A DNA stretch of 64,000 nucleotides, from assembly GCA_030145305.1 (NCBI GenBank), contig JAQYVX010000003.1, forward strand, positions 124,001 through 188,000, given 5' to 3'. The DNA is from Halarcobacter sp. (GTDB lineage Bacteria; Campylobacterota; Campylobacteria; Campylobacterales; Arcobacteraceae). The translations under genes were made by a program, and so were the position numbers. Position 1 is the stretch's first letter, and each line of letters opens with the position of its first letter. Positions 1 through 64,000 of this stretch are shown one piece after another. The notes beneath the pieces were generated by a model. It was not told the origin of the DNA, made no database searches, and saw only the letters and a list, made by a program, of their open reading frames with translations.

Positions 1-431
1 ATGAAAAAACAATTAATTACTTATTTAATAAATTAATAGAGACAAAGACCGCAAATAAGGTTATTTTAGAAATTGTAGAATCAGAAGGAATAGAAAAATT
101 TGAAGAGGTTGGAGATTTTATAAGAAAAGCAAAACTAATAGGATGTAAAGTTGCGATTGATGATTTTGGAACTGGATATTCAAATTTTGAATATATAATA
201 AATTTAAATGTTGATTTTTTAAAAATTGATGGCTCTTTAATAAAAGATATTCATGTAAATGAAAATATAAAATTAACAGTATCAACTATTGTAAATTTTG
301 CGAAAGTATTAGGTATTCAAACAGTTGCTGAGTTTGTACATTGTCAAGAAGTTCAAGATATAGTAGAATCTTTAGGTATTGATTTTTCTCAAGGCTATTT
401 ATTTCATAAACCTGAAGAATTTATTAATTAA
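1..431 (+). CDS. EAL-domain c-di-GMP phosphodiesterase, C-terminal fragment
   Basis: The reading frame is open from the left window edge (codons begin at base 3) to TAA at 429-431, so only about 142 C-terminal residues are visible. It shows the second half of an EAL domain: a LEIVESEG strand, AIDDFGTGYSNFEYI with the metal-binding Asp pair, LKIDGSLI, and AEFVH near the last strand. By family knowledge the EAL domain hydrolyses cyclic di-GMP to pGpG. The DDFGTGYS and KID motifs are intact, which favours an active enzyme, but the EAL signature itself and any N-terminal sensor or GGDEF part lie outside the window. It ends convergently with a diguanylate cyclase gene. Confidence 0.85.
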   Translation, partial: EKTINYLFNKLIETKTANKVILEIVESEGIEKFEEVGDFIRKAKLIGCKVAIDDFGTGYSNFEYIINLNVDFLKIDGSLIKDIHVNENIKLTVSTIVNFAKVLGIQTVAEFVHCQEVQDIVESLGIDFSQGYLFHKPEEFIN

Positions 432-444
432 GTCCTTTTTTTAG

Positions 445-463
445 TCTAACTCAAAGAGTTAGA
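445..463. terminator. Hairpin between convergent c-di-GMP genes
   Basis: TCTAACTC and GAGTTAGA form a perfect 8-bp stem with an AAA loop. An alternative pairing, TTAGATA (459-465) with TATCTAA (473-479), overlaps it. It sits between two convergent stop codons. There is no clear T-run on the exit side, so terminator function is inferred from position. Confidence 0.45.
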
Positions 464-471
464 TAAGGAAA

Positions 472-2136
472 CTATCTAATAGTTACTCTATTTTTACCTT
501 TTGTTTTTGAAGAATACATCGCTTCATCTGCTCTTCTTAAGAGTTTAATTATTGAATCATTTTCCTTATAAGTAGATACTCCAAAGCTTACTGTTTTATT
601 TCCTACTACATCAAATTGATTTTTTTCTATCTTATCTCTTAGTTTTTCAGCTACTTTAGCAGCCTCTTTTTCATTTGTATTTGGACAAACAATAAGAAAC
701 TCTTCTCCTCCCCATCTTCCTACAATATCTATTTCTCTTGTGCAATTTTTTAAAATCCTTGCAATATCAATTAATACTTTATCTCCTACAAGATGGCCAT
801 GGGTGTCATTAACTTCTTTAAAGTCGTCAATATCTAATAATATTATAGAAAAAATATCATTGTATCTTCTGAAAATATTTTCATTTATTTCTAATGCCGA
901 ATCTATACTTTTTCTATTGTTTAATTTTGTTAAATGATCTATTGTAGAGATGATTTGTAATTCATCATTTTGCTCTTTAAGCTCATTTGCGTAATTTAAT
1001 TTATTGATTATTGAATAAGCTAAAAGTAAAAGACATGAAAAAATTGCGACGTGACTTGGATACTCTGCCCAAGGAACAATACCATAGGCAATTAATGAAG
1101 AATAGAGCCAATACATAGAGATTATCAAAAAGCTAGAGGTGATAATTTTAGTTTCTTTGTCACCTTTAAAAAAGAAATAAATCATAAAAAAAGTTAAAAT
1201 AGGAAGTGAAATAAAATTATATAAAATATCAAAATATTCATATGTTGAAGTTATATCATAAAAGCCAAGTAAAGAACCAATAATTGCACATAGTAGGTAT
1301 ACCAAATGTACTTGCCATAATCTTTTTATAAGATTAAAAGGCACTTTCTCTTTTATTGTTTTATCCATAAATAAAGCTATCCCTACAGGAAAGAAAAAGA
1401 AAGCAATTGCTAATAGATATTGTTTTAATAATGGAAAAAACAGATATATTTGAATAACTTTTACAGATACTAGAACCTCTATTCCTTGAGCTAAGAATAA
1501 TAAACCTAAGAGGAATAACTCTATTCTTCTAAATCTTGATAAAAAAGATAGTATAAATAATATTCCAACAAAAGTAGCGATTGAACCTATCATTATCTTT
1601 GGAATATCATCTTTTAAAATTTTTTTAAATAAATATCCTTTTGAAGATATTAAAATTTCTCCCCATAATCCTATGTCTATATAGTTTGAATATACTCTAA
1701 AATATAGATACTCTCCTTCACTATTAGTAGGTAATGAGATCATGTGCCAAGGCCAACCTTTAAACTCTCCCTTCCCTTTTTCATCAAAATCACCAAAATG
1801 GTATATTTGTTTGCTTTTATAATAAACTTCTGAAATTAAATCAATACTAAAAATATATAAAGTTGGATCTTTTGTTAGAGTTTTTGGAAGTTGTACTCTG
1901 TACCAAACATTAGTTTTTTTGGCTCTATTAGGAGGATTACTTGGGAAATTAATTTCTTGCCATTTCTTTGAATCACTTTTTTCTGTGGTCCAAAAAGGAA
2001 TATTTTTTTCAAATGGCGAATCACCCCATCTGTATTCCCATTTATTTTTTGATAAATTAATTACTTGAATTTCACTTGCAAATAAGAAAGTAACACTAAA
2101 AAAAATTAAAAAATAAATTAAAAATAATTTTTTCAT
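472..2136 (-). CDS. 7TM-DISM diguanylate cyclase (GGDEF)
   Basis: A 554-residue membrane protein predicted to make c-di-GMP. Residues 1-20 look like a signal peptide, followed by an extracytoplasmic domain of the 7TMR-DISMED2 type to about 175. About seven hydrophobic helices span 180-380, a short linker follows, and a GGDEF domain ends the protein. The active-site loop reads GGEEF at residues 476-480. An RxxD inhibitory site (R467-D470) lies exactly five residues before it, so product inhibition is likely. The DISM extracellular fold usually binds carbohydrate-like or other small ligands; the ligand here is unknown. It converges with an EAL gene, and a TRAP binding protein is divergent on its other side. 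Confidence 0.9.
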   Translation of the reverse strand: MKKLFLIYFLIFFSVTFLFASEIQVINLSKNKWEYRWGDSPFEKNIPFWTTEKSDSKKWQEINFPSNPPNRAKKTNVWYRVQLPKTLTKDPTLYIFSIDLISEVYYKSKQIYHFGDFDEKGKGEFKGWPWHMISLPTNSEGEYLYFRVYSNYIDIGLWGEILISSKGYLFKKILKDDIPKIMIGSIATFVGILFILSFLSRFRRIELFLLGLLFLAQGIEVLVSVKVIQIYLFFPLLKQYLLAIAFFFFPVGIALFMDKTIKEKVPFNLIKRLWQVHLVYLLCAIIGSLLGFYDITSTYEYFDILYNFISLPILTFFMIYFFFKGDKETKIITSSFLIISMYWLYSSLIAYGIVPWAEYPSHVAIFSCLLLLAYSIINKLNYANELKEQNDELQIISTIDHLTKLNNRKSIDSALEINENIFRRYNDIFSIILLDIDDFKEVNDTHGHLVGDKVLIDIARILKNCTREIDIVGRWGGEEFLIVCPNTNEKEAAKVAEKLRDKIEKNQFDVVGNKTVSFGVSTYKENDSIIKLLRRADEAMYSSKTKGKNRVTIR

Positions 2137-2408
2137 TTTTAATTAAAGCATAATAATTTAAATAAATTACTTAATAAATACAAGAGAGTAATATAATTAA
2201 TTTCTATATCATTTTAAATACTAAATTTGAAGCTTATTATTAATATTGATAATTTGATATATGATACTTTCCCTTCTTTCTTCTACTTAAGGCTTTAATA
2301 ATAGATTTTAAATTACAATAATCACTGTCTTTATTATAAGTATATATTAGTACTTAACTAAGTATTGTGCTATTATCATTTATAAGTAAATTTAATTAAA
2401 GGGATAAA
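2137..2408. promoter_or_regulatory. Divergent intergenic region with extended -10 for the TRAP gene
   Basis: This AT-rich region serves the diguanylate cyclase (minus) and the TRAP binding protein (plus). An extended -10, TGC-TATTAT, lies at 2368-2376, with a weak -35. A short inverted repeat TACTTA-AC-TAAGTA (2351-2364) falls in the spacer and could be an operator. The TRAP gene has a ribosome binding site (AGGGA) eight bases before its ATG. No small gene is visible. Confidence 0.35.
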
Positions 2409-3464
2409 ATGAAATTACTGTTAAAGCTAGGGTTAATAGCTTCATTGCTTATAACTTCTTCTTTTGCTGAAAAAGTTTATAAGTTAAGAATTGCTACCAC
2501 GTGGGGGCCTACATTATCACCGCTTTTTGATGCGGCTGAAAATATGGCTAAAATTGCCGAAGAAATGTCAAATGGACAATTAAAAATCAAAGTTCATGCT
2601 TCAAATAGACATAAAGCTCCACTTGGTGTTTTAGATATGGTTAAAGGTGGACAATATGATTTAGGTCATAGTGCTTCATATTATTGGAAAGGTAAAGATA
2701 TTGCTACTTTACCTTTTACTTCAATGCCTTTTGGCTTAACTGCTCCTGAACAATACGCATGGTTTTATTATGGTGATGGTTTAGACTTAATGCAAAAAGT
2801 TTATGCAAAGCATAATGTTCTATCTTTTCCTGGTGGAAGTACAGGTGTACAAATGGGTGGATGGTTTAAAAAAGAGATTAAAACGCTTGAAGATTTAAAA
2901 GGTCTTAAGATGAGAATTCCTGGATTTGCAGGGGAAATTATGGCAAAACTTGGCGTTCAGGTTACAAATATTGCTCCAGGGGAATTATATACTGCTTTAG
3001 ACAGAAATAATATTGATGCTTTAGAATGGGTTGGCCCTTCAATGGATATTAATATGGGATTCCATAAAGTCGCTCCTTTTTATTACACAGGTTGGCATGA
3101 ACCAGCTTCTGAGATGCATTTTATTGTAAACAAAAGAGCATATAAGAAGTTGCCAAAACATTTACAAAAAATATTAAAAATATCAATGCGAGTTGCTGCT
3201 TATGATATGTATGTTCAAAACTATGATATGAATGCAAAAGCTTGGGAAAAAATGAAAAAAGAATATCCTAATATTCAAGTTAAAACATTTTCAAAAGAGA
3301 TTATGGCTGCTATGAAAAAAGCTAATAGTGAGTTAAGAGCTGAATTATCAGCTAAGTCTCCTGAATTAAAAGAAGTTTTAGACAACCAAGAAGTTTTCCA
3401 AAAAAGAACTAGAGAGTGGACTAAAATGTCTGATTATCTTTACTTAAAAGATAATTTAGAATAA
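2409..3464 (+). CDS. TRAP transporter periplasmic substrate-binding protein (DctP family)
   Basis: A 351-residue secreted protein with a signal peptide at 1-20 (cleavage after SSFA). It has the DctP fold pattern: LRIATTWGPT near the mature N-terminus, a middle block around residues 160-200 including LKGLKMRIPGFAGEI, and LYTALDRNNIDALEWVGP, whose Arg normally contacts a substrate carboxylate. Family members capture organic acids for tripartite periplasmic transporters. No DctQ or DctM membrane gene lies next to it, so it is an orphan here: the permease may be elsewhere, or the protein may feed a sensor. The start is set by a good Shine-Dalgarno and the signal peptide. A strong hairpin follows its stop. 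Confidence 0.88.
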   Translation: MKLLLKLGLIASLLITSSFAEKVYKLRIATTWGPTLSPLFDAAENMAKIAEEMSNGQLKIKVHASNRHKAPLGVLDMVKGGQYDLGHSASYYWKGKDIATLPFTSMPFGLTAPEQYAWFYYGDGLDLMQKVYAKHNVLSFPGGSTGVQMGGWFKKEIKTLEDLKGLKMRIPGFAGEIMAKLGVQVTNIAPGELYTALDRNNIDALEWVGPSMDINMGFHKVAPFYYTGWHEPASEMHFIVNKRAYKKLPKHLQKILKISMRVAAYDMYVQNYDMNAKAWEKMKKEYPNIQVKTFSKEIMAAMKKANSELRAELSAKSPELKEVLDNQEVFQKRTREWTKMSDYLYLKDNLE

Positions 3465-3475
3465 TTACTTCAAAA

Positions 3476-3512
3476 GATTTGACCTTAAAAAAATATTTTT
3501 AAAGGTCAAATC
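3476..3512. terminator. Bidirectional terminator hairpin
   Basis: GATTTGACCTT (3476-3486) pairs perfectly over 11 bp with AAGGTCAAATC (3502-3512), with an AT-rich loop. It lies between the convergent TRAP gene and the Phd-like gene, with T-rich stretches on both sides. Confidence 0.7.
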
Positions 3513-3523
3513 ATCTAAAAATT

Positions 3524-4003
3524 TTATTCCCAAAACTCTTTTAATGATTTTTTTTCATCTTTTGATACATCAAGAGTCTCTTCCTTTTTACTACTAGAAA
3601 AACTTTCTAAATCAAGGCTATCAATCTGGGCTAAGGCCTCTTCTAAATCTACTTCATCTATTGCATCTATTGCATCTAGTTCATTTGGTTTTATTTTTTC
3701 TTCTAATATTTTTCTTTCTTCAATTATTCTCGTATTTTCAATAGGTTTTGCTGAAGTCTCTTTTTTAATTGTTTGTGCTTGTGATATATTTTTTGAATCA
3801 TAAAGTTCTTTTAAATTTAGATATTCATTCATAATTTTTTCATAAACTGAAAAATCTAGAAGCATAAAACTAGGTTTACCATCTCTTAATATTATTGCTT
3901 TTTCAATATCTTTTTTATGAAGTTTATCAAATACCAATTTACTTTTTCTTATTAACTCAGTTGAAGAGAACATTTCCTCAGATGTATATTGTAAAGGATG
4001 CAT
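3524..4003 (-). CDS. Orphan Phd/YefM-like antitoxin-fold protein with acidic tail
   Basis: A 159-residue protein. Residues about 8-62 match the Phd/YefM antitoxin DNA-binding fold: FSSTELIRKSKLVFDKL, then AIILRDGKPSFMLLDFSVYEKIM, close to the usual ISATELR...RNGKPVAVL...YE pattern. The rest (about 65-159) is charged, low in complexity and rich in Glu, Asp and Lys, probably coiled or disordered; it is not the short toxin-neutralising helix of a classical antitoxin. No toxin gene is adjacent on either side. The ATG has a strong AGGAG six bases upstream. A near-consensus promoter with inverted GTAGTAT repeats lies just upstream, as expected for an autoregulated Phd-type repressor. The role is inferred: a stand-alone transcription factor or solitary antitoxin. 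Confidence 0.72.
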   Translation of the reverse strand: MHPLQYTSEEMFSSTELIRKSKLVFDKLHKKDIEKAIILRDGKPSFMLLDFSVYEKIMNEYLNLKELYDSKNISQAQTIKKETSAKPIENTRIIEERKILEEKIKPNELDAIDAIDEVDLEEALAQIDSLDLESFSSSKKEETLDVSKDEKKSLKEFWE

Positions 4004-4021
4004 TTTTTCTCCTATGCGTAT

Positions 4022-4070
4022 TGTAGTATGTATTATACTACGAATTTTGATATGTTGTCAAATGTAGTAT
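4022..4070 (-). promoter_or_regulatory. Sigma-70 promoter with GTAGTAT operator repeats
   Basis: Read on the minus strand there is TTGACA (4061-4056), an 18-bp spacer and TATAAT (4037-4032), both exact consensus hexamers. The inverted repeat GTAGTAT-N5-ATACTAC (4023-4029 and 4035-4041) overlaps the -10 box. A third copy of the half-site (4064-4070) flanks the -35, 41 bp from the first. The TAA stop codon of the upstream dehydrogenase gene lies inside the -10 box. The arrangement fits repression by a dimer binding palindromes, most simply the Phd-like protein itself. Confidence 0.7.
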
Positions 4071-4962
4071 TTGTAATCATATTTCTAGCTTCTATTGAAG
4101 CCCAAGCTATGTGTGGTGTTATTATAAGTCTATGCTTATTTTTTATATTATTAAAGGGATTATCTTTTTCAATTGGTTCGGTATTTAGTACATCAAGTCC
4201 ACAATATAGATTCTTCTCTTCATCTAAGGCTTTTGCTAAATCCTTTTCATTAATAATTCCACCTCTTCCTACATTTATTAAAATTGCACCATCTTTTAAC
4301 ATACTTAAGTTTGTAGAATTAATCAAATTATGAGTTGATTCATTTAATGGTGAATGAATAGAAATTATATCTGAAGTTTTTAATAGTTCCTCAAGTTCCA
4401 TATGATTGTACTCTGTATTTAAATTCTTCTTTGAAGTTGAATGATAATTTACATTACATTCAAAAGCTTTTGCTATATTTGCTACTCTTCTTCCTATATT
4501 TCCTAAACCTATTATTCCCCAGTTTTTGTTCTCAAGTTCGTAAAATGGTTCATCTAAATTTGTAAAAATATCTGATTTTTCCCATTTCTTGTCTTCAACG
4601 TATTTTTTATAATAATCAAGTTTTTGTATAAAATGAAGTGCAAAAGTAAAAGTAAGTTGTGCAACAGTTGCTTTGGCATAACCAACTACATTTCTAACTT
4701 CAATACCTCTTTGTTTTGCGTATTCTAGGTCTATATTGTTTGTACCTGTTGCTATTACACAAATAAGTTTTATATTTGATTTTTCTAAAATATCCTTGTT
4801 TAACACAACTTTATTTGTAACTACAATATCTGCATCTTGGACTTTTTCTAAGGTTTCATTTGCTTTTGTAGTTTCATATATTGTTACATCACCTAAAGTA
4901 TTAAATCTATCTAGGTTTATATCATAACCTAAAGTTTTTCTATCAAGAAATACGATTTTCAT
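4033..4962 (-). CDS. D-2-hydroxyacid dehydrogenase (glycerate/hydroxypyruvate type)
   Basis: A 309-residue NAD(P)-dependent oxidoreductase of the D-isomer 2-hydroxyacid dehydrogenase family. It has the Rossmann motif GIIGLGNIGRRVANIA (about 149-164), and the catalytic triad is present: Arg in INVGRGGIINE, Glu in LDVLNTEPIE and His in ITPHIAWAS. It probably interconverts a 2-oxoacid such as hydroxypyruvate or glyoxylate with the D-hydroxyacid; the exact substrate cannot be read from sequence. The start ATG gives the usual MKIVFLDR N-terminus. Its Shine-Dalgarno lies inside a perfect 13-bp hairpin, suggesting translational control. The 3' end carries the promoter of the next gene. It is last in the block starting at rsmA, 59 bp after the PIN-PhoH gene. 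Confidence 0.88.
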   Translation of the reverse strand: MKIVFLDRKTLGYDINLDRFNTLGDVTIYETTKANETLEKVQDADIVVTNKVVLNKDILEKSNIKLICVIATGTNNIDLEYAKQRGIEVRNVVGYAKATVAQLTFTFALHFIQKLDYYKKYVEDKKWEKSDIFTNLDEPFYELENKNWGIIGLGNIGRRVANIAKAFECNVNYHSTSKKNLNTEYNHMELEELLKTSDIISIHSPLNESTHNLINSTNLSMLKDGAILINVGRGGIINEKDLAKALDEEKNLYCGLDVLNTEPIEKDNPFNNIKNKHRLIITPHIAWASIEARNMITNTTFDNISKFVV

Positions 4963-4968
4963 TTTGTG

Positions 4969-4998
4969 TACCTTTACATATTTAGATATGTAAAGGTA
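4969..4998 (-). promoter_or_regulatory. Hairpin sequestering the dehydrogenase Shine-Dalgarno
   Basis: TACCTTTACATAT and ATATGTAAAGGTA form a perfect 13-bp stem with a 4-base loop, ending six bases before the ATG at 4962. On the minus-strand transcript the 3' arm contains AAAGG, the only Shine-Dalgarno candidate, eight bases from the start codon. There is no T-run after it, so it is not a good intrinsic terminator. It could be an RNA thermometer-like or ligand-free translational switch, or a DNA palindrome bound by a regulator. Confidence 0.55.
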
Positions 4999-5021
4999 TC
5001 AAATTTTTCATTAAGGTAGAA

Positions 5022-6437
5022 TTATTTATTTTTTGTAGTAAATATTAGCTCTGCCCATTCTGTAATTGGACCTCTAAGAACTTTTTGGAGTTTAATGGCA
5101 AAAGTGTTAACAAGTTCACTTTTCTCTTTTGTAGACTTTAATAGAGTTGTTAATGAGTTGGTGTATTTATTTACATAGAAGTTGTCAATTTGTTTATTAC
5201 TTCCTAAAACTACAACTTTACATGAGCTATCAATTCTTGATAAAACCATTTGCATAGTTTTGTTTGACATATTTTGGGCTTCATCTATTATTACAAATGC
5301 ATTAGATAAAGTTCTTCCTCTCATTTCTCCTACCCACATAGTCTCAATTCCATAATTTTGAATCATTTGTTCGATTCTTTGACTAACTTCTTGATCATCA
5401 AGTTCGCTAATATTTTCACCATTTTTCTTATTTGCTTTTCTTTTTTTATATTCAGTTCTTATAATATAATCTAAGCTATCCATTAAAGGGTGGTTATAAA
5501 TTTTAAATTTCTCTTCTAATCCTGGAAGATATCCAACATCTTCACCTTTATCAAGTGATTCAATTGAGTTTCTTATATAGATTATTTTTTGAAAGTATTT
5601 TTGACGTACTAATTTTAAAGCTCCACTTAGTGCTAATAAAGTTTTACCACTTCCAGCTTTTGCTTCTACAATTAATACATTAAAGAAATGTAAAAGAATA
5701 GCATTTGAGAAAAATAATTGTTCTTTATTTAAAGGTACAATTACTTGGTTTCTAATTTCACTTTCATCAAGCAGTTGAATTCTATTATTTTGAATTGTTC
5801 CTAGAATTACCTGATCTGAGGCTTTTACTTTAAAACAATAACAAAAATTATAGTCTTTATACTCTTTATCAAAATCTGTAATTAATGAATTATCTAAAAA
5901 CTCTATTTGTTCAAATTTTATTTCAATAGTTTTAATATATTCATAGTTAAACTCTTCTTTATTTGAGCCTATTAAGGAATCAGTTGGAATATCTAAACTT
6001 ACAGCTCTTGTTCTTGCCATTATATCTAAGGAGATAAAAGTAGTTTCACTTTTATAGTAGTTTTTTGCAAAGTTCGCAATTTCAAGAATTTTTCTATCAT
6101 TGATTATATTTAAAGCTACATTTCTAGTATTTACTAAATATTCATCACTTGAGATAATATCAATAATACTATTCTCTTTTCCTAGAACTTCTAATCTTAC
6201 TATTTTAAAATTACCCTCTTTTTTGGAGTTTAATATTGTAGAATTTTCTAATATTCTTGCAAATTCTCTTGCTTGGAAATTGATTTCATCAAAACCACTT
6301 TTTTTAGTATCTATTTCATCTAAAACTGTTTCTGGTAATACAATAAGGTTTTTGCTATCGTCACTTAACTTGAAGATATTAGTAGCATCTCCAAGTAAGA
6401 TATTTGTATCTAGTACATATATTTTTTCAAAACTCAT
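5022..6437 (-). CDS. PIN-PhoH fusion ATPase (PhoH2/YlaK type)
   Basis: A 471-residue protein with an N-terminal PIN ribonuclease domain (about 5-135; KIYVLDTNILLGD gives the first acidic residue, LPETVLDEID the next) and a C-terminal PhoH ATPase. The Walker A motif is AKAGSGKT (259-266) and Walker B is FVIIDEAQNM. Related proteins couple ATP-driven unwinding to RNA cleavage. Here both parts look intact. It overlaps hemJ by four bases and belongs to the long minus-strand block. The partner antitoxin-like gene that precedes phoH2 in some actinobacteria is absent here. Confidence 0.88.
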   Translation of the reverse strand: MSFEKIYVLDTNILLGDATNIFKLSDDSKNLIVLPETVLDEIDTKKSGFDEINFQAREFARILENSTILNSKKEGNFKIVRLEVLGKENSIIDIISSDEYLVNTRNVALNIINDRKILEIANFAKNYYKSETTFISLDIMARTRAVSLDIPTDSLIGSNKEEFNYEYIKTIEIKFEQIEFLDNSLITDFDKEYKDYNFCYCFKVKASDQVILGTIQNNRIQLLDESEIRNQVIVPLNKEQLFFSNAILLHFFNVLIVEAKAGSGKTLLALSGALKLVRQKYFQKIIYIRNSIESLDKGEDVGYLPGLEEKFKIYNHPLMDSLDYIIRTEYKKRKANKKNGENISELDDQEVSQRIEQMIQNYGIETMWVGEMRGRTLSNAFVIIDEAQNMSNKTMQMVLSRIDSSCKVVVLGSNKQIDNFYVNKYTNSLTTLLKSTKEKSELVNTFAIKLQKVLRGPITEWAELIFTTKNK

Positions 6438-6961
6438 TTAGCATCTTTTGGTTTTTGTCTTAATACTTTATAGATTATAAATGCTCCAAATAAAAGTGTT
6501 AAAAATGTAAATAAAAGTGAAAAAGTTTTAGTAACAACATACCCCACAATTAAGATTGATAATACAGTTGGTACCTCATTATATGCTCTAAAAAAGTTTC
6601 CGCTGTTTGAATAATTGCCTTTTTCTAATTCTTTTCTATAATATTCTAGTGAAAAAGAGTAAGCCATAAGGATTATTACAACTAATATTTTAGCATGCAT
6701 CCAGCCATCACCTTGAAGTAAATCAGGTCTTAAGTAAAGCATGATTATTCCACTAACAACAGTTGCCCACATAGCAGGAAAACCAATGTATTTATACATT
6801 TTATACTCTTGAATTTTTACAACATCAACAAAATCTTTTTTATTTTTCTGTTCTGTATGATATACATAAAGTCTTGGTTGATAAAAAAGCATTGCCATCC
6901 ATGATATCATTGCCATTATGTGAAAAACCACAATCCATAAGTAATATTCCATTATCTCCAT
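6434..6961 (-). CDS. hemJ: Protoporphyrinogen IX oxidase, HemJ type
   Basis: A 175-residue membrane protein with four or five hydrophobic helices. It carries the HemJ (UPF0093) marks: an early His in IVVFHIMAMISWMA, LFYQPRLYVYH, GDGWMHAKILVV and FFRAYNEVPTVLSI. HemJ oxidises protoporphyrinogen IX to protoporphyrin IX in haem synthesis in bacteria without HemG or HemY. The start at 6961 is favoured by AAGGAAG just upstream; a second ATG three codons later is possible. It lies nine bases after rarA and overlaps the PIN-PhoH gene by four. Confidence 0.9.
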   Translation of the reverse strand: MEIMEYYLWIVVFHIMAMISWMAMLFYQPRLYVYHTEQKNKKDFVDVVKIQEYKMYKYIGFPAMWATVVSGIIMLYLRPDLLQGDGWMHAKILVVIILMAYSFSLEYYRKELEKGNYSNSGNFFRAYNEVPTVLSILIVGYVVTKTFSLLFTFLTLLFGAFIIYKVLRQKPKDAK

Positions 6962-6970
6962 TTTCTTCCT

Positions 6971-8158
6971 TTAGTTGTTTTTCCCTTTTATCTTTCCTAA
7001 CCAGTCAGATAAAGTTTTTTCATATCCCATATTTAGTGTTTCATAAAGATTTAACTCTTCTTTTAAATACTCTTGTTCTACCCACCCACTAAAATCATGT
7101 GGATATAAATACCCTAGATGTTGACTATCAAGATGTTTAGGTATATCTAATATTTTACCATCTTTAACTAAACTTAGTGCTTTATTGATTGCTTTATATG
7201 AACTATTTGATTTAGGACATGAAGCTAAATAAACAGCACATTGCCCTAAAAGTATTTTACTTTCAGGATAACCTATTTTTGATGTTGCAGTCATTGTACT
7301 CACAGCTAAGTTTAAAGCATTTGGATTTGCATTTCCTATATCTTCACTTGCAAAGATTACCATTCTTCTTGTAATAAATTCTACAGATTCTCCACCATTT
7401 ATTAATCTTGCTAAATAGTATAAGGCTGCATCCACATCTGAACCTCTTAGTGATTTTATCATGGCACTTGCTAAATCATAATGAGAATCTGAAGATGAAA
7501 CTCCATCTCCTATTACATTTGGTCTTAATTCTTTTAATAAATCAAAAGTAATTTCATTATCAATTTTAGAGGCGAAATTAAGTAAATTTAACATAGCCCT
7601 TGCATCTCCACTACTTGAGCTTATTAAGTAGTCTCTTGCCTCTGTACTTAATATTATTTCACTATCTTTAAGTGCTGTATCTATAACTTCTGATAAATCA
7701 TTTTTAGTTAATGGTAAAAATTCATATAAAAATGATCTAGAACGTATTGCATTTGTTAAAGTAAAAAATGGATTTTCTGTACTTGCTCCAATTATAATAG
7801 CTTGATAGCTTTCCATAATTGGTAGTAAAACTTCTTGTTGATTTTTTGAAAGCCTGTGTACTTCATCAATGAAAATCAAAGGCTTAATTAAAGCATTTTT
7901 ATATCTATCAAATACTTTACGTAAATCTTCTATTTTTATTGAGGTTGCATTAAAGTAGTAGTAGTCTGTATTGATGTATTTTGCAATAATTTTTGCTAAG
8001 GTAGTTTTCCCAGTACCAGGTTTTCCATAAAAAAAGAGATGGGGAATCTCTTTTTTTAATATTAGTTTATATAAAGCTTTGTCTTTACCAATAATATGCT
8101 TTTGACCTATAAATTCATTTAGAGTTGTAGGTCTTAATCTATTTGATAAATCAGTCAT
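6971..8158 (-). CDS. rarA: Replication-associated recombination protein A (AAA+ ATPase)
   Basis: A 395-residue clamp-loader-like ATPase of the RarA/MgsA/WRNIP1 family, acting at stalled replication forks. It shows RLRPTTLNEFIGQKHI at the N-terminus, Walker A GKPGTGKT (45-52), Walker B LIFIDEVHRL and sensor-1 GASTENPFF. The C-terminal tetramerisation part includes SEDIGNANPNALNLA and PHDFSGWVEQEYL. Length is somewhat under the E. coli protein, with no part obviously missing. Its start overlaps the end of rluB by eight bases. Confidence 0.93.
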   Translation of the reverse strand: MTDLSNRLRPTTLNEFIGQKHIIGKDKALYKLILKKEIPHLFFYGKPGTGKTTLAKIIAKYINTDYYYFNATSIKIEDLRKVFDRYKNALIKPLIFIDEVHRLSKNQQEVLLPIMESYQAIIIGASTENPFFTLTNAIRSRSFLYEFLPLTKNDLSEVIDTALKDSEIILSTEARDYLISSSSGDARAMLNLLNFASKIDNEITFDLLKELRPNVIGDGVSSSDSHYDLASAMIKSLRGSDVDAALYYLARLINGGESVEFITRRMVIFASEDIGNANPNALNLAVSTMTATSKIGYPESKILLGQCAVYLASCPKSNSSYKAINKALSLVKDGKILDIPKHLDSQHLGYLYPHDFSGWVEQEYLKEELNLYETLNMGYEKTLSDWLGKIKGKNN

Positions 8159-9050
8159 AGTCTTTATTTATATAATCACTGTCTATATCGTCTTCATCAT
8201 ACTTATCATCTTTATTAATATTGATGTTATCTTTATTATTACTTTTAATATCATTTAAATCTGTATGGTTTACAAAATGTCTTAAATCTCTATATTCATC
8301 TCTAGTTAAATATCTACTTTTACCTGTAGGTAAATTATTTAATGATATTCCCCCAAACTCAAATCTTTTTAAGTCCATTACTTCTAATCCAAAGTGAGCA
8401 AAGAATCTTCTAAGTTCTCTATTCTTACCTTGAGTAATTCCAACTTTTATTTTTGAGAAATTGTCTCCATTTGTTAGAATTTGATATGCAACAAAAGGCT
8501 CAAAAGTCATTGATTTGATTTTTGATTTTTCATGTGCACCATTTGTAGCATCTTCAAGTTCAAGACCATGTAACATAGCTTCTTCAACTTTGGGATGTAT
8601 TTTTCCATCTACTTTAATTTTATAAACTCTTTCAAGATTTGAATGCATTAGTTTATTAGCAACTACAACATCATCAGTTAATAAGATTAGGCCTTCACTT
8701 GCATAATCTAATCTTCCTATTGGCATAAAGTGTTTATATTTGCTATCTAAAGAATCAAAAATTACACGTCTACCTTGTGGATCTTTTTTTGTTACAAGTT
8801 CACCTTTTGGTTTATTGTAAATTATCACTGTGTACATTCTATTTTTATCTTCTTTAATAAGTCTTTTACCTATTTTTACAATATCAGTAGATGTAACTTT
8901 AGTAGCTAGATTTGTTACAGTTTTAGTATTTATTGTAACTTTTCCTTCTTCTATAATTTTGTCAGCTTCTCTTCTTGAATAATTACTATTATGTGAAATA
9001 AATTTATTCAGTCTAACTGGTTCATCTATTTCATTCTCTTCTTTTCTCAT
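8151..9050 (-). CDS. rluB: 23S rRNA pseudouridine synthase, RluB family
   Basis: A 299-residue enzyme with an N-terminal S4 RNA-binding domain (about 12-60, VRLNKFISHNSNYSRREADK) and a RsuA/RluB-type catalytic domain. The catalytic Asp lies in IGRLDYASEG (D115). It should isomerise a uridine in 23S rRNA helix 89; choosing RluB over RluE/RluF/RsuA rests on overall resemblance. The last 35 residues are a run of Asp, Asn and Lys (DDKYDEDDIDSDY), a low-complexity tail not needed for the fold. It overlaps kdsD by four bases and rarA by eight, so translation is probably coupled. Confidence 0.88.
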   Translation of the reverse strand: MRKEENEIDEPVRLNKFISHNSNYSRREADKIIEEGKVTINTKTVTNLATKVTSTDIVKIGKRLIKEDKNRMYTVIIYNKPKGELVTKKDPQGRRVIFDSLDSKYKHFMPIGRLDYASEGLILLTDDVVVANKLMHSNLERVYKIKVDGKIHPKVEEAMLHGLELEDATNGAHEKSKIKSMTFEPFVAYQILTNGDNFSKIKVGITQGKNRELRRFFAHFGLEVMDLKRFEFGGISLNNLPTGKSRYLTRDEYRDLRHFVNHTDLNDIKSNNKDNININKDDKYDEDDIDSDYINKDYD

Positions 9051-10012
9051 TTTATACCTGCTTGAATTAAATCATGGATATGTAAAACACCTACTATTTT
9101 ATTATGTTCATCAGTTACAACAAGAAGTTGAATTTTAAAATCTTCAATAACTTTTAAAGCATCACTTGCTAATAGGTTTTTATCATTTATTGTTTTTGGA
9201 TTTTTTGTAGCTATTGATTCAACTTCACAATCCATTGTAAAGTTTTCATTCATTAATGCTCTTCTTAAATCCCCATCACTAAGCACTGAAGTTAGTTCTT
9301 TTTTTTCATTTACTATAAGAACACTTCCAAGTCTTCCTTCACTCATAGATACAATAGCATCTTTTAATTTTGTTTCACGTGAAACAATTGGAAGATTTTC
9401 TCGTCTTAATAAATCATCTACTTTAATAAATAGTTTCTTTCCTAAACTTCCCCCTGGATGAAATGAAGCAAAGTCTTCTTTTTTAAAATTTCTTTTTTTC
9501 ATTAAACAAACAGCAAGTACATCACCCATAGCCATTGTTAATGTTGTTGAAGATGTTGGTGCTGTATCTAAAGGACAAGCCTCTTTTGTAACTGAAACAT
9601 TAATAAAGAAATCTGAATATTTTCCTAGAGTTGATTGTTTATTTTTAGCCATTGCTATTAATGGAATGTCAAATCTTTTTAAATGAGGAAGAAGTTGAAT
9701 TAACTCTTCACTCTCCCCACTATATGAAATTCCTAAAACAATATCATCTTTTCCAATCATTCCTAAATCACCATGCATAGCTTCTGTAGGATGTAAGAAA
9801 AACGATGATGTTCCTGTACTTGCTAATGTTGCTGCAATTTTTGCACCTACTAATCCTGATTTACCAACTCCTGTTACTATAAGTTTCCCTTTACATGAAA
9901 CTATTAAGTCTAAAAGTCTTTCTAAATCAATATCAGAAATATTCTCAGATGCAAGTTTTAGCTCATTGGCTTCAGTATCTAGTACATCTTTTGCAATTTT
10001 ATTAAAATCCAT
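9047..10012 (-). CDS. kdsD: Arabinose-5-phosphate isomerase
   Basis: A 321-residue KpsF/GutQ-family enzyme. An N-terminal SIS sugar-isomerase domain (about 35-170; VTGVGKSGLVGAKIA, HPTEAMHGDLGM) is followed by two CBS domains (about 205-320). It converts ribulose-5-phosphate to arabinose-5-phosphate, the first step to KDO for lipopolysaccharide. It sits eight bases after the RNase J gene and overlaps rluB by four. A perfect 16-bp parS-type site lies within the coding sequence, between the SIS and CBS domains, where it encodes VSRET. Confidence 0.93.
   Translation of the reverse strand: MDFNKIAKDVLDTEANELKLASENISDIDLERLLDLIVSCKGKLIVTGVGKSGLVGAKIAATLASTGTSSFFLHPTEAMHGDLGMIGKDDIVLGISYSGESEELIQLLPHLKRFDIPLIAMAKNKQSTLGKYSDFFINVSVTKEACPLDTAPTSSTTLTMAMGDVLAVCLMKKRNFKKEDFASFHPGGSLGKKLFIKVDDLLRRENLPIVSRETKLKDAIVSMSEGRLGSVLIVNEKKELTSVLSDGDLRRALMNENFTMDCEVESIATKNPKTINDKNLLASDALKVIEDFKIQLLVVTDEHNKIVGVLHIHDLIQAGIK
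9371..9386. promoter_or_regulatory. parS centromere site (ParB binding), inside kdsD
   Basis: TGTTTCACGTGAAACA is a perfect 16-bp palindrome identical to the widely conserved chromosomal parS consensus. It encodes VSRET within kdsD. A second site lies 5.5 kb away at 14842-14857. parA and parB themselves are not in this window. Confidence 0.85.
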
Positions 10013-10020
10013 AATTTTCC

Positions 10021-12003
10021 TTAATGAACAAATAAAGTTGGTACAATCATTGGGTATTTTTTATATTTTCTTACACAATGTTTTCTAACAACTTTTCTAA
10101 TTTCATCTTCTAAAATTTTTGTATTTTTAAATAAACCCTCTTTAGCATTTTCTAAGAATGTAGCTAATAAATCTTCAATCTCTTTTGAAAATGCTTTATC
10201 TAGTTTATCAGGAACTAAACCAAATGATGAAACTCTTGGTTTTTGATCCATTTTTCTATCATTTTCATTAATTTGTCCAACAATCATAACAACACCTTCG
10301 TTTGCCATTGTTTGTCTATCCATAATAATATCATCTGCAATTTTATTGTTAAGTTGATTATCAATATAAACTTTTCCTGTTTTAACAGATTTAACTTTTT
10401 TAAGGTATTTAGGACTTACTTCAATTTGTTCCCCATCACTCATGATATATGTATTTCTTTCTAATACACCACAGTCAATACCAGTTTTTTGGTGTCTAAC
10501 TGCATGATTATATTCACCATGAATTGGCATAAAGAATTTTGGTTTTACAAGTCTAAGCATTAATTTTTGCTCTTCTTGTGCAGCATGTCCTGATACGTGA
10601 ATTTCACTAAAATCTTTATAAGCAACTTGTGCTCCAGCTTTTAATAAGTGATTTAGTACAGCAGATACACTTGCTTCATTTCCAGGAATTGCTTTAGCAG
10701 AAAGGATAATTTGATCTCCTGGCTTAATTTTAACATGTCTATGTTCATGAATTGACATTCTATAAAGTGCTGACATTGATTCTCCTTGAGAACCTGTTGT
10801 TACTATTAATACTTCATTATCAGGATATTTATTTATTTCAAAAGCATCAATAAATTGATCTTTTGGAAATTTGATATATCCTAAGCTCATTGCTAAGTCT
10901 AAGTTTTTTTCCATAGATCTACCAATTACACAAATTTTTCTTCCATATTTAATTCCATGGTCAATTGCTTGAGAAACTCTATGAATATTTGAAGAGAAAG
11001 TTGACATTATAACTCTTCCTTTAGCAGTTGAGAATATTCTATCAAAAGTTGGTGCAACTGTTCTTTCTGATTTTGTAAACCCTGGTGAGTGTGAATTTGT
11101 AGAATCAGACATTAAAAGTAAAACACCCTCTTCTCCATAATGAGCAAATCTATGTAAATCTGTTGGGAAATTATCTATTGGAGTATGGTCAATTTTAAAG
11201 TCACCTGTGTGAATAATTGTTCCAGCTTCAGTTTTAATTGCTAAAGAAGATGCATCAATAATTGAGTGAGTAATATGAATCCATTCTACTTCAAAATCTC
11301 CTATTTTAACAGGAGTTCTTTTTTCTACTGGTCTAAATAGATTTCTATATTCTCTTATTTTATGCTCATCAAATTTTGAACCAATCATCTCTAATGGTAA
11401 AGATGTACCATAAATTGGGAATTGCATCTCTTTATATAGATATGCCATTGCTCCAATATGATCCTCATGACCATGAGTAATTACAATACCAACGATTTTA
11501 TCTTTGATTTGTCTAAGATATGTGAAATCTGGAATTAAAATATCAACACCATGCATATCTTCATCAGGGAAACTCATTCCAACATCAACAACAATTGCAC
11601 TAGTATCAGTTTCAATTACCATCATATTTCCACCAATTTCACCTAATCCACCTAATGGCGTGATTCTAACTTTTGCATTAGTAGATAAGTTAAGTTTATT
11701 ATGTGGATTTAATCTGTCTTTGTGAATTCTCTCATTTATTGAATGTGCTTTTCTTAATTCTGTAATCCAAGCTGAGTTGTTTTTATTGTTATGTGCTTTT
11801 GCTCTGTTATTATTGTTGTTTGGTTTTCTTTTTTTGTTATAAGGAGCTTTCTTATCGCCAGTCGGTGCCGTTTCTTTTGGCTTTTGTGTATTCTTTGATT
11901 CTTGAGGTGTAGAAGAATTTGGAGCTTGTTTAACTACTTCTTTTTTAGCTATTTCTTCTTTCTTTACTACTACTTCTTGATTGTCAACTTTGTTGTTTTC
12001 CAT
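10021..12003 (-). CDS. rnj: Ribonuclease J
   Basis: A 660-residue metallo-beta-lactamase/beta-CASP nuclease. The first ~110 residues are a Lys/Asn/Gln-rich extension (KKEEIAKKEVVKQ, NKKRKPNNNNNRAK) as known for epsilon-proteobacterial RNase J. The core begins around VRITPLGGLGEIGGN. The zinc motif THGHEDHIGA gives H177, H179, D181 and H182; further ligands include HTGDFKID, and HVSGHA is the beta-CASP signature. The enzyme combines endonuclease and 5'-3' exonuclease activity and is central to mRNA decay where RNase E is absent. Its 5' end overlaps rsmA by 20 bases. Confidence 0.93.
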   Translation of the reverse strand: MENNKVDNQEVVVKKEEIAKKEVVKQAPNSSTPQESKNTQKPKETAPTGDKKAPYNKKRKPNNNNNRAKAHNNKNNSAWITELRKAHSINERIHKDRLNPHNKLNLSTNAKVRITPLGGLGEIGGNMMVIETDTSAIVVDVGMSFPDEDMHGVDILIPDFTYLRQIKDKIVGIVITHGHEDHIGAMAYLYKEMQFPIYGTSLPLEMIGSKFDEHKIREYRNLFRPVEKRTPVKIGDFEVEWIHITHSIIDASSLAIKTEAGTIIHTGDFKIDHTPIDNFPTDLHRFAHYGEEGVLLLMSDSTNSHSPGFTKSERTVAPTFDRIFSTAKGRVIMSTFSSNIHRVSQAIDHGIKYGRKICVIGRSMEKNLDLAMSLGYIKFPKDQFIDAFEINKYPDNEVLIVTTGSQGESMSALYRMSIHEHRHVKIKPGDQIILSAKAIPGNEASVSAVLNHLLKAGAQVAYKDFSEIHVSGHAAQEEQKLMLRLVKPKFFMPIHGEYNHAVRHQKTGIDCGVLERNTYIMSDGEQIEVSPKYLKKVKSVKTGKVYIDNQLNNKIADDIIMDRQTMANEGVVMIVGQINENDRKMDQKPRVSSFGLVPDKLDKAFSKEIEDLLATFLENAKEGLFKNTKILEDEIRKVVRKHCVRKYKKYPMIVPTLFVH

Positions 12004-12790
12004 GTTTTACCTTTGTATACAATTGGCTATACAAAGATGCGCTTACCTCATGAGGTCGTAAAGTCTCTTTTAAATTAAGTTCATTATAGATATTAGATAA
12101 AAACTCTTTATTCACTAAAGAAGAAAGATTTTTTGAAAGTTTTTTTCTTGGTTGAGAAAAACATATCTTTAGGAATTTGTTAAAATCCTTATCTAATGTT
12201 ACGTTTTCATTTTTTGATATATATAATATTGAGGACATAACTTTTGGTGGTGGATCAAAAGACTCAGGAGGAACATCAAATAGTATCCTGGCTTCTCTTG
12301 AAACAAGTTCCGTGATAACTCCTAAGGAAGAGTACTCTTTAGCTCCTGCTTTTGCAGAAAACTTTAGAGCTACTTCTTTTTGAATCATTACAATTATGTT
12401 CTGACAATTAATATCTTCAAATGCTCTTAATATAATATTTGTTGCAATATAGTATGGCAGGTTTGCTATTAAATCGTATTTGCAGTTATGCAAACTTCCT
12501 TGCCTATCCCAAGCTTCTAAAACATCTGTGTGGAGTAGTTTTAAATTCTCGCTTTCTATTTCTATTGCAAATTTTGACTTTAATATACTGATTAAATCAG
12601 TATCGACTTCATATGCAGTCGTATCTTTGTACTTGACTAAATTTTGTGTCAAATCACCTAATCCAGGGCCAATTTCTACAATATGATTATTGTTGTTGGG
12701 CATCGATTGGATGATCCTAGTTAAAACACTGCTATCTTTTAAAAAGTTTTGTCCAAACCTTTTTTTTGCTTTTATATTATTATTTTTCAT
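11984..12790 (-). CDS. rsmA: 16S rRNA dimethyladenosine methyltransferase
   Basis: A 268-residue KsgA/RsmA enzyme that dimethylates two adjacent adenosines near the 3' end of 16S rRNA. It shows KKRFGQNFLKD at the start, the SAM site VEIGPGLGDL (38-47), an acidic motif in AYEVDTDL and the catalytic NLPYY (110-114). The C-terminal helical part is complete. It is the first gene of the minus-strand block and is divergent from hisF, with 72 bases between them. The last 20 bases overlap the start of the RNase J gene. Confidence 0.94.
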   Translation of the reverse strand: MKNNNIKAKKRFGQNFLKDSSVLTRIIQSMPNNNNHIVEIGPGLGDLTQNLVKYKDTTAYEVDTDLISILKSKFAIEIESENLKLLHTDVLEAWDRQGSLHNCKYDLIANLPYYIATNIILRAFEDINCQNIIVMIQKEVALKFSAKAGAKEYSSLGVITELVSREARILFDVPPESFDPPPKVMSSILYISKNENVTLDKDFNKFLKICFSQPRKKLSKNLSSLVNKEFLSNIYNELNLKETLRPHEVSASLYSQLYTKVKHGKQQS

Positions 12791-12862
12791 AAGAACAAAT
12801 AGTATATCTGGTTTTAACTTATAATTAGATAATATAAATCTTATAAAATCAAAGGATTTAGA

Positions 12863-13624
12863 TTGAGTTATTTTGCAAAAAGAATTATTCCTTGCTTAGA
12901 TGTCAAAGATGGCAGAGTAGTAAAAGGGGTTAATTTTGTAGGTCTTCGTGATGCAGGAGACCCTGTTGAAGCGGCTATTAGATATAACAATGAAGGTGCC
13001 GATGAAATCACTTTTCTTGATATTACTGCAAGTCATGAAAATAGAGATACTATAGTTGATATTGTTAAAGATGTTGCAAGAGAAGTCTTTATCCCGCTTA
13101 CTGTTGGAGGGGGAATTAGAAAGCTTGAAGATATCTATAAACTCCTTAATGTAGGCTGCGATAAAGTATCCATGAACTCTTCAGCAGTTGTTAATCCAGA
13201 CTTTATTAATCAAAGTGCAAAAAGATTTGGAAGTCAATGTATTGTTGTAGCAATTGATGTAAAAAAAGTCCAAGATGGAACTTATCATGTTTTTGTAAAA
13301 GGTGGACGAGAAGACACTGGAATTGATGCTTTACAATGGGCAAAAGAAGTTGCCAATAGAGGAGCTGGAGAAATCTTACTTACTTCTATGGACACAGATG
13401 GAGCAAAAACTGGCTTTGAACTAAATATAACTGAACAAATATCATCTCTTGTAAATATCCCAGTAATAGCAAGCGGTGGAGCTGGTACTATGGAGCATAT
13501 GAAAGAAGCTTTTGAACATGGTGCAAGTGCTGCATTAGCTGCTTCAATATTTCACTTTAAAGAGATTGATATAATGGAATTAAAAAAATACCTAAGAGAT
13601 AATAATATAGCAGTAAGGATATAA
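12863..13624 (+). CDS. hisF: Imidazole glycerol phosphate synthase subunit HisF
   Basis: A 253-residue TIM-barrel cyclase of histidine synthesis. Catalytic Asp residues lie in [10 protein letters not shown] (D13) and VVAIDVKK, and phosphate-binding loops in LTVGGGIR and [11 protein letters not shown]. It works with the HisH glutaminase, which is not nearby. The start codon is TTG, with AAAGGA six bases before it; no ATG is available that would keep the conserved N-terminus. The next gene begins one base after its stop, so an operon with the SIMPL and nucleosidase genes is likely. Confidence 0.95.
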
Positions 13625-13625
13625 A

Positions 13626-14306
13626 ATGAAATTTACGAAACCTTTAGCCTTTCTATTGATATTGCCAATAATGGCTTTTTCATTTGAAGTTGAATTTAAT
13701 AAAAACTTCACTAAAAAACTTCCACATGATACATTAAATGCATTTTTAAAAGTTTCAATATCTGATGATAGCGAAGCAAAAGTAAGTGAACGTCTTGAAC
13801 TCTTTAATGAAAAGATAAAGAGTAATAATAAAGTAGAAAAGAGTCTAGGTTCTTTTACTATTAGACCTGAATATAAGCATTCTAATAGCACTCCTAAGAT
13901 TATTGCATATATAGGAGAATTAAGATATAAAGTAGATTCTGTTAAAGCAAAAGATATACATGACTTTATTTCTGAACTTACTTTATTAAAGAAAAATAGA
14001 GATACAAGTGTTTCTGTTAATAATCTATCTTGGAGTGTAAAAGAAGAAACTTATAAGAAAACTTTAGATTTGCTAAGACTTGAAGCAATTGTTTGGGGTC
14101 AAGGATATGCAAAAACTTTATCAAATGATATTAGTAAAACTTGTACTTTAAAAACTATTGTTATTAATAATGAAGAACAATATTTACAAAAATCAAGAAA
14201 CATAATGTTTTCAGCTTCAAGCAGATCTGGAAATAGTATTCCTGTACCAGAAGCAAATCAAGAAAAAATAAAAATTAATCCTAAATATGTCTTGGACTGT
14301 GAATGA
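13626..14306 (+). CDS. Secreted SIMPL-domain (DUF541) protein
   Basis: A 226-residue exported protein with a signal peptide at 1-19 (cleavage after AFS). The rest resembles the SIMPL/DUF541 family: alternating strand pattern, a central IRPEYKHSNSTPKIIAYIGE block equivalent to the family's Y-x-Y-x(n)-GYRA signature, and a late LRLEAIVWGQGYAKTLS helix. These proteins are periplasmic and oligomerise, but their biochemical role is poorly known. It begins directly after hisF and overlaps the nucleosidase-like gene by four bases. Confidence 0.7.
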   Translation: MKFTKPLAFLLILPIMAFSFEVEFNKNFTKKLPHDTLNAFLKVSISDDSEAKVSERLELFNEKIKSNNKVEKSLGSFTIRPEYKHSNSTPKIIAYIGELRYKVDSVKAKDIHDFISELTLLKKNRDTSVSVNNLSWSVKEETYKKTLDLLRLEAIVWGQGYAKTLSNDISKTCTLKTIVINNEEQYLQKSRNIMFSASSRSGNSIPVPEANQEKIKINPKYVLDCE

Positions 14307-14863
14307 TTATTTGTGCAGGAAGAAATGAAACTTTTAAATTTGCAGAATCAATTGGTGTTGGACTTATAGAATCTGCGATCAACTTAACAAAACTTTGTTT
14401 AATGAATAAACCAGACTCTTTGCTTTTTATTGGAAGCGCTGGTTCTTATGGAGAACATAAAATATTTGATATTATTGAATCAAAAAAAGCTGCAAATTTA
14501 GAATTATCATTTTTATCAAAAGACTCATACACACCTTTAGATAAGGTTTTAGAATCAGAAAATGCAATGACACGAAATGATACGATTGTAAATAGTTCTA
14601 ATTATATATCTGTAAATAAAGATTTATGTAAAGAATTTAAACAATATGGAATTGGAATTGAGAATATGGAATTTTTCTCTATCCTACAAGTAGCCAAGGA
14701 ATTTAAAATTCCAGTTGCAGGAGTATTTGTAGTTACTAATTATACTAATGAAAAAGCTCATGAGGATTTTATTAAAAATCATAAAGAAGCTATGTCAAAA
14801 TTAATTAAGTATTTGGAAGCAAACCAGATAATAAAACAGAAAGTTTCACGTGAAACATCGTGA
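14303..14863 (+). CDS. Nucleoside phosphorylase/nucleosidase-superfamily protein
   Basis: A 186-residue protein of the PNP/UDP phosphorylase superfamily. It shows MIICAGRNETF at the N-terminus, LLFIGSAGSYG where family members bind phosphate or ribose, and IGIENMEFFSILQVAKEF at the place of the ribose-binding MEGAA/EMEAA motif. It is about 40 residues shorter than MTA/SAH nucleosidase. The substrate is uncertain: a purine nucleoside, MTA/SAH or aminofutalosine are all possible. The last codons, KVSRETS, contain a parS-like site. It overlaps the SIMPL gene by four bases and is followed by a 77-bp tandem repeat. Confidence 0.7.
   Translation: MIICAGRNETFKFAESIGVGLIESAINLTKLCLMNKPDSLLFIGSAGSYGEHKIFDIIESKKAANLELSFLSKDSYTPLDKVLESENAMTRNDTIVNSSNYISVNKDLCKEFKQYGIGIENMEFFSILQVAKEFKIPVAGVFVVTNYTNEKAHEDFIKNHKEAMSKLIKYLEANQIIKQKVSRETS
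14842..14857. promoter_or_regulatory. parS centromere site (ParB binding), in the 3' end of the nucleosidase gene
   Basis: AGTTTCACGTGAAACA contains the perfect 14-bp palindrome GTTTCACGTGAAAC (14843-14856) and differs from the 16-bp parS consensus only at the first base. It again encodes VSRET. The tandem repeat that follows carries GTTTCAC half-sites. Confidence 0.82.
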
Positions 14864-14866
14864 AAA

Positions 14867-15039
14867 AAATGTGAAGAGTTTCACATTTTTAGATGTTGAA
14901 AGCGAAATGGTATGCAAAGCATCCATGGAGCTAGGGAAACATAAAATGTGAAGAGTTTCACATTTTTAGATGTTGAAAGCGAAATGGTATGCAAAGCATC
15001 CATGGAGCTAGGGAAACATAAAATGTGAAGAGTTTCACG
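14867..15039. repeat. 77-bp tandem repeat, two full copies plus a partial third
   Basis: Copies start at 14867, 14944 and 15021; the first two are identical over 77 bases, and the third stops after about 18. Each copy begins with the hairpin AAATGTGAA-GAGT-TTCACATTT (9-bp stem) followed by T residues in the full copies, then a second imperfect hairpin ATGGtATGC-AAA-GCATCCAT. The unit fills the gap between the nucleosidase gene and rlmN. The hairpin with T-run could act as a terminator; the half-parS sequence GTTTCAC recurs at 14878, 14955 and 15032. Confidence 0.9.
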
Positions 15040-15062
15040 AAGAAACAATAAAAAGGAAAAAA

Positions 15063-16130
15063 TTGAATTCAATATACGATTACACATTAGATGAATTAAA
15101 AGAGCAATTAAAGCCAAGCTTTAGGGCGAAGCAAGTTTATAATTGGATTTATAAAAAATATGCAAGCTCATATGATGAGATGAAAAATATACCAAATGAT
15201 TTAAAAGAGAATTTAAAAGAAAACTACGCAATAAATATTCTAGAGATAGCAAAAAAAGAACAAAGTAGTGATGGGAGTATCAAATATTTATTTAAACTTC
15301 ATGATGGACATACTGTAGAAGCTGTTTTACTTTTGATGAAAAAGAAAAAGATAAACGAAGAAGGTGTGATTGAAAGAAGTGAAAAATATACTGTTTGTAT
15401 TTCAACACAAGTTGGCTGTAAAGTTGGCTGTACTTTTTGTTTAACAGCAAAAGGTGGCTTTATTAGGAATTTATCTGTTGGTGAAATAGTTGATCAAATA
15501 GTTCAAATAAAGAGAGATAATGAAATAGCAGAGAATAAATCTGTAAACATTGTTTATATGGGAATGGGAGAACCTCTTGATAATTATAAAAACTTTATTC
15601 ATTCTGTAAAGGTTTTTTCTGAACTTGAAGGATTATCAATAAATAGAAGAAGAATTACTGTTTCAACTTCAGGAATCTCCTCAAAAATTGAAAAACTTGG
15701 AAATGAAGATTTAGGTATTCAATTAGCTATTTCTTTACATGCTGTTGATGATGAATTAAGAAGTGAATTAATTCCAATGAACAAAGCTTATAATATTAAG
15801 TCAATTATTGATGCAGTTAAAAAATTCCCTATTGATACAAGAAAAAAAGTTATGTTTGAATACTTAGTTATAAAAGATAAAAATGATGATATTCCAAGTG
15901 CACAAAAACTATTAAAACTTTTAGATGGAATAAAAGCAAAAGTAAATCTAATTTATTTTAATCCATATCCAGGAACTACATATCAAAGACCACAAAGGGA
16001 TGATATGCTAAAATTCCAAGAATATTTAACGAGTAGAGGCCTACTTTGTACAATAAGAGAATCAAAAGGTCTTGATATTTCAGCTGCGTGTGGACAACTT
16101 AAAGAGAAGGAACTAAATGGAAGCACTTGA
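15063..16130 (+). CDS. rlmN: Dual-specificity 23S rRNA/tRNA adenine-C2 methyltransferase
   Basis: A 355-residue radical SAM enzyme that methylates A2503 of 23S rRNA and A37 of some tRNAs. The iron-sulphur motif CKVGCTFC places ligands at C119, C123 and C126. The conserved C-terminal Cys that carries the transient methyl is in SAACGQL (C343). Other marks are IVYMGMGEPLDNY and RRITVSTSGI. The start codon is TTG, preceded by AAAAGGAAAA. The gene for a small membrane peptide starts inside its last codons. Confidence 0.95.
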   Translation: MNSIYDYTLDELKEQLKPSFRAKQVYNWIYKKYASSYDEMKNIPNDLKENLKENYAINILEIAKKEQSSDGSIKYLFKLHDGHTVEAVLLLMKKKKINEEGVIERSEKYTVCISTQVGCKVGCTFCLTAKGGFIRNLSVGEIVDQIVQIKRDNEIAENKSVNIVYMGMGEPLDNYKNFIHSVKVFSELEGLSINRRRITVSTSGISSKIEKLGNEDLGIQLAISLHAVDDELRSELIPMNKAYNIKSIIDAVKKFPIDTRKKVMFEYLVIKDKNDDIPSAQKLLKLLDGIKAKVNLIYFNPYPGTTYQRPQRDDMLKFQEYLTSRGLLCTIRESKGLDISAACGQLKEKELNGST

Positions 16131-16206
16131 TTATGTAATGTTGGTTTTCATAGCAGCTGTTGCAATCATTTCAGCAATTGGTTTTTATATAAATAATAAA
16201 AGATAA
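16117..16206 (+). CDS. 29-residue single-helix membrane peptide
   Basis: A short open frame, MEALDYVMLVFIAAVAIISA then IGFYINNKR, with one hydrophobic helix (about 6-23) and a positive C-terminus. AAGGA lies five bases before the ATG, which is a strong start signal. Its first 14 bases overlap the end of rlmN, and gltX begins 23 bases after it, so it sits in an operon and is probably translated. The predicted orientation is N-out or N-neutral with the basic end in the cytoplasm. Function is unknown; conservation in relatives would settle whether it is real. Confidence 0.6.
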   Translation: MEALDYVMLVFIAAVAIISAIGFYINNKR

Positions 16207-16229
16207 AAAAAGAATAAGGAATAAATAAA

Positions 16230-17639
16230 ATGGCAATTACTAGATTTGCTCCAAGTCCAACAGGATATTTACATATTGGTGGTTTAAGAACTGCACTTTA
16301 CAGCTATCTCTGGGCTAGAAAAACTAATGGTGAATTTAAATTAAGAATTGAAGATACAGATACTTCAAGAAATAATGATGCAGCAATGGAAGCGATTATT
16401 AATGCTTTTGATTGGGTTGGATTAAATTATGATGGTAAAGTTGAGTATCAATCAAAAAGATTAGATATTTACAAAAAATATATTGATCAACTTCTTGAAG
16501 AAGGAAAAGCATATCGTTGTTATATGAGTAGAGAAGAGTTAGATGCTTTAAGAGAAGAGCAAATGGCAAATAAACAAACTTCAAGATATGATGGAACTTG
16601 GAGACCAGAAGATGGTAAAGTTTTACCTGCTATTCCTGAAGGTGCTGAACCTGTTATTAGAATAAAATCTCCTGAAGAAGGAGTTATTACTTTTATTGAT
16701 GGAATAAAATCTACAATGAGTTTTGATTGTATTGAGGTTGATGATTTTGTAATTGCTAGATCAAATGGAATGCCAACATATAATTTTGTTGTTGCAATTG
16801 ATGATGCTTTAATGGGAATTACAGATGTAATTAGAGGAGATGATCACTTAACTAACACTCCTAAACAAATAATTATCTATGAAGCACTTGGTTTTACTGT
16901 TCCTAAATTTTGTCATGTACCAATGATTAATAATCCTCAAGGGAAAAAACTATCTAAAAGAGATGGGGCTTTAGATGTAATGGATTATAAAAGACAAGGT
17001 TATCTTCCTGAAGCACTTTTAAACTTTTTAGTAAGACTTGGTTGGTCAAATAAAGATCAAGAAATTTTTTCAATGGATGAGATGCTAGAGCTATTTGATC
17101 CTTCAAATATCAATAAATCAGCATCTTCATATAATGAAGAAAAACTATTATGGTTAAATGCACATTATATTAAAAATGTATCAAATGATAGATTAGCAAA
17201 AGAATTAGAGTCTTTTGATTGTTATTTAAATGGACATGACAAAAAAGAGATGATTTTAGATTTATCAAAAGAAAGAGCACAAACACTAATTGAATTAAAA
17301 GAATCTATAAGTAAAATTATTGATGCCCCAACTACTTATGAAGCAAAAGGTTCTAGAAAATTTGTTAAAGAAGGTACTGCTCAAATGCTAGAAAACTACT
17401 TAAATATTTTAGAGCAGAAAAAAGATACTTTACATTTAGTTGCTGATTATGAATTACTAACTAAACCATTTATTGAAGAGCATAAATTAAAATTTCCAGA
17501 GCTATTTCAACCAATTAGAATAGCACTTACAGGTGGAACACAAGCTCCCTCTGTATACGATATAATGGCAATCTTAGGCTTTGATGAAGTTAAAAGTAGA
17601 GTAAATAAAGCACTAGAACTTAATTTCAATAAAGAATAA
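16230..17639 (+). CDS. gltX: Glutamyl-tRNA synthetase
   Basis: A 469-residue class I synthetase. The HIGH motif is HIGG (15-18) in APSPTGYLHIGGLRTAL, and the KMSKS loop is KKLSKRDG. It charges tRNA-Glu, and in this phylum one of two GltX paralogues may also serve tRNA-Gln for later amidation; which paralogue this is cannot be decided here. The protein has the full catalytic and anticodon-binding parts. It follows rlmN and the small peptide closely. Confidence 0.94.
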   Translation: MAITRFAPSPTGYLHIGGLRTALYSYLWARKTNGEFKLRIEDTDTSRNNDAAMEAIINAFDWVGLNYDGKVEYQSKRLDIYKKYIDQLLEEGKAYRCYMSREELDALREEQMANKQTSRYDGTWRPEDGKVLPAIPEGAEPVIRIKSPEEGVITFIDGIKSTMSFDCIEVDDFVIARSNGMPTYNFVVAIDDALMGITDVIRGDDHLTNTPKQIIIYEALGFTVPKFCHVPMINNPQGKKLSKRDGALDVMDYKRQGYLPEALLNFLVRLGWSNKDQEIFSMDEMLELFDPSNINKSASSYNEEKLLWLNAHYIKNVSNDRLAKELESFDCYLNGHDKKEMILDLSKERAQTLIELKESISKIIDAPTTYEAKGSRKFVKEGTAQMLENYLNILEQKKDTLHLVADYELLTKPFIEEHKLKFPELFQPIRIALTGGTQAPSVYDIMAILGFDEVKSRVNKALELNFNKE

Positions 17640-17650
17640 AGAATATTTGC

Positions 17651-17679
17651 TTGCTTATTGAAAAATAATCAGGCATAAT
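17651..17679 (+). promoter_or_regulatory. Probable promoter of the RRM gene
   Basis: TTGCTT (17651-17656), a 17-bp spacer and CATAAT (17674-17679) precede the RNA-binding protein gene by 30 bases. A strong AAGGAAGAG ribosome binding site follows. This suggests its own transcript rather than readthrough from gltX alone. Confidence 0.5.
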
Positions 17680-17708
17680 TATATTACTTTAAATAAGGAA
17701 GAGATGTA

Positions 17709-17975
17709 ATGAACATTTATGTAGGAAATCTGTCATATAGAATGGACGATAGTGGGTTAAAAGCGTTATTCGCTAAATTTGGTGAAGTTAAAAGCGCAAA
17801 AGTTATCATGGACAGAGAAACAGGAAGATCAAAAGGTTTTGGTTTCGTTGAAATGGAAACTTCAATTGCAGGGAATGAAGCAATTGAAGCTTTAAATGGA
17901 AGTGACAGTGAAGGTAGAAGCTTAAGAGTTAACGAAGCAAAAGAAAGAGAAGAAAGACCAAGAAGACAATACTAG
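17709..17975 (+). CDS. RRM-type RNA-binding protein
   Basis: An 88-residue single RNA-recognition-motif protein. RNP2 is IYVGNLSY (residues 3-10) and RNP1 is KGFGFVEM (about 44-51), with the aromatic RNA-stacking residues present. The C-terminus ends in a short Arg/Glu tail (EREERPRRQY). Such proteins resemble cyanobacterial and epsilon-proteobacterial Rbp proteins and are thought to bind mRNA. It has its own promoter and is closed by a strong terminator. Confidence 0.9.
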   Translation: MNIYVGNLSYRMDDSGLKALFAKFGEVKSAKVIMDRETGRSKGFGFVEMETSIAGNEAIEALNGSDSEGRSLRVNEAKEREERPRRQY

Positions 17976-17991
17976 TCTTTATTTCTTTTCA

Positions 17992-18025
17992 AAAAAAAAA
18001 GGTCTCTTTTGAGACCTTTTTTTTT
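17992..18025. terminator. Strong bidirectional terminator
   Basis: An A9 run, the stem GGTCTC-TTTT-GAGACC and a T9 run form a textbook intrinsic terminator on both strands, between the RRM gene and the convergent efflux pump gene. Confidence 0.92.
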
Positions 18026-18067
18026 GCCTAAAATTTAAGTTCTTTATTTAAATTGGCAAGCTTCAAA

Positions 18068-21000
18068 TTATAAATCACAATCAGCCATTTCACCTTTTTT
18101 TCTTATAGCTAAAATATAAAAAATAGCTGGAATTATAATTAGAGTTAAAAATGCAGAAGATATCATGCCTCCAATCATTGGGGCTGCTATTCTTTGCATA
18201 ACTTCACTCCCTACTCCATTTATATACATAATTGGAATTAATCCTCCTAGAATAGCAAATAGTGTCATAAGTTTTGGACGTAATCTTAAAACTGCACCTT
18301 TATAAATTGCATGAAAAATATGCTCTTTTTCTATTTTGATTGCTTTTTGTTTTAATTCAAGCATTGCTTCATGTAAATAAACTAACATCACAATTGAAGT
18401 CTCAGCAGCAACCCCTAAAAGAGCTAAAAAGCCAACAATAACAGCGATTGAAATATTAAAGTTTAGAAAGTCCAAATAGAAGATTCCTCCTGTTAATGCA
18501 AAAGGAAGAGTGAAAAATATAATCATTGTATAAGTAAGATTTCTAAGTGCAAAATAAATTAAAATAAAGATAATAACAAAAGTTAAAGGAATAATATAAA
18601 TCAATCTTTGCATTGCTGATTCTAAATATTCACTCTGCCCTGCCCACTCATAATAAAAGCCATCAGGAAGCTTTATATCTTTTAAAAGTTCTTTCGCTTC
18701 ATCTTTATATTGTTTAGCAGAAATATCACTTTTTGGAGTGATATAAATAAAGTTTACATTTAAAGCTTTTTCAGATTTGATAACAGAAGGACCTTCTTCA
18801 TATTTTAAATTTGCAAACATTTGTAAAGGTTGAAAACCAAGAGCTGTTTTGATTTGCAAATTATTTAAAACTGTTATATCTTCTCTTTGCGTAGTTTCAT
18901 ACCTAAGACTAATTGGATATCTTTCTAATCCATCTATAAATGTAGATATTTTACTTCCTGCAACTCCTAAAGAAATAGTTGAAAGAACATCATTTTTTGT
19001 AATTCCATATCTTGAAAGTAATTCTTCTTTTACTTCTATATTTAAATAATAGCCAGAATTTATTTTATCAGTAGAGACTGAAAGTGTATTATCAAGAGTT
19101 TTTAATTTCTTTTCTATCTTTCCTGCTGTATCTTCTAAAACTTGATGGTTATTTCCATATAGTTTTATTCCAAGAGGTGTTCTAATCCCTGTAAGAAGCA
19201 TATCAATTCTTCCTCTTATTGGATAAGTCCAAGAGTTGATTAGTCCTGCAACTTGAAGTTTTTGATCCATCTCTTGCATAAGTTTTTTATAGGTCATTCC
19301 TTCCCGCCATTGGCTTTCAGGTTTAAAAGTAATAATTGTCTCAATCATTGCCAAAGGAGCTGGGTCTGTAGCTGTATCTGCTCGCCCTGCTTTTCCAAAG
19401 ACCGTTTGAACTTCTGGAAAGGATTTTATAATTTTATCTGTTTTTTGAGTTAATTCTTTTGCTAAATCAATTCCTAAACCATAAGGAGTTACAGGCATAT
19501 ACATAAAAGTATGCTCATTCATCATAGGCATAAACTCCCAGTTTTGTTTTTTATAAACTGGATATGCAAGAATTATTGTTGCTAAAAAAATCAGCACAAT
19601 TAAGTATCTAAGCTTTAAAGAGATTTTTAGTAAAGGAGAATATAAAGTAATAAAAAACTTATTTAATATATTTTTATCTTCTCTTAGAAGTTTTCCTTTT
19701 ATAAAAAATACCATAAGAATTGGAACAAGGGTAATAGATAATATTGCTCCACTTATCATTGCAAATGATTTAGTAAAAGCTAAAGGAGTAAATAATCTTC
19801 CTTCTTGTCCTGTTAAGGCAAAAATTGGCAAGAATGAAACTACAACTAACATCAATGCAAAGAAAATTGGACGCCCTACTTGTTTTGCTGATTTTAAGAT
19901 AATTTTAACACGTTCTTCATTTGAGATATTTTCTTTACCTTGAAGATATTTATGAGCATTTTCTACCATTACAATTGTGGCATCAACCATAGCTCCAATT
20001 GCAATTGCAATTCCTCCTAGACTCATAATATTTGAACCCATTCCAAAAGCTTTCATTAGAAGAAAAGTAATTAAAACAGTAAGTGGAAGCGTAATTATAA
20101 TAATTAATGCAGACCTAAAATGAAATAAGAATAAACCTGTAATAATCATAACAATAATAGATTCTTCAATAAGTGTATTTTTAAGTGTATCAATTGCTTT
20201 ATCAATAAGTGAAGATCTATCATATGTTTCAATAACTTCAACACCTTCTACTTTTAGAGTTTTGATTTTTTCTTTTACAGCTTTTATAACAGAATATGGA
20301 TTTTCTCCATATCGTACAACTACAATTCCTCCAACAGTATCGCCTTGTCCATCTAAATCTGCCATTCCTCTTCTATTTGTTGAAGTAATATTAACTTGAG
20401 CAATATCTTTTATTTTTAAAGGAATAGTTTCATTTGTTTTAACTGTAATATTTTCAATATCAACAACACTTTTTAAATATCCTTTGGCTTGAATCATGTG
20501 TTCAAAACCATTTTCTAAAATAATTCGTCCACCCTTTTCATCATTGTTTTTCACAATTGCATTTTTAACTTCTTGAATACTTATATTATATTGAACTAGT
20601 TTATCTTGATTTAATGTTATTTCATAATTTTTTATAAAGCCACCAATAGAGGCAATTTCACTAACCCCATCAACACCTAATAAAGCATATTTATAATAAT
20701 AGTCTTGTAAAGTTCTAAGTTCATCAAGTGATTTTGTATCAGATTTAAGTGCATATTCATAAGCCCAACCAACTCCTGTTGCATCTGGTCCCATTGAGAC
20801 ATCAACGCCAGAAGGGAAACTTCCTTGTAAAGAAGAGAGTTGTTCTAAGATTCTATTTCTTGAATCATAAAGATCTGTACCATCTTTAAAGATAATATAT
20901 ATCAAGGCATTTTGAAAAGAACTCATAGCTCTTACTGTATCAATATTTGGCAAACTCATTAAGTTTGAAATAAGAGGATAAGAAACTTGTTCTTCAATTG

Positions 21001-21178
21001 TACTAGGACTTTGACCAGCCCATTTAACTTGCACAATAACCTGAGGTGGAGAAAGATCAGGTAAGGCATCTAAGCTTGTATTTTTAACAGCCCAAAAAGA
21101 AGCAATAGATAAAACAAGAATAGAAAAAAGAATTAAAAATTTCTTTCTTATACTATATGAGATTATATTTTCTACCAT
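18068..21178 (-). CDS. cusA: Heavy-metal RND efflux pump, CusA type (Cu/Ag)
   Basis: A 1036-residue inner-membrane proton-driven pump of the HME-RND family. The N-terminus (VENIISYSIRKKF) and the TM4 signature GAMVDATIVMVENAHK are typical. The three methionines that relay Cu(I)/Ag(I) in E. coli CusA (573, 623, 672) are conserved at M561 (YMP), M611 (APLAM) and M660 (RIDM), with identical spacing of 50 and 49 residues. This supports monovalent copper or silver rather than zinc or cobalt. It is the last gene of fixH-like > cusC > cusB > cusA, 13 bases after cusB. Confidence 0.93.
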   Translation of the reverse strand: MVENIISYSIRKKFLILFSILVLSIASFWAVKNTSLDALPDLSPPQVIVQVKWAGQSPSTIEEQVSYPLISNLMSLPNIDTVRAMSSFQNALIYIIFKDGTDLYDSRNRILEQLSSLQGSFPSGVDVSMGPDATGVGWAYEYALKSDTKSLDELRTLQDYYYKYALLGVDGVSEIASIGGFIKNYEITLNQDKLVQYNISIQEVKNAIVKNNDEKGGRIILENGFEHMIQAKGYLKSVVDIENITVKTNETIPLKIKDIAQVNITSTNRRGMADLDGQGDTVGGIVVVRYGENPYSVIKAVKEKIKTLKVEGVEVIETYDRSSLIDKAIDTLKNTLIEESIIVMIITGLFLFHFRSALIIIITLPLTVLITFLLMKAFGMGSNIMSLGGIAIAIGAMVDATIVMVENAHKYLQGKENISNEERVKIILKSAKQVGRPIFFALMLVVVSFLPIFALTGQEGRLFTPLAFTKSFAMISGAILSITLVPILMVFFIKGKLLREDKNILNKFFITLYSPLLKISLKLRYLIVLIFLATIILAYPVYKKQNWEFMPMMNEHTFMYMPVTPYGLGIDLAKELTQKTDKIIKSFPEVQTVFGKAGRADTATDPAPLAMIETIITFKPESQWREGMTYKKLMQEMDQKLQVAGLINSWTYPIRGRIDMLLTGIRTPLGIKLYGNNHQVLEDTAGKIEKKLKTLDNTLSVSTDKINSGYYLNIEVKEELLSRYGITKNDVLSTISLGVAGSKISTFIDGLERYPISLRYETTQREDITVLNNLQIKTALGFQPLQMFANLKYEEGPSVIKSEKALNVNFIYITPKSDISAKQYKDEAKELLKDIKLPDGFYYEWAGQSEYLESAMQRLIYIIPLTFVIIFILIYFALRNLTYTMIIFFTLPFALTGGIFYLDFLNFNISIAVIVGFLALLGVAAETSIVMLVYLHEAMLELKQKAIKIEKEHIFHAIYKGAVLRLRPKLMTLFAILGGLIPIMYINGVGSEVMQRIAAPMIGGMISSAFLTLIIIPAIFYILAIRKKGEMADCDL

Positions 21179-21191
21179 AATTTATTTCCTT

Positions 21192-22196
21192 TTACCAGTC
21201 TGTATCATCATCTTGGTTATAAAGACCATTTGTAATGGCATCCGAATCTAGTAAGAAAAGTGCATTATTTATAACAGTTTGACCCTCTTCTAGTCCTTCT
21301 AAAATTTCATATTTATTTGATGAGATTCTTTTTGCTTCTATTTCAATTGCTTCAAATTCAGTTTCAGATAAATGTTGGAAAACAAAATATTTAGAACCTT
21401 TTGTTAAAACAGCAGTTTTAGGTAAAGTCAATCTCTCTTTTGATATTGCTTTTAAACTCACCTTTGCAAACATATTTGGATAAAGCTTCAAATCTTTATT
21501 AGGAATTATAAATCTTACATCAACAGCTTTTGTTTTTAAATCAACATTTGGGTAAATCATATCAACTTTTGAATCAATTGGATTTTTTATTCCATCAATA
21601 TAAATTTTAGCTTTCATATCTTTTTTTATAAAAGCCAAATCTTTTTGATAAACTGAAGCAATAAACCAAAGTTCATCTAAAGATGCTAGTTGAAGTAAAA
21701 GTTGACCTTTTTTTACATAACTTCCTTTATTTATTTTTTTTTGTAAAATAATTGAATTTATTGGAGAAAAAAATGGAAGGCTAGTTATCGTTTTATTTGA
21801 AGATTTTATCTTTTTAATTATTGAAGAGTTTATGTCCAAAGATTTTAATTTTTCAATATTACTACTTACTAATGATTTATTATATTTCTTTGCAACATGA
21901 ATCTCTTGTTGAATTGAATTTACTTCATCTGAATAAATTGTAAAAAGTAAAGATCCTCTTTTTATTTGTTTATATTGTTCATTTGCATATAAATTTGTGA
22001 TATATCCATCAAATCTAGTCACAATATCATAAATTTTTGTCTCATTCAAAGCAGTAGTTCCATAAAAGCTTTTTAAGCTACCTATTTGCTCTTTTTCTAC
22101 TTTGACGAGCTTTTTATTGAACAATTGCGAAACTTCAAGAATTTGAGCATTTAGTATTGTAAAGCCTATTATTAGGGAGCTTAGTAGTAGTTTCAT
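21192..22196 (-). CDS. cusB: Efflux RND periplasmic adaptor, CusB type
   Basis: A 334-residue membrane-fusion protein that should link CusA to the outer-membrane channel. It has a signal peptide (1-17), a barrel-sandwich half (KRGSLLFTIYSDEV and INKGSYVKKGQLLLQLASLDELW), a short helical hairpin and a beta-barrel/membrane-proximal part. It is clearly shorter than E. coli CusB, and the mature N-terminus (AQILEVSQLFNKK) lacks the three metal-binding methionines of that protein. The neighbouring Met-rich FixH-like protein may supply metal handling instead (inference). It overlaps the channel gene by four bases. Confidence 0.87.
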   Translation of the reverse strand: MKLLLSSLIIGFTILNAQILEVSQLFNKKLVKVEKEQIGSLKSFYGTTALNETKIYDIVTRFDGYITNLYANEQYKQIKRGSLLFTIYSDEVNSIQQEIHVAKKYNKSLVSSNIEKLKSLDINSSIIKKIKSSNKTITSLPFFSPINSIILQKKINKGSYVKKGQLLLQLASLDELWFIASVYQKDLAFIKKDMKAKIYIDGIKNPIDSKVDMIYPNVDLKTKAVDVRFIIPNKDLKLYPNMFAKVSLKAISKERLTLPKTAVLTKGSKYFVFQHLSETEFEAIEIEAKRISSNKYEILEGLEEGQTVINNALFLLDSDAITNGLYNQDDDTDW

Positions 22197-23404
22197 TTTA
22201 TTTCCTTAGTATAATAGCTAGATTTTGCAAGAGTATTAAAATAATTCTCTTTTTCCGCAAGCACTTTTAATTTGTATTTTATAATTTCATTAAAATTATT
22301 TATTAAAGATTTCGAATCTATATTTGTAGATGAGAAAGAGTTATAAGTTTCTAAAACTTTTTGCAGTTGATTGTATTTTGGAAGAATATCTTTTTTAATA
22401 ATATTTAAAGTTATTATAGAATCTTCTATATTTTGTTGATAAGTTTTGATTTGATTTTTAAAAGTTAATTTTATATCTTCTAATTTGTGATTTGTTTCAA
22501 TTTCATTAAATTTTGCTTTTTTAGATTTTATATCTTCTTTTCCATAAACAGACAAAGGAATTGCAAAACTTAGGTTTGCATAATCTTTATATTTGTTATC
22601 TCTTTGAAAATAAGTAAGAGAAACTTTTATATCAGAGTTCTTTTTCTCTTTTTCTAGCTTTGAAAGATTATCAAATTTCTTAGAAACTTGCATTAAAGAT
22701 AAGATTTTTGGATGGGAATCAATATTCAAAGAAAGTTGAATATTTTTTATATTTGTATCAATATCAATATTTTCTATTTTTTCATAAGTGATTTGTTCTA
22801 GTCTTAAAGTTATTGTATTTAAAAGTGTTTTTAATTTTTGAGATTTTAAATTGAGTTCTTGCTGCATAATTTGAGCATTCAAAATTTGTGCTTGGTTTGC
22901 TTTATTGAATTTATAAAGCTCTTTTAGTAAATTTTCTAGATTTAAAGTATTTCTTTTAAACTCTTCAAATAAAGATAATCTTTCTTTTAATAGTTTAATA
23001 TTATAAACATATTCGTATATTTTTGCTCTATATTGTAGTTTTTGTTCTTCTACTAAATATTTTGATATTTGATAATCATTTCTTGCGATTTTTTCCGAGA
23101 TTTTTAATTTGTCACCTAAAGGAATACTTTGAGTAATTCCTACAAATGCGGCTTGCATAGGTTCTAAATCCCTTCTTGTTACCTCATCAAACTGAATATC
23201 TGTTAATCCAAAACTAAGTGTTGGATTTGTCCATTTTGAAGATAATTCTATTTCTTGTTTTGCAACTTTTATAGATTCTTCCAATGCTTTTAAAGTATAG
23301 TTTTTATTGTAAGTGTTTTCTACAATACTACTTATTGTTTGTGCATTTAAAAAAGAAGTAGTTACAAAAAAAAGTGAAAAAAGTAGAAGAGATTTTTTGA
23401 ACAT
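22193..23404 (-). CDS. Outer-membrane efflux channel, TolC/CusC family
   Basis: A 403-residue exported protein with a signal peptide (1-21, LNAQ). Two long helical repeats and short strand pairs follow, as in TolC-family outer-membrane factors (TNPTLSFGLTDIQF in the first half, SDIKVSLTYFQRDNKY in the second). It should form the exit duct of the tripartite Cu/Ag pump. It lies nine bases after the FixH-like gene and overlaps cusB by four. Confidence 0.85.
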   Translation of the reverse strand: MFKKSLLLFSLFFVTTSFLNAQTISSIVENTYNKNYTLKALEESIKVAKQEIELSSKWTNPTLSFGLTDIQFDEVTRRDLEPMQAAFVGITQSIPLGDKLKISEKIARNDYQISKYLVEEQKLQYRAKIYEYVYNIKLLKERLSLFEEFKRNTLNLENLLKELYKFNKANQAQILNAQIMQQELNLKSQKLKTLLNTITLRLEQITYEKIENIDIDTNIKNIQLSLNIDSHPKILSLMQVSKKFDNLSKLEKEKKNSDIKVSLTYFQRDNKYKDYANLSFAIPLSVYGKEDIKSKKAKFNEIETNHKLEDIKLTFKNQIKTYQQNIEDSIITLNIIKKDILPKYNQLQKVLETYNSFSSTNIDSKSLINNFNEIIKYKLKVLAEKENYFNTLAKSSYYTKEIK

Positions 23405-23413
23405 AATATTATC

Positions 23414-23824
23414 CTATAAGTTTACACTTGATCTAATTTTATGAACTTTTCCATCTGCTGTTTTAAACATTAAATGAAATTGCCACGTTCCGCTCATTGA
23501 AAGATTAATCAACATTTTGTATTTGCCATCAATTAATTTTGCTTTTCCCACATATTCCATATATGGCATTCCTGGCATTTCAGGCATAAAGAATTTTGCT
23601 TTTACTTTTGCATTTGTAAGTTCTTTTCCATCTTTTGTTAATGTAACAAAAAAATAATTATCTCCTACAACTAAAGATTTCTTTGAATAAAAATGTGCTT
23701 GATATCCATTTTTATCTCCTTTTAAATCAATTGCTTGAGCATTTAAAAGACCAAAACTTAAGGCTAAAATACAAACTAGTTTAAGTAAGCTACCCAAAAA
23801 TGGGATTTTGTTATGTTTTTGCAT
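23414..23824 (-). CDS. Met-rich FixH/YtkA-like periplasmic protein
   Basis: A 136-residue exported, probably signal-cleaved or anchored, protein (hydrophobic 10-30). The rest is a small beta-sandwich like FixH/YtkA. In its centre methionines recur every third residue: M80, M83, M86 and M89 in FMPEMPGMPYME, a pattern suited to Cu(I). It is the first gene of the cus operon, with a strong AGGAG before the ATG. A periplasmic copper chaperone or sensor-side binder taking the place of CusF is a reasonable inference, not shown by sequence alone. Confidence 0.72.
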   Translation of the reverse strand: MQKHNKIPFLGSLLKLVCILALSFGLLNAQAIDLKGDKNGYQAHFYSKKSLVVGDNYFFVTLTKDGKELTNAKVKAKFFMPEMPGMPYMEYVGKAKLIDGKYKMLINLSMSGTWQFHLMFKTADGKVHKIRSSVNL

Positions 23825-23864
23825 AAAAACTCCTTTTTTATTTTAAAGAGTTTATTTATTTAAT

Positions 23865-23881
23865 ATGGAAGCAGTGTGGAA
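23865..23881 (-). promoter_or_regulatory. Direct-repeat operator upstream of the cus operon
   Basis: On the minus strand TTCCAC-ACTGC-TTCCAT gives two half-sites with an 11-bp period, 41 bases before the first gene of the pump operon. The same arrangement, TTCCAC-AGGGA-TTCCAC, precedes the first response regulator at 25097-25113. OmpR-family regulators typically bind such tandem repeats. Confidence 0.62.
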
Positions 23882-23897
23882 AGATTTATAAAAAGAA

Positions 23898-25046
23898 TTA
23901 AAAGATAAAAGTAAAAGTAGTACCCTCTTTTACTTTAGATTGTACATCAAATTTTATGTCATAGGATAAACAGATATTTTGAACAATATTTAAGCCAATT
24001 CCAAAACCTCCACTATCTTTTGTAGCTCTAAAATATCTATTGAAGATATCTTTGATTTTATCTTCTGGTATTCCAATACCTGTATCTTTTATTGTAAGAG
24101 TGTTGTTTTTTAAACTTATATTTATTGTTCCTGCTTTTTTATTGTATTTTATTGCATTTGATAGGATATTATTAAATAATCTAGTGAAATCATTTTCATC
24201 TATTAAGTATTTGAAATCTTCTAAGTCTGTGATTATTGTTATTTTCTTTTTTTCTGCTAAGGCTTCAAAATATCTTAGTTGTTCTTTGATAACTTTTTTA
24301 AGTAAGATTTCTTTTAAATCTATTTTTTCTTCCCTATCTTCTAAAAATATATATGTCAAGTCTTTATATATCTCTGAAATTTTATGAGCTGAGAGTTTTA
24401 TTCTTTCTATTTGCTTTTTTGTTAAATCTTTATTCTCTGCTGACATTAAAATAGCACTTATTGGAGTATTTAACTCATGGGTAGTATCTTTTATAAAGTT
24501 GTTTAGTTTTTCTCTTTCATCTTTAATTGGTTTTAAAAATAGTTTTGCAAGGAAAAAACCAATAAGTGAAAGAATAGAGAAAATGATTAAAAATAGAATA
24601 ATAATTTCATTTTTTAAAGTATTGATTGTTTTAAAAAATAGGTTTTCTTTTATGGCAATATAGTAAATGCCCAAATGTCCATATGTAGAGTCATCAACTA
24701 AAATAAAGTTTCTTTTTTCTTTGATAATTTTCTTAGAAAAATCTATTTTATCTTTTAGGTTCCCTACTATTACATTTTTATTTTCATCATAAAAAGAAAT
24801 TTTATAAATATCAGTTTTTAAAAATTGCTCTAAATTTAAGCCTTTGTTACTCATATGTGAAAAGATGATTTGGGAGGAAATATTTGAAACAACATTTTGC
24901 ATTTTTGTTTTTGTTAAATCAAAATAGAGTTTTTTTTCATTTTGGAAATATAATAAAGCAATAAGAGTCATTAAAATAAATGAAGCGCCTATATATAGTC
25001 CAAAAAATCTAAAAAAGGTTCTTTTCTCACTTTGTGTTAAATCTAT
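23898..25046 (-). CDS. Sensor histidine kinase 1 of the copper island (probable AUA start)
   Basis: A membrane kinase with TM1 (about 12-32), a periplasmic sensor of about 115 residues, TM2 (about 147-171) and a HisKA/HATPase core. The phosphoacceptor is H190 in DTTHELNTP; the N box is NNILSNAIKYN, and ATP-lid motifs are DTGIGIPE and GGFGIGLNI. The first in-frame ATG (24971) would delete most of TM1. Between the upstream TAG and that ATG there is no ATG, GTG, TTG or CTG. ATA at 25046 has GGAG six bases upstream and yields an N-terminus matching the paralogous kinase, so I place the start there (382 residues). It lies just upstream of the cus operon. Confidence 0.82.
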   Translation of the reverse strand: MDLTQSEKRTFFRFFGLYIGASFILMTLIALLYFQNEKKLYFDLTKTKMQNVVSNISSQIIFSHMSNKGLNLEQFLKTDIYKISFYDENKNVIVGNLKDKIDFSKKIIKEKRNFILVDDSTYGHLGIYYIAIKENLFFKTINTLKNEIIILFLIIFSILSLIGFFLAKLFLKPIKDEREKLNNFIKDTTHELNTPISAILMSAENKDLTKKQIERIKLSAHKISEIYKDLTYIFLEDREEKIDLKEILLKKVIKEQLRYFEALAEKKKITIITDLEDFKYLIDENDFTRLFNNILSNAIKYNKKAGTINISLKNNTLTIKDTGIGIPEDKIKDIFNRYFRATKDSGGFGIGLNIVQNICLSYDIKFDVQSKVKEGTTFTFIF

Positions 25047-25096
25047 TTGAAACTCCTATTTCTCTTTTTACAGTTTAAAATTATATCATAAAATAT

Positions 25097-25130
25097 TTCC
25101 ACAGGGATTCCACAAAAATTTAACTATAAT
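25097..25130 (+). promoter_or_regulatory. Promoter and direct-repeat operator of response regulator 1
   Basis: TTCCAC-AGGGA-TTCCAC (25097-25113, 11-bp period) is followed 11 bases later by TATAAT (25125-25130). The ATG is only six bases beyond the -10, and no Shine-Dalgarno is present, so the transcript is probably leaderless. No good -35 is seen, as is usual for activator-dependent promoters. Confidence 0.6.
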
Positions 25131-25136
25131 AAAACT

Positions 25137-25796
25137 ATGAAAATATTATTACTTGAAGACGATACTTTATTAAATGAGATAATAGAAGAGTTTTTAGAAG
25201 ACCTTAACTATGAATATGTCTCAACTTCAGATGGGCAAGAGGCCTTAGAAGCTATTTATGAAGAGCATTTTGACTTATTACTTTTAGATGTAAATGTACC
25301 CTCTTTAAACGGCTTTGATTTATTAAAGAATTTAAAAGAAAATAAAATAGATATTCCTAGCATTTTTATAACTTCTCTTCATTCTTCAAAAGATATGGAA
25401 AAAGGTTTTAACTCTGGGGCTGATGATTATATTAAAAAGCCATTTCATCTAAGTGAATTAGAGCTTAGAATTAATAATATAAAAAGATTAAGACAAATTG
25501 ATACCTCAGGAATAATTCACTTAAACGAAGAAGTCTCATATAACTATGATACAAAGTTTGTATCTTTAAATGAAGTAGAAACTCATTTGTCAAAAACTGA
25601 AACAAAAATATTTGAATATTTTATAAAAAATAAAAATAGAACAATTTCAATAGAAGAAATATCTCTAAACAATTGGATTTATGATGAAGTTCCAACTGCT
25701 ACAACCATAAGAACTTATATAAAGAATTTACGAAAAATATTAGGAAAAGATAGTATTACAACTATAAAAGCTATTGGATATAAATTAAATTTATAA
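25137..25796 (+). CDS. OmpR-family response regulator 1 of the copper island
   Basis: A 219-residue regulator. The receiver has the acidic pair D8-D9, phosphoacceptor D51 in LLLLDVNVP and Lys in IKKPF; the C-terminal winged helix ends with TTIKAIGYKLNL. It is a clear paralogue of the regulator at 26944-27603, with equal length and near-identical start MKILLLEDD. It is divergent from kinase 1, an unusual layout for an OmpR-type pair. It probably activates the adjacent Cu/Ag efflux operon, given the shared direct repeat (inference). Confidence 0.9.
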   Translation: MKILLLEDDTLLNEIIEEFLEDLNYEYVSTSDGQEALEAIYEEHFDLLLLDVNVPSLNGFDLLKNLKENKIDIPSIFITSLHSSKDMEKGFNSGADDYIKKPFHLSELELRINNIKRLRQIDTSGIIHLNEEVSYNYDTKFVSLNEVETHLSKTETKIFEYFIKNKNRTISIEEISLNNWIYDEVPTATTIRTYIKNLRKILGKDSITTIKAIGYKLNL

Positions 25797-25811
25797 AATG
25801 AAGAATTTAGC

Positions 25812-26963
25812 TTAGAACTTTAGAGTAAAAGTTGTTCCTTCTTTTTCAATTGATTCTACTTCAATTTGAATATTATAGGTTTTACAAATATGATAAGCAA
25901 TATTTAGCCCTATTCCAAAACCACCTTGGTCTTTTGTAGCTCTATAATATCTATTAAAAATATCCTTTACTAACTCTTTTTTTATACCAATTCCCGTATC
26001 TTTTATAATAAGTGTTTTATTTTTTAGCTCTATATCTATAGAGCCACCAATTTTATTGTATTTAATGGCATTTGATATAAGATTGTTAAATAATCTTATA
26101 AAGTTTTCTTTTTCCATTTCAAAACTTGTAGCTTCAATATTTGAAGTAATTGTTAATTTCTTTTTACTTGCAAAAGCTTCAAAATAATCAAGTTGAACAG
26201 CAATAATTTTATCTAATTGCAGAATAGAAGACCTAGGTTCATTTTTATTCTCATGTAGGAATAGATAAACTAAATCTTTATATATCTCTGAGATTCTTTT
26301 TGCACTAAGATTTATTCTTTGCATATTTTTTGCAGTTAAAGGAGAATCTTTACTTGTACTCATTAAAATCGCTGTAATAGGAGTATTTAACTCGTGAGTG
26401 GTATCTTTTATAAAGTTATTGAGTTTTCTTCTTTCATTTATAATTGGAGCTAAGAATAGGTCTGCTAAATAGTAACCTATAATTGCAATTATAGAATAAA
26501 TTATTACAAAATAGAAGATAGACTTTTCTATTAAAGAAGTAATTTTATCTTTAAAAATATTTTCTCTAATAACAATATGATAAACACCCAAATGTCCTCT
26601 TGGCGTTCCATCTACAAGAATATAAGTATCATCAATCTTTTGAATTCTTTTTGTCAAATCTATATCTTCTTTTATATTTCCTGCTAACTTATTGTGCTTA
26701 TTATCATAAAGGGCATAATCATATTGAATATAGCTTGCTAGTTTAGTGGTATTAATTGTAAGTTTAGACATATGTGCATAAATGATGCTTGAAGAGATTT
26801 TAGAAGCTACATTTTGCATGTTTGATGTAACTAAGTCATATTGTAATTTTGACTCAATTTTGTAAAAAAGCCAAAAGATTACTAGTAATAGAATAAAAGA
26901 TGATCCTAAGTAAAGACCAAAAAACCTAACAAAGGTTCTTTTCTCACTTCTTGTTAAATCTAT
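25812..26963 (-). CDS. Sensor histidine kinase 2 of the copper island (probable AUA start)
   Basis: A paralogue of kinase 1 with TM1 (about 12-30), a periplasmic loop, TM2 (about 148-171), H190 in DTTHELNTP, an N box (NNLISNAIKYN) and ATP-lid motifs (DTGIGIKK, GGFGIGLNI). The first ATG (26819) would remove TM1 entirely, and no ATG, GTG or TTG lies in frame before it. ATA at 26963 has GGAG six bases upstream and starts (M)DLTRSEKRTF, matching (M)DLTQSEKRTF of kinase 1. With these starts both proteins have the phosphoacceptor at residue 190. The start overlaps the end of its regulator gene by 20 bases, so translation is probably coupled (383 residues). Confidence 0.82.
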   Translation of the reverse strand: MDLTRSEKRTFVRFFGLYLGSSFILLLVIFWLFYKIESKLQYDLVTSNMQNVASKISSSIIYAHMSKLTINTTKLASYIQYDYALYDNKHNKLAGNIKEDIDLTKRIQKIDDTYILVDGTPRGHLGVYHIVIRENIFKDKITSLIEKSIFYFVIIYSIIAIIGYYLADLFLAPIINERRKLNNFIKDTTHELNTPITAILMSTSKDSPLTAKNMQRINLSAKRISEIYKDLVYLFLHENKNEPRSSILQLDKIIAVQLDYFEAFASKKKLTITSNIEATSFEMEKENFIRLFNNLISNAIKYNKIGGSIDIELKNKTLIIKDTGIGIKKELVKDIFNRYYRATKDQGGFGIGLNIAYHICKTYNIQIEVESIEKEGTTFTLKF

Positions 26964-27603
26964 ATCCTACTCCTTTTATAGTTTCAATATACTCTTCGCC
27001 TAATATTTTTCTTATATTCTTAATATAGGTTCTAATAGTTGAAGACGTTGGCGCTCCTTCATATGACCAGATATTAGAGCTTAGTTCATCTTGTGAAACA
27101 CATCTATTTGTATTACTTAAAAGATATTTTAAAATCTGAGCTTCTTTTAATGGAAGTTTTGTTTTATTTGAATTCTTTTCTATATAATTTAGTTTTGTAT
27201 TAAAGCTTATATTCTCATCAATTTTTAATTCATCTTCTTCAAGATGTAAAAGTCTTTTTATATTGTTTATTCTTAATTCTAGTTCTTTTAATTCAAAGGG
27301 TTTTTTTAAATAATCATCAGCCCCAGAGTTAAATCCTTCTTCAATATCTTCAACAGAGTTTAAAGAAGTAATAAATATAGCTGGAGTTGTTATATTGTTT
27401 TCTCGTAAGCTTTTTAAAAATTCAAAGCCTGTCATATTTGGTACATTTACATCTAAAATCATTAAATCAAATTGTTCGTCGTAAATTACTTCACTAGCTT
27501 TCATTCCATCATATACGGATACGACTTTGTATTCTAGGGATTCTAAAAATTCTTCTATAATTTCATTAAGTATTAGATCATCTTCAAGTAGTAGTATTTT
27601 CAT
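26944..27603 (-). CDS. OmpR-family response regulator 2 of the copper island
   Basis: A 219-residue regulator with D8-D9, phosphoacceptor D51 in LMILDVNVP and LKKPF in the receiver, and a C-terminal winged helix ending in GVGYRFNKK. A longer frame runs upstream to 27696, but the ATG at 27603 matches the paralogue's MKILLLEDD start and is preferred. There is no Shine-Dalgarno; a TATACT box ends seven bases before the ATG, so a leaderless mRNA is likely here too. It forms an operon with kinase 2 and is divergent from the YceI gene. Confidence 0.9.
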   Translation of the reverse strand: MKILLLEDDLILNEIIEEFLESLEYKVVSVYDGMKASEVIYDEQFDLMILDVNVPNMTGFEFLKSLRENNITTPAIFITSLNSVEDIEEGFNSGADDYLKKPFELKELELRINNIKRLLHLEEDELKIDENISFNTKLNYIEKNSNKTKLPLKEAQILKYLLSNTNRCVSQDELSSNIWSYEGAPTSSTIRTYIKNIRKILGEEYIETIKGVGYRFNKK

Positions 27604-27712
27604 AAAAACAAGTATATCATATAATAAAAAAAGTGTATATATAGCTTCTACACAATGACTTAACAAAATTCTATTAAAATTTCCATATATAAACAAAATA
27701 AGGAGTAAAAAA

Positions 27713-28291
27713 ATGAATTTTTTGACAAAAATTATTACAGCATCTGCTTTAACATTTTCATTAGCAAATGCAACACCTCATACTTTAGATAATGCACACT
27801 CAGAAGTTGGCTTCAAAGTTAAGCATTTGATGATTACAAATGTAAAAGGTGAATTTAAATCATATACAGCTGATATTGATTTTGATTATAAAACTAAAAC
27901 ATTTAATAAATTAAATGCAAAGATTGAAACAAAATCAGTAGATACCGGAATTGAAAAAAGAGATAATCACTTGAAAAGTGAAGATTTTTTCCTATCAGAA
28001 AAATATCCTCTTATGACTTTTAATATGAAATCATATAAGGCTGATGGTGATGAAGGCGAAATGACTGGTGATTTAACAATAAGAGGAGTTACAAAAGAAG
28101 TAAAACTCGAAGTTGAAGATTTAGGTACAGTAAAAGATTTTGAGGGAAATAATAGAGTTGGATTTACCTTAAAAGGTAAAATCAATAGAATTGATTTCGG
28201 TTTAAAATGGAATAAAGCTCTTGAATTTGGTGGTATAGCAGTTGATGAAACAGTTAAACTTGAAATAGAGATTGAAGCAGTAGAGAAATAA
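27713..28291 (+). CDS. YceI-family periplasmic protein
   Basis: A 192-residue exported protein with a signal peptide (1-20, SLANA). It shows the YceI lipocalin-like barrel: HTLDNAHSEVGFKVKHLMIT at the mature N-terminus, KSVDTGIEKRDNHLKSEDFF in the middle and GFTLKGKINRIDFGLKW near the end. Members bind isoprenoid-like or amphiphilic ligands. A strong AAGGAG precedes the ATG. It lies 75 bases before the RiPP precursor; whether it belongs functionally to that cassette is unclear. Confidence 0.9.
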   Translation: MNFLTKIITASALTFSLANATPHTLDNAHSEVGFKVKHLMITNVKGEFKSYTADIDFDYKTKTFNKLNAKIETKSVDTGIEKRDNHLKSEDFFLSEKYPLMTFNMKSYKADGDEGEMTGDLTIRGVTKEVKLEVEDLGTVKDFEGNNRVGFTLKGKINRIDFGLKWNKALEFGGIAVDETVKLEIEIEAVEK

Positions 28292-28366
28292 TTTTATTTA
28301 AAATTATATTAATAAAAAAGAAATAGAATACATAAAAAAATATTAAAAAATAAAAAAGGATATACA

Positions 28367-28681
28367 ATGAAAAAAAATACTAAAATTAAATTAGCAGGGA
28401 TTCTTTTAGGTGTGGCATTATCAAGTACTGGTGCATATGCAGCAGGTGGTTCATGCGGTGCTGGTAAATGTGGTAGTGATATGAAAAAAGTTGAGAAAAA
28501 AGGTTCATGTGGCGCTGGTAAATGTGGTAGCGATATGAAAAAAGAAACTAAAGAAATGACTGGAACTGCTGGTAAGAAAAAAATGGCAGGTTCGTGTGGT
28601 GCTGGTAAATGTGGTGCTGATATGAAAAAAGATGCTAAGAAAAAAGTTGAAGGTTCATGTGGCGCTGGTAAATGTGGATGA
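28367..28681 (+). CDS. MNIO-modified RiPP precursor with four GSCGAGKCG repeats
   Basis: A 104-residue secreted peptide: signal peptide 1-25 (cleavage after AYA), then four copies of GSCGAGKCG at 28-36, 46-54, 75-83 and 96-104, separated by Lys/Glu/Met linkers (three repeats are followed by S/A-DMKK). All eight Cys (30, 35, 48, 53, 77, 82, 98, 103) lie in the repeats. This matches the HvfA/bufferin class, whose KCG-type Cys are converted by an MNIO enzyme into heterocycles that bind copper. The next two genes encode the expected enzyme and partner. AAGGA precedes the ATG. The repeats are also conserved as near-identical 26-base DNA units, suggesting growth by duplication. Confidence 0.88.
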   Translation: MKKNTKIKLAGILLGVALSSTGAYAAGGSCGAGKCGSDMKKVEKKGSCGAGKCGSDMKKETKEMTGTAGKKKMAGSCGAGKCGADMKKDAKKKVEGSCGAGKCG

Positions 28682-28699
28682 AACGGGGAAGATGAGTAA

Positions 28700-29521
28700 A
28701 TGATAAACATTAAAGGCTGTGGATTAGGTCTACGAAGCGATTTTTTATTAGATGTTAATAAGAGTGATTTCCAACCAGATTGGTGGGAAGTTACTCCTGA
28801 GAATTGGATGCATATGCCAAAAATCTATGAAAAAGCATTTGAAGAAGCGGTTTTTTCAAGACCTACCCTTGCTCATGGTTTATCATTATCAATAGGTTCT
28901 GCTGATAAATTAAATAAAAAGTTTGTGAAACAAATTAAAACTTTTTTAGATAGATATAATATTAAACATTATTCTGAGCATCTTTCTTTTTCTTCTTTTG
29001 AAGGAAAACAATCTTATGAATTATTACCTGTTCCAATGACTAAAAAAATGGTTCAAATAATAAGTGATAGAGTGAAAGAAGTTGAGGATATTATTCAAAG
29101 AAATCTGATTTTAGAAAATGCAACTTATTACTATGTACCCTATTCTGAAATGGCTGAGGTAGACTTTATAAACGAAGTTTTAGAAAAATCAGGGGCTAAA
29201 ATGCTTCTTGATGTAAATAATGTCTTTGTAAACTCTGTAAATCATACTTTTAAAGCAAGAAAATTTATTGATGAAATTGATAAAAGCAAAGTAGCTTATA
29301 TGCATATGGCTGGACATTATTCGGATGAAGATTCTGGTCTTAAAATCGATTCCCATGGTATGCCAATTTGTTCTGGGGTTTGGAAACTTTTAGAATATAC
29401 TTTAAAACAAATAAATGCTCCTGTTATGATTGAACGTGATAATAATATTCCTCCTTTGGAAGAATTAGCTAAAGAGTACAAACAAATGAGTGAAATTGTA
29501 AAAAGAGTTCAACGTGGCTAA
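28700..29521 (+). CDS. MNIO (DUF692) RiPP-modifying oxidase
   Basis: A 273-residue TIM-barrel multinuclear iron oxidase. Family ligands and motifs are intact: GCGLGLRSDF, EVTPENW, H59 in AHGLSLSIGS, E93-H94 in SEHLSF, LLPVP, E139-N140 in LILENATYY, D171 in LLDVNNVFVN, H202 and H206 in YMHMAGH, D217 and H219 in IDSHG, and E245 in IERDNNIP. By analogy with MbnB and HvfB it should oxidise Cys in the upstream precursor. It starts 18 bases after the precursor stop with GGGGAAG nearby, and overlaps the partner gene by eight bases. Confidence 0.93.
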   Translation: MINIKGCGLGLRSDFLLDVNKSDFQPDWWEVTPENWMHMPKIYEKAFEEAVFSRPTLAHGLSLSIGSADKLNKKFVKQIKTFLDRYNIKHYSEHLSFSSFEGKQSYELLPVPMTKKMVQIISDRVKEVEDIIQRNLILENATYYYVPYSEMAEVDFINEVLEKSGAKMLLDVNNVFVNSVNHTFKARKFIDEIDKSKVAYMHMAGHYSDEDSGLKIDSHGMPICSGVWKLLEYTLKQINAPVMIERDNNIPPLEELAKEYKQMSEIVKRVQRG

Positions 29522-30212
29522 ATATAGTTTAGAAAAAAATATAGAAAAAAGATTTTTTGATAATCTTCTAAATCAAGAAGAAGGTTTTGAAAATACAGCA
29601 ATAAATGTATATCAAAAACTTGTCCTAATAAGATATATAGAAGTTATAAAAAATAGTTTCCCTTTATTTATAGATGAAATATCTCAAAATAAATTAGAAA
29701 AAAGTGTAAAAGCTTTTATGAAAAATAGTCCTAAAACACCTTTTGTCTGGCAAATACCAAATGAGTATAGAAAGTTTGTAAAAAAAGCTAAACTTTTTGA
29801 TGATAAAAAATATCTATATGAACTTATGTATTATGATTGGATAGAGATAGAAATTTATATGAAAGAGTATAAATTTAAAAAACAAAAGAAGTTTTCATAT
29901 AAAGAAAAATATATTTTATCAAAAAGTGCAAGAATCAAGAGATTTAAATTTGACATTATAAACAAAGAGTATAAAACAAAAAGAGAAAATTTTGTAGCGA
30001 TTTATCAAAATTTTAAAACTATAGATGTAGTTTATAGAGAGATAAATCAGTTAATTTTTTTAATACTTAAAAGAATAAATAAAAAACAATCTTTAAGTGA
30101 TGTCCTAAAAGAAATATGTAAAGAAAATGAACTTGATTTCAAAGAGGCAAAGACTCTTTTAGAAGAGCCTTTTGAAGAACTTTTTTTAAATAAAGTTTTA
30201 ATAGTTAACTAA
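29514..30212 (+). CDS. DUF2063/HvfC-type partner of the MNIO enzyme
   Basis: A 232-residue protein. The N-terminal half matches the DUF2063 pattern: AINVYQKLVLIRYIEVIKNS, FPLF, then VKAFMKNSPKTPFVWQIPNEY and LYELMYYDWIEIEIYM. The C-terminal half resembles the winged-helix-like module that, in MbnC/HvfC-type proteins, recognises the precursor leader. It overlaps the MNIO gene by eight bases, so the two are probably made in equal amounts and act as a complex. It is Lys-rich and diverged, but gene order makes the assignment firm. Confidence 0.85.
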   Translation: MAKYSLEKNIEKRFFDNLLNQEEGFENTAINVYQKLVLIRYIEVIKNSFPLFIDEISQNKLEKSVKAFMKNSPKTPFVWQIPNEYRKFVKKAKLFDDKKYLYELMYYDWIEIEIYMKEYKFKKQKKFSYKEKYILSKSARIKRFKFDIINKEYKTKRENFVAIYQNFKTIDVVYREINQLIFLILKRINKKQSLSDVLKEICKENELDFKEAKTLLEEPFEELFLNKVLIVN

Positions 30213-30241
30213 ATATATTCTTTTTATCATATTTTTTGATT

Positions 30242-31591
30242 TTAAACGCAAAGCTTTTTTAATAAGTTTTGAGTATAAAAGTATGTAAATATAGCTGCAC
30301 TATAAATCATCAGTAAAACCCCTACCCAAAGATAGATATAGTCTAACGCTAGCCAAATAACGATGATGTATGCAACAAAGAACTTTGCTATAAGTTGTCT
30401 ATATAAAGCTATATATAAAATCATTTTTGGTCTTTTTATTGCTTGTAAAGTTGATACACAAACAAATAAAATCACATAAGCGTAGAAAATCCAAACTTCA
30501 ATTAAAATATAATCAAAACCATAAGCTACAACTTCTAAATCATTATCAAATTGTTTTATGATTAGTTTCCCAAAGATATATAAAAAGGTAATACCAAAGG
30601 TGGAAATATAAAAACCATACTTTAAAGCTTTGTTTACTGTCTCTTGAACTCTTTGATACTTCTTAGCACCAAAGTTATTAGAGACGATTGAAAGAACAGC
30701 TGAACTTAATCCTAGGGCTGGTAAAAGCATAAGTTGTTCTGCTCTGAACCCTATTCCATATCCTGCGACTGCTTTTACTCCGTATAAAGATACAAAATAC
30801 ATTAAAACAATAGATCCAAAAGCCATAATAAGCATATTCATACTAGAAGGTATTCCTTGAATTACAAACTCTTTATATATCTTTTTATGAGGTAAGAAAT
30901 ATTTAAAATTTTTAAAATGAATAAGTTTAGTTTCTTGTACTTTATAAAACATATAAAGGGCATTTATTAGTTGTATTAAAACAGTCGAAAGTGCTAGACC
31001 TTTTATTCCCATGGCTGGAATAAATAAAAATCCAAAAACAAAAAGTGGATTTAAAATTAAATTTGCAAAAAAACCGAAAATCAAAGTATTTCTATAAGTC
31101 TTTGTATCTCCTCTTGAAACTAAAATTGCATTTAAAGCAAAGTTTGACATAAAGAAAATAGTACCTGCTAAAATCACATTCATATACTCTAGTGAAATAT
31201 CTAAATAATGCCCATTAGCCCCTAATAATTTAAATAAATAAGGGGAAGTATAAAAACCAATAATAGTTAAAAATATTGCAAGTATTTGCATAAAAAGAAT
31301 ACCTTTATGGGCATAAAGAGAAGCTAGAAAACGTCTATTCTTCCCAATTGCATTTCCAATCAAGGCTGTTATTGCAGCTGAAAATCCATATCCTAAGCCA
31401 ATAACCGTAAAAAAAATCATAAAAGATAAAGATAGAGCTGAAATTGCTTCTGTTGAGATAAGTCCAGCATAAAAGGTATCTACTACATTGTACATAGTAT
31501 TAAAAAACATTCCAGTACTTGCAGGTATTGCAATTTGTTTTAATAAAGAGGGGATATCGTCAGTTAAAAGGTGTTTTGTATCATTTTTCAT
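30242..31591 (-). CDS. MATE-family multidrug/metabolite efflux transporter
   Basis: A 449-residue membrane protein with about twelve helices in two similar halves, starting LLTDDIPSLLKQIAIPASTG as in NorM/DinF-type MATE exporters. Helix 1 carries NTMYNVVDTFYAG and helix 7 carries IQGIPSSMNM. It should export cationic compounds by Na+ or H+ antiport; substrate unknown. It converges with the RiPP cassette, with 29 bases between, and is followed upstream by the separate hom gene. Confidence 0.9.
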   Translation of the reverse strand: MKNDTKHLLTDDIPSLLKQIAIPASTGMFFNTMYNVVDTFYAGLISTEAISALSLSFMIFFTVIGLGYGFSAAITALIGNAIGKNRRFLASLYAHKGILFMQILAIFLTIIGFYTSPYLFKLLGANGHYLDISLEYMNVILAGTIFFMSNFALNAILVSRGDTKTYRNTLIFGFFANLILNPLFVFGFLFIPAMGIKGLALSTVLIQLINALYMFYKVQETKLIHFKNFKYFLPHKKIYKEFVIQGIPSSMNMLIMAFGSIVLMYFVSLYGVKAVAGYGIGFRAEQLMLLPALGLSSAVLSIVSNNFGAKKYQRVQETVNKALKYGFYISTFGITFLYIFGKLIIKQFDNDLEVVAYGFDYILIEVWIFYAYVILFVCVSTLQAIKRPKMILYIALYRQLIAKFFVAYIIVIWLALDYIYLWVGVLLMIYSAAIFTYFYTQNLLKKLCV

Positions 31592-31650
31592 AGTATTCCA
31601 ATAGCAGATGTTAATTATTGGAATCTTATCCTATTAAAACTTTAAATAGT

Positions 31651-31680
31651 TTAGAATTGAAGATTAATCTTCAATTCTAA
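31651..31680. terminator. Perfect 30-bp palindrome at the 3' end of hom
   Basis: TTAGAATTGAAGAT, central TA, ATCTTCAATTCTAA. The palindrome covers the last codons (RIED) and stop of hom. It can form a long hairpin in the transcript, but no T-run follows, so termination or 3'-end protection is inferred from position only. Confidence 0.5.
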
Positions 31681-32923
31681 TCATTACAGGTTTTTCAGTA
31701 ACCGCCCCTGCATTTTCAATATTTTCTAAAGCTTCAATTACATCTTTCTCAATTGAAGTGTGAGTTGAAAGTAGAAGATGTGCACAAGTTTTATTTAGAG
31801 GTTTTTGAATCATTTTTTCTATAGAAATATTTTTCTCCCCTAAAATAGTAGCAACTTTTGCTAAAACACCTATTTTATCTTCAACTCTAAGCCTTATATA
31901 ATACTTAGTTTGAATTTCATCTTTTGGCATAAGTGTAAGGAACTCTTTATTTGATGACTCAAACCCTAGCATTGGAGAACCTTTCCCACGACGTGCTATA
32001 TCAACAATATTTGCAATAACAGCACTCGCAGTTGCATCTCCCCCTGCTCCTGGTCCATAATACATAGTTTCCCCAACTTTATCTCCAATTACAGAAACGC
32101 CATTCATAACACCCTCTACTTTTGCAATCATTTCAGAATTTGGAATTAAAGCTGGATGAACTCTTAATTCAATTTTATTACCAATTTTTTTAGCAATTGT
32201 TAAAAGCTTAATTGAATAATCAAACTCTTTTGCAAAATCAATATCTTCAGGACTTATATTTTGAATACCTTCAATTAAAATATCTTCAGGTTTTGCATCT
32301 ATTCCATAAGCAATTGAACCTAAGATTAGTAATTTATGTGCCGCATCAAAACCACCAACATCAAATGTTGGATCAGCTTCTGCATAACCTAATTCTTTGG
32401 CTTCTTTTAAAATAGTATCGTAATCAATACCTTCTTTAATCATTTTTGTTAACATATAATTACAAGTACCATTCATAATACCTCTAATAGATTCTATGTT
32501 ATTAGCCGTTAATCCTTCTCTTAAAGCATTAATAATTGGAATTCCACCAGCAACTGCTGCTTCATATTCAAAAGGTGTATCTCCTGCTAAATCTTGTAAT
32601 GCATATCTGTGATATGCAAGTAAAGCTTTGTTTGCAGTAACCACTGCTTTTCCATTTTCTAAAGCTTTTTTTACAACTTCATAAGGTTTTTCGATTCCAC
32701 CCATAAGTTCAACAATAATATCAATTGAATCATCATTTAAAACTTTTTCAATATCATCGGTTAGTTCAATTGTTACATCTCTTTTTTTAGAAAGATCATT
32801 TACCACTCCAATTACTGCTGTGATTTCACAACCAGCACGTGCAGTTATAATATCTCTATTATCTCTTAAGATGTTTGCAACACTTGCACCAACTGTACCA
32901 ACTCCAATTATTCCAACTTTCAT
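31664..32923 (-). CDS. hom: Homoserine dehydrogenase
   Basis: A 419-residue enzyme with an NAD(P) domain (GIIGVGTVGASVA at the start), a catalytic domain (VTANKALLA, GIMNGTCNYML, EADPTFDVGGFDAAHKL) and a C-terminal ACT domain (about 345-419, YYIRLRVEDKIGVLAKVATIL) for feedback control by threonine. It reduces aspartate semialdehyde to homoserine for Thr and Met synthesis. It follows the aminotransferase gene by eight bases. Confidence 0.95.
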   Translation of the reverse strand: MKVGIIGVGTVGASVANILRDNRDIITARAGCEITAVIGVVNDLSKKRDVTIELTDDIEKVLNDDSIDIIVELMGGIEKPYEVVKKALENGKAVVTANKALLAYHRYALQDLAGDTPFEYEAAVAGGIPIINALREGLTANNIESIRGIMNGTCNYMLTKMIKEGIDYDTILKEAKELGYAEADPTFDVGGFDAAHKLLILGSIAYGIDAKPEDILIEGIQNISPEDIDFAKEFDYSIKLLTIAKKIGNKIELRVHPALIPNSEMIAKVEGVMNGVSVIGDKVGETMYYGPGAGGDATASAVIANIVDIARRGKGSPMLGFESSNKEFLTLMPKDEIQTKYYIRLRVEDKIGVLAKVATILGEKNISIEKMIQKPLNKTCAHLLLSTHTSIEKDVIEALENIENAGAVTEKPVMIRIED

Positions 32924-32931
32924 TATTATTC

Positions 32932-34140
32932 CTATAAACTATTTAAATATTTTTTAATATTTTTTGCTGCTTGTCTAATTCTTTTTTCATTTTCAATTAG
33001 GGCAATTCTTACATATTCATCACCATAATGTCCAAATCCAATACCAGGACTAACCGCAACTTTTGCTTCTGTTAGAAGCTGTTTTGAAAACTCCATACTT
33101 CCTAAATGTCTAGCTTTTTCGGGAATTTTAGCCCAAATAAACATTGAAGCATTAGGCGTATTCATTTCCCATCCAGCTTCTTTAAATGCTTCTATCAGTA
33201 CATCTCTTCTATAATGATATTTTTCAATATGCTCAGTTACACACTCTTGTGGCCCATCTAGTGCTACAGTTGCTGCAACTTGAATTGGTGTAAACATTCC
33301 ATAATCAAGCCAAGATTTTATTCTTTTTAAAGCTCCAATTAATTTTTCATTTCCTACCATAAATCCAACTCTCCATCCTGCCATATTGTATGACTTTGAT
33401 AGAGTAAATGCTTCAACAGCTACGTCAATTGCACCTTTAGCTTGAAAAATTGATGGAGTTGTATATCCATCAAAAGTAATATCTGCATAAGCAATATCTG
33501 AGATAATATAAAATCTCTCTTTTTTAGCTAAATCAACTAATCTTTGATAAAATTCTGGTGTAACGGTTGCACAAGTTGGATTATGTGGAAAATTAACTAA
33601 TACATATTTTGCTTTTGGAATTGATTCATCAAGAGTTGTTTGAAGTCTTTGGAAAAATAAGTCTTCATCAACTTTAAAATCTTCACCAAATGAAAGTTCA
33701 AATTTATGTATTGCTGCCCCACTTAACATAAAAGCATATGAGTGAATTGGATATGTTGGATCTGGAACAATTGCCACATCTCCTACATTTACAACAGCTT
33801 GAACTAAGTGAACATAACCCTCTTTACTTCCCATAGTTGCACAAGCATGTTTATTTGGGTCTAAATAATCGACTCCATATTTTCTTTTATACCAGTTACA
33901 AATTGCTAATCTTAATTTATAAATTCCCGCACTTGCACTATAGCCATGATTTTTTGGCTTATCTGCAGTTTCTTTTAATTTATCTATAATATGTTGTGGT
34001 GCTGGACCATCAGGGTTCCCCATTGAAAAATCAATGATATCTTCTCCTGCTCGTCGAGCCTCCATTTTGATGTTATTAACTTCTGCAAACACATAGTTTG
34101 GAAGTCTTTTCATCCTTTCAAATTCTATCTCTGGAAACAT
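32932..34140 (-). CDS. Class I/II PLP aminotransferase (AlaC / LL-DAP-aminotransferase type)
   Basis: A 402-residue fold-type I aminotransferase. The PLP lysine is in TLSKSYNMAGWRVGFM; other marks are SMGNPDGPAP, NFPHNPTCATVT, ISDIAYADITFD and VRIALIENEKRIRQA. Members near hom in this phylum are labelled as glutamate-pyruvate or LL-diaminopimelate aminotransferases; the substrate cannot be fixed from sequence. It lies four bases after the periplasmic protein gene and eight before hom, an amino-acid operon. Confidence 0.88.
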   Translation of the reverse strand: MFPEIEFERMKRLPNYVFAEVNNIKMEARRAGEDIIDFSMGNPDGPAPQHIIDKLKETADKPKNHGYSASAGIYKLRLAICNWYKRKYGVDYLDPNKHACATMGSKEGYVHLVQAVVNVGDVAIVPDPTYPIHSYAFMLSGAAIHKFELSFGEDFKVDEDLFFQRLQTTLDESIPKAKYVLVNFPHNPTCATVTPEFYQRLVDLAKKERFYIISDIAYADITFDGYTTPSIFQAKGAIDVAVEAFTLSKSYNMAGWRVGFMVGNEKLIGALKRIKSWLDYGMFTPIQVAATVALDGPQECVTEHIEKYHYRRDVLIEAFKEAGWEMNTPNASMFIWAKIPEKARHLGSMEFSKQLLTEAKVAVSPGIGFGHYGDEYVRIALIENEKRIRQAAKNIKKYLNSL

Positions 34141-34144
34141 TTAT

Positions 34145-34963
34145 TTACTCCTTAATAAGTACACTTAATCCACGTCTTATATTTGATAACGTGTATATAT
34201 CTTCTATTTTAATATATTTTGTTTCTTCAGGTATTTCCAACTGAAGATTATTATGCTTACTATCTTCTTTTACAATATTTAATATATTTAGATGACGATC
34301 ATAAAACACTACTTGAGGAAACCATTGGTTAGCAGGTTTTGATAAAATATTTACGCTTGAAGCTTTTTGTATTTTTACAAAGTATGGTTTTAATGGTTTC
34401 CTAAAATCAACTTTTTCGCCTGTTGTAATTAATACAGCTTGTGAAATTATTGAGTTTGATGTATTAATTGTATACACCCATTTTGTATACCCCTCTTTTC
34501 TGATATCAATAAATTCACAGTTATATGTTGATAACTCTCTTGATAACATAAGAGGGTCAATGGCGGCTTCAGTTCTTAACTTGATTGTCCAAGTTAAAGA
34601 GCTATTTTCATCGTAGACTAGATATTTTGTAAAATAGTGATAATAACCTAATGCTTTTAAAGAATCAGATATTATTTTAAGTGATTTAATAGGGTCATGA
34701 CTTATTTTAAAAGTAATATTTAAATCTTGTGGTTCGTTATACCCCATACCTAACAAACCATTATCTTTTAATCTTTGCATAACATTTATATAATTTAAAG
34801 AGCCATTTTTGTAATAAGCACCTTCATTTGAAAATAGGTGGTCAATTAGACCTTTATTTTGTTTATATTCATCATAGCCTATAATATTAATGATTTTTTC
34901 ATTAAACCCACTTGCATTTAAGGATACAAATAAAATTAAAGAACTTATAAATATTTTAAACAT
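34145..34963 (-). CDS. Periplasmic protein of unknown function
   Basis: A 272-residue protein with a signal peptide (1-18, SLNAS). No domain was recognised. It reads as a mixed alpha/beta protein with LKIISDSLKALGYYHYF and PLMLSRELSTYNCEFIDI; the C-terminal half looks like small beta strands (KIQKASSVNIL, VFYDRHLNILNIV). It is between rlmB and the aminotransferase on the same strand, with gaps of five and four bases, so it is part of that operon. Confidence 0.75.
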   Translation of the reverse strand: MFKIFISSLILFVSLNASGFNEKIINIIGYDEYKQNKGLIDHLFSNEGAYYKNGSLNYINVMQRLKDNGLLGMGYNEPQDLNITFKISHDPIKSLKIISDSLKALGYYHYFTKYLVYDENSSLTWTIKLRTEAAIDPLMLSRELSTYNCEFIDIRKEGYTKWVYTINTSNSIISQAVLITTGEKVDFRKPLKPYFVKIQKASSVNILSKPANQWFPQVVFYDRHLNILNIVKEDSKHNNLQLEIPEETKYIKIEDIYTLSNIRRGLSVLIKE

Positions 34964-34968
34964 GTTTA

Positions 34969-35658
34969 CTATCTTTTCAATGTATACATTAATATTGCAG
35001 CAGCAACTGAAGCATTCAGAGAGTCAAAACTATTTGACATCGCAATTGACACTTTCAAATCAAGTTTTTTTACAACTTTACTTGAAATACCTTCTCCTTC
35101 ATTTCCTATTATTAAAGCTACTTTATCAGTTTGCTCTATTTTTCCATATTTTTTTAAATCTATTCCATCTTGTGTTGCACCAATTAATGCAAATCCTACT
35201 TGCTTTAACTCATTTACAACATCTAAAGTATTTTCTGTTTTACAAAAAGGAAGGTCTAGCATAGCACCTGAACTTGTTCTTACTAGTCCTGATTCTTTTA
35301 GAGTTTTAACTCCTGAAGCAATAACTCCATCAATACCTAATGAATAAGCTGATCGTAAAATAGCTCCAATGTTTCCAACATCTGTTAGTCCGTCAAGAAC
35401 AACTATAAAATTCATATCTTTCATATCTTTAAATGAAGTATATTCGAAAATAGATATTTTTAAAAAGTATCCTTGATGGTTTCCACCTTTTGCCAAAGCT
35501 TGCGCTTTTTGGTTATCAAGTTTGTGTATTTTCTTTCCAAGTTTTAAAAACTTAGAAAATAACTTTTTTTCAATCTCTTTTGAAAAGAATATTTCTTCAA
35601 TTATTTCTGGGTGATTATCTAGTACATAGTGTACTACTTGTTTTCCGTATATTATCAT
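34969..35658 (-). CDS. rlmB: 23S rRNA 2'-O-methyltransferase (TrmH/RlmB family)
   Basis: A 229-residue SPOUT methyltransferase with an N-terminal substrate-binding part (MIIYGKQVVHYVLDNH) and the trefoil-knot domain: motif 1 LDGLTDVGNIGAILRSAY, motif 2 LIIGNEGEGIS, motif 3 SIAMSNSFDSLNASVAAAI. It should methylate G2251 of 23S rRNA; the TrmH family is broad, so the exact target is probable, not certain. It lies upstream of the periplasmic protein gene by five bases. Confidence 0.87.
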   Translation of the reverse strand: MIIYGKQVVHYVLDNHPEIIEEIFFSKEIEKKLFSKFLKLGKKIHKLDNQKAQALAKGGNHQGYFLKISIFEYTSFKDMKDMNFIVVLDGLTDVGNIGAILRSAYSLGIDGVIASGVKTLKESGLVRTSSGAMLDLPFCKTENTLDVVNELKQVGFALIGATQDGIDLKKYGKIEQTDKVALIIGNEGEGISSKVVKKLDLKVSIAMSNSFDSLNASVAAAILMYTLKR

Positions 35659-35732
35659 GGGCTAGATTTTATCTAAATATTATTGATAAACGACTTTTAT
35701 AGAATATTTTATAAGTTTATTTGTAGAGGCTT

Positions 35733-36545
35733 TTAATTTTCTTGTAGTTTTGCGTAGATATCTTTTATTTTTGCACCAGTCATTTTAGCGATTAATTTAG
35801 CTTTTATTTTTGGAGCAATATCTAAAGTTTCAATATCTTCAAGACTTAGTATTTGTCCTTGAAAAATTGTGGGTTCAATTATTATTACCCATTCACCTCT
35901 AATATTTTCTGTTTTTAAATCTTCAAAAAGTTTTGAGGCACTGTTTTTGTAAGTTGTTTGATGAAGTTTAGTAATCTCTTTTGCTAGAAATACAGTTCTA
36001 TTTTCATCAATATTTTTAATCTCTTCAAGTGTTTTTAATAATCTATGTGGTGATTCATAAAGTATTGGTAAAATTGAGCTTTGCATTACTTGATTTAATT
36101 TATCTTTTCTTTCTTTTCCCTTATGGGCTAAGAAACCAAAGAAAGTAAATTCTGTTTGTAAAAATCCACTCATTGCAAAAGCAGTTAAAACAGCGTTTGC
36201 TCCTGGAAGTACATCATATGCTATGTTATTTTCAATACAATATTGAACTAAACTTGCACCTGGATCTGAAACACAAGGCATTCCTGCATCACTTACATAT
36301 ACAATATTTTTTTCAAAATCATCTTTATTTAATGTTTTTAAAACTTGGGTTTCATTATGTGAATGGAAAGATTTAAATTCAGTACAAGTAAAAGTTAAAT
36401 TTTCTCTTTGGGATAAAAGTTGAAGAAGTTTTTTTGTGACTCTAGTGTCTTCACAAAATATTAGTTCCGCATCCAATAAGGCATTGATAGCACGTTTAGA
36501 GGTATCCTCTAAATTTCCTATTGGAGTTGGGACTAATGTTAACAT
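35733..36545 (-). CDS. rsmI: 16S rRNA cytidine-1402 2'-O-methyltransferase
   Basis: A 270-residue tetrapyrrole-methylase-fold enzyme. It shows LTLVPTPIGNLEDTSKRAI, IFCEDTRVTKKLL, the SAM loop YVSDAGMPCVSDPGA and LPGANAVLTAFAMSGF, all RsmI marks. It modifies the ribosomal decoding centre together with RsmH. It lies 16 bases after rpmE on the same strand. Confidence 0.93.
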   Translation of the reverse strand: MLTLVPTPIGNLEDTSKRAINALLDAELIFCEDTRVTKKLLQLLSQRENLTFTCTEFKSFHSHNETQVLKTLNKDDFEKNIVYVSDAGMPCVSDPGASLVQYCIENNIAYDVLPGANAVLTAFAMSGFLQTEFTFFGFLAHKGKERKDKLNQVMQSSILPILYESPHRLLKTLEEIKNIDENRTVFLAKEITKLHQTTYKNSASKLFEDLKTENIRGEWVIIIEPTIFQGQILSLEDIETLDIAPKIKAKLIAKMTGAKIKDIYAKLQEN

Positions 36546-36561
36546 AGACTAAATAATAAGA

Positions 36562-36792
36562 TTATTTAGCGTATTTAGCTTTGAATTTCTCAACTCTACC
36601 AGCAGCATCAACAATTTTGTGCTCTCCAGTAAAGAAAGGGTGACAAGCATTACAAATATCGATTCTCATTGTTTCAACATTTGATTTAGTTTCAAAAGTA
36701 TTTCCACAAGCACAAGATACTGTACAAGCTTTGAAATCTGGGTGTATTTCTTTTCTCACTTCATTTTCCTTAAAATAATTAATGTCTAACAA
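36562..36792 (-). CDS. rpmE: 50S ribosomal protein L31
   Basis: A 76-residue L31 of the zinc-binding (C+) kind, with Cys in CTVSCACGN and [10 protein letters not shown]. The N-terminus here ([19 protein letters not shown]) is about 12 residues longer than usual, where MRKEIHPDF is common. The codon at the start of VRKEIHPDF is GTG-like (valine), so a shorter GTG start is also possible: TAAGGAAA lies upstream of it. Confidence 0.9.
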
Positions 36793-36843
36793 AAGGTCGA
36801 GTCTTTGTCGCCCTTTATTAAACTCTTTAAAAATGGAGAACGA

Positions 36844-37719
36844 TTATATCTTAAAATACTTAATAATATCTGAATTTAAGTTTTCTATAATATTAGAAGT
36901 TTTATTTTTAAACTGTCCTTTATTGAAAGTATTTTGTCTTTTTGCTAGTTTTGCAGTATTTAGAGCAATTTTTTCTTCCAATTGTATTTTGTCAATTTTC
37001 CCATCTAAATACTCTAATGTTTCAATAATTCCAATTGAAGTCATACAATTTGGTGCTCTTCTATATTTTTTCTCTAAAAATAGAACTTCTTCGATTATTC
37101 CTTCTTTAATCATCAAAGAAGTTCTTAGTTTTATTCTTTTCCTAAGCTCATCTTTTTCCCACAATATTTCAAATATTTCTAAATTTTTAGCTATAGGTTC
37201 TTTAGGATTTAATTCAAAATATTTTGAAGGAGAATATCCACTTTGTTTATAAATAGCATAAGCTTTTTCTATTCGGTATTTATCATTTGAAGCAATTTTA
37301 CTCATATATTCTTTATCAAGAGAGTATAAAAAATCATAACTTTCTTTAAGTGACATATCAAGTTTTATATTTTCTTTTATTCCCGTTGACAAGCCTTCAA
37401 CCAAAGCTTTTAAGTAAAAACCTGTGCCTCCTACAATAATTAGATTCTTATTATTGTTTTTAGCATATTCTTTTGCTCTTTTGTAACAATCGAAAAACTG
37501 TATTACATCAAATTTTTCATTTGGATAAATTTCATTTATTCCAAAGTGAATAATATCTCCACGCTCTTCTTTTGTAGGTTTTGCAGAAGCTATATCTATT
37601 TCTTTGTAAACTGATAATGAATCAAGTGACAATATTATAGAGTTAGTTTTACTTGCAATATCTAATGATAAAGCTGTTTTCCCTGAGGCTGTTTGTCCAA
37701 TAATTGCTATTTCTTTCAT
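36844..37719 (-). CDS. miaA: tRNA dimethylallyltransferase
   Basis: A 291-residue enzyme that prenylates A37 of tRNAs reading UNN codons. The P-loop is IIGQTASGKTAL (about 5-16), followed by SLDSLSVYKEIDIASAKPT, the substrate region IIVGGTGFYLKALVEG and the C-terminal CMTSIGIIETLEYLDG. It is somewhat shorter than E. coli MiaA but has all core motifs. It is divergent from the prenyltransferase gene. Confidence 0.94.
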   Translation of the reverse strand: MKEIAIIGQTASGKTALSLDIASKTNSIILSLDSLSVYKEIDIASAKPTKEERGDIIHFGINEIYPNEKFDVIQFFDCYKRAKEYAKNNNKNLIIVGGTGFYLKALVEGLSTGIKENIKLDMSLKESYDFLYSLDKEYMSKIASNDKYRIEKAYAIYKQSGYSPSKYFELNPKEPIAKNLEIFEILWEKDELRKRIKLRTSLMIKEGIIEEVLFLEKKYRRAPNCMTSIGIIETLEYLDGKIDKIQLEEKIALNTAKLAKRQNTFNKGQFKNKTSNIIENLNSDIIKYFKI

Positions 37720-37772
37720 AATCTGATTATATCAAAAGAAGAGTAAATTTATATTTTGATATACTTTCGCCC

Positions 37773-38642
37773 ATGAATAAATTACCAAAACTTTTAAACG
37801 ATTTTAACGAACTTGTGATGTTTAAACATTCAATATTTTCTTTACCATTTATTTTTATAGCAATGATTGTCTCGTCCGTTCAACTAAATGCTAGTCCTTG
37901 GTTTGGTTTCAAACTTTTGATTTTTGGAATACTAGCGGCAATTAGTGCAAGAAATTTTGCAATGGGATTTAATAGGTATATGGATAGAGATATAGATGCT
38001 TTAAATCCAAGAACTGTAAATAGACCAAATGTAGATGGCCGAATCTCAGCTAATCAAATGCTTATGTTTATCTTTGCTAATGCCTTAGTGTTTGTAGCTG
38101 TGGCATATTTTATAAATGATTTAGCCTTTTATTTATCTATTCCTATTCTTTTAATTATAGGCTCTTATTCTTATTTTAAAAGATTTTCATATTTAGCACA
38201 TATTATTTTAGGAGTTTCTTTAGCCCTAGCACCAATTGCAGGTGTTGTAGCTGTAAGTGAAACTATTCCTTTATGGTCAATATTACTTAGTATTGGTGTT
38301 ATGTTTTGGGTTGCAGGTTTTGATTTATTATACTCATTGCAAGATATAGAAGTTGATAAAGAATTAGGGCTTCATTCAATCCCTAGTAAATTTGGTGCAA
38401 AAAAGACTATGATTATTTCAAAAGTTTTTCACTCTTTTACAGTTTTATTTTGGTTACTTTTTGCAATAAGTTCAAATGGTGGGGTTTTTACTTACATGGC
38501 TGTTTTTGTTGCTGCAATAATGCTAAGTTATGAGCATATATTAGTAAATAGAGATTTTACAAAAATTGATAAGGCTTTTTTTACTGTAAATGGATATTTG
38601 GGAATTATTTTCTTTTTCTTTATTTTGATAGATGCTTTTTAA
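37773..38642 (+). CDS. mqnP: UbiA-family prenyltransferase, probably MqnP
   Basis: A 289-residue membrane protein with eight or nine helices. The two Asp-rich Mg-diphosphate motifs are NRYMDRDIDALNPRT (first) and DLLYSLQDIEVDKE (second). The family attaches a polyprenyl chain to an aromatic acid. Because Campylobacterota make menaquinone by the futalosine route, the role of prenylating dihydroxynaphthoate precursor (MqnP) is more likely than UbiA of ubiquinone synthesis; this is inference from phylum. Hairpin 38636-38678 ends it. Confidence 0.85.
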   Translation: MNKLPKLLNDFNELVMFKHSIFSLPFIFIAMIVSSVQLNASPWFGFKLLIFGILAAISARNFAMGFNRYMDRDIDALNPRTVNRPNVDGRISANQMLMFIFANALVFVAVAYFINDLAFYLSIPILLIIGSYSYFKRFSYLAHIILGVSLALAPIAGVVAVSETIPLWSILLSIGVMFWVAGFDLLYSLQDIEVDKELGLHSIPSKFGAKKTMIISKVFHSFTVLFWLLFAISSNGGVFTYMAVFVAAIMLSYEHILVNRDFTKIDKAFFTVNGYLGIIFFFFILIDAF

Positions 38643-38678
38643 GAGAAGAATAACTAGAAGTTAAATATCTCTTAAAAA
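38636..38678. terminator. Terminator between mqnP and the lipoprotein gene
   Basis: TTTTTAAGAGA (38636-38646) pairs over 11 bp with TCTCTTAAAAA (38668-38678); a T-rich stretch follows. The left arm overlaps the mqnP stop codon. Confidence 0.6.
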
Positions 38679-38687
38679 CATATCTTT

Positions 38688-39287
38688 TTATTTATTTTCT
38701 AGTTCTTTGATAATCTCTTCTTTTGCTCTATTTGATAAAAACTCTGTATAAAGAGTTTTATTAACTTTAAAAAGTAACTTACTTTTATTTTGTATTTCCA
38801 TAGCTACAAGCTGGGAATCAACTGCAATTTGAACAAAAAATTTATTTTCATCACTTAACCAATGATTAGTTGCTTTTGAATAAGTCAAAGATTTTAAGGC
38901 AATATGCTCAGCACTCTTTTTAAGATCTTTATCATAAATATTTGGGTTATCTAATTTTTCTAAATAATTTTTATACAAAGTTAGAGTTTTTAAATATATC
39001 TTTTTTGTAAGATTTTGACTAGCACTAATAAGTGCTTTTTGTTTATGAAAAATGAACTCTTTTTCACTTAAATTACTTTTTTCTTTTCTTGTAATACTTA
39101 ATCCAATTGCAGAAATATGATTTTTAACTTCCCTCTTCTCTAGCCATATTGGGGCATTAGAAGGAATCTCTATTTCCTTTTTTTCGCCAAATTCTTTTTC
39201 TTCAGAAAAAGGATTTAATGATTGAAAAGAAAAACAAGCACTAAAAAATATAGTTATTATAATCGATAAAAAAAGAGTTTTTTTCAT
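38688..39287 (-). CDS. LPP20-like lipoprotein
   Basis: A 199-residue lipoprotein: lipobox FFSAC places the lipidated Cys at residue 18. The motif APIWLEKREVKNHISAIGLS resembles the start of the LPP20 family of Helicobacter and Campylobacter (P-x-W, then GxA/G-hS). The rest is helical and Lys-rich, with a strand FFVQIAVDSQLVAM near the end. Function is unknown beyond outer-envelope location. It follows purT by 17 bases and ends the coaE > dapF > bax-like > purT operon. Confidence 0.72.
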   Translation of the reverse strand: MKKTLFLSIIITIFFSACFSFQSLNPFSEEKEFGEKKEIEIPSNAPIWLEKREVKNHISAIGLSITRKEKSNLSEKEFIFHKQKALISASQNLTKKIYLKTLTLYKNYLEKLDNPNIYDKDLKKSAEHIALKSLTYSKATNHWLSDENKFFVQIAVDSQLVAMEIQNKSKLLFKVNKTLYTEFLSNRAKEEIIKELENK

Positions 39288-39304
39288 TTTTTTACAGTCC
39301 TATT

Positions 39305-40474
39305 TTAGCAATCGCTAAATTTTTTGATAATTTCTTTTGCATTTTCTAAAGCAACTTCACTAGAATCTTTATCAAAACTTAGGGCAACTGCCATTCTTCT
39401 TCCAATGTGTGATTGGGGTTTTCCAAATATTCTTAGATATGAGTTCTTAGTAAAAGCACTTTTTTTGATTTTGATTTTTGGATTAAAAGTATCATTTTTT
39501 GCTTTATAAGCCGCACTAGCTCCACAACCATAATCAATATAATCTAAAGGTAAGCCTAAAACAGCTCTTACGTGAAGTGCAAATTCACTTTGAGATTGAG
39601 TAATCATAGTAACCATTCCTGTATCATGTGGTCTTGGACTTACTTCTGAAAAATATACTTCATCTCCTTGTACAAACATTTCTACTCCAAAAATACCACG
39701 ACCACCTAAACCATCAGTTACAGTTTTGGCAATTTTTTGAGCTTTTTTCTTTGCACTTTCACTCATTTGCATTGGTTGCCATGAAAATATATAATCTCCA
39801 TCTTGTTGAATATGTCCAATTGGTTCACAAAATACAGTTTGATTTTCATTTCTTACAGTCAATAAAGTTATTTCATAATCAAATTTAATAAAAGCTTCTA
39901 CAATTAACTCACTAGCATCACCTCTAGCTTCTTTTGCAATTTCCCATGAAGTAGCTAAATCATTTTCTGATTTAGCAATACTCTGTCCATGTCCTGATGA
40001 ACTCATTACTGGTTTTATAACACAAGGAAAGCCAATATTAAAAGCAGCTTTTTGAAGTTCTTTAAAAGTAGAAACAAATTTATAAGCTCCTGTTTTTACT
40101 ATTAGTTCTTCTGCTGCAAATTGTCTAATATTTTTTCTATTCATTGTTTTATTAACAGCATCGGCATTTGGAATTACATGAAAACCCTCTTTCTCAGCTT
40201 CAAACAAAGCTTCAATATTTATAGCTTCAACTTCAGGTAAAATGTATGTTGGTTTTTCTCTTCTTATTACATCTAAAATTTCATTTTTATTTTTCATATT
40301 TATAGTGTATGATTTATTTGCAACTAATTGTGCTGGAGCATTGCTATAACTATCAACTGCAATTGTCTCAATTCCAAGTCTTTGTGCTTCAATAATAACT
40401 TCTTTCCCAAGTTCTCCACTTCCTAGAAGCATAATTTTTTTTGAGTTAGATTTTAATGGGGCTGTGAATTTCAT
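39305..40474 (-). CDS. purT: Formate-dependent GAR transformylase
   Basis: A 389-residue ATP-grasp enzyme that forms formyl-glycinamide ribonucleotide from formate, ATP and GAR. It has [20 protein letters not shown] at the N-terminus, [11 protein letters not shown], the ATP-grasp [14 protein letters not shown] and metal site [12 protein letters not shown]...[15 protein letters not shown]. The usual two extra C-terminal features of PurT are present. It overlaps the bax-like gene by four bases. Confidence 0.95.
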
Positions 40475-41217
40475 TTTTTTCCTTGTTCTTTTTTTATTTT
40501 ATCTTGAAAACTTATGTCATAGTTTACAAGCTTGTTTTTTCTAATAATAGATTTTAATATTTTTATATAATCATGACCAATGCCTGAATATTTTGTCATA
40601 GTTGAACTTAGAACCATTCCATTTATAAGTTTATTTGCTTGTCTCATTTTTTTTCTTTTTAATCTAAACTCATAATAAGCACCAGTTCTGTTTAAATTTA
40701 GCATATAAGCAGAAATAGAATCTTGTAAGGAAGAAAAGACTCTAATAAAATGTTTTTTATCTGCAGCTCTACGTAAGGGCTTCATCCCTATTTTCTTATT
40801 ATAAGTCCAATGGCCAAAAATATTATTTGCTTCTTTAAAAAATCTACTTTTACCCCAACCACTTTCAGTTGCAGCTTGAGCTAAAGCTAAAGAAGTAGGA
40901 ATAATATCTATTCTTTCTAAGTATTGTGGGTAGTTGTAAATTTTTTTTATTTTATATTTTTTTTGTAATACTAAGAGTTTTTTATATTCACTAGACTTTG
41001 AATCAAGATTTTTATTTTTGTTTAAAGATTCTATAAAAGCTCTCTCCTTTAGAATTTTTTTATTTTCTAATTCTATTCTTTTACTAAAAAAATCGAAGAA
41101 ATACTTTTTTTGTTTGGAAATATTTAGTTTATAGTAATCTTTGGAAAAGGCTGTTTGGGCATTTGATACAAGGACAAGAGAAGAGATTAACAAGAGTATT
41201 TTGAGTAAGTTTTTCAT
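40471..41217 (-). CDS. Bax-like glucosaminidase-domain protein
   Basis: A 248-residue exported protein (signal peptide 1-20, LVSNAQ). The C-terminal ~150 residues resemble the Bax/FlgJ-type endo-beta-N-acetylglucosaminidase domain: [20 protein letters not shown] with the catalytic Glu, NNIFGHWTY, and [12 protein letters not shown]. It should cut peptidoglycan glycan strands. It overlaps purT by four bases and follows dapF by three. Confidence 0.85.
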
Positions 41218-41220
41218 ATC

Positions 41221-41988
41221 TTACTCAAATACAGCAGCAAAAACTTTTTTCACCGCACCTTTAAAATATATCTTTTCATCAATTTTTGAAATTGTTAGCT
41301 CTTCATTACTTTTAGGATAAACAAAAGTTTTATTTTCAATTAATCCTAGCTCTAGTGTTCTTAAAAAACAAGCAACCATTCCTGTTCCACAAGCTAATGT
41401 TTCACCTTCAACGCCTCTTTCGTATGTTCTTACTTTTAGTACTTTTGAATCTTTATTATTTTCAATTTTTACAAAGTTAACATTTGCATTGTATCTATAC
41501 CTCATTTTTGCACATAAGTCATGATCGTATTTTTCTAAATCATCTACAATACTTACTAAATGAGGAACACCTGTATCTATTAGATACCAAGTTAAGCCTT
41601 CTTGCTCAAACTCTTCTTTTATAACTATTGGTTTAGTCATTTGAGTTTCTACTATGTTTCCATTTCCTTCATTTCCAAAGACTTGTGATTCTATTAATCC
41701 AGCTTTTGTTAAAAATGTCATTTTAGAAGGAGCTAAATTATTATTATAGGCATAATGTGCAACGGCTCTAGTGGCATTTCCACACATAGAAGCCTCACTT
41801 CCATCGCTATTATAAAATTGCCATTTAAAATTAGCCTCTTTGCAAGGTAATAAAGCTACAAAGCCATCTGCTCCTATTCCTTCTGTTCTATTGCATAATT
41901 TTATTGCCAGAGATGTAAAATCTTTTTCAACAAAAGAATGAAAAATCACAAAATCATTTCCACTTGCAGAATATTTAGTATAAGTCAT
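41221..41988 (-). CDS. dapF: Diaminopimelate epimerase
   Basis: A 255-residue two-domain epimerase that makes meso-diaminopimelate for lysine and peptidoglycan. Both catalytic Cys are present: EASMCGNATRAVA in the first domain and LACGTGMVA in the second. YSASGNDFVIF at the N-terminus and VRTYERGVEGETL are typical. The enzyme is slightly shorter than the E. coli form. It overlaps coaE by four bases. Confidence 0.95.
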   Translation of the reverse strand: MTYTKYSASGNDFVIFHSFVEKDFTSLAIKLCNRTEGIGADGFVALLPCKEANFKWQFYNSDGSEASMCGNATRAVAHYAYNNNLAPSKMTFLTKAGLIESQVFGNEGNGNIVETQMTKPIVIKEEFEQEGLTWYLIDTGVPHLVSIVDDLEKYDHDLCAKMRYRYNANVNFVKIENNKDSKVLKVRTYERGVEGETLACGTGMVACFLRTLELGLIENKTFVYPKSNEELTISKIDEKIYFKGAVKKVFAAVFE

Positions 41989-42575
41989 AAAATTTCCTTA
42001 ATAGTTTTCTCTACTTCATTTTGCAAATTTTGTAAGCTTGAAGAGTTATCAATCACAAAATCGGCCAAATCTTTCTTTTCTTCAATATCCATTTGGTTTG
42101 ACATTTTTAGTTTAGCTTCCTCTTCATTTATCCCATCTCTTTGCATTAATCTTTGTATTTGAATATCTTTTGGAATATAAATAACTAAAGATTTTGGAAT
42201 AGGATAATGCATTTTCTCAAAAAATAGTGGAATATCTATGAAATAGGTTTTTTCTTGCTTTTCAAATACTTTTGCTTCTTTATATATTTCATCTTTTATT
42301 AAAGGATGAATAAAAGCTTCTAGTTTTAATTTCTCTTTTTCATCTGAGAAGATTATTTTTGCTAGTCTTTTTCTTAGAACTTTTCCATTCTCCACAAAAT
42401 CTTGTCCAAACATTAATGCAATTTGGGCACTATGTTTATCAAGTAATTTATGAGCAATAGCATCTGCGTCAATTATCGAAAAACCATGAAGTTTTAATAA
42501 ATTACTAACTGTACTTTTACCTGTTGCAATTCCGCCTGTTAAAGCTATCGCGTGTTTAAATAAATTATTAGTCAT
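41985..42575 (-). CDS. coaE: Dephospho-CoA kinase
   Basis: A 196-residue kinase of the last step in coenzyme A synthesis. The P-loop is ALTGGIATGKSTV; other marks are IIDADAIAHKLL, FIHPLI and DIPLFFE. It is the first gene of the minus-strand operon coaE > dapF > bax-like > purT > lipoprotein and is divergent from purM. Confidence 0.94.
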   Translation of the reverse strand: MTNNLFKHAIALTGGIATGKSTVSNLLKLHGFSIIDADAIAHKLLDKHSAQIALMFGQDFVENGKVLRKRLAKIIFSDEKEKLKLEAFIHPLIKDEIYKEAKVFEKQEKTYFIDIPLFFEKMHYPIPKSLVIYIPKDIQIQRLMQRDGINEEEAKLKMSNQMDIEEKKDLADFVIDNSSSLQNLQNEVEKTIKEIL

Positions 42576-42820
42576 GAAAAATTTTACTATAATAATAATT
42601 TATTTATGATTATTGAAGAGCTTTTGTACTATATCAACAAAATATTTACAAAAGAATGCCAGTTTTAACTTCAGTTTTCTCAGCTATTTTAAACTCTCTT
42701 TGCTTTTATGTAAGACCTTATATTTTATTAAGTTTTGGATATAATACCAAGAAATTTAAAGTAGAGCTTTTAATACGGGTACTTTAGTAATAAAAAGTTT
42801 AATAATAAAAAAGGAAATAA
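42576..42820. other. Divergent coaE-purM intergenic region
   Basis: These 245 AT-rich bases contain the promoters for coaE and purM. AAAAAAGGAA precedes the purM ATG. No riboswitch-like structure or small gene with a convincing ribosome binding site was recognised. Confidence 0.5.
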
Positions 42821-43816
42821 ATGGCAACAGTTAGTTACAAAGATGCTGGTGTAGATATTGATGCAGGAAACCAATTTGTAGAGAATATTAAACCTTATGT
42901 AAAATCAACAAAGATTCCAGGTGTTTTAGGTGGAATTGGTTCATTTGCTGGGGCTTTTGAGCTTCCAAAAGGGTATAAAGAGCCAGTTATTTTATCAGGA
43001 ACTGATGGTGTTGGAACAAAATTAAAATTAGCAATTGATGCTAAAAAATTTGATACTGTTGGGATTGATTTAGTTGCTATGTGTACAAATGATTTATTAT
43101 GTAACTTTGGAGAACCTTTATTCTTCTTAGATTATTACGCAACTGCAAAGCTTGAAGTTGATGAAGCTACTGATGTTATAAAAGGTATTGCCGAAGGTTG
43201 TATTAGAAGCGAATGCGCGCTTGTTGGTGGTGAAACTGCTGAAATGCCAGGTATGTACAAAGAGGGTGATTTTGATTTAGCAGGTTTTTGTGTTGGAATT
43301 GCAGAAAAATCAGAGCTTAATAGAATTGAAAGAATAGAAGAGGGTGATATTTTATTAGCACTTCCAAGTTCAGGAGTTCATTCAAATGGTTTTTCACTTG
43401 TAAGAAAACTTCTTTTAGATAAATTAGGAATGACATTAGAAGATGATTTTGACGGGAAAAAACTAAGTGATGTTTTATTAGAACCTACAAGAATCTATGT
43501 AAAAGAATTCAAAGAAAATAAAGAAAATATAAATGCTTTAGCCCATATTACAGGTGGGGGAATTACAGAAAACTTACCAAGAGTTTTACCTGATAATTTT
43601 AAAGCAATTGTAAAAAGAGATGCTATAAAAGTATTACCAATTTTTGAATTTATGGGACAATTTGTAGAATTAGAAGAAATGTACCGAACCTTTAATATGG
43701 GTGTTGGTATGGTTTTAGTAGTAAATCCAAAAAATGTAGACGCTGTATTAGCTAATACTGATGCTTATGTTATTGGAGAAATTGCTAGTGGCGAAAAAGG
43801 TGTAGAGTTTATATAA
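42821..43816 (+). CDS. purM: Phosphoribosylformylglycinamidine cyclo-ligase (AIR synthetase)
   Basis: A 331-residue ATP-dependent enzyme of purine synthesis that closes the imidazole ring. It has VSYKDAGVDIDAGNQFVENI at the start, LSGTDGVGTKLKLA, CALVGGETAEMPGMY and ITGGGITENLPRVLP. It stands alone on the plus strand and is ended by a terminator shared with the convergent GAPDH-like gene. Confidence 0.96.
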   Translation: MATVSYKDAGVDIDAGNQFVENIKPYVKSTKIPGVLGGIGSFAGAFELPKGYKEPVILSGTDGVGTKLKLAIDAKKFDTVGIDLVAMCTNDLLCNFGEPLFFLDYYATAKLEVDEATDVIKGIAEGCIRSECALVGGETAEMPGMYKEGDFDLAGFCVGIAEKSELNRIERIEEGDILLALPSSGVHSNGFSLVRKLLLDKLGMTLEDDFDGKKLSDVLLEPTRIYVKEFKENKENINALAHITGGGITENLPRVLPDNFKAIVKRDAIKVLPIFEFMGQFVELEEMYRTFNMGVGMVLVVNPKNVDAVLANTDAYVIGEIASGEKGVEFI

Positions 43817-43832
43817 TATCTTTTAGCTAAAT

Positions 43833-43866
43833 AAAAAGGCTAGGTTTATTAACTTAGCCTTTTTTT
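43833..43866. terminator. Bidirectional terminator between purM and the GAPDH-like gene
   Basis: The left arm AAAAAGGCTAGGTT and right arm AACTTAGCCTTTTT form a 14-bp stem with one G-T pair, with flanking A and T runs. Confidence 0.85.
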
Positions 43867-44894
43867 ATGTCTGTATAATACTTTAAAATATCTACAACTT
43901 TTGATGCATATCCCCATTCATTGTCATACCAAACTAATAGTTTTATCATATTTTGATTTTTAACATCTGTATATCGATGATCTATTATTGTAGTTTTATG
44001 TTCTTTTTTAAAATCACTTGATACTAAAGGTTCAAAATTATTTAATACTACATCAAATTTTTGATTTTTTTCATAAGTTTCAAATAAATTGATTATTTCA
44101 TCTTTTGAGCTATTCTTTTTTGTAAAAAGTGTTACATTTATAGCTCCAACTGTATCAGTTGGTACTCTTAGTGAATTTGATGATATTAAATCTGCATTTA
44201 CTTTAGGAAGAATAAAAGAACAAGCTTTTATAGTTGTAGTTTGATTTGGAATTATATTTTGAGTAGAAGATCTTCCAAACTCAAAATTATATTCAACTTC
44301 TCTGGTTTGACTAGCAACATAGTGTCCATCTAAAACTCTTTGATGATTTAATAAAGGATGAATTGTTACAATATCTCCGCATAAAATCTCATATTTATCA
44401 TCTATTAATTTTAATGCAGGAAGTAGGGCTGTTGCATTACAAGAACTAGTTGAGATAATTTTATGTTTATTTACATCAATTTTTTCTTCATTTACCCCTA
44501 AAATAACGTTTATATCAGCTTGAGAATTTGGATGAGTTAAAAAAACAGCTTTTACCGGAAGATTTTGTAAAACAGAAATAGCACTTTTTACTCCACTTGA
44601 ATCTATTATTATATCAATATTACTTAAATCAATTTTTGATAAATCTTTATGATTTAGTATTTTGATTTTTGCATCACTATTTTTTATATAATTATCATCA
44701 AGAACTTTAAATTTATTTTTAATATTTCCATATGTTGAATCATGATTAATTGAATAAATAATATTTTCAATATACGGATTAATCTCATTGATTGCAACAA
44801 CTTCAAAAGTTTCAAAGTCTTTGTTCTCAAGTATTATTTTTAGAATAGCTTTTCCAATACGTCCGATGCCATTTATGAGTATTTTTGTTTTCAT
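43854..44894 (-). CDS. Divergent glyceraldehyde-3-phosphate dehydrogenase family protein
   Basis: A 346-residue Rossmann enzyme of the GAPDH family. NAD-binding start INGIGRIGKAILK, catalytic Cys C152 in STSSCNATALLP, the His in TIHPLLNHQRVLDG and WYDNEWGYASKV are present. The normally near-invariant S-C-T-T-N after the Cys is here S-C-N-A-T, and the phosphate-site S-Y-T is P-L-L. The overall match is real but divergent, closer to GapB/erythrose-4-phosphate dehydrogenase-like paralogues than to the main glycolytic enzyme. It is not beside pgk. Substrate is therefore uncertain. Confidence 0.82.
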   Translation of the reverse strand: MKTKILINGIGRIGKAILKIILENKDFETFEVVAINEINPYIENIIYSINHDSTYGNIKNKFKVLDDNYIKNSDAKIKILNHKDLSKIDLSNIDIIIDSSGVKSAISVLQNLPVKAVFLTHPNSQADINVILGVNEEKIDVNKHKIISTSSCNATALLPALKLIDDKYEILCGDIVTIHPLLNHQRVLDGHYVASQTREVEYNFEFGRSSTQNIIPNQTTTIKACSFILPKVNADLISSNSLRVPTDTVGAINVTLFTKKNSSKDEIINLFETYEKNQKFDVVLNNFEPLVSSDFKKEHKTTIIDHRYTDVKNQNMIKLLVWYDNEWGYASKVVDILKYYTDIKKG

Positions 44895-44922
44895 TATTAA
44901 AACTTACCTATTTTTTAAATTT

Positions 44923-45546
44923 TTATGTTCTATTTGTAGTAGATAGAAAAATCCCAGCTAATATTAAAAGCCCACCTGTAATTCTATTTTGTATTTTCAT
45001 GGCTTTTACATCTTTAATTAAAAATTTTAGTTTTGAAGCCATAGAAGAATATCCTGTCATAACAAGCACATCAATTGTACAAAGAGTCACAGCTATAATT
45101 GCAAATTGAGTCCACAAAGAGCCATTTGGATCTAAAAATTGAGGAATAAAAGCTCCAAGAAAAATTGTTGCTTTTGGATTTGTAAGATTTATAAAAGCTG
45201 AGGTTAAAAAGGCTTTTTTAGGATTATAATTTTTTAAATGAACTCCTTCTTCTACAAGTTCAACTTTTTCAAAAATTTTGCTAAGTCCTAAATATAATAA
45301 GTATGCAACGCCCATCCATTTTATAAAAGTAAAGGCAGTTTCAGATTTAACTATAATTGCGCCAAGTCCAATTACAACTATAAATATTTGGCTAAATAAT
45401 CCTAATTGTAAGCCTAAAATGGCTGCGTATGATTTTCTTAAGCCATATTTGATTCCATAATTCATAGAAACAACTGCCCCAGCTCCTGGTGAGAGTGAAA
45501 TAGCAAGAGAAGCTAAAAGTAGTGTAAGCCAAACATCAAATTCCAT
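44923..45546 (-). CDS. LysE/RhtB-family amino-acid exporter
   Basis: A 207-residue membrane protein with about six helices. The family pattern is clear: SLSPGAGAVVSMNYGIKYG near the N-terminus, KWMGVAYLLYLGLSKI, and FLTSAFINLTNPKATIFLGA. Members export amino acids such as homoserine, threonine or lysine. The substrate is not predictable. It lies 28 bases upstream of the GAPDH-like gene on the same strand. Confidence 0.9.
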   Translation of the reverse strand: MEFDVWLTLLLASLAISLSPGAGAVVSMNYGIKYGLRKSYAAILGLQLGLFSQIFIVVIGLGAIIVKSETAFTFIKWMGVAYLLYLGLSKIFEKVELVEEGVHLKNYNPKKAFLTSAFINLTNPKATIFLGAFIPQFLDPNGSLWTQFAIIAVTLCTIDVLVMTGYSSMASKLKFLIKDVKAMKIQNRITGGLLILAGIFLSTTNRT

Positions 45547-45670
45547 AATAGTCCAATAAATAATTTTTCAAAAATAATAGCATACTTTAGGTACTTAACT
45601 ACTTAACCTTTTCGTAATAAAGACTTAGATAAAATATTACGCTTTACTAAAAACTTATGAAGGAATTTAT

Positions 45671-46780
45671 ATGTTATTAACACCAGGACCAACTCCTGTA
45701 CCAGAGTTTGTAAGAAAGGCTATGGCCGACATTACGATTCATCACAGAACTCCCGAGTTCGAAAAAATATTTAAAGAAACTAGAGAATTATTATTGGAAA
45801 TTTTTGATATGCCTGAAGCTGTAATGCTAGCTTCAAGTGGAACGGGTGCGATGGAAGCATGTGTTACAAACTTGACTTGTAAAAAAGCGTTGACAATCAA
45901 TTCAGGAAAATTTGGAGAAAGATTTGGAAAAATTTGTAAATCTTTTGATATTGATTTTGTAGAGATTAAAAGCGAGTGGAATACACCTGTTTGTGTAGAT
46001 ACAGTAATAGATACGATAAAAAATGATTCAGATATTGATGCAATATTTATCCAACTTTGTGAAAGTGCAGGGGGATTAAGGCATCCTGTTGAACAAATAG
46101 CAGCTGAGGTTAAAAAGATTAATCCAAACATTATGATTGTTGCAGATGGTATCACAGCAATTGGTGTTGAAAAAGTTGATACTTCAAATCTAGATGCAGT
46201 TATTACAGGAAGTCAAAAAGCTTTTATGCTTCCTCCTGGCCTTGCTATGATTGGATTATCAAATGCAGCTGTTGCAAAAATTGAAACAAATGCAAAAGGT
46301 TATTACTTTAATTTATCAACTGAAATAAAAAAACAAAAAGAAAATACAACAGCTTGGACAGCGGCTACAACTTTGATTATTGGGCTTAAAGAGATTTTAT
46401 CACATATTAAAAATAATGGTGGATTTGAAGCTTTATATGAAAATACAGCTCTTAGAGCAAGTGCAACTAGAGAAGCATTAAAAGCAATTACTTGTGAGAT
46501 ATATCCACAAACACCTGCTAATGCAATGACCACAATTTACACAGAGCATGCACCTGCAATTAGAAAGATTTTAAAGACTAAATACAATGTAAATATAGCT
46601 GGTGGTCAAGATCATATTAAAAACTTAATTTTTAGAATTAATCATATGGGACTTGTGGAAGATTTTGAAGCTTCATGGGTTGTTAATGCAGTCGAGTTAG
46701 CAATGGACGAACTAGGACTTAGAGAGTTTGATGGAACAGCAAATAAAGTATTTGCACAAAATATGTTTAAAGGTAAATAA
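45671..46780 (+). CDS. Alanine-glyoxylate / serine-pyruvate-type aminotransferase
   Basis: A 369-residue PLP enzyme of fold type I, class V. It has LLTPGPTPVPEFVRKAM, LASSGTGAMEACVTN, an Asp in VADGITAIGVEKV and the PLP Lys in ITGSQKAFMLPPGLAM. It probably transfers an amino group between Ser/Ala and glyoxylate/pyruvate, perhaps in serine-glycine metabolism. Its stop codon overlaps the hisZ start by one base; it heads the plus-strand operon to carA. Confidence 0.87.
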   Translation: MLLTPGPTPVPEFVRKAMADITIHHRTPEFEKIFKETRELLLEIFDMPEAVMLASSGTGAMEACVTNLTCKKALTINSGKFGERFGKICKSFDIDFVEIKSEWNTPVCVDTVIDTIKNDSDIDAIFIQLCESAGGLRHPVEQIAAEVKKINPNIMIVADGITAIGVEKVDTSNLDAVITGSQKAFMLPPGLAMIGLSNAAVAKIETNAKGYYFNLSTEIKKQKENTTAWTAATTLIIGLKEILSHIKNNGGFEALYENTALRASATREALKAITCEIYPQTPANAMTTIYTEHAPAIRKILKTKYNVNIAGGQDHIKNLIFRINHMGLVEDFEASWVVNAVELAMDELGLREFDGTANKVFAQNMFKGK

Positions 46781-47625
46781 TGGTTTTTGAACACGAAATA
46801 CCAAAAGGAAGTAGATTATATTTTGGAAAAGCTGCTCGTGCAAAAAGAGAATTAGAATATAAAATGTCTAATCTTTTATGCGATAATGGCTTTGAAGAAG
46901 TACTTACTCCGAATTTTTCATATTCGCAACATCAATCAATTACAAATGAAAAAAAACTTATTAAGTTTTCAGATGAACAAAACGAACAAGTTAGTTTACG
47001 AGCTGATTCTACTTTAGATGTTGTTAGAATTATTACAAAAAGATTAGGAAGAACTACTGACCATAAAAAATGGTTTTATATTCAGCCTGTATTTACATAT
47101 CCATCAAGTGAAGATTACCAAATTGGTTGTGAGTGGATTGCTCATGATAATATTGGGGATATTTTAAATTTAACAGGAACTATTTTAAATAGTTTAAATA
47201 TAAATCCAATTCTGCAATTATCAAATATAAATATTCCAAAGTTAGTTGCAAAAGAGTTAGATATTGAAATTGAATTATTTCAAAATGGCGAAATTGCAAA
47301 ACTATTTGAATTAAAAATATCTTGGCTAAATGAATTAATAAAAGTTAAAAATATTGAAGATTTGGAAAAGACTATGCAAGTAGTTCCTAGTACAATTAAG
47401 TTTGAATTAGAAAAACTTTTAAAAACAGCTAAAGAAGTGGAATATAAAAATTTAGTGATAGCACCACTTTATCATGATACACTAAAGTATTATGATGATG
47501 TCTATTACAGAGTAATTCAAGATAATTATGTACTTTTTAAGGGTGGAAAATATAGCGCTGATGGGATTAGTTCTTTAGGGTTCGCTCTTTATACAGATAG
47601 TTTATTAAAAATATTAGAGGATTAA
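46780..47625 (+). CDS. hisZ: ATP phosphoribosyltransferase regulatory subunit
   Basis: A 281-residue HisRS-like protein without the anticodon domain. Marks are IPKGSRLYFGKAARAKRELE, a motif-2-like VSLRADSTLDVVRII and FKGGKYSADGISSLGFALYT. HisZ activates the short form of HisG for the first step of histidine synthesis; hisG is not in this window. It begins on the stop codon of the aminotransferase gene and ends seven bases before purA. Confidence 0.86.
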   Translation: MVFEHEIPKGSRLYFGKAARAKRELEYKMSNLLCDNGFEEVLTPNFSYSQHQSITNEKKLIKFSDEQNEQVSLRADSTLDVVRIITKRLGRTTDHKKWFYIQPVFTYPSSEDYQIGCEWIAHDNIGDILNLTGTILNSLNINPILQLSNINIPKLVAKELDIEIELFQNGEIAKLFELKISWLNELIKVKNIEDLEKTMQVVPSTIKFELEKLLKTAKEVEYKNLVIAPLYHDTLKYYDDVYYRVIQDNYVLFKGGKYSADGISSLGFALYTDSLLKILED

Positions 47626-48882
<1,257 letters not shown>

Positions 48883-48886
48883 TCAT

Positions 48887-49438
48887 ATGAGAATGAAATT
48901 ACATCATACACAATATATAGCAAGAAGAATTGCTAGAGATTTAGCTACCTGTGAAGTTGTAGAAGTTAGAAAAACAAAAGATGAAATAGCAGTAGAAATT
49001 GAAAAGATTTTAGATGCAGACTTAGATAAAGAGAATGAACTTGATGAAAAAGTTGCAGATATTTTAGATGAACAAGAAGATAATATAGAGTTCTATAATG
49101 CAGATTATAGACAACTTTTTTGGTTAACTAAAAAAAGACTGGCAAACGATTTTGGAATTATTTTAAATAATGAAGATAGATTTTCAGATATCGCTCATCA
49201 AATTTTAGATTATTTATGGGAAGAGGACTATATTCATTATACGTGTTCTGACAATCAAGTAAAGAATGTAATTTTTACTTCAATTGATGAATTCTTAAAA
49301 GGTTTTGAAGATGCTGATTCTGACGTATTAGAAAAATTAAAACATTATAAAAGAAAGTTAATACCAGGAACTGATGAGTATGATATTGTTTATCATAGAT
49401 TATACGAAGAAGAACTAATTAGACGAGGGTTAATGTAA
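48887..49438 (+). CDS. DUF507 family protein
   Basis: A 183-residue, acidic, mainly helical protein. The N-terminus MRMKLHHTQYIARRIARDL and the C-terminus YDIVYHRLYEEELIRRGLM mark the DUF507 family, here with two similar halves of about 90 residues (second half from about FWLTKKRLANDF). Function is unknown. It lies one base before carA, a neighbourhood kept in other Campylobacterota. Confidence 0.82.
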   Translation: MRMKLHHTQYIARRIARDLATCEVVEVRKTKDEIAVEIEKILDADLDKENELDEKVADILDEQEDNIEFYNADYRQLFWLTKKRLANDFGIILNNEDRFSDIAHQILDYLWEEDYIHYTCSDNQVKNVIFTSIDEFLKGFEDADSDVLEKLKHYKRKLIPGTDEYDIVYHRLYEEELIRRGLM

Positions 49439-49439
49439 G

Positions 49440-50561
49440 ATGCAAAAAGTATGGATATATTTAGAAAATGGAACTTTTTTAGAAGCCAATTCATTTGGTG
49501 CAGTAGGAACATCTGTTGGAGAAATCGTTTTTAATACTTCACTAACAGGATACCAAGAAATCATAACAGATCCTTCATATGCAGGACAATTTGTTACATT
49601 TACAATGCCAGAAATTGGTAATGTTGGAGTAAATGATGATGATATGGAAAGTAAAACTGCTCATTGTAAAGGGGTGATAGTAAGAAATTATCATCATGAA
49701 TACTCTAATTTTAGAGGGCAAAGAGATTTAGACTCTTTATTAAAAGAACATAATGTTCTAGGAATTTGTAATATAGACACTAGATATTTGACAAAAATGC
49801 TAAGAGACGAGGGTGCTATGATGATGATAGCATCTACTGAAATTTCTTCAAAAGAAGAATTAGCAGAAAAACTATCTAAAAGTCCTAGAATTGAAGATAT
49901 AAATTATATTAAAGAAGTTTCAACAAAAGAAGCATATATTCATAAATTTGGATCTTGGGATCACGAAAAGTTAGCTTATAATAAAGCAGTAATGAGTGAT
50001 AAAAAAGTAGTGGTTGTAGATTTTGGGGTAAAAAGAAATATCTTAAATGAATTAGTTCAATCAGGGCTTGAAGTTGAAGTTATTCCATCTTCTTTTAAAG
50101 CAGATGATTTAATTGCAAGATTTGAAGCAAAAGAAATTGGTGGAATTTTTCTATCAAATGGACCAGGTGATCCTTTAACTTTAGTTGAGGAAAAAGAGCA
50201 AGTTCAAAAATTAATTAATGCAAATATTCCAATGTTTGCAATTTGTTTAGGGCATCAAATGCTTTCAATTGCACATGGTTATGATACATATAAATTAAAA
50301 TTTGGACAACATGGTGGGAATCATCCTGTAGCAAATACAGATAATGTAGTAGAAATAACTGCTCAAAATCATAACTATAATGTTCCTGATAATATTATAG
50401 AGATTGCAGAGATTACTCATAAAAACTTATTTGATGATACTATTGAAGGTGTAAAGTATAAAAATAAAGAGATTTTTTCTGTTCAACATCACCCAGAAGC
50501 AAGTCCAGGACCACATGAGTCTAAATATATTTTCAACGAATTTTCTAAGATTGTAAAATAA
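49440..50561 (+). CDS. carA: Carbamoyl phosphate synthase small (glutaminase) subunit
   Basis: A 373-residue subunit that releases ammonia from glutamine for carbamoyl phosphate. The N-terminal domain starts KVWIYLENGTFLEANSFGA. The class I amidotransferase has FLSNGPGDP, nucleophile Cys in FAICLGHQML, and His/Glu in VQHHPEASPGPHES. The last codons lie in a 14-bp terminator hairpin. carB is not adjacent. Confidence 0.95.
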   Translation: MQKVWIYLENGTFLEANSFGAVGTSVGEIVFNTSLTGYQEIITDPSYAGQFVTFTMPEIGNVGVNDDDMESKTAHCKGVIVRNYHHEYSNFRGQRDLDSLLKEHNVLGICNIDTRYLTKMLRDEGAMMMIASTEISSKEELAEKLSKSPRIEDINYIKEVSTKEAYIHKFGSWDHEKLAYNKAVMSDKKVVVVDFGVKRNILNELVQSGLEVEVIPSSFKADDLIARFEAKEIGGIFLSNGPGDPLTLVEEKEQVQKLINANIPMFAICLGHQMLSIAHGYDTYKLKFGQHGGNHPVANTDNVVEITAQNHNYNVPDNIIEIAEITHKNLFDDTIEGVKYKNKEIFSVQHHPEASPGPHESKYIFNEFSKIVK

Positions 50562-50580
50562 GGTAACTTATTTTACAATC
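50549..50580. terminator. Terminator hairpin embedded in the carA 3' end
   Basis: GATTGTAAAATAAG (50549-50562) pairs perfectly over 14 bp with CTTATTTTACAATC (50567-50580), with a GTAA loop and TTTTAG next. The left arm includes the last codons and stop of carA. Confidence 0.8.
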
Positions 50581-50593
50581 TTTTAGTTTACTT

Positions 50594-51064
50594 TTATAGA
50601 ATAAACATCACTAATAGTTGATATGTTCCAGATGCTGCGATTCCTGCTGCAACTCCAGCTAGTAAATCATCTCCCATAACTCCCCATCCACCTTTTACTT
50701 TTTCATCTATTCTTCCTATTAATGAAGGTTTCCAGATGTCAAATATTCTAAAATAAATAAAGGCTAATGCTCCCATTATAATCATGTTCTCTTGGGTTAT
50801 TCCACAAATTGATAGGGCAATCCACATTCCTGCTAATTCATCTATTACTATTTCTTTTCCATCATGAGCACCAACTTCTTTTTCGTAAATATCGATTTGC
50901 TTTACAGCTATAACTGTAATAAGAAGTGCTAATAGAAACAAGCTAGATAGAGGAATAAAAGGGATAAGTCCAAGTCCTAATATTAGTGCTAAAAAACTTC
51001 CTACTGTTCCAGGTGCTTTTGGGCTTAGCCCACTATAAAAAAGAGTTAAAAAGAGTTTTCTCAA
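50594..51064 (-). CDS. pgpA: Phosphatidylglycerophosphatase A
   Basis: A 156-residue membrane phosphatase that forms phosphatidylglycerol. FYSGLSPKAPGTVGSFLA at the N-terminus, GKEIVIDELAGMWIA with acidic ligands, YFRIFDIWKPSLIGRID and GGWGVMGDDLLAGV are PgpA motifs. It follows the HP1021-like regulator by nine bases on the same strand. Confidence 0.93.
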   Translation of the reverse strand: MRKLFLTLFYSGLSPKAPGTVGSFLALILGLGLIPFIPLSSLFLLALLITVIAVKQIDIYEKEVGAHDGKEIVIDELAGMWIALSICGITQENMIIMGALAFIYFRIFDIWKPSLIGRIDEKVKGGWGVMGDDLLAGVAAGIAASGTYQLLVMFIL

Positions 51065-51073
51065 TGTTTTTCC

Positions 51074-51958
51074 TTATTTCTTTTTTTCTATACCAAGTTT
51101 TTTTCTTTTTTCCCAAAGAGATTTTCTTGAAATCCCTAGTTTTTTAGAAAGTTCGGTATCAGGGTATTTTGATTGAAAAGATTCAACCATCATTTTTACA
51201 TAATCATTTATTGTCATAATATTATTAGTTAATATTAAAGTGTCTTTTTTGTAAAATTGTACTTTTGCGTAAGGAAAAATTTCTTCTTTTTCAAGGGAGA
51301 CTACAACACATTTTTTACCATCTATTAGTTTATTTAAATTTTCTTTAGAATTTTTCTTTAAAGTATGATATTCCGTTAAGTATATTATGCCATTATATTT
51401 TTCATTTATTAATTTTTGCCAATTATCAGAACAAAGTGAAATAAATTTAACTTGTAAATTAAGCTTTCTTGAAAGCTCAAAAGCTAATTTATCCGCACTT
51501 ATTTGAGAATTTGTTTCAATTAAAATGGGAAAAGCTGTAGGCAGAATAGTTCCTGAGGTATCTACATCATCAAATTGGAATTCAAGGTATTCTCTTAATG
51601 TTTGTAATTCCCGTCTTAAAGATTTACACTCTCTAAAATGATAGATTTTTCTTATAAGTTCATCCATTATAAAAGGCTTCATTATATAATCTTTAGCACC
51701 TTCTTTAATAGGATCTGTCACTGTTTCATCAGATATATACGAAACAAGAAGCAAGATAATAGAATCATTGTATCTTCTAATAATTGTTTTACATAGTGCT
51801 GAGGGTAAAGAAGTAGACAAAAGAATAATATCATAATCTCTTGTCAGGTTTTCAATATTTGGTGTTTCTACAAAATCACAATTGTGTCCATCGTCTAATA
51901 ATCTTGAAACAACTTTTTGTGCAAGATAAATTTCACTTTCAATAATTAATATATTCAT
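51074..51958 (-). CDS. Orphan atypical response regulator, HP1021 family
   Basis: A 294-residue regulator with an N-terminal receiver (1-120), a middle domain and a C-terminal Fis-type helix-turn-helix (LSKKLGISRKSLWEKRKKLG). The phosphoacceptor Asp is missing: the strand reads DIILLS with Ser at position 48. Lys in DYIMKPF is kept. Several Cys are present (C27 and others in SALCK, RECKS, SLCSD, KKCVV). Position beside ispDF and the HTH sequence match HP1021/Cj1608-type regulators, which act without phosphorylation, respond to redox and affect oriC and metabolism. No kinase is adjacent. Confidence 0.85.
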   Translation of the reverse strand: MNILIIESEIYLAQKVVSRLLDDGHNCDFVETPNIENLTRDYDIILLSTSLPSALCKTIIRRYNDSIILLLVSYISDETVTDPIKEGAKDYIMKPFIMDELIRKIYHFRECKSLRRELQTLREYLEFQFDDVDTSGTILPTAFPILIETNSQISADKLAFELSRKLNLQVKFISLCSDNWQKLINEKYNGIIYLTEYHTLKKNSKENLNKLIDGKKCVVVSLEKEEIFPYAKVQFYKKDTLILTNNIMTINDYVKMMVESFQSKYPDTELSKKLGISRKSLWEKRKKLGIEKKK

Positions 51959-53085
51959 TATTTTTTCCAGTTATAATATTTAAGTGTTGCAATACTTTGT
52001 ACAGCAACTCCTTCATTTCTGCCAATAAAACCAAGTTTTTCAGCTGTTGTCGCTTTGATATTTACAAATTGCTTTTCAAGATTTAGTAGTTTTGCTATTT
52101 TTTCTTTTATCTCATTTTTATAGGGATTAATTTTTGGTTTCTGTGCAATTATTGTTAAATCTATATTTACAATTTCATATCCAACATTGTAAACAAACTC
52201 TACAATTTCTTTTAATAAAATTTTAGAATCTATATTTTTATATTGTAAATCAGTATCGGGGAAAAACTCTCCAATGTCACCTGCTCCAATTGCCCCTAGG
52301 ATTGCATCTATAAGAGAATGAATTAATACATCCCCATCACTATGGGCTTTGAATCCATAAGGTACATCAATGTTAATTCCACCTAAGAACATCTTTTTAT
52401 TCTCTTCAAAGGGGTGAATATCAAAACCTGTACCTGTGAAAAAATTGTTTGAAGGCTCTTTTAAACACTCAATTGAGCTAATGTCTTCTCCAAGAGTTAA
52501 TTTTTTACTTTTAATGCTTCCCTCAACATATTTAATTGTCCCTCCCATATTTTTAATAGCGGAACTATCATCAGTGAAAGAATCTTCTGTTTTTAATGCT
52601 TCTTTTAAGATTTTTGTATTTGAAAGTTGAGGAGTTTGAATAAGTTTTACTTCTTCTCTTTGTATTGTTTCATCTTTATAAGCTACTGTATCATTTACTT
52701 TTAATACAGGAACAATACAATCAGCTTCATTTTTAGCTAAAACTAGACTTTCAATTACCTCTTTAGGGATACAAACTCTAGCAACATCTGTAACCATTAC
52801 ATAATCAGTATCAACTTCTTTTAAAGCATTTTTCATAGACTCTTGTCTAGTTTCTCCACCTTCTACAAAAATATAATCATTTGAGAAATTTTTCATATAA
52901 TTTAATTCTTTTTTGTGTGAAGCTATAATTATTTTATTAAAAGTAGAGAATTTTTTTAGCCTATTTGTAACGAATAACCACAGTGGGATATTGTCAGTTC
53001 TTAACCATTGTTTCTTTGCTTGGTGGGCGAATCTTGTGGAGTTTCCAGCACATAATACTATTAATGTAATGTTTGACACAAACAA
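51958..53085 (-). CDS. ispDF: Bifunctional IspD/IspF isoprenoid enzyme
   Basis: A 375-residue fusion. The N-terminal ~210 residues are a cytidylyltransferase (LIVLCAGNSTRFAHQAKKQW, VEGGETRQESMKNAL, VTDVARVCIP), which couples CTP to methylerythritol phosphate. The C-terminal ~160 residues are MECDP synthase (GTGFDIHPFEENK, FKAHSDGDVLIHSLIDAILG, GDIGEFFPDTD). The fused form is normal for Campylobacterota. Its stop overlaps the regulator's start codon by one base. Confidence 0.95.
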   Translation of the reverse strand: MFVSNITLIVLCAGNSTRFAHQAKKQWLRTDNIPLWLFVTNRLKKFSTFNKIIIASHKKELNYMKNFSNDYIFVEGGETRQESMKNALKEVDTDYVMVTDVARVCIPKEVIESLVLAKNEADCIVPVLKVNDTVAYKDETIQREEVKLIQTPQLSNTKILKEALKTEDSFTDDSSAIKNMGGTIKYVEGSIKSKKLTLGEDISSIECLKEPSNNFFTGTGFDIHPFEENKKMFLGGINIDVPYGFKAHSDGDVLIHSLIDAILGAIGAGDIGEFFPDTDLQYKNIDSKILLKEIVEFVYNVGYEIVNIDLTIIAQKPKINPYKNEIKEKIAKLLNLEKQFVNIKATTAEKLGFIGRNEGVAVQSIATLKYYNWKK

Positions 53086-53096
53086 CCTTTGAGTAA

Positions 53097-53129
53097 ATAA
53101 GTTACATATTGTACTTTAATGTAACTTAT
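53097..53129. terminator. Hairpin between the HDOD gene and ispDF
   Basis: ATAAGTTACAT (53097-53107) pairs over 11 bp with ATGTAACTTAT (53119-53129) around an 11-base loop. On the minus transcript only a short T stretch follows. It probably ends the HDOD transcript. Confidence 0.5.
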
Positions 53130-53135
53130 GAAAGC

Positions 53136-53957
53136 TTAAAGGGCATTTTCTAATTTGAATTTAATAGAATCTATGGACTGAAGTAAAGGTTCTGTATCTA
53201 ATCCGTATTCATTAGCTTTATGTAGTGCTCTTTTTATATTTTGGTCTGAAAGTGGCTTTCTAATATCACATAAAATTTTTATTATTTCTAAAATTTTTGC
53301 TTTTTTAATATAATCTTTTGGACAATGCTCTAAGTCTTCTACAAAGCCTATTGAGAATATTAAGTTATGACTTAAGTGCCAATGTTTAAAAATATTTGCA
53401 GTTATTCTTGCACAAGTAAATCCAATAAACTCTTTTTCAACAGCTGATATATTATTTGAAAGTTCCAATTGATTTTGAAAATCTGCAACTTGATCATTAT
53501 CCTTAATAGCCTCAGAAATTACAAATTTACCTGTTTCTTGTAAAAAGGCAGGAAGTAATAAATCTTCTTTTAAATCAAAACTAATTTTTGAAACCCAAGT
53601 ATTTACAAGACTTGATGCAAGATTTGAAGAGAACATAAAATCTTCTGTACTTACATTATATGAATCTAAATTTGATTTTACTAAATTTTGTATAACTGAA
53701 CCTAATGCAAGTGAAATAGTAAAGTTAATTCCTAATAATGAAATTGCACGACTTGGCGTTTCAACTTGACTAACAAAACCAAACATGGCTGAGTTTGCAA
53801 CTCTTAATACAGTTGTAATAATTAGAGGATCTTTTTCAATAATCTTTAAAAGATCTAAAGGCTCTTTCTTTGACATTTTCCTAAACTCTTCTAACTCTAA
53901 AACAGATTTAGGCAAAGGAGGTAGAGCATCTATCTTCTCAATTATTAATTTTTTCAT
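53136..53957 (-). CDS. HDOD-domain signalling protein
   Basis: A 273-residue single-domain HDOD protein. The pattern LPPLPKSVLELEEFRK...LLKIIEKDPLIITTVLRVANSA and AISLLGINFTISLALG is typical. HDOD is an inactive relative of HD phosphohydrolases and acts as a docking or signalling module for c-di-GMP, chemotaxis or stress systems. No fused domain is present. It lies nine bases after the next gene upstream on the same strand (54854-53967), so the pair is probably co-transcribed. Confidence 0.88.
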   Translation of the reverse strand: MKKLIIEKIDALPPLPKSVLELEEFRKMSKKEPLDLLKIIEKDPLIITTVLRVANSAMFGFVSQVETPSRAISLLGINFTISLALGSVIQNLVKSNLDSYNVSTEDFMFSSNLASSLVNTWVSKISFDLKEDLLLPAFLQETGKFVISEAIKDNDQVADFQNQLELSNNISAVEKEFIGFTCARITANIFKHWHLSHNLIFSIGFVEDLEHCPKDYIKKAKILEIIKILCDIRKPLSDQNIKRALHKANEYGLDTEPLLQSIDSIKFKLENAL

Positions 53958-53966
53958 TTATTTATC

Positions 53967-54854
53967 CTAGATAACTTGTGGTTTTAAGTCTATTATAATA
54001 TCAATTAATTGTTTATACTCATCTGTATCAACTTTTAATAGCTTGATTTTTTCATCAAATACGTCAATTCTATCGCTATTATTTAGGCTTCTTGCGCTAT
54101 TTTCAAATTCTTGAATTAATACCTTTTCAAATTCTAAAATAGTTTTTATATTTTTGTATTTACTTAATTTTGAATACTCTAAAAATAAGTTGACAATTTT
54201 TATAAAATTTGGATTATTATTATATTTCTTTTCACTCATATGGTAATTGAATTTATAAATCATTTTAAGAAGTAAAAATGAAGCATTATTTAAAAAAATC
54301 ATTTTTTCATTCTCTTTAAAAATCTCTTTTAATTTACTTTTATTTCCAAAATCTGACTCAAAAGATAATTCATAACCATGAATTATTTTTTCAAGATTCA
54401 AATGATACTCTTCTAAAAGATAGTCAATCTCTTTATTTTGAACTTTTATATAATTAATATGAGTATAGTAATACAATTGTTGCCCAATTAAATTATTTAA
54501 GATTTTAATTTCATTTTCTTCTAAAGGTACAAAAAGTTTTAACATACTTTTTGATTCATTTAAAATCTGTAAGATGTTATCTATTAAAGCTCTTTTCTCT
54601 TTATTTGTAGAAAAAGTTAAACATAGTTTTGTAAAAGAGTCAATAACTAGAAGATAAGCTTTAAACCTCAAATAAAAGAGTGATTTATTATCATTAAAAC
54701 TATATCTTAGTTGATTAATGTGAAAATTAAAGAGTTTAGATATTTCATTTATCAAAGCTAGTAATTCTTTTTCACTATGCTTTTTATTAGACGAAAGAGT
54801 ATCTATGATATTTTGCATTTTTATATCTTCTTCTATCCAATTATTATTTTCCAT
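53967..54854 (-). CDS. Hypothetical helical protein
   Basis: A 295-residue, Leu/Asn/Lys-rich protein without signal peptide or membrane helix; the predicted structure is nearly all alpha-helical. No known domain was recognised. Visible features are an N-terminal block ELLALINEISKLFNFHINQL and a C-terminal acidic helix. It sits directly upstream of the HDOD gene, so it may work with it as a signalling partner (inference). It is followed on its 5' side by a 330-base non-coding stretch. Confidence 0.65.
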   Translation of the reverse strand: MENNNWIEEDIKMQNIIDTLSSNKKHSEKELLALINEISKLFNFHINQLRYSFNDNKSLFYLRFKAYLLVIDSFTKLCLTFSTNKEKRALIDNILQILNESKSMLKLFVPLEENEIKILNNLIGQQLYYYTHINYIKVQNKEIDYLLEEYHLNLEKIIHGYELSFESDFGNKSKLKEIFKENEKMIFLNNASFLLLKMIYKFNYHMSEKKYNNNPNFIKIVNLFLEYSKLSKYKNIKTILEFEKVLIQEFENSARSLNNSDRIDVFDEKIKLLKVDTDEYKQLIDIIIDLKPQVI

Positions 54855-55184
54855 ATTAAGCCTATTCTTTACTTACTTATGATTATATGAAAAATATCTT
54901 ATATAAGTAATAAATTTATGTAAATATAACTAAACTTTTTCTAAAATATTATTAGAGAATAAGATTTAATTTTTGCTTTTTTTATAAACTTCAAACTATA
55001 AAAATTACAATTAAGACTAAAATTATCCTATTTTAAATATAATACGAAAATTTTATAAAATTAAGTGCAACTTATTGCTCTTTTTAAAGTTTGTTTTTTT
55101 AGAGAGAATTTTATTCTCTTGGTAAAAGAAATTGAAAAATCAAAGTCCTTAATAAAATAGGGACTATTTTTAAGGATAGAACAT
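54855..55184. other. 330-base intergenic region upstream of mrp
   Basis: AT-rich sequence between divergent genes. It contains AGAGAAT-TTT-ATTCTCT (55103-55119, 7-bp stem) and AGTCC/GGACT (55144-55148 and 55160-55165) followed by ATTTTT, the latter resembling a short attenuator just before mrp. A possible promoter is TTGCTT, 18 bases, TATAAA near 54976-55005. AAGGA precedes the mrp ATG. A small RNA cannot be excluded; no open frame with a ribosome binding site was found. Confidence 0.4.
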
Positions 55185-56366
55185 ATGACAACCGTAGCTG
55201 ACATAAAAGTAGAATTGGCAAAAGTTTTATATCCAGGATTCCAAAAATCTATTATAGATTTTGGATTTTTAAAAGATATAGAACTTGTAGATGATAAAAC
55301 ATGTGTAGTTTATTTAGATATTACATCAAGTTCGGCAGAAGTAGCAGAACAACTACAAAGAGATATCTCTTCAACATTAGAGAAAATTGGTATTTCAAAT
55401 GCAACTTTAAACTTAAAAAAACCAGAAGAACCAAAACAACAAAGTAATAGTGTAAGTGGAAGTAACATTGCTCCTCAAATTAAAAACTTTATTATGGTAT
55501 CTTCTGGAAAAGGTGGGGTTGGTAAATCAACTACAACTGTAAACTTAGCAATTGCAGCAGCAATGCAAGGTAAAAAAGTAGGTATCTTAGATGCTGATAT
55601 TTATGGTCCAAATATCCCTCGAATGATGGGTTTACAAGGTCAAGAAGTTGAAGTTGTAGGAAATAAAGCTAAACCATTTAATGCATATGGTGTTGATGTT
55701 ATGTCAATGGGTTCATTAATGGAAGAAGGTCAGGCTCTTATTTGGAGAGGTGCTATGATTATGAAAGCAATTCAACAATTATTAAGAGATATTTTATGGG
55801 AAGAGTTAGATATTCTTTTCATTGATATGCCTCCTGGAACTGGTGATGCTCAATTAACTTTAGCTCAAAGTGTACCTGTTACTTGTGGTGTTAATGTTAC
55901 AACTCCTCAACATGTAGCTTTAGATGATTCAAAAAGATCTTTAGATATGTTTGCAAAACTTCATATTCCAATTGCTGGGATTGTTGAAAATATGAGTGGA
56001 TTTATTTGTCCTTCATGTAATACAGAATCAGATATTTTTGGAATGGGAACTTGTGAAGGTTTAGCTTCTGAATATAAGACTCAAGTATTAGGTAACTTAC
56101 CAATTGAACCTGCTATTAGAGAAGGTGGAGATACTGGTAAACCTATTGTTTATTGTCAACCTGAATCTATATCTGCAAAAAGATATATGGAAGCAACAGC
56201 TAAACTTTTAGCTTTTGTTGATGAAGTAAGTGATAAAGCTGAAAATGCTTCTATTCAACCAACTACACCTCCTGGTGTATCTGCTTGTTCTTCATCATCG
56301 GCTGCAGGTGCAGCATCACAATCTGAAAAGAAAGAAAGCCACGCTGGATGTGGTTGTAGTAACTAA
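55185..56366 (+). CDS. mrp: Iron-sulphur cluster carrier Mrp/ApbC
   Basis: A 393-residue P-loop ATPase. An N-terminal MIP18-like domain (about 1-90) precedes the deviant Walker A GKGGVGKSTT, LDADIYGPNIPRMMG and IDMPPGTGDAQL. The cluster-binding CxxC is FICPSCN. It carries and inserts 4Fe-4S clusters. Unusually, the C-terminus ends in a Ser/Ala linker and a small Cys cluster, ACSSSS...HAGCGCSN, which may bind metal. It stands alone and is closed by a strong terminator. Confidence 0.93.
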   Translation: MTTVADIKVELAKVLYPGFQKSIIDFGFLKDIELVDDKTCVVYLDITSSSAEVAEQLQRDISSTLEKIGISNATLNLKKPEEPKQQSNSVSGSNIAPQIKNFIMVSSGKGGVGKSTTTVNLAIAAAMQGKKVGILDADIYGPNIPRMMGLQGQEVEVVGNKAKPFNAYGVDVMSMGSLMEEGQALIWRGAMIMKAIQQLLRDILWEELDILFIDMPPGTGDAQLTLAQSVPVTCGVNVTTPQHVALDDSKRSLDMFAKLHIPIAGIVENMSGFICPSCNTESDIFGMGTCEGLASEYKTQVLGNLPIEPAIREGGDTGKPIVYCQPESISAKRYMEATAKLLAFVDEVSDKAENASIQPTTPPGVSACSSSSAAGAASQSEKKESHAGCGCSN

Positions 56367-56394
56367 ATAAAAAGAGGTTCTCCTCTTTTTATTT
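56365..56394. terminator. Strong bidirectional terminator after mrp
   Basis: AAATAAAAAGAGG and CCTCTTTTTATTT form a perfect 13-bp stem with a TTCT loop, between convergent mrp and hisIE. Confidence 0.9.
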
Positions 56395-56400
56395 CTTAAT

Positions 56401-57081
56401 TTATTTTTCTCTAGAGTTTTTTTCTTCTATTCCTGATAAACCAAATCTTCTAGCAATTTCTTGTTTTACTCTATCTGGATTTATATCTTTTGATGAAAGT
56501 GCAACTAAACAGTGATACATTAAATCAGCAGCTTCATAAATGATTTCTTCAGTATCATTATCTTTAATAGCAAAACTAAATTCTCCTGCTTCTTCTACAA
56601 CTTTTTTAAGCATAGAATTTTGCTTTCCTTTTAAAAGTTTTGCTGTGTATGAAGTTTCAGGGTTGTCATTTTTTCTTGATTGGATTACATGGTATAAAGT
56701 ATCAATAACTCCATAAGCACTTGTTGTATTAACTTCAACATTGCTTACTGTTTCGTTAGTTTCAAGGTCTGTAAAGAAACAAGATTTTCTTCCTGTATGG
56801 CAAGCAACACCTATTTGTTCAACTTTTAATAATAGTGTGTCATTATCACAATCTAGCATAATATTTTTCACATTTTGTAAATGTCCTGAGCTTTCACCTT
56901 TTTTCCAAATTCTTTGTTTTGATCTTGAAAAGTAGTGGGCTTGTTTTGTACTAATTGTTAAAGATAAAGCTTCTTTGTCCATATATGCTAGCATTAAAAC
57001 TTCATTTGTACTTACATCTTGCGTTACAACTGGAATAAGATTATTCATCTTTTGCCAATCAATTTTTTCTATTTGATTCAT
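56401..57081 (-). CDS. hisIE: Bifunctional HisIE (phosphoribosyl-AMP cyclohydrolase / -ATP pyrophosphatase)
   Basis: A 226-residue fusion for steps two and three of histidine synthesis. The HisI half (1-115) has MLAYMDKEAL, MLDCDNDTLL and the zinc Cys in QIGVACHTGRKSCFF. The HisE half (about 125-215) has LLKGKQNSMLKKVVEEAGEF and EAADLMYHCLVAL. The gene stands nine bases after the small hypothetical gene on the same strand. Confidence 0.95.
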   Translation of the reverse strand: MNQIEKIDWQKMNNLIPVVTQDVSTNEVLMLAYMDKEALSLTISTKQAHYFSRSKQRIWKKGESSGHLQNVKNIMLDCDNDTLLLKVEQIGVACHTGRKSCFFTDLETNETVSNVEVNTTSAYGVIDTLYHVIQSRKNDNPETSYTAKLLKGKQNSMLKKVVEEAGEFSFAIKDNDTEEIIYEAADLMYHCLVALSSKDINPDRVKQEIARRFGLSGIEEKNSREK

Positions 57082-57089
57082 GATTTACC

Positions 57090-57398
57090 TTAAAATTTTG
57101 TTCCAATATTGACTTTTACTTCATCAATACTTCTTCTTTCTTTATTAACACCAAGTGAGCCATCAAGTTCTAAATCATCCTTCTCTTCTCTTTTTAACTT
57201 TTCATATGTTAGTACGGATGGATTTAGTAAATTTTCCTCTTTTTCGTAATCTTCTTTTGTTTTATCTTTTTTATTTAATGGAATTTCTATATCTTGCAGA
57301 TTAACTTTATCTAAAATCTCTTTAGATAATAAAGAGTTTTGAAGTATAAGAAAAGTAAAAAATGGGATAAAGAATTTATTTAGGATATTTTTTAGCAT
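57090..57398 (-). CDS. Small exported protein of unknown function
   Basis: A 102-residue protein with a signal peptide or N-terminal anchor (about 8-25, FFIPFFTFLILQNSLLS). The mature part is charged and probably unstructured, with KDKTKEDYEKEENL and a C-terminal EVKVNIGTKF that could be a final beta strand, as in outer-membrane proteins. No family was recognised. It lies between the SPFH gene and hisIE. Confidence 0.6.
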   Translation of the reverse strand: MLKNILNKFFIPFFTFLILQNSLLSKEILDKVNLQDIEIPLNKKDKTKEDYEKEENLLNPSVLTYEKLKREEKDDLELDGSLGVNKERRSIDEVKVNIGTKF

Positions 57399-57429
57399 AT
57401 TATTTAGTTAGTATTTTCATAAGGTTTTA

Positions 57430-57460
57430 TTATAAAGAGTAGAAAATCTACTCTTTATAA
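57430..57460. terminator. Hairpin after the SPFH gene
   Basis: TTATAAAGAGTAGA and TCTACTCTTTATAA form a perfect 14-bp stem with an AAA loop immediately after the SPFH stop codon side. No T-run follows on the minus transcript. Confidence 0.6.
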
Positions 57461-57461
57461 A

Positions 57462-58544
57462 TTATTGACTAATAGTTGTATCTCTAGCTGGATTTTTTGT
57501 ATCAACCCAGATATTTGGAGTTGAACCACCAGGAGTTAGGAAAATTTTTGCATCTTTGTTAACACTAAGTGCTTCATTAAATTTACCTTGTACTTCAATT
57601 TGTTGCATTTGAAGTAATTTAGGTGTTAAAGATTCAGCAATAATTTTATTTGCAACAGCTTGCGCTTTAGCTTCAATTGTTACAGCATCTGCTCGACCTT
57701 TTGCTTCAATTCTATTAGCTTCCGCATCACCTGTAGCTTTAGCAGCTCTTTTTTCAGCTTCTTGTCTTGTTCTTAGAACTTCGTATTTAACTCTTTCAGA
57801 TTCTTGGTTAGCAATTTGAACTCTTTCAATTTGCTCTTTAATCTTAGCAGGAAGTACGATTTCTCTTAATTGAACTGATTGAAGAAGTACTGGTTTACCT
57901 TCAAGTGAATCAATTTCTGCTTGAATTCCTTCTTGAATTTTAATTGCTATTTCATTTCTTTTTGTTGGTAACTCTTCTGCTGTATAAACACCTACAACAT
58001 TTCTTACTATATCTCTAACAACAGGGTTAATAATTTTATTTTCCCAAGAAAGTCCCCAGTTAGCTATTGTAGTTGGAGCACCATCTGCTGTTAGTCTATA
58101 TTGAACAGTTAATTCAATAGATACAGGTAATCCTCTTGCATCTAAGATATTAATTGCAGGATTTGCTCTAATACTTTCATCAAATCCACCCATAGTTTCA
58201 ACTGAAGCATAATTAATAAGTCTTACTTTTGTATCAACTATGATAACTTTTTGAAATACTGGAATATATAAATGGAAACCTGGTCTTAATGGTAAAGCAT
58301 CATATTTACCTGTAGTAATTTTAATACCTACTTGTCCTGATTCTACAATTACAAATGGTTTAAAGATAAATAATGCAGCAATAATTGCAATTACTACATA
58401 AAGTATTCCAGCTTTTTTCCCAAGGTTCTTGAAGAATTCAGGTGGCTCAAAAGGTGGTTGAAAGTTTCCACCACCTCCATTGTTGTTAGAACCACCACTG
58501 TTGTTGTTTTGTCTATTTTTGAAATAGTCATTATCAATTGGCAT
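57462..58544 (-). CDS. SPFH/prohibitin-family membrane protein
   Basis: A 360-residue protein. The N-terminus is a Gly/Asn-rich cytoplasmic stretch (NNNSGGSNNNGGGGNFQPP), followed by one membrane helix (about 47-70) and a prohibitin-like SPFH domain (VESGQVGIKITTGKYDALPL). A helical coiled coil rich in Ala/Glu/Lys (about 240-310, RQEAEKRAAKATGDAEANRI) follows. It resembles HflK/HflC-type proteins that organise membrane proteases. The gene follows ilvE by 31 bases. Confidence 0.87.
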   Translation of the reverse strand: MPIDNDYFKNRQNNNSGGSNNNGGGGNFQPPFEPPEFFKNLGKKAGILYVVIAIIAALFIFKPFVIVESGQVGIKITTGKYDALPLRPGFHLYIPVFQKVIIVDTKVRLINYASVETMGGFDESIRANPAINILDARGLPVSIELTVQYRLTADGAPTTIANWGLSWENKIINPVVRDIVRNVVGVYTAEELPTKRNEIAIKIQEGIQAEIDSLEGKPVLLQSVQLREIVLPAKIKEQIERVQIANQESERVKYEVLRTRQEAEKRAAKATGDAEANRIEAKGRADAVTIEAKAQAVANKIIAESLTPKLLQMQQIEVQGKFNEALSVNKDAKIFLTPGGSTPNIWVDTKNPARDTTISQ

Positions 58545-58575
58545 ATTTTTTTTCCTTTTATTTTTTTAAAGTTTG

Positions 58576-59496
58576 TTAGTTAATGTACGTTAAATCTTTT
58601 AAGTACTTATCATTTTTACCAGCAACTACATCAAAATATGCTGTTTGTAAAGCTTCCGTTATTGGACCTCTTTCACCTTTTCCAATTACTCTTGCATCAA
58701 TATCTCTAATAGGAGTTACTTCAACAGCAGTTCCTGTAAAAAATGCTTCATCTGCAATATAAACTTCTTCTCTAGTTAATCTTCTTCTAATAACTTCATA
58801 ACCTAAGTCTTGGGCTAAATCAATAACAGTAGCTTGCGTAATTGATTCTAGTGAGTTGTCATTTGGAGGAGTGATAATTACACCATCTCTAACAATAAAG
58901 AAACAAGCTCCTGACGCTTCTGCTATATAACCTTGGTCATCTCTTAAAAGTGCTTCATCATACCCACATTCTACAGCTTCAAACTTAGCCATTTGAGAGT
59001 TTAAGTAATTTGCAACAGCTTTTGCTTTACCCATTCCTGAAGTATTAGAGTTTCTTGTCATTGATGCAATTTTAACTCGTACACCTTTTTTCATTCCTTC
59101 TTCACCTAAATAAGCTCCCCATTCCCAAGCAGAAATAGAAACCTGAACAGGTGCTTCTTTATGGTATAAGCCCATTACACCATATCCTAAATAAACAAGA
59201 GGTCTAATATAAGCACCTTGGGTTAATTCATTTTTTTGTAATAATTCAATTTGAGCTTTATTTAATTCATCTTCAGTAAATGGAACTTCAAGAAGTGTCA
59301 TTTTTGCTGAGTTAATAAGTCTTTTTGTATGCTCTTTTAATTTAAAAATCGCACATCTTCCATCATGAGTTTTGTATGCTTTTGTACCTTCAATAGCACC
59401 ATTTCCATAGTGTAATGTGTGGCTTAACACGTGAACTTTTGCATCGTGCCAATCAACAAGTTTCCCATCCATCCAGATGTATTTTGCTTCAGTCAT
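58576..59496 (-). CDS. ilvE: Branched-chain amino acid aminotransferase
   Basis: A 306-residue fold-type IV PLP enzyme. YIWMDGKLVDWHDAKVHVLSH at the start, HYGNGAIEGTKAYKT, the Lys in GKAKAVANYLNSQMAK and GYIAEASGACFFIV mark IlvE. It makes and degrades Leu, Ile and Val with 2-oxoglutarate. It precedes the SPFH gene on the same strand. Confidence 0.94.
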   Translation of the reverse strand: MTEAKYIWMDGKLVDWHDAKVHVLSHTLHYGNGAIEGTKAYKTHDGRCAIFKLKEHTKRLINSAKMTLLEVPFTEDELNKAQIELLQKNELTQGAYIRPLVYLGYGVMGLYHKEAPVQVSISAWEWGAYLGEEGMKKGVRVKIASMTRNSNTSGMGKAKAVANYLNSQMAKFEAVECGYDEALLRDDQGYIAEASGACFFIVRDGVIITPPNDNSLESITQATVIDLAQDLGYEVIRRRLTREEVYIADEAFFTGTAVEVTPIRDIDARVIGKGERGPITEALQTAYFDVVAGKNDKYLKDLTYIN

Positions 59497-59636
59497 CTAC
59501 ATATCCTACATTATTTTTTTTAAAGGTAATAGTGTATCGAAGCTTTTATTAAAATTAAGTGAGTTAAAAATTTTAGATAAAAATCAGATAAGAGAATTTA
59601 ATATATAGTCAATTTTAAAAACTAAAGGAGTGCTTT

Positions 59637-61478
59637 TTACGGCTCTTTCAAAGCTTTTTCTTTGTTTGGTAAACTTATAGTAAAGTTTGCGCCTAAGTAT
59701 TCTTTCTTATTATATATGAATGTTACATTTTTTGCCAAAATTGAACCTTTCATCCCATCAACAATTATCCTATATAAGATATGAAGACCAAGTCCTGTAC
59801 CTTTACTTTTGTGTTTTGTTGTGAAGTATGGGTCAAATATCTTCAATAAGATACTTTCAGGTATTCCCCCCGCACTATCTTTTATATCAATGCTTACGTG
59901 ATTTTTCTTTTTAGACGTAGTTATAAATAAAAGTTTATCCTTATCTTCTAAATCCATTAAAGCGTCTTTTGCATTGTTGAAAATATTTATAAGACATTGT
60001 TTTAATTCATTTGGATATCCATTGAGTGTTATATCTTCTTCAAAATTTAATATTAAATTCAAATTATGACTTTTAGCAGTAGGAGTTACTAGTTCTATAA
60101 AACTCTCCATGCACTCTTTTAAATCATAAGTTTCAAGAATTCTTTCCCCTTTTATAAAATTTTTAAAATCATCAATAGTCTTTGACAAATATTGTGCTTG
60201 AGTATTTATCATTTTACAAATGTCTTCAAAGCTATCATTTGTTAAGACATCGTACTCTTTTTGCATTTGCATTCCTGTGGCAGCTGTTGATATTATACTT
60301 AATGGTTGTCTCCATTGGTGTGCAATATTACCAATCATTTCACCCATTGAGGCCATTTTTGATTGCTCGAATAATTGAATATCCTTTTCTCTATTTTTTT
60401 CTATTTCTGAAAAAATCTTTCTTTCCCTATTTTTAACTTTTTCTTGCATAAAAATAAAATTTTCAAGTAAATTGTCAAGCTCAATATAATCTGTTCTTTG
60501 TATATCCTTAGAATACTTATCATGTGCCATATTATTCATATTAGATACTAAAATATCCAAGGGTTTTAAAATGGAGTTAAATAATTTAATTGAAAAGTAT
60601 ATGGATAAAAGAATTAATAAAAATATAAAATAACCAATTATTAATAATAGATTATTAAATGATTTAAATAAGAAATCATAAGATTCTCTTACAAATACAT
60701 GCCAATGTAATTTTTGTGTTGTTCCATATATTCCAATATTATTACCTTGTTCTACACTATTAAATTTTATTTGTTTATAAGTATGATCTTTTAAAATATA
60801 TTCTTTATATAAATTTGAATTTTGTACAGATTTTCTTTGTGAGATATAATATGGATAATCAGGATGTGCTAAAAATATTCCATCACTATCCATAATTCTA
60901 ACCATTGTGCTTCCATCATCACTTTTGAATTTTTTAGCGAAATCATTTAAAATACCAAGATTAACTATAAGCACTGCTATATGATTTTCATCTATTTTTA
61001 AAGAATATGAAATCTCTGGTTTTAAACTTACATTTGACAGATAAACATCAGACCAATATGGATTATTAGTACTTTTAACACTTACAAAATGTTTTGTGTT
61101 TGAATAGTCATAACCTTTAAATAGGTTTTTATTTTTAATATTAGTGGCAAAATCTATCAAAATACCATTTTTATCTAATATCAGTATAGTAGATATATTT
61201 TTTTGTAGTTCTATTAAATCTGTAATTAAATGATGCTTTGTTAAAGGGTATTCTTTTTTTACATATTCTCCTAAATATTCGATATTTGAGGCAATATTAT
61301 CTGATTCTTCTTGAACTATTTTAAGTAATTGTAGATGTTTGTGAAAAACAGAATTTTCTTTAGATTTGTACATTTCGTATAAAATCCATGAAGAAGATAA
61401 AAACAATGGAATAGTAGTAAATATTATAAAATATAATATTATTTTAGATTTTAAACTATTTTTCCATCTCATTGTCAA
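59637..61478 (-). CDS. Cache-domain sensor histidine kinase
   Basis: A 613-residue kinase with TM1 (about 13-33), a periplasmic double-Cache-like sensor (about 35-270), TM2 (about 275-297), a HAMP-like linker, and a HisKA/HATPase core. The H box is [17 protein letters not shown], the N box [15 protein letters not shown], and the ATP-lid region [20 protein letters not shown]. The H-box type (HQWRQPL) is common in Campylobacterota. Its start overlaps the substrate-binding gene by 23 bases, so the two should be co-translated. No regulator is adjacent. Confidence 0.9.
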
Positions 61479-62559
61479 TCTTTACATATTTTGCATTTGC
61501 AATTTTCATCATAAAATATTCTCTAGAAACATCACCATATTTATCAAAAATTATATCTCCTTGTAAGCCTTTGTATGTTTTTTGATTAAGAATTCTTTGT
61601 TTTAATGTAGAAATATCACTTGATATGGAAAGATTTTCTATTAAAATTTTCCCTAGTTCATAACCTTGAGCTTCTAATGCTGAAGGAGTTTTATTGTAAG
61701 TTTTACGAAAAGAGTTAATAAAATCTAAGAATCTTTTATCACTAGAATTTTCATTATATTCACTAGAAAATAGAACACCTTCTACTGCTTTCCCTTCATT
61801 TTCAATAAAATCCATAGTTTTAGACCAGCCAGAAGCTAAAATCTGGGCATTAATTTTTGCTAATCTTAAATATTGGATAATATTTGCACTATCAATAGAG
61901 TTTGCAACAATGAGTATTAAATCAACTTCTTTTGTTTTTAATTTATCTATGAATTTTTTATATGGTTTATTAATATCAAACTTAGTAACAAAGCCATTAC
62001 CCCATGTTTCAAAAAGCATTTTTTGAAAATATTCTTCATAACCATCTGTATAAGCTTTATTTTTTGAATCATAAATAAAAATTATGTTTTTATTTTTAAT
62101 AATATATTTTTTTAAATTTTTAAATTTTTTTTCTGAGTTTTCAACTTGTATTCTTAAGAAATTGTCATCTTTTTTAGTAAAATCACTTCCACTAGCTGTG
62201 GCAGATATAAGAAGGGAACCTTTTTGTTTATTTATAACAGGAAAGCTAACTTTTGTCATAGAACTTGTAGTATTTCCTACAATTAGTTTTATATTATTTT
62301 CAACTAAATTGTCTATAATTTTTTTTGCTTCAAGCTCATCTTGTTTATCATCTTTTTGAATAATTACAACTTTTTGATTATTAATCGTATAATCAATTTC
62401 TTTAAAAGCAAGTGTAAATCCATCTCGTATTCGTGTACCCAAAGAAGAATACTTTCCGCTTAAGCCTGCAATGAAGCCTATTTTAATATCTTCATCATTT
62501 TTTTCTGAACAAGCATTGAAAATGAAAATTATTACAAGTAATAAAAAATATCTCTTCAT
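61456..62559 (-). CDS. Periplasmic ligand-binding lipoprotein (Leu/Ile/Val-type)
   Basis: A 367-residue lipoprotein with the lipobox FNAC (Cys 17). It is a type I periplasmic binding protein like ABC branched-chain amino acid or amide receptors: DIKIGFIAGLSGKYSSLGT, NIKLIVGNTTSSMTKVSFPV, LLISATASGSDF and LEAQGYELGKIL. No ABC permease or ATPase is nearby. It overlaps the sensor kinase gene by 23 bases, so it more likely presents a ligand to the kinase than feeds a transporter (inference). Confidence 0.87.
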   Translation of the reverse strand: MKRYFLLLVIIFIFNACSEKNDEDIKIGFIAGLSGKYSSLGTRIRDGFTLAFKEIDYTINNQKVVIIQKDDKQDELEAKKIIDNLVENNIKLIVGNTTSSMTKVSFPVINKQKGSLLISATASGSDFTKKDDNFLRIQVENSEKKFKNLKKYIIKNKNIIFIYDSKNKAYTDGYEEYFQKMLFETWGNGFVTKFDINKPYKKFIDKLKTKEVDLILIVANSIDSANIIQYLRLAKINAQILASGWSKTMDFIENEGKAVEGVLFSSEYNENSSDKRFLDFINSFRKTYNKTPSALEAQGYELGKILIENLSISSDISTLKQRILNQKTYKGLQGDIIFDKYGDVSREYFMMKIANAKYVKIDNEMEK

Positions 62560-62624
62560 GGAAGTTCCTTTTTATCATAATAAATTATATCTTATTTTTT
62601 ATAATTCTTGCGAGTTTATTTTAT

Positions 62625-62650
62625 TTATAGCTTCTTGTTATAGCTTCTTG
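62625..62650. repeat. 13-bp tandem duplication
   Basis: TTATAGCTTCTTG occurs twice in a row (62625-62637 and 62638-62650) in the gap between the divergent lipoprotein and methyltransferase genes. It is a small local duplication and could also be a paired binding site. Confidence 0.85.
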
Positions 62651-62715
62651 CTTTCAAAGTTTTTATTTACTTTTTTATAGTAAAATTTCTTTTTTAATAA
62701 AAAGAGGTAGGAAAT

Positions 62716-63315
62716 ATGAATCAACAAGAATTTTGGAATAAAAAATATTTAAGAGATGGCTATCTTTATGGGAAAAAACCAAATGCCTTTTTGCTTTCTT
62801 GTATAGGTAATTTCAAAAAAACTCAAAGATTTTTATGCTTAGGTGAGGGTGAAGGGCGAAATGCCATTTATTTTGCTAGCAAGGGTTTTGATGTAGTTGC
62901 TCTTGATGCTTCAGACATTGGATTAAAAAAATTAGAAGTTTTAGCCCAAGAAGCGAAAGTTCAAGTAAAAACTAAGTGTGTTGATTTAAATAATTGGGAA
63001 CCTTCAAAAAAATATGGTTCAATTGTAGCTTCATTTTTACATATGTACAAAGATGATAGAGAATTTTTATTTAAGAAAATAGAGTCTTGCTTAAAAGAGG
63101 GTGGCTTTTTTGTAGGAGAATTTTTTTCTACAAATCAACTAAAATATGAAAGTGGTGGGCCAAAAGATATTGATTTACTTTATAGTATTGATGATTTTTC
63201 AAACTCTTTTCTTACTTGTTCAAAACATAAAATTGAAGAAGTAGAAACAATACTTGATGAAGGAAAAGGTCATCAAGGGAAAGCTAGTGTTATTAGGGTA
63301 ATTATTCAAAAATAG
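62716..63315 (+). CDS. Class I SAM-dependent methyltransferase (TehB-like)
   Basis: A 199-residue methyltransferase. NQQEFWNKKYLRDGYLYGKKPN is the usual start of this group; the SAM site is FLCLGEGEGRNAIYFASKG, then VVALDASDIGLKKL and SIVASFLHMYKDDREF. Relatives include TehB-type and tellurite/thiol methyltransferases. The substrate is unknown. AAAGAGGTAGGAA gives a good ribosome binding site. Confidence 0.88.
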   Translation: MNQQEFWNKKYLRDGYLYGKKPNAFLLSCIGNFKKTQRFLCLGEGEGRNAIYFASKGFDVVALDASDIGLKKLEVLAQEAKVQVKTKCVDLNNWEPSKKYGSIVASFLHMYKDDREFLFKKIESCLKEGGFFVGEFFSTNQLKYESGGPKDIDLLYSIDDFSNSFLTCSKHKIEEVETILDEGKGHQGKASVIRVIIQK

Positions 63316-63327
63316 ATTTAATTACTA

Positions 63328-63354
63328 AAAGAAAGAAATCAGATTTCTTTCTTT
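63328..63354. terminator. Bidirectional terminator hairpin
   Basis: AAAGAAAGAAAT (63328-63339) pairs over 12 bp with ATTTCTTTCTTT (63343-63354) with a CAG loop, between the convergent methyltransferase and permease genes. Confidence 0.7.
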
Positions 63355-64000
63355 ATATTATTTAAAAATTCAAAAACTATAATAGAAAACATAAAAAAAG
63401 AACTAACAAGAATAATTGACGGTCCTGAACTTAAGTCAAAATTATACGATATTATTAATCCTAATATTGTAAATATCATAGAAAAAAACCCAGAAACTAT
63501 CATCATCGAAAATAGAGTGTTACAAAATCTTTGTGAAATATATATTGGAATTGTTAATAATGCAATTACTAAAATAAGTCCGACAATTTTTATGGAAATT
63601 ACAATAGATAGTGCTGATAGAAGAAGTATTAAGGTATAAAAAAATCTTGTTTTAACACCCCTTAATTTTGCATACTCACTATCATATGAAACAGCTAAAA
63701 TATCTCTATAAAATAATAATAAAGTAAAAATAATAAATCCAAGAAGTATTAACATAAAGCTAATATCCTCATTATTAACTGCTAATATTGAACCAAATAA
63801 ATAACTCATTAAATCAGCATTATATCCAGGTGTTAAATCAACAAGTAATATTCCAAGAGACATACCCATTGCCCATGTTAAGCCAATAATAGTATCAAGA
63901 TTTTCTCTTTTTTTGTAAGTTAAAAGTGCTATTATTATGGTAATAATAACTGAAAATATAGAAGTTGATAAAAGCATCGGTAATCCAAAATAAATAGATA
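63339..64000 (-). CDS. Metal ABC transporter permease, ZnuB/MntB type (5' end outside the window)
   Basis: The frame is open through the right edge, so the N-terminus is missing; about 220 residues are visible. It has six or seven hydrophobic helices of the ABC-3 permease family: TIIGLTWAMGMSLGILLVD, YLFGSILAVNNEDI, YDSEYAKLRGVKTRFF (the conserved cytoplasmic coupling region) and SIKIVGLILVIALLTIPIY. It should move zinc, manganese or iron with an ATPase and a binding protein lying beyond the window. An internal ATG at 63977 is not the true start, since family proteins extend further and the frame continues. Confidence 0.88.
   Translation of the reverse strand, partial: SIYFGLPMLLSTSIFSVIITIIIALLTYKKRENLDTIIGLTWAMGMSLGILLVDLTPGYNADLMSYLFGSILAVNNEDISFMLILLGFIIFTLLLFYRDILAVSYDSEYAKLRGVKTRFFYTLILLLSALSIVISIKIVGLILVIALLTIPIYISQRFCNTLFSMMIVSGFFSMIFTILGLIISYNFDLSSGPSIILVSSFFMFSIIVFEFLNNIKKEI

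Follow-up and report, generated by a model that had tools for sequence, protein, structure and literature searches.

Gene content of the locus

The stretch of DNA analysed, a 64 kb window of the genome of a marine Halarcobacter, contains three consecutive genes predicted to encode an exported cysteine-rich precursor peptide, an MNIO maturase and a partner protein (Table 1). The first-pass annotation had described this trio as lying 18 bases apart or overlapping, and the coordinates agree: 18 bases separate the precursor stop codon from the MNIO start, and the partner gene begins with GTG and overlaps the MNIO gene by 8 bases. The longest open reading frame of the response regulator RR2 starts at TTG, with an internal ATG giving a protein of 219 aa, and inspection of the N-terminus of the YtkA-like protein suggests that it is secreted. 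No Rfam family or tRNA was found in the window. Scans for promoters and terminators gave little information, returning ten promoter-like sites (17.3 expected) and one terminator-like site (0.6 expected).

Table 1. Features of the cluster and its neighbourhood (positions within the window).
Feature	Position	Strand	Evidence
RiPP precursor, HvfA-family, 104 aa	28367..28681	+	NF050137, 40.5 bits (cut-off 19.5)
Signal peptide with conserved KLAGxLLGAAL segment; proposed also to be the leader	28367..28441	+	
MNIO maturase, HvfB-like, 273 aa	28700..29521	+	PF05114, 294 bits; NF003818, 315 bits (<360 cut-off); 3bww, E 3.6e-50
Partner, HvfC / PME type 1, DUF2063-like helical and RRE-type domain, 232 aa	29514..30212	+	Profile and structure model
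YceI-family periplasmic protein, upstream of precursor, same strand	27713..28291	+	PF04264, 150.6 bits
OmpR-type response regulator RR2, divergent from YceI-precursor; likely cluster regulator	26944..27696	-	
Sensor histidine kinase adjoining RR2	25812..26819	-	
OmpR-type response regulator RR1, paralogue of RR2	25137..25796	+	
Second sensor histidine kinase	23898..24971	-	
YtkA-like protein with Met-rich stretch FMPEMPGMPYM	23414..23824	-	PF13115, 74.3 bits
CusCBA-type metal efflux operon	18068..23404	-	TIGR00914, PF16576, PF02321
CusA/CzcA pump	18068-21178	-	TIGR00914, 1015.7 bits (cut-off 701)
Efflux adaptor of the CusCBA-type operon	21192-22196	-	
Outer-membrane efflux protein of the CusCBA-type operon	22193-23404	-	

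The translation of the precursor confirms a signal peptide followed by four identical GSCGAGKCG motifs that hold all eight cysteines. Inspection and comparison with relatives indicate a Sec signal peptide at residues 1-25, with likely cleavage between AYA and AGG; the motifs start at residues 28, 46, 75 and 96. Their intervals of 18, 29 and 21 residues are irregular, and the earlier description of an evenly repeated motif was thus wrong. No two of the four DNA copies are the same (1 to 3 of 27 bases differ), and yet they encode the same nine residues, which argues that the motif is held at the protein level. Shuffling the 79-residue mature region 20,000 times gave at most two CG...CG pairs (in 13 shuffles), compared with the four observed. 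A β-helix fold was considered for the precursor and is unsupported, the AlphaFold model (15-row alignment) being unstructured with a mean pLDDT of 42.8.

Relationship to known MNIO systems

The precursor matched no Pfam family but passed the NCBIfam HvfA-family model NF050137, on which basis the cluster is assigned, with good confidence from sequence and structure models, to the captophorin/oxazolin type (the HvfA-HvfB-HvfC kind) in an Arcobacteraceae form. All three proteins scored below the corresponding equivalog cut-offs (HvfA NF050188, 22.7 against 95 bits; HvfB, 315 against 360; HvfC, 74.6 against 142). HvfB is nonetheless the best NCBIfam model for the MNIO protein, the bufferin maturase model scoring lower (252.6 bits, cut-off 310) and the methanobactin MbnB model TIGR04159 giving 46.5 bits (cut-off 325). 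The profile match to 3bww points the same way, this structure being 72% identical to HvfB according to PMC13419390.

The partner falls just under the Pfam DUF2063 cut-off (24.9 against 27.2 bits). Despite this score, its alignment profile finds NGO1945 (3dee) with an E-value of 1.5e-13, and its structure model (pLDDT 87.6) superimposes on 3dee with TM scores of 0.67/0.77, followed by the TglHI chains. As judged from profile and model, the protein is a DUF2063-like and RRE-type (PME type 1) partner with the NGO1945/TglI fold, which bears out its annotation as a DUF2063 partner; NGO1945 is described in PMC12452194 as a typical DUF2063-RRE partner.

The captophorins and oxazolin (HvfA-HvfB-HvfC, fontiphorin FonABC, gonophorin and bulbicupramide, corresponding to the Buf_EGKCG/oxazolin group) share with the present cluster the Sec signal, CG...KCG repeats, MNIO subfamily, DUF2063-RRE partner and gene order A-B-C. 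The Halarcobacter locus differs in having GSCGAGKCG rather than EGKCGEGKCG, in replacements of Arg16 by Ser and Phe250 by Asn (FonB numbering) in the enzyme, in the lack of an NPF...GYM mature leader segment, and in its linkage to a two-component system. A DoxX gene, frequent but not universal among the known systems, was not found in the cluster. Two DoxX matches occur elsewhere in the Halarcobacter genome. A regular 17-residue repeat with a β-helix model, described for one type in PMC12452194, contrasts with the irregular spacing and unstructured model here. Bufferins Buf1 (DUF2282) and Buf2, reported in copper stress (PMC12452194), are described as similarly exported MNIO-modified cysteine peptides with PME-type-1 partners; unlike Buf1, the present precursor matches neither DUF2282 nor any other Pfam family, and the maturase misses the bufferin cut-off. 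The methanobactin system (MbnABC) resembles it in the MNIO fold and in having a partner (both proteins match 7dz9, the partner weakly with an E-value of 0.03), but builds on a short leader-core peptide instead of a signal peptide and repeats, and the MbnB cut-off is missed.

Cysteine context and maturase residues across the lineage

A multi-cysteine precursor lies upstream of the MNIO gene at 50 of 52 distinct Campylobacterota loci, directly at 49 and with DoxX intervening at one (L106); the set of 50 used below leaves out L088, which lacks a precursor, and L101, whose candidate has one Cys. Locus L121 yielded no MNIO open reading frame. Within the Arcobacteraceae clade all 31 enzymes are paired with a precursor of the present type, a result sought because pairing of orthologous enzymes with another precursor would have spoken against the annotation. 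The Halarcobacter genome has a single PF05114 gene and a single precursor locus, side by side. Together with the 50 of 52 loci, this makes it highly improbable that the precursor is an unmodified cysteine-rich metal-binding protein and that the MNIO enzyme acts on another substrate. The annotated MNIO-modified, secreted cysteine peptide is supported by the NF050137 match, the structural matches and the synteny, which favour the HvfA/oxazolin assignment.

In the 31 Arcobacteraceae precursors Gly follows the Cys in 252 of 252 cases and Ala-Gly-Lys mostly takes the place of Glu-Gly-Lys. In 125 of 125 pairs Ser, Ala, Gly or Thr, and never Lys, precedes the first Cys, and Lys precedes the second, compared with Lys before the first Cys in 75 of 78 pairs of Pseudomonadota-type precursors; L106, of the Ser type yet outside the 31-row branch, is in neither count. 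Lys stands three residues before 42 of the 252 cysteines, one of them in the Halarcobacter precursor. None of the eight Halarcobacter cysteines lies in an EGKCG pentamer, the contexts being xGSCG and AGKCG. The motif thus does differ from EGKCG, as first noted, but it passes the HvfA-family repeat model and marks the Arcobacteraceae and not a single locus; the position of the last motif at the C-terminus, also called unusual, is not so, since CG is also the C-terminus of 17 of the 31 precursors in the clade. On sequence grounds, the locus is an Arcobacteraceae lineage variant of the known captophorin/oxazolin kind.

The maturase is also changed at substrate-contact positions. Ser13 and Asn248 occupy the places of FonB Arg16 and Phe250, while the places of Arg15 (Arg12) and Asp249 (Asp247, the catalytic-base place) are kept, so that the Arg-Arg and Asp-Phe of Lys-Cys MNIOs become Arg12-Ser13 and Asp247-Asn248. 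Enzyme-substrate co-evolution was examined over the 50 loci: loss of Arg16 and a non-Lys residue before at least 40% of the cysteines occur together in 32, the enzyme trait alone in three, the precursor trait alone in four and neither in 11; for a basic residue three positions before any Cys the corresponding counts are 27, eight, one and 14. The association amounts to one large clade and one separate case (L106): on the tree, in which the trait columns were kept, the enzyme trait changes at least four times and two to four independent pairs give a median sign-test p of 1. Counter-examples are L109, where Arg16 is Thr and Lys-Cys is retained, and L027 and L033, which retain Arg-Arg-Phe with motifs mostly lacking Glu.

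According to PMC13097082, FonBC, a relative that has been studied, still acts when Lys is replaced by Ala, Arg or Thr and has no strict requirement for Glu ahead of the Cys, and both SCG and AGKCG are therefore plausible substrates; the same paper reports that Arg three residues before the Cys could not be processed, which counts against the proposed chemistry given the Lys residues noted above at that position. Since both FonB specificity residues are changed, however, these rules apply uncertainly here. The enzyme may act on the Lys-Cys-Gly cysteine only and leave the Ser-Cys-Gly cysteine as a thiol, making each repeat a mixed thiooxazole-thiol metal site. The strictly different contexts of the two cysteines in all 125 pairs and the change at the Arg16 place in the same clade are consistent with this, as is the single modification by FonBC of the AKCGA, GKCGT and NVCGG double variants (PMC13097082). 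We consider such half modification unlikely, given that FonBC accepts Ala or Thr for Lys and that all six cysteines of bulbicupramide (PMC12538549) and the six repeat cysteines of oxazolin (PMC13419390) are reported to be modified.

Probable leader function and proposed mechanism

The Pseudomonadota-type mature leader segment (NPF...GYM) is absent from the Campylobacterota precursors; GY[MLQIV] is matched in one of the 50 open reading frames (L091), ahead of the likely start of the signal peptide. The comparison used 40 Pseudomonadota-type loci, ten of 50 without a recognizable Lys-Cys precursor having been left out; L059, the one without the signal-peptide motif, was kept, its chosen reading frame having an upstream extension. 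Over the same genome pairs the signal peptide of the precursor is far more conserved than those of three control proteins. A first comparison cut the precursors, but not the controls, to the likely start Met and scored gaps as differences, a choice that depresses the TolB value. When only columns occupied in 80% of rows were recounted and gaps were ignored, conservation was 0.82-0.83 for the precursor and 0.470 for TolB, 0.429 for LolA and 0.482 for YceI, and the result therefore stands. Because the mature segment is absent and conservation is far above that of control signal peptides, the signal peptide is probably the whole leader. How an MNIO enzyme modifies its precursor ahead of Sec export is treated as unsettled in PMC12452194. 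A broader proposal, to which we assign an even chance, is that the RiPP leader of Campylobacterota consists of the Sec signal peptide alone, with the partner reading KLAGxLLGAAL, in which Leu-Gly is invariant, and that the Ser-Cys and Lys-Cys of the Arcobacteraceae are chemically distinct substrates for an enzyme lacking FonB Arg16 and Phe250. Reading of this segment within the signal peptide would mean that the same 25 residues serve first as a docking site for the maturase and afterwards direct the peptide to the translocon.

In the mechanism that we envisage, the partner would hold the precursor by its signal peptide via the RRE-type domain while the iron-dependent MNIO enzyme converts the paired cysteines of Ser-Cys-Gly-Ala-Gly-Lys-Cys-Gly, in all likelihood all eight of them, by oxidation to 5-thiooxazoles (∼4 Da lost each). 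The monoisotopic mass computed for the reduced mature peptide, with cleavage at AYA|AGG, is 7653.6 Da; eight such losses would bring it to 7621.3 Da and four to 7637.5 Da. Sec export and removal of the signal peptide would then leave in the periplasm a disordered peptide, offering as many as eight sulfur ligands, that may sequester copper (or silver) ions. Under metal stress the adjacent two-component system would probably induce both the cluster and the CusCBA-type pump.

A role in copper or silver defence is supported by the adjoining two-component system and the CusCBA-type operon ∼7.5 kb away. The copper role first annotated is thus backed indirectly, by the efflux operon and the paralogous two-component systems, with metal binding itself inferred. 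The adjacency is not universal: of 13 genus genomes with both on one contig, seven have a CusA/CzcA pump no more than 15 kb off and five have the operon 63-82 kb away, and it is on another contig in two of 15. Among 13 further genus loci retrieved, 12 carry the YceI neighbour, and the response regulators close to these clusters mostly fall into one group. DoxX was not found in the Arcobacteraceae clade loci examined; it is present in loci of relatives.

The adjoining YceI gene and DoxX in relatives could be signs of a role in envelope or oxidative stress, and gold-induced operons are described in the family (PMC12452194), so that the peptide could be a chalkophore or serve against another metal or redox stress. 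This is less probable still than half modification: no TonB receptor or importer was found among the neighbours scanned, a subset of the open reading frames of the window, and those neighbours include the efflux pump and the Met-rich YtkA-like protein. For the favoured copper or silver defence, the linked two-component system may provide a handle for finding the inducing metal. The Arcobacteraceae would also supply naturally occurring variants of enzyme and substrate, at positions tied to specificity by published mutants, and the missing mature leader combined with a tightly held signal peptide would make this a minimal natural system in which to test the signal peptide as leader.

Assignment and setting of the cluster

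The window is located in contig 18 of an assembly totalling 3.03 Mb. The 104-residue precursor carries, as the first-pass annotation had described, a signal peptide followed by four identical GSCGAGKCG motifs, in which all eight Cys are found. The motifs start at residues 28, 46, 75 and 96, so that the repeat previously called even is spaced by 18, 29 and 21 residues. The DNA of the four copies differs in every pairing while the protein sequence is identical, and the four CG...CG pairs compare with a maximum of two in 20,000 shuffles of the mature region.

Features of the cluster and its surroundings in the window
Feature	Position	Strand	Remarks
CusCBA-type efflux operon, YtkA-like protein with Met-rich stretch, RR1 (response regulator), second kinase			further upstream
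Kinase	25812-26819	-	beside RR2, the second response regulator
YceI-family protein	27713-28291	+	upstream of precursor
RiPP precursor	28367-28681	+	classical signal peptide ending AYA
MNIO	28700-29521	+	downstream of precursor
Partner	29514-30212	+	after MNIO
MATE transporter		-	after partner, opposite strand

The precursor had been set apart from the EGKCG type. The motif does differ, but the protein still scores 40.5 bits, over the cut-off of 19.5, with NCBIfam NF050137, the HvfA-family KCG repeat domain, while falling below that of the HvfA equivalog model in the same search. HvfB is the best NCBIfam model for the MNIO (315 bits, under the cut-off of 360) and HvfC for the partner (74.6 bits, under 142). 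The partner also lies below the Pfam cut-offs for both DUF2063 and the NGO1945 C-terminal domain and was therefore examined by profile search and structure comparison. The profile, built from 17 rows, matched 3dee as the sole PDB entry (E = 1.5e-13). A search with its AlphaFold model (mean pLDDT 87.6) returned 3dee first and then two TglHI chains, only these three having E < 0.001; weaker matches included MbnABC (E = 0.03), unrelated-looking GdmN entries and PqqD (E = 0.26).

The MNIO aligns with 3bww (E = 3.6e-50), which is 72% identical to HvfB, an enzyme that needs Asn175, Asp242 and His244 for activity (PMC13419390). In our reading of the alignment these correspond to Asn173 or Asn174, Asp217 and His219, which are conserved, along with a number of His, Glu and Asp positions, in at least 97% of a 104-row alignment that includes duplicates, two partial rows being excluded from the count. 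The cluster is thus of a kind already known, the Buf_EGKCG/oxazolin type described by Antoine et al. (PMC12452194). Fontiphorin, oxazolin and gonophorin contain 5-thiooxazoles according to Gadgil et al. (PMC13097082), who put forward the name captophorins. The cluster is real, conserved and well assigned, and differs from the known forms in precursor, enzyme and leader; its chemistry and metal we infer.

Judged by the MNIO, the closest named relatives (78-90% identity) are records from Arcobacteraceae and other Campylobacterales (Arcobacter sp., Poseidonibacter, uncultured Campylobacterales and others). Genomes with a PF05114 match number 28 of 397 sampled across the phylum (26 over the cut-off), 37 of 104 in the family and 15 of 16 in the genus. 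No published account of the Campylobacterota form was found in the main texts and passages covered; data sets in figures and supplements may include the variant. Arcobacter together with DUF692 returned no paper, nor did thiooxazole combined with two-component and copper; among the papers listed, no MNIO-type term stood beside Campylobacter or Arcobacter apart from unrelated words that share their opening letters with bufferin. In its main text PMC12452194 mentions neither Campylobacterota, Arcobacter, two-component nor histidine kinase, and that of PMC13097082 neither Campylobacterota, AGKCG, SCGAG nor two-component.

Precursor motif and enzyme across lineages

Sampling of Campylobacterota gave 77 loci (duplicates included), 73 with an MNIO reading frame and 52 of these distinct. 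In a tree, 31 Arcobacteraceae loci form a single branch (support 100/100). The first-pass annotation had suggested comparing orthologous precursors and counting repeats; in this clade most precursors have eight Cys (22 loci), the others having ten (five), seven (two) or six (two). The terminal position of the last motif, which it had held to be distinctive, is true here but shared in kind, 17 of the 31 precursors ending in CG.

Among the 125 CG...CG pairs of the clade, the first Cys is preceded by Ser in 96, by Ala in 25, by Gly in three, by Thr in one and never by Lys, and Ala-Gly-Lys separates the two Cys in 114. In other Campylobacterota, counted with the loci L088, L101 and L106 excluded, Lys precedes the first Cys in 35 of 41 pairs and Ala-Gly-Lys lies between the Cys in 26. 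The Pseudomonadota-type precursors have Lys in 75 of 78 pairs and Glu-Gly-Lys in 57. By sequence comparison this looks like a change in two steps, in which Glu would have been lost in Campylobacterota and the Lys before the first Cys subsequently in Arcobacteraceae.

Substrate choice in FonB, the fontiphorin MNIO, is tied to Arg15, Arg16 and Phe250, and catalysis to Asp249 (Gadgil et al., PMC13097082, section 14). Alignment to 3bww (Arg-Arg and Asp-Phe at these places) and to relatives gives Arg12, Ser13, Asn248 and Asp247 as the equivalents in the window MNIO. The Phe250 position is Asn in all 52 distinct Campylobacterota enzymes, and Phe in 49 of 50 Pseudomonadota-type loci (L015-L064; one gap). 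The Arg16 position is Ser in every enzyme of the 31-locus clade and also in L106, where the precursor is likewise of the SCG type; Glu, Asn, Asp, Lys or Thr in L065, L066, L088, L101 and L109; and Arg in the remaining 15. Of the same Pseudomonadota-type loci, 48 have Arg there, one has Gln and one a gap. The distribution is suggestive of precursor and enzyme having changed together. A tree-aware test of joint change gave no support, there being too few independent changes as well as counter-examples.

The L106 MNIO is divergent (55% identity), with Ser at the Arg16 position; its locus is ordered precursor-DoxX-MNIO-partner and shares the SCG/AGKCG motifs. It could possibly represent a second origin of the paired changes, its placement in the tree being unsure owing to a long branch. 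In L101 the precursor has a single Cys and the enzyme carries Lys in the Arg16 position. L088 is an MNIO-partner pair lacking a precursor and adjoins a gene that, from its sequence, we take to be hemB-like. Both loci look decayed or orphaned.

Regulators and metal-efflux genes

All 13 further loci fetched from the genus have RR2 and its kinase upstream in divergent orientation, with YceI between these and the precursor in 12; in L150 YceI is missing and the precursor adjoins RR2. Eight loci from other genera of Campylobacterota (L123, L131, L134, L135, L137, L138, L139 and L146) carry a response regulator and a kinase downstream of the cluster and on its strand, in six of them behind DoxX; other loci have neither. 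In a rapid tree of 81 regulators, with SH-aLRT as the only support measure and near-cluster members filtered by length, one branch of 35 (support 98) contains 30 of 39 near-cluster regulators and both window regulators, along with only three of 40 other OmpR-type regulators from the window's own genome. Of the nine near-cluster regulators outside it, five are located some 3 kb downstream of the start of the MNIO and four are encoded on the opposite strand. L131 has regulator/kinase pairs on both sides of the cluster, both regulators belonging to the RR1/RR2 branch.

The CusCBA-type pump scores 1015.7 bits against a heavy-metal cut-off of 701 and is the only such pump over the cut-off in each of the 16 genus genomes. 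Pump and MNIO share a contig in 13 genomes, at no more than 15 kb in seven, no more than 30 kb in eight and 63-82 kb in five; in two more they lie on separate contigs. The one genus genome without an MNIO (G014) carries the pump as well. A copper or silver role of the cluster is supported by these surroundings, though not proven.

The segment 18068-25796 beside the cluster is likely a metal-response island in this genome, comprising the CusCBA-type operon, the Met-rich YtkA-like protein and a pair of paralogous two-component systems. The reading frame of the kinase beside RR2 is open upstream through a membrane-helix segment, as in some relatives, and no ATG, GTG or TTG start takes in that segment; its start codon may be a rare one, or the kinase may have been called too short. 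The genome has three YceI-family genes, all on contig 18, only one of them adjoining the cluster.

Leader and signal peptide

All 40 recognisable Pseudomonadota-type precursors (from 50 loci) contain a GY[MLQIV] segment, typically NPF...GYMVA, between signal peptide and core. Among 50 Campylobacterota precursors it occurs once (L091), upstream of the likely signal-peptide start. Counted from the residue before the Gly of the LG-type motif in the signal peptide, the first Cys lies at a median distance of 16 residues in the 50 Campylobacterota loci (range 16-21) and of 44 residues in 39 loci of the Pseudomonadota type (37-96). The signal peptide contains [LIVM]LG[ASTV] in 50 of 50 Campylobacterota precursors and the looser [LIVMA]G[STA] in 39 of 40 of the Pseudomonadota type; with V allowed, the loose pattern occurs in control signal peptides of TolB (0/15), LolA (0/13) and YceI (2/21).

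Precursor signal peptides from 15 genomes of the genus have an average pairwise identity of 0.815 with gaps counted, compared with 0.416 for TolB, 0.417 for LolA and 0.482 for YceI over the same genome pairs, despite mature TolB and YceI identities of 0.74 and 0.73. It is higher than TolB in 103 of 105 pairs, LolA in 76 of 78 and YceI in 90 of 91, and also exceeds its own mature region (0.58). With gaps and gappy columns set aside the values are 0.829 versus 0.470, 0.429 and 0.482. A separate comparison across 21 loci from several genera gave 0.70 versus 0.42 for YceI.

The idea of the signal peptide as leader has support in print: HvfA, the oxazolin precursor, is poorly modified without its signal sequence (PMC13419390), and preliminary Buf1 data suggest that the signal peptide takes part in recognition (PMC12452194, section 21). 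A strict reading of signal-peptide recognition is weighed against by the shortened fontiphorin precursor FonA, where every residue ahead of the core was individually dispensable (PMC13097082, section 12). Of greatest use is the combination of a missing mature leader segment with an unusually conserved signal peptide; the addition made here is a lineage with little besides the signal peptide left to act as leader.
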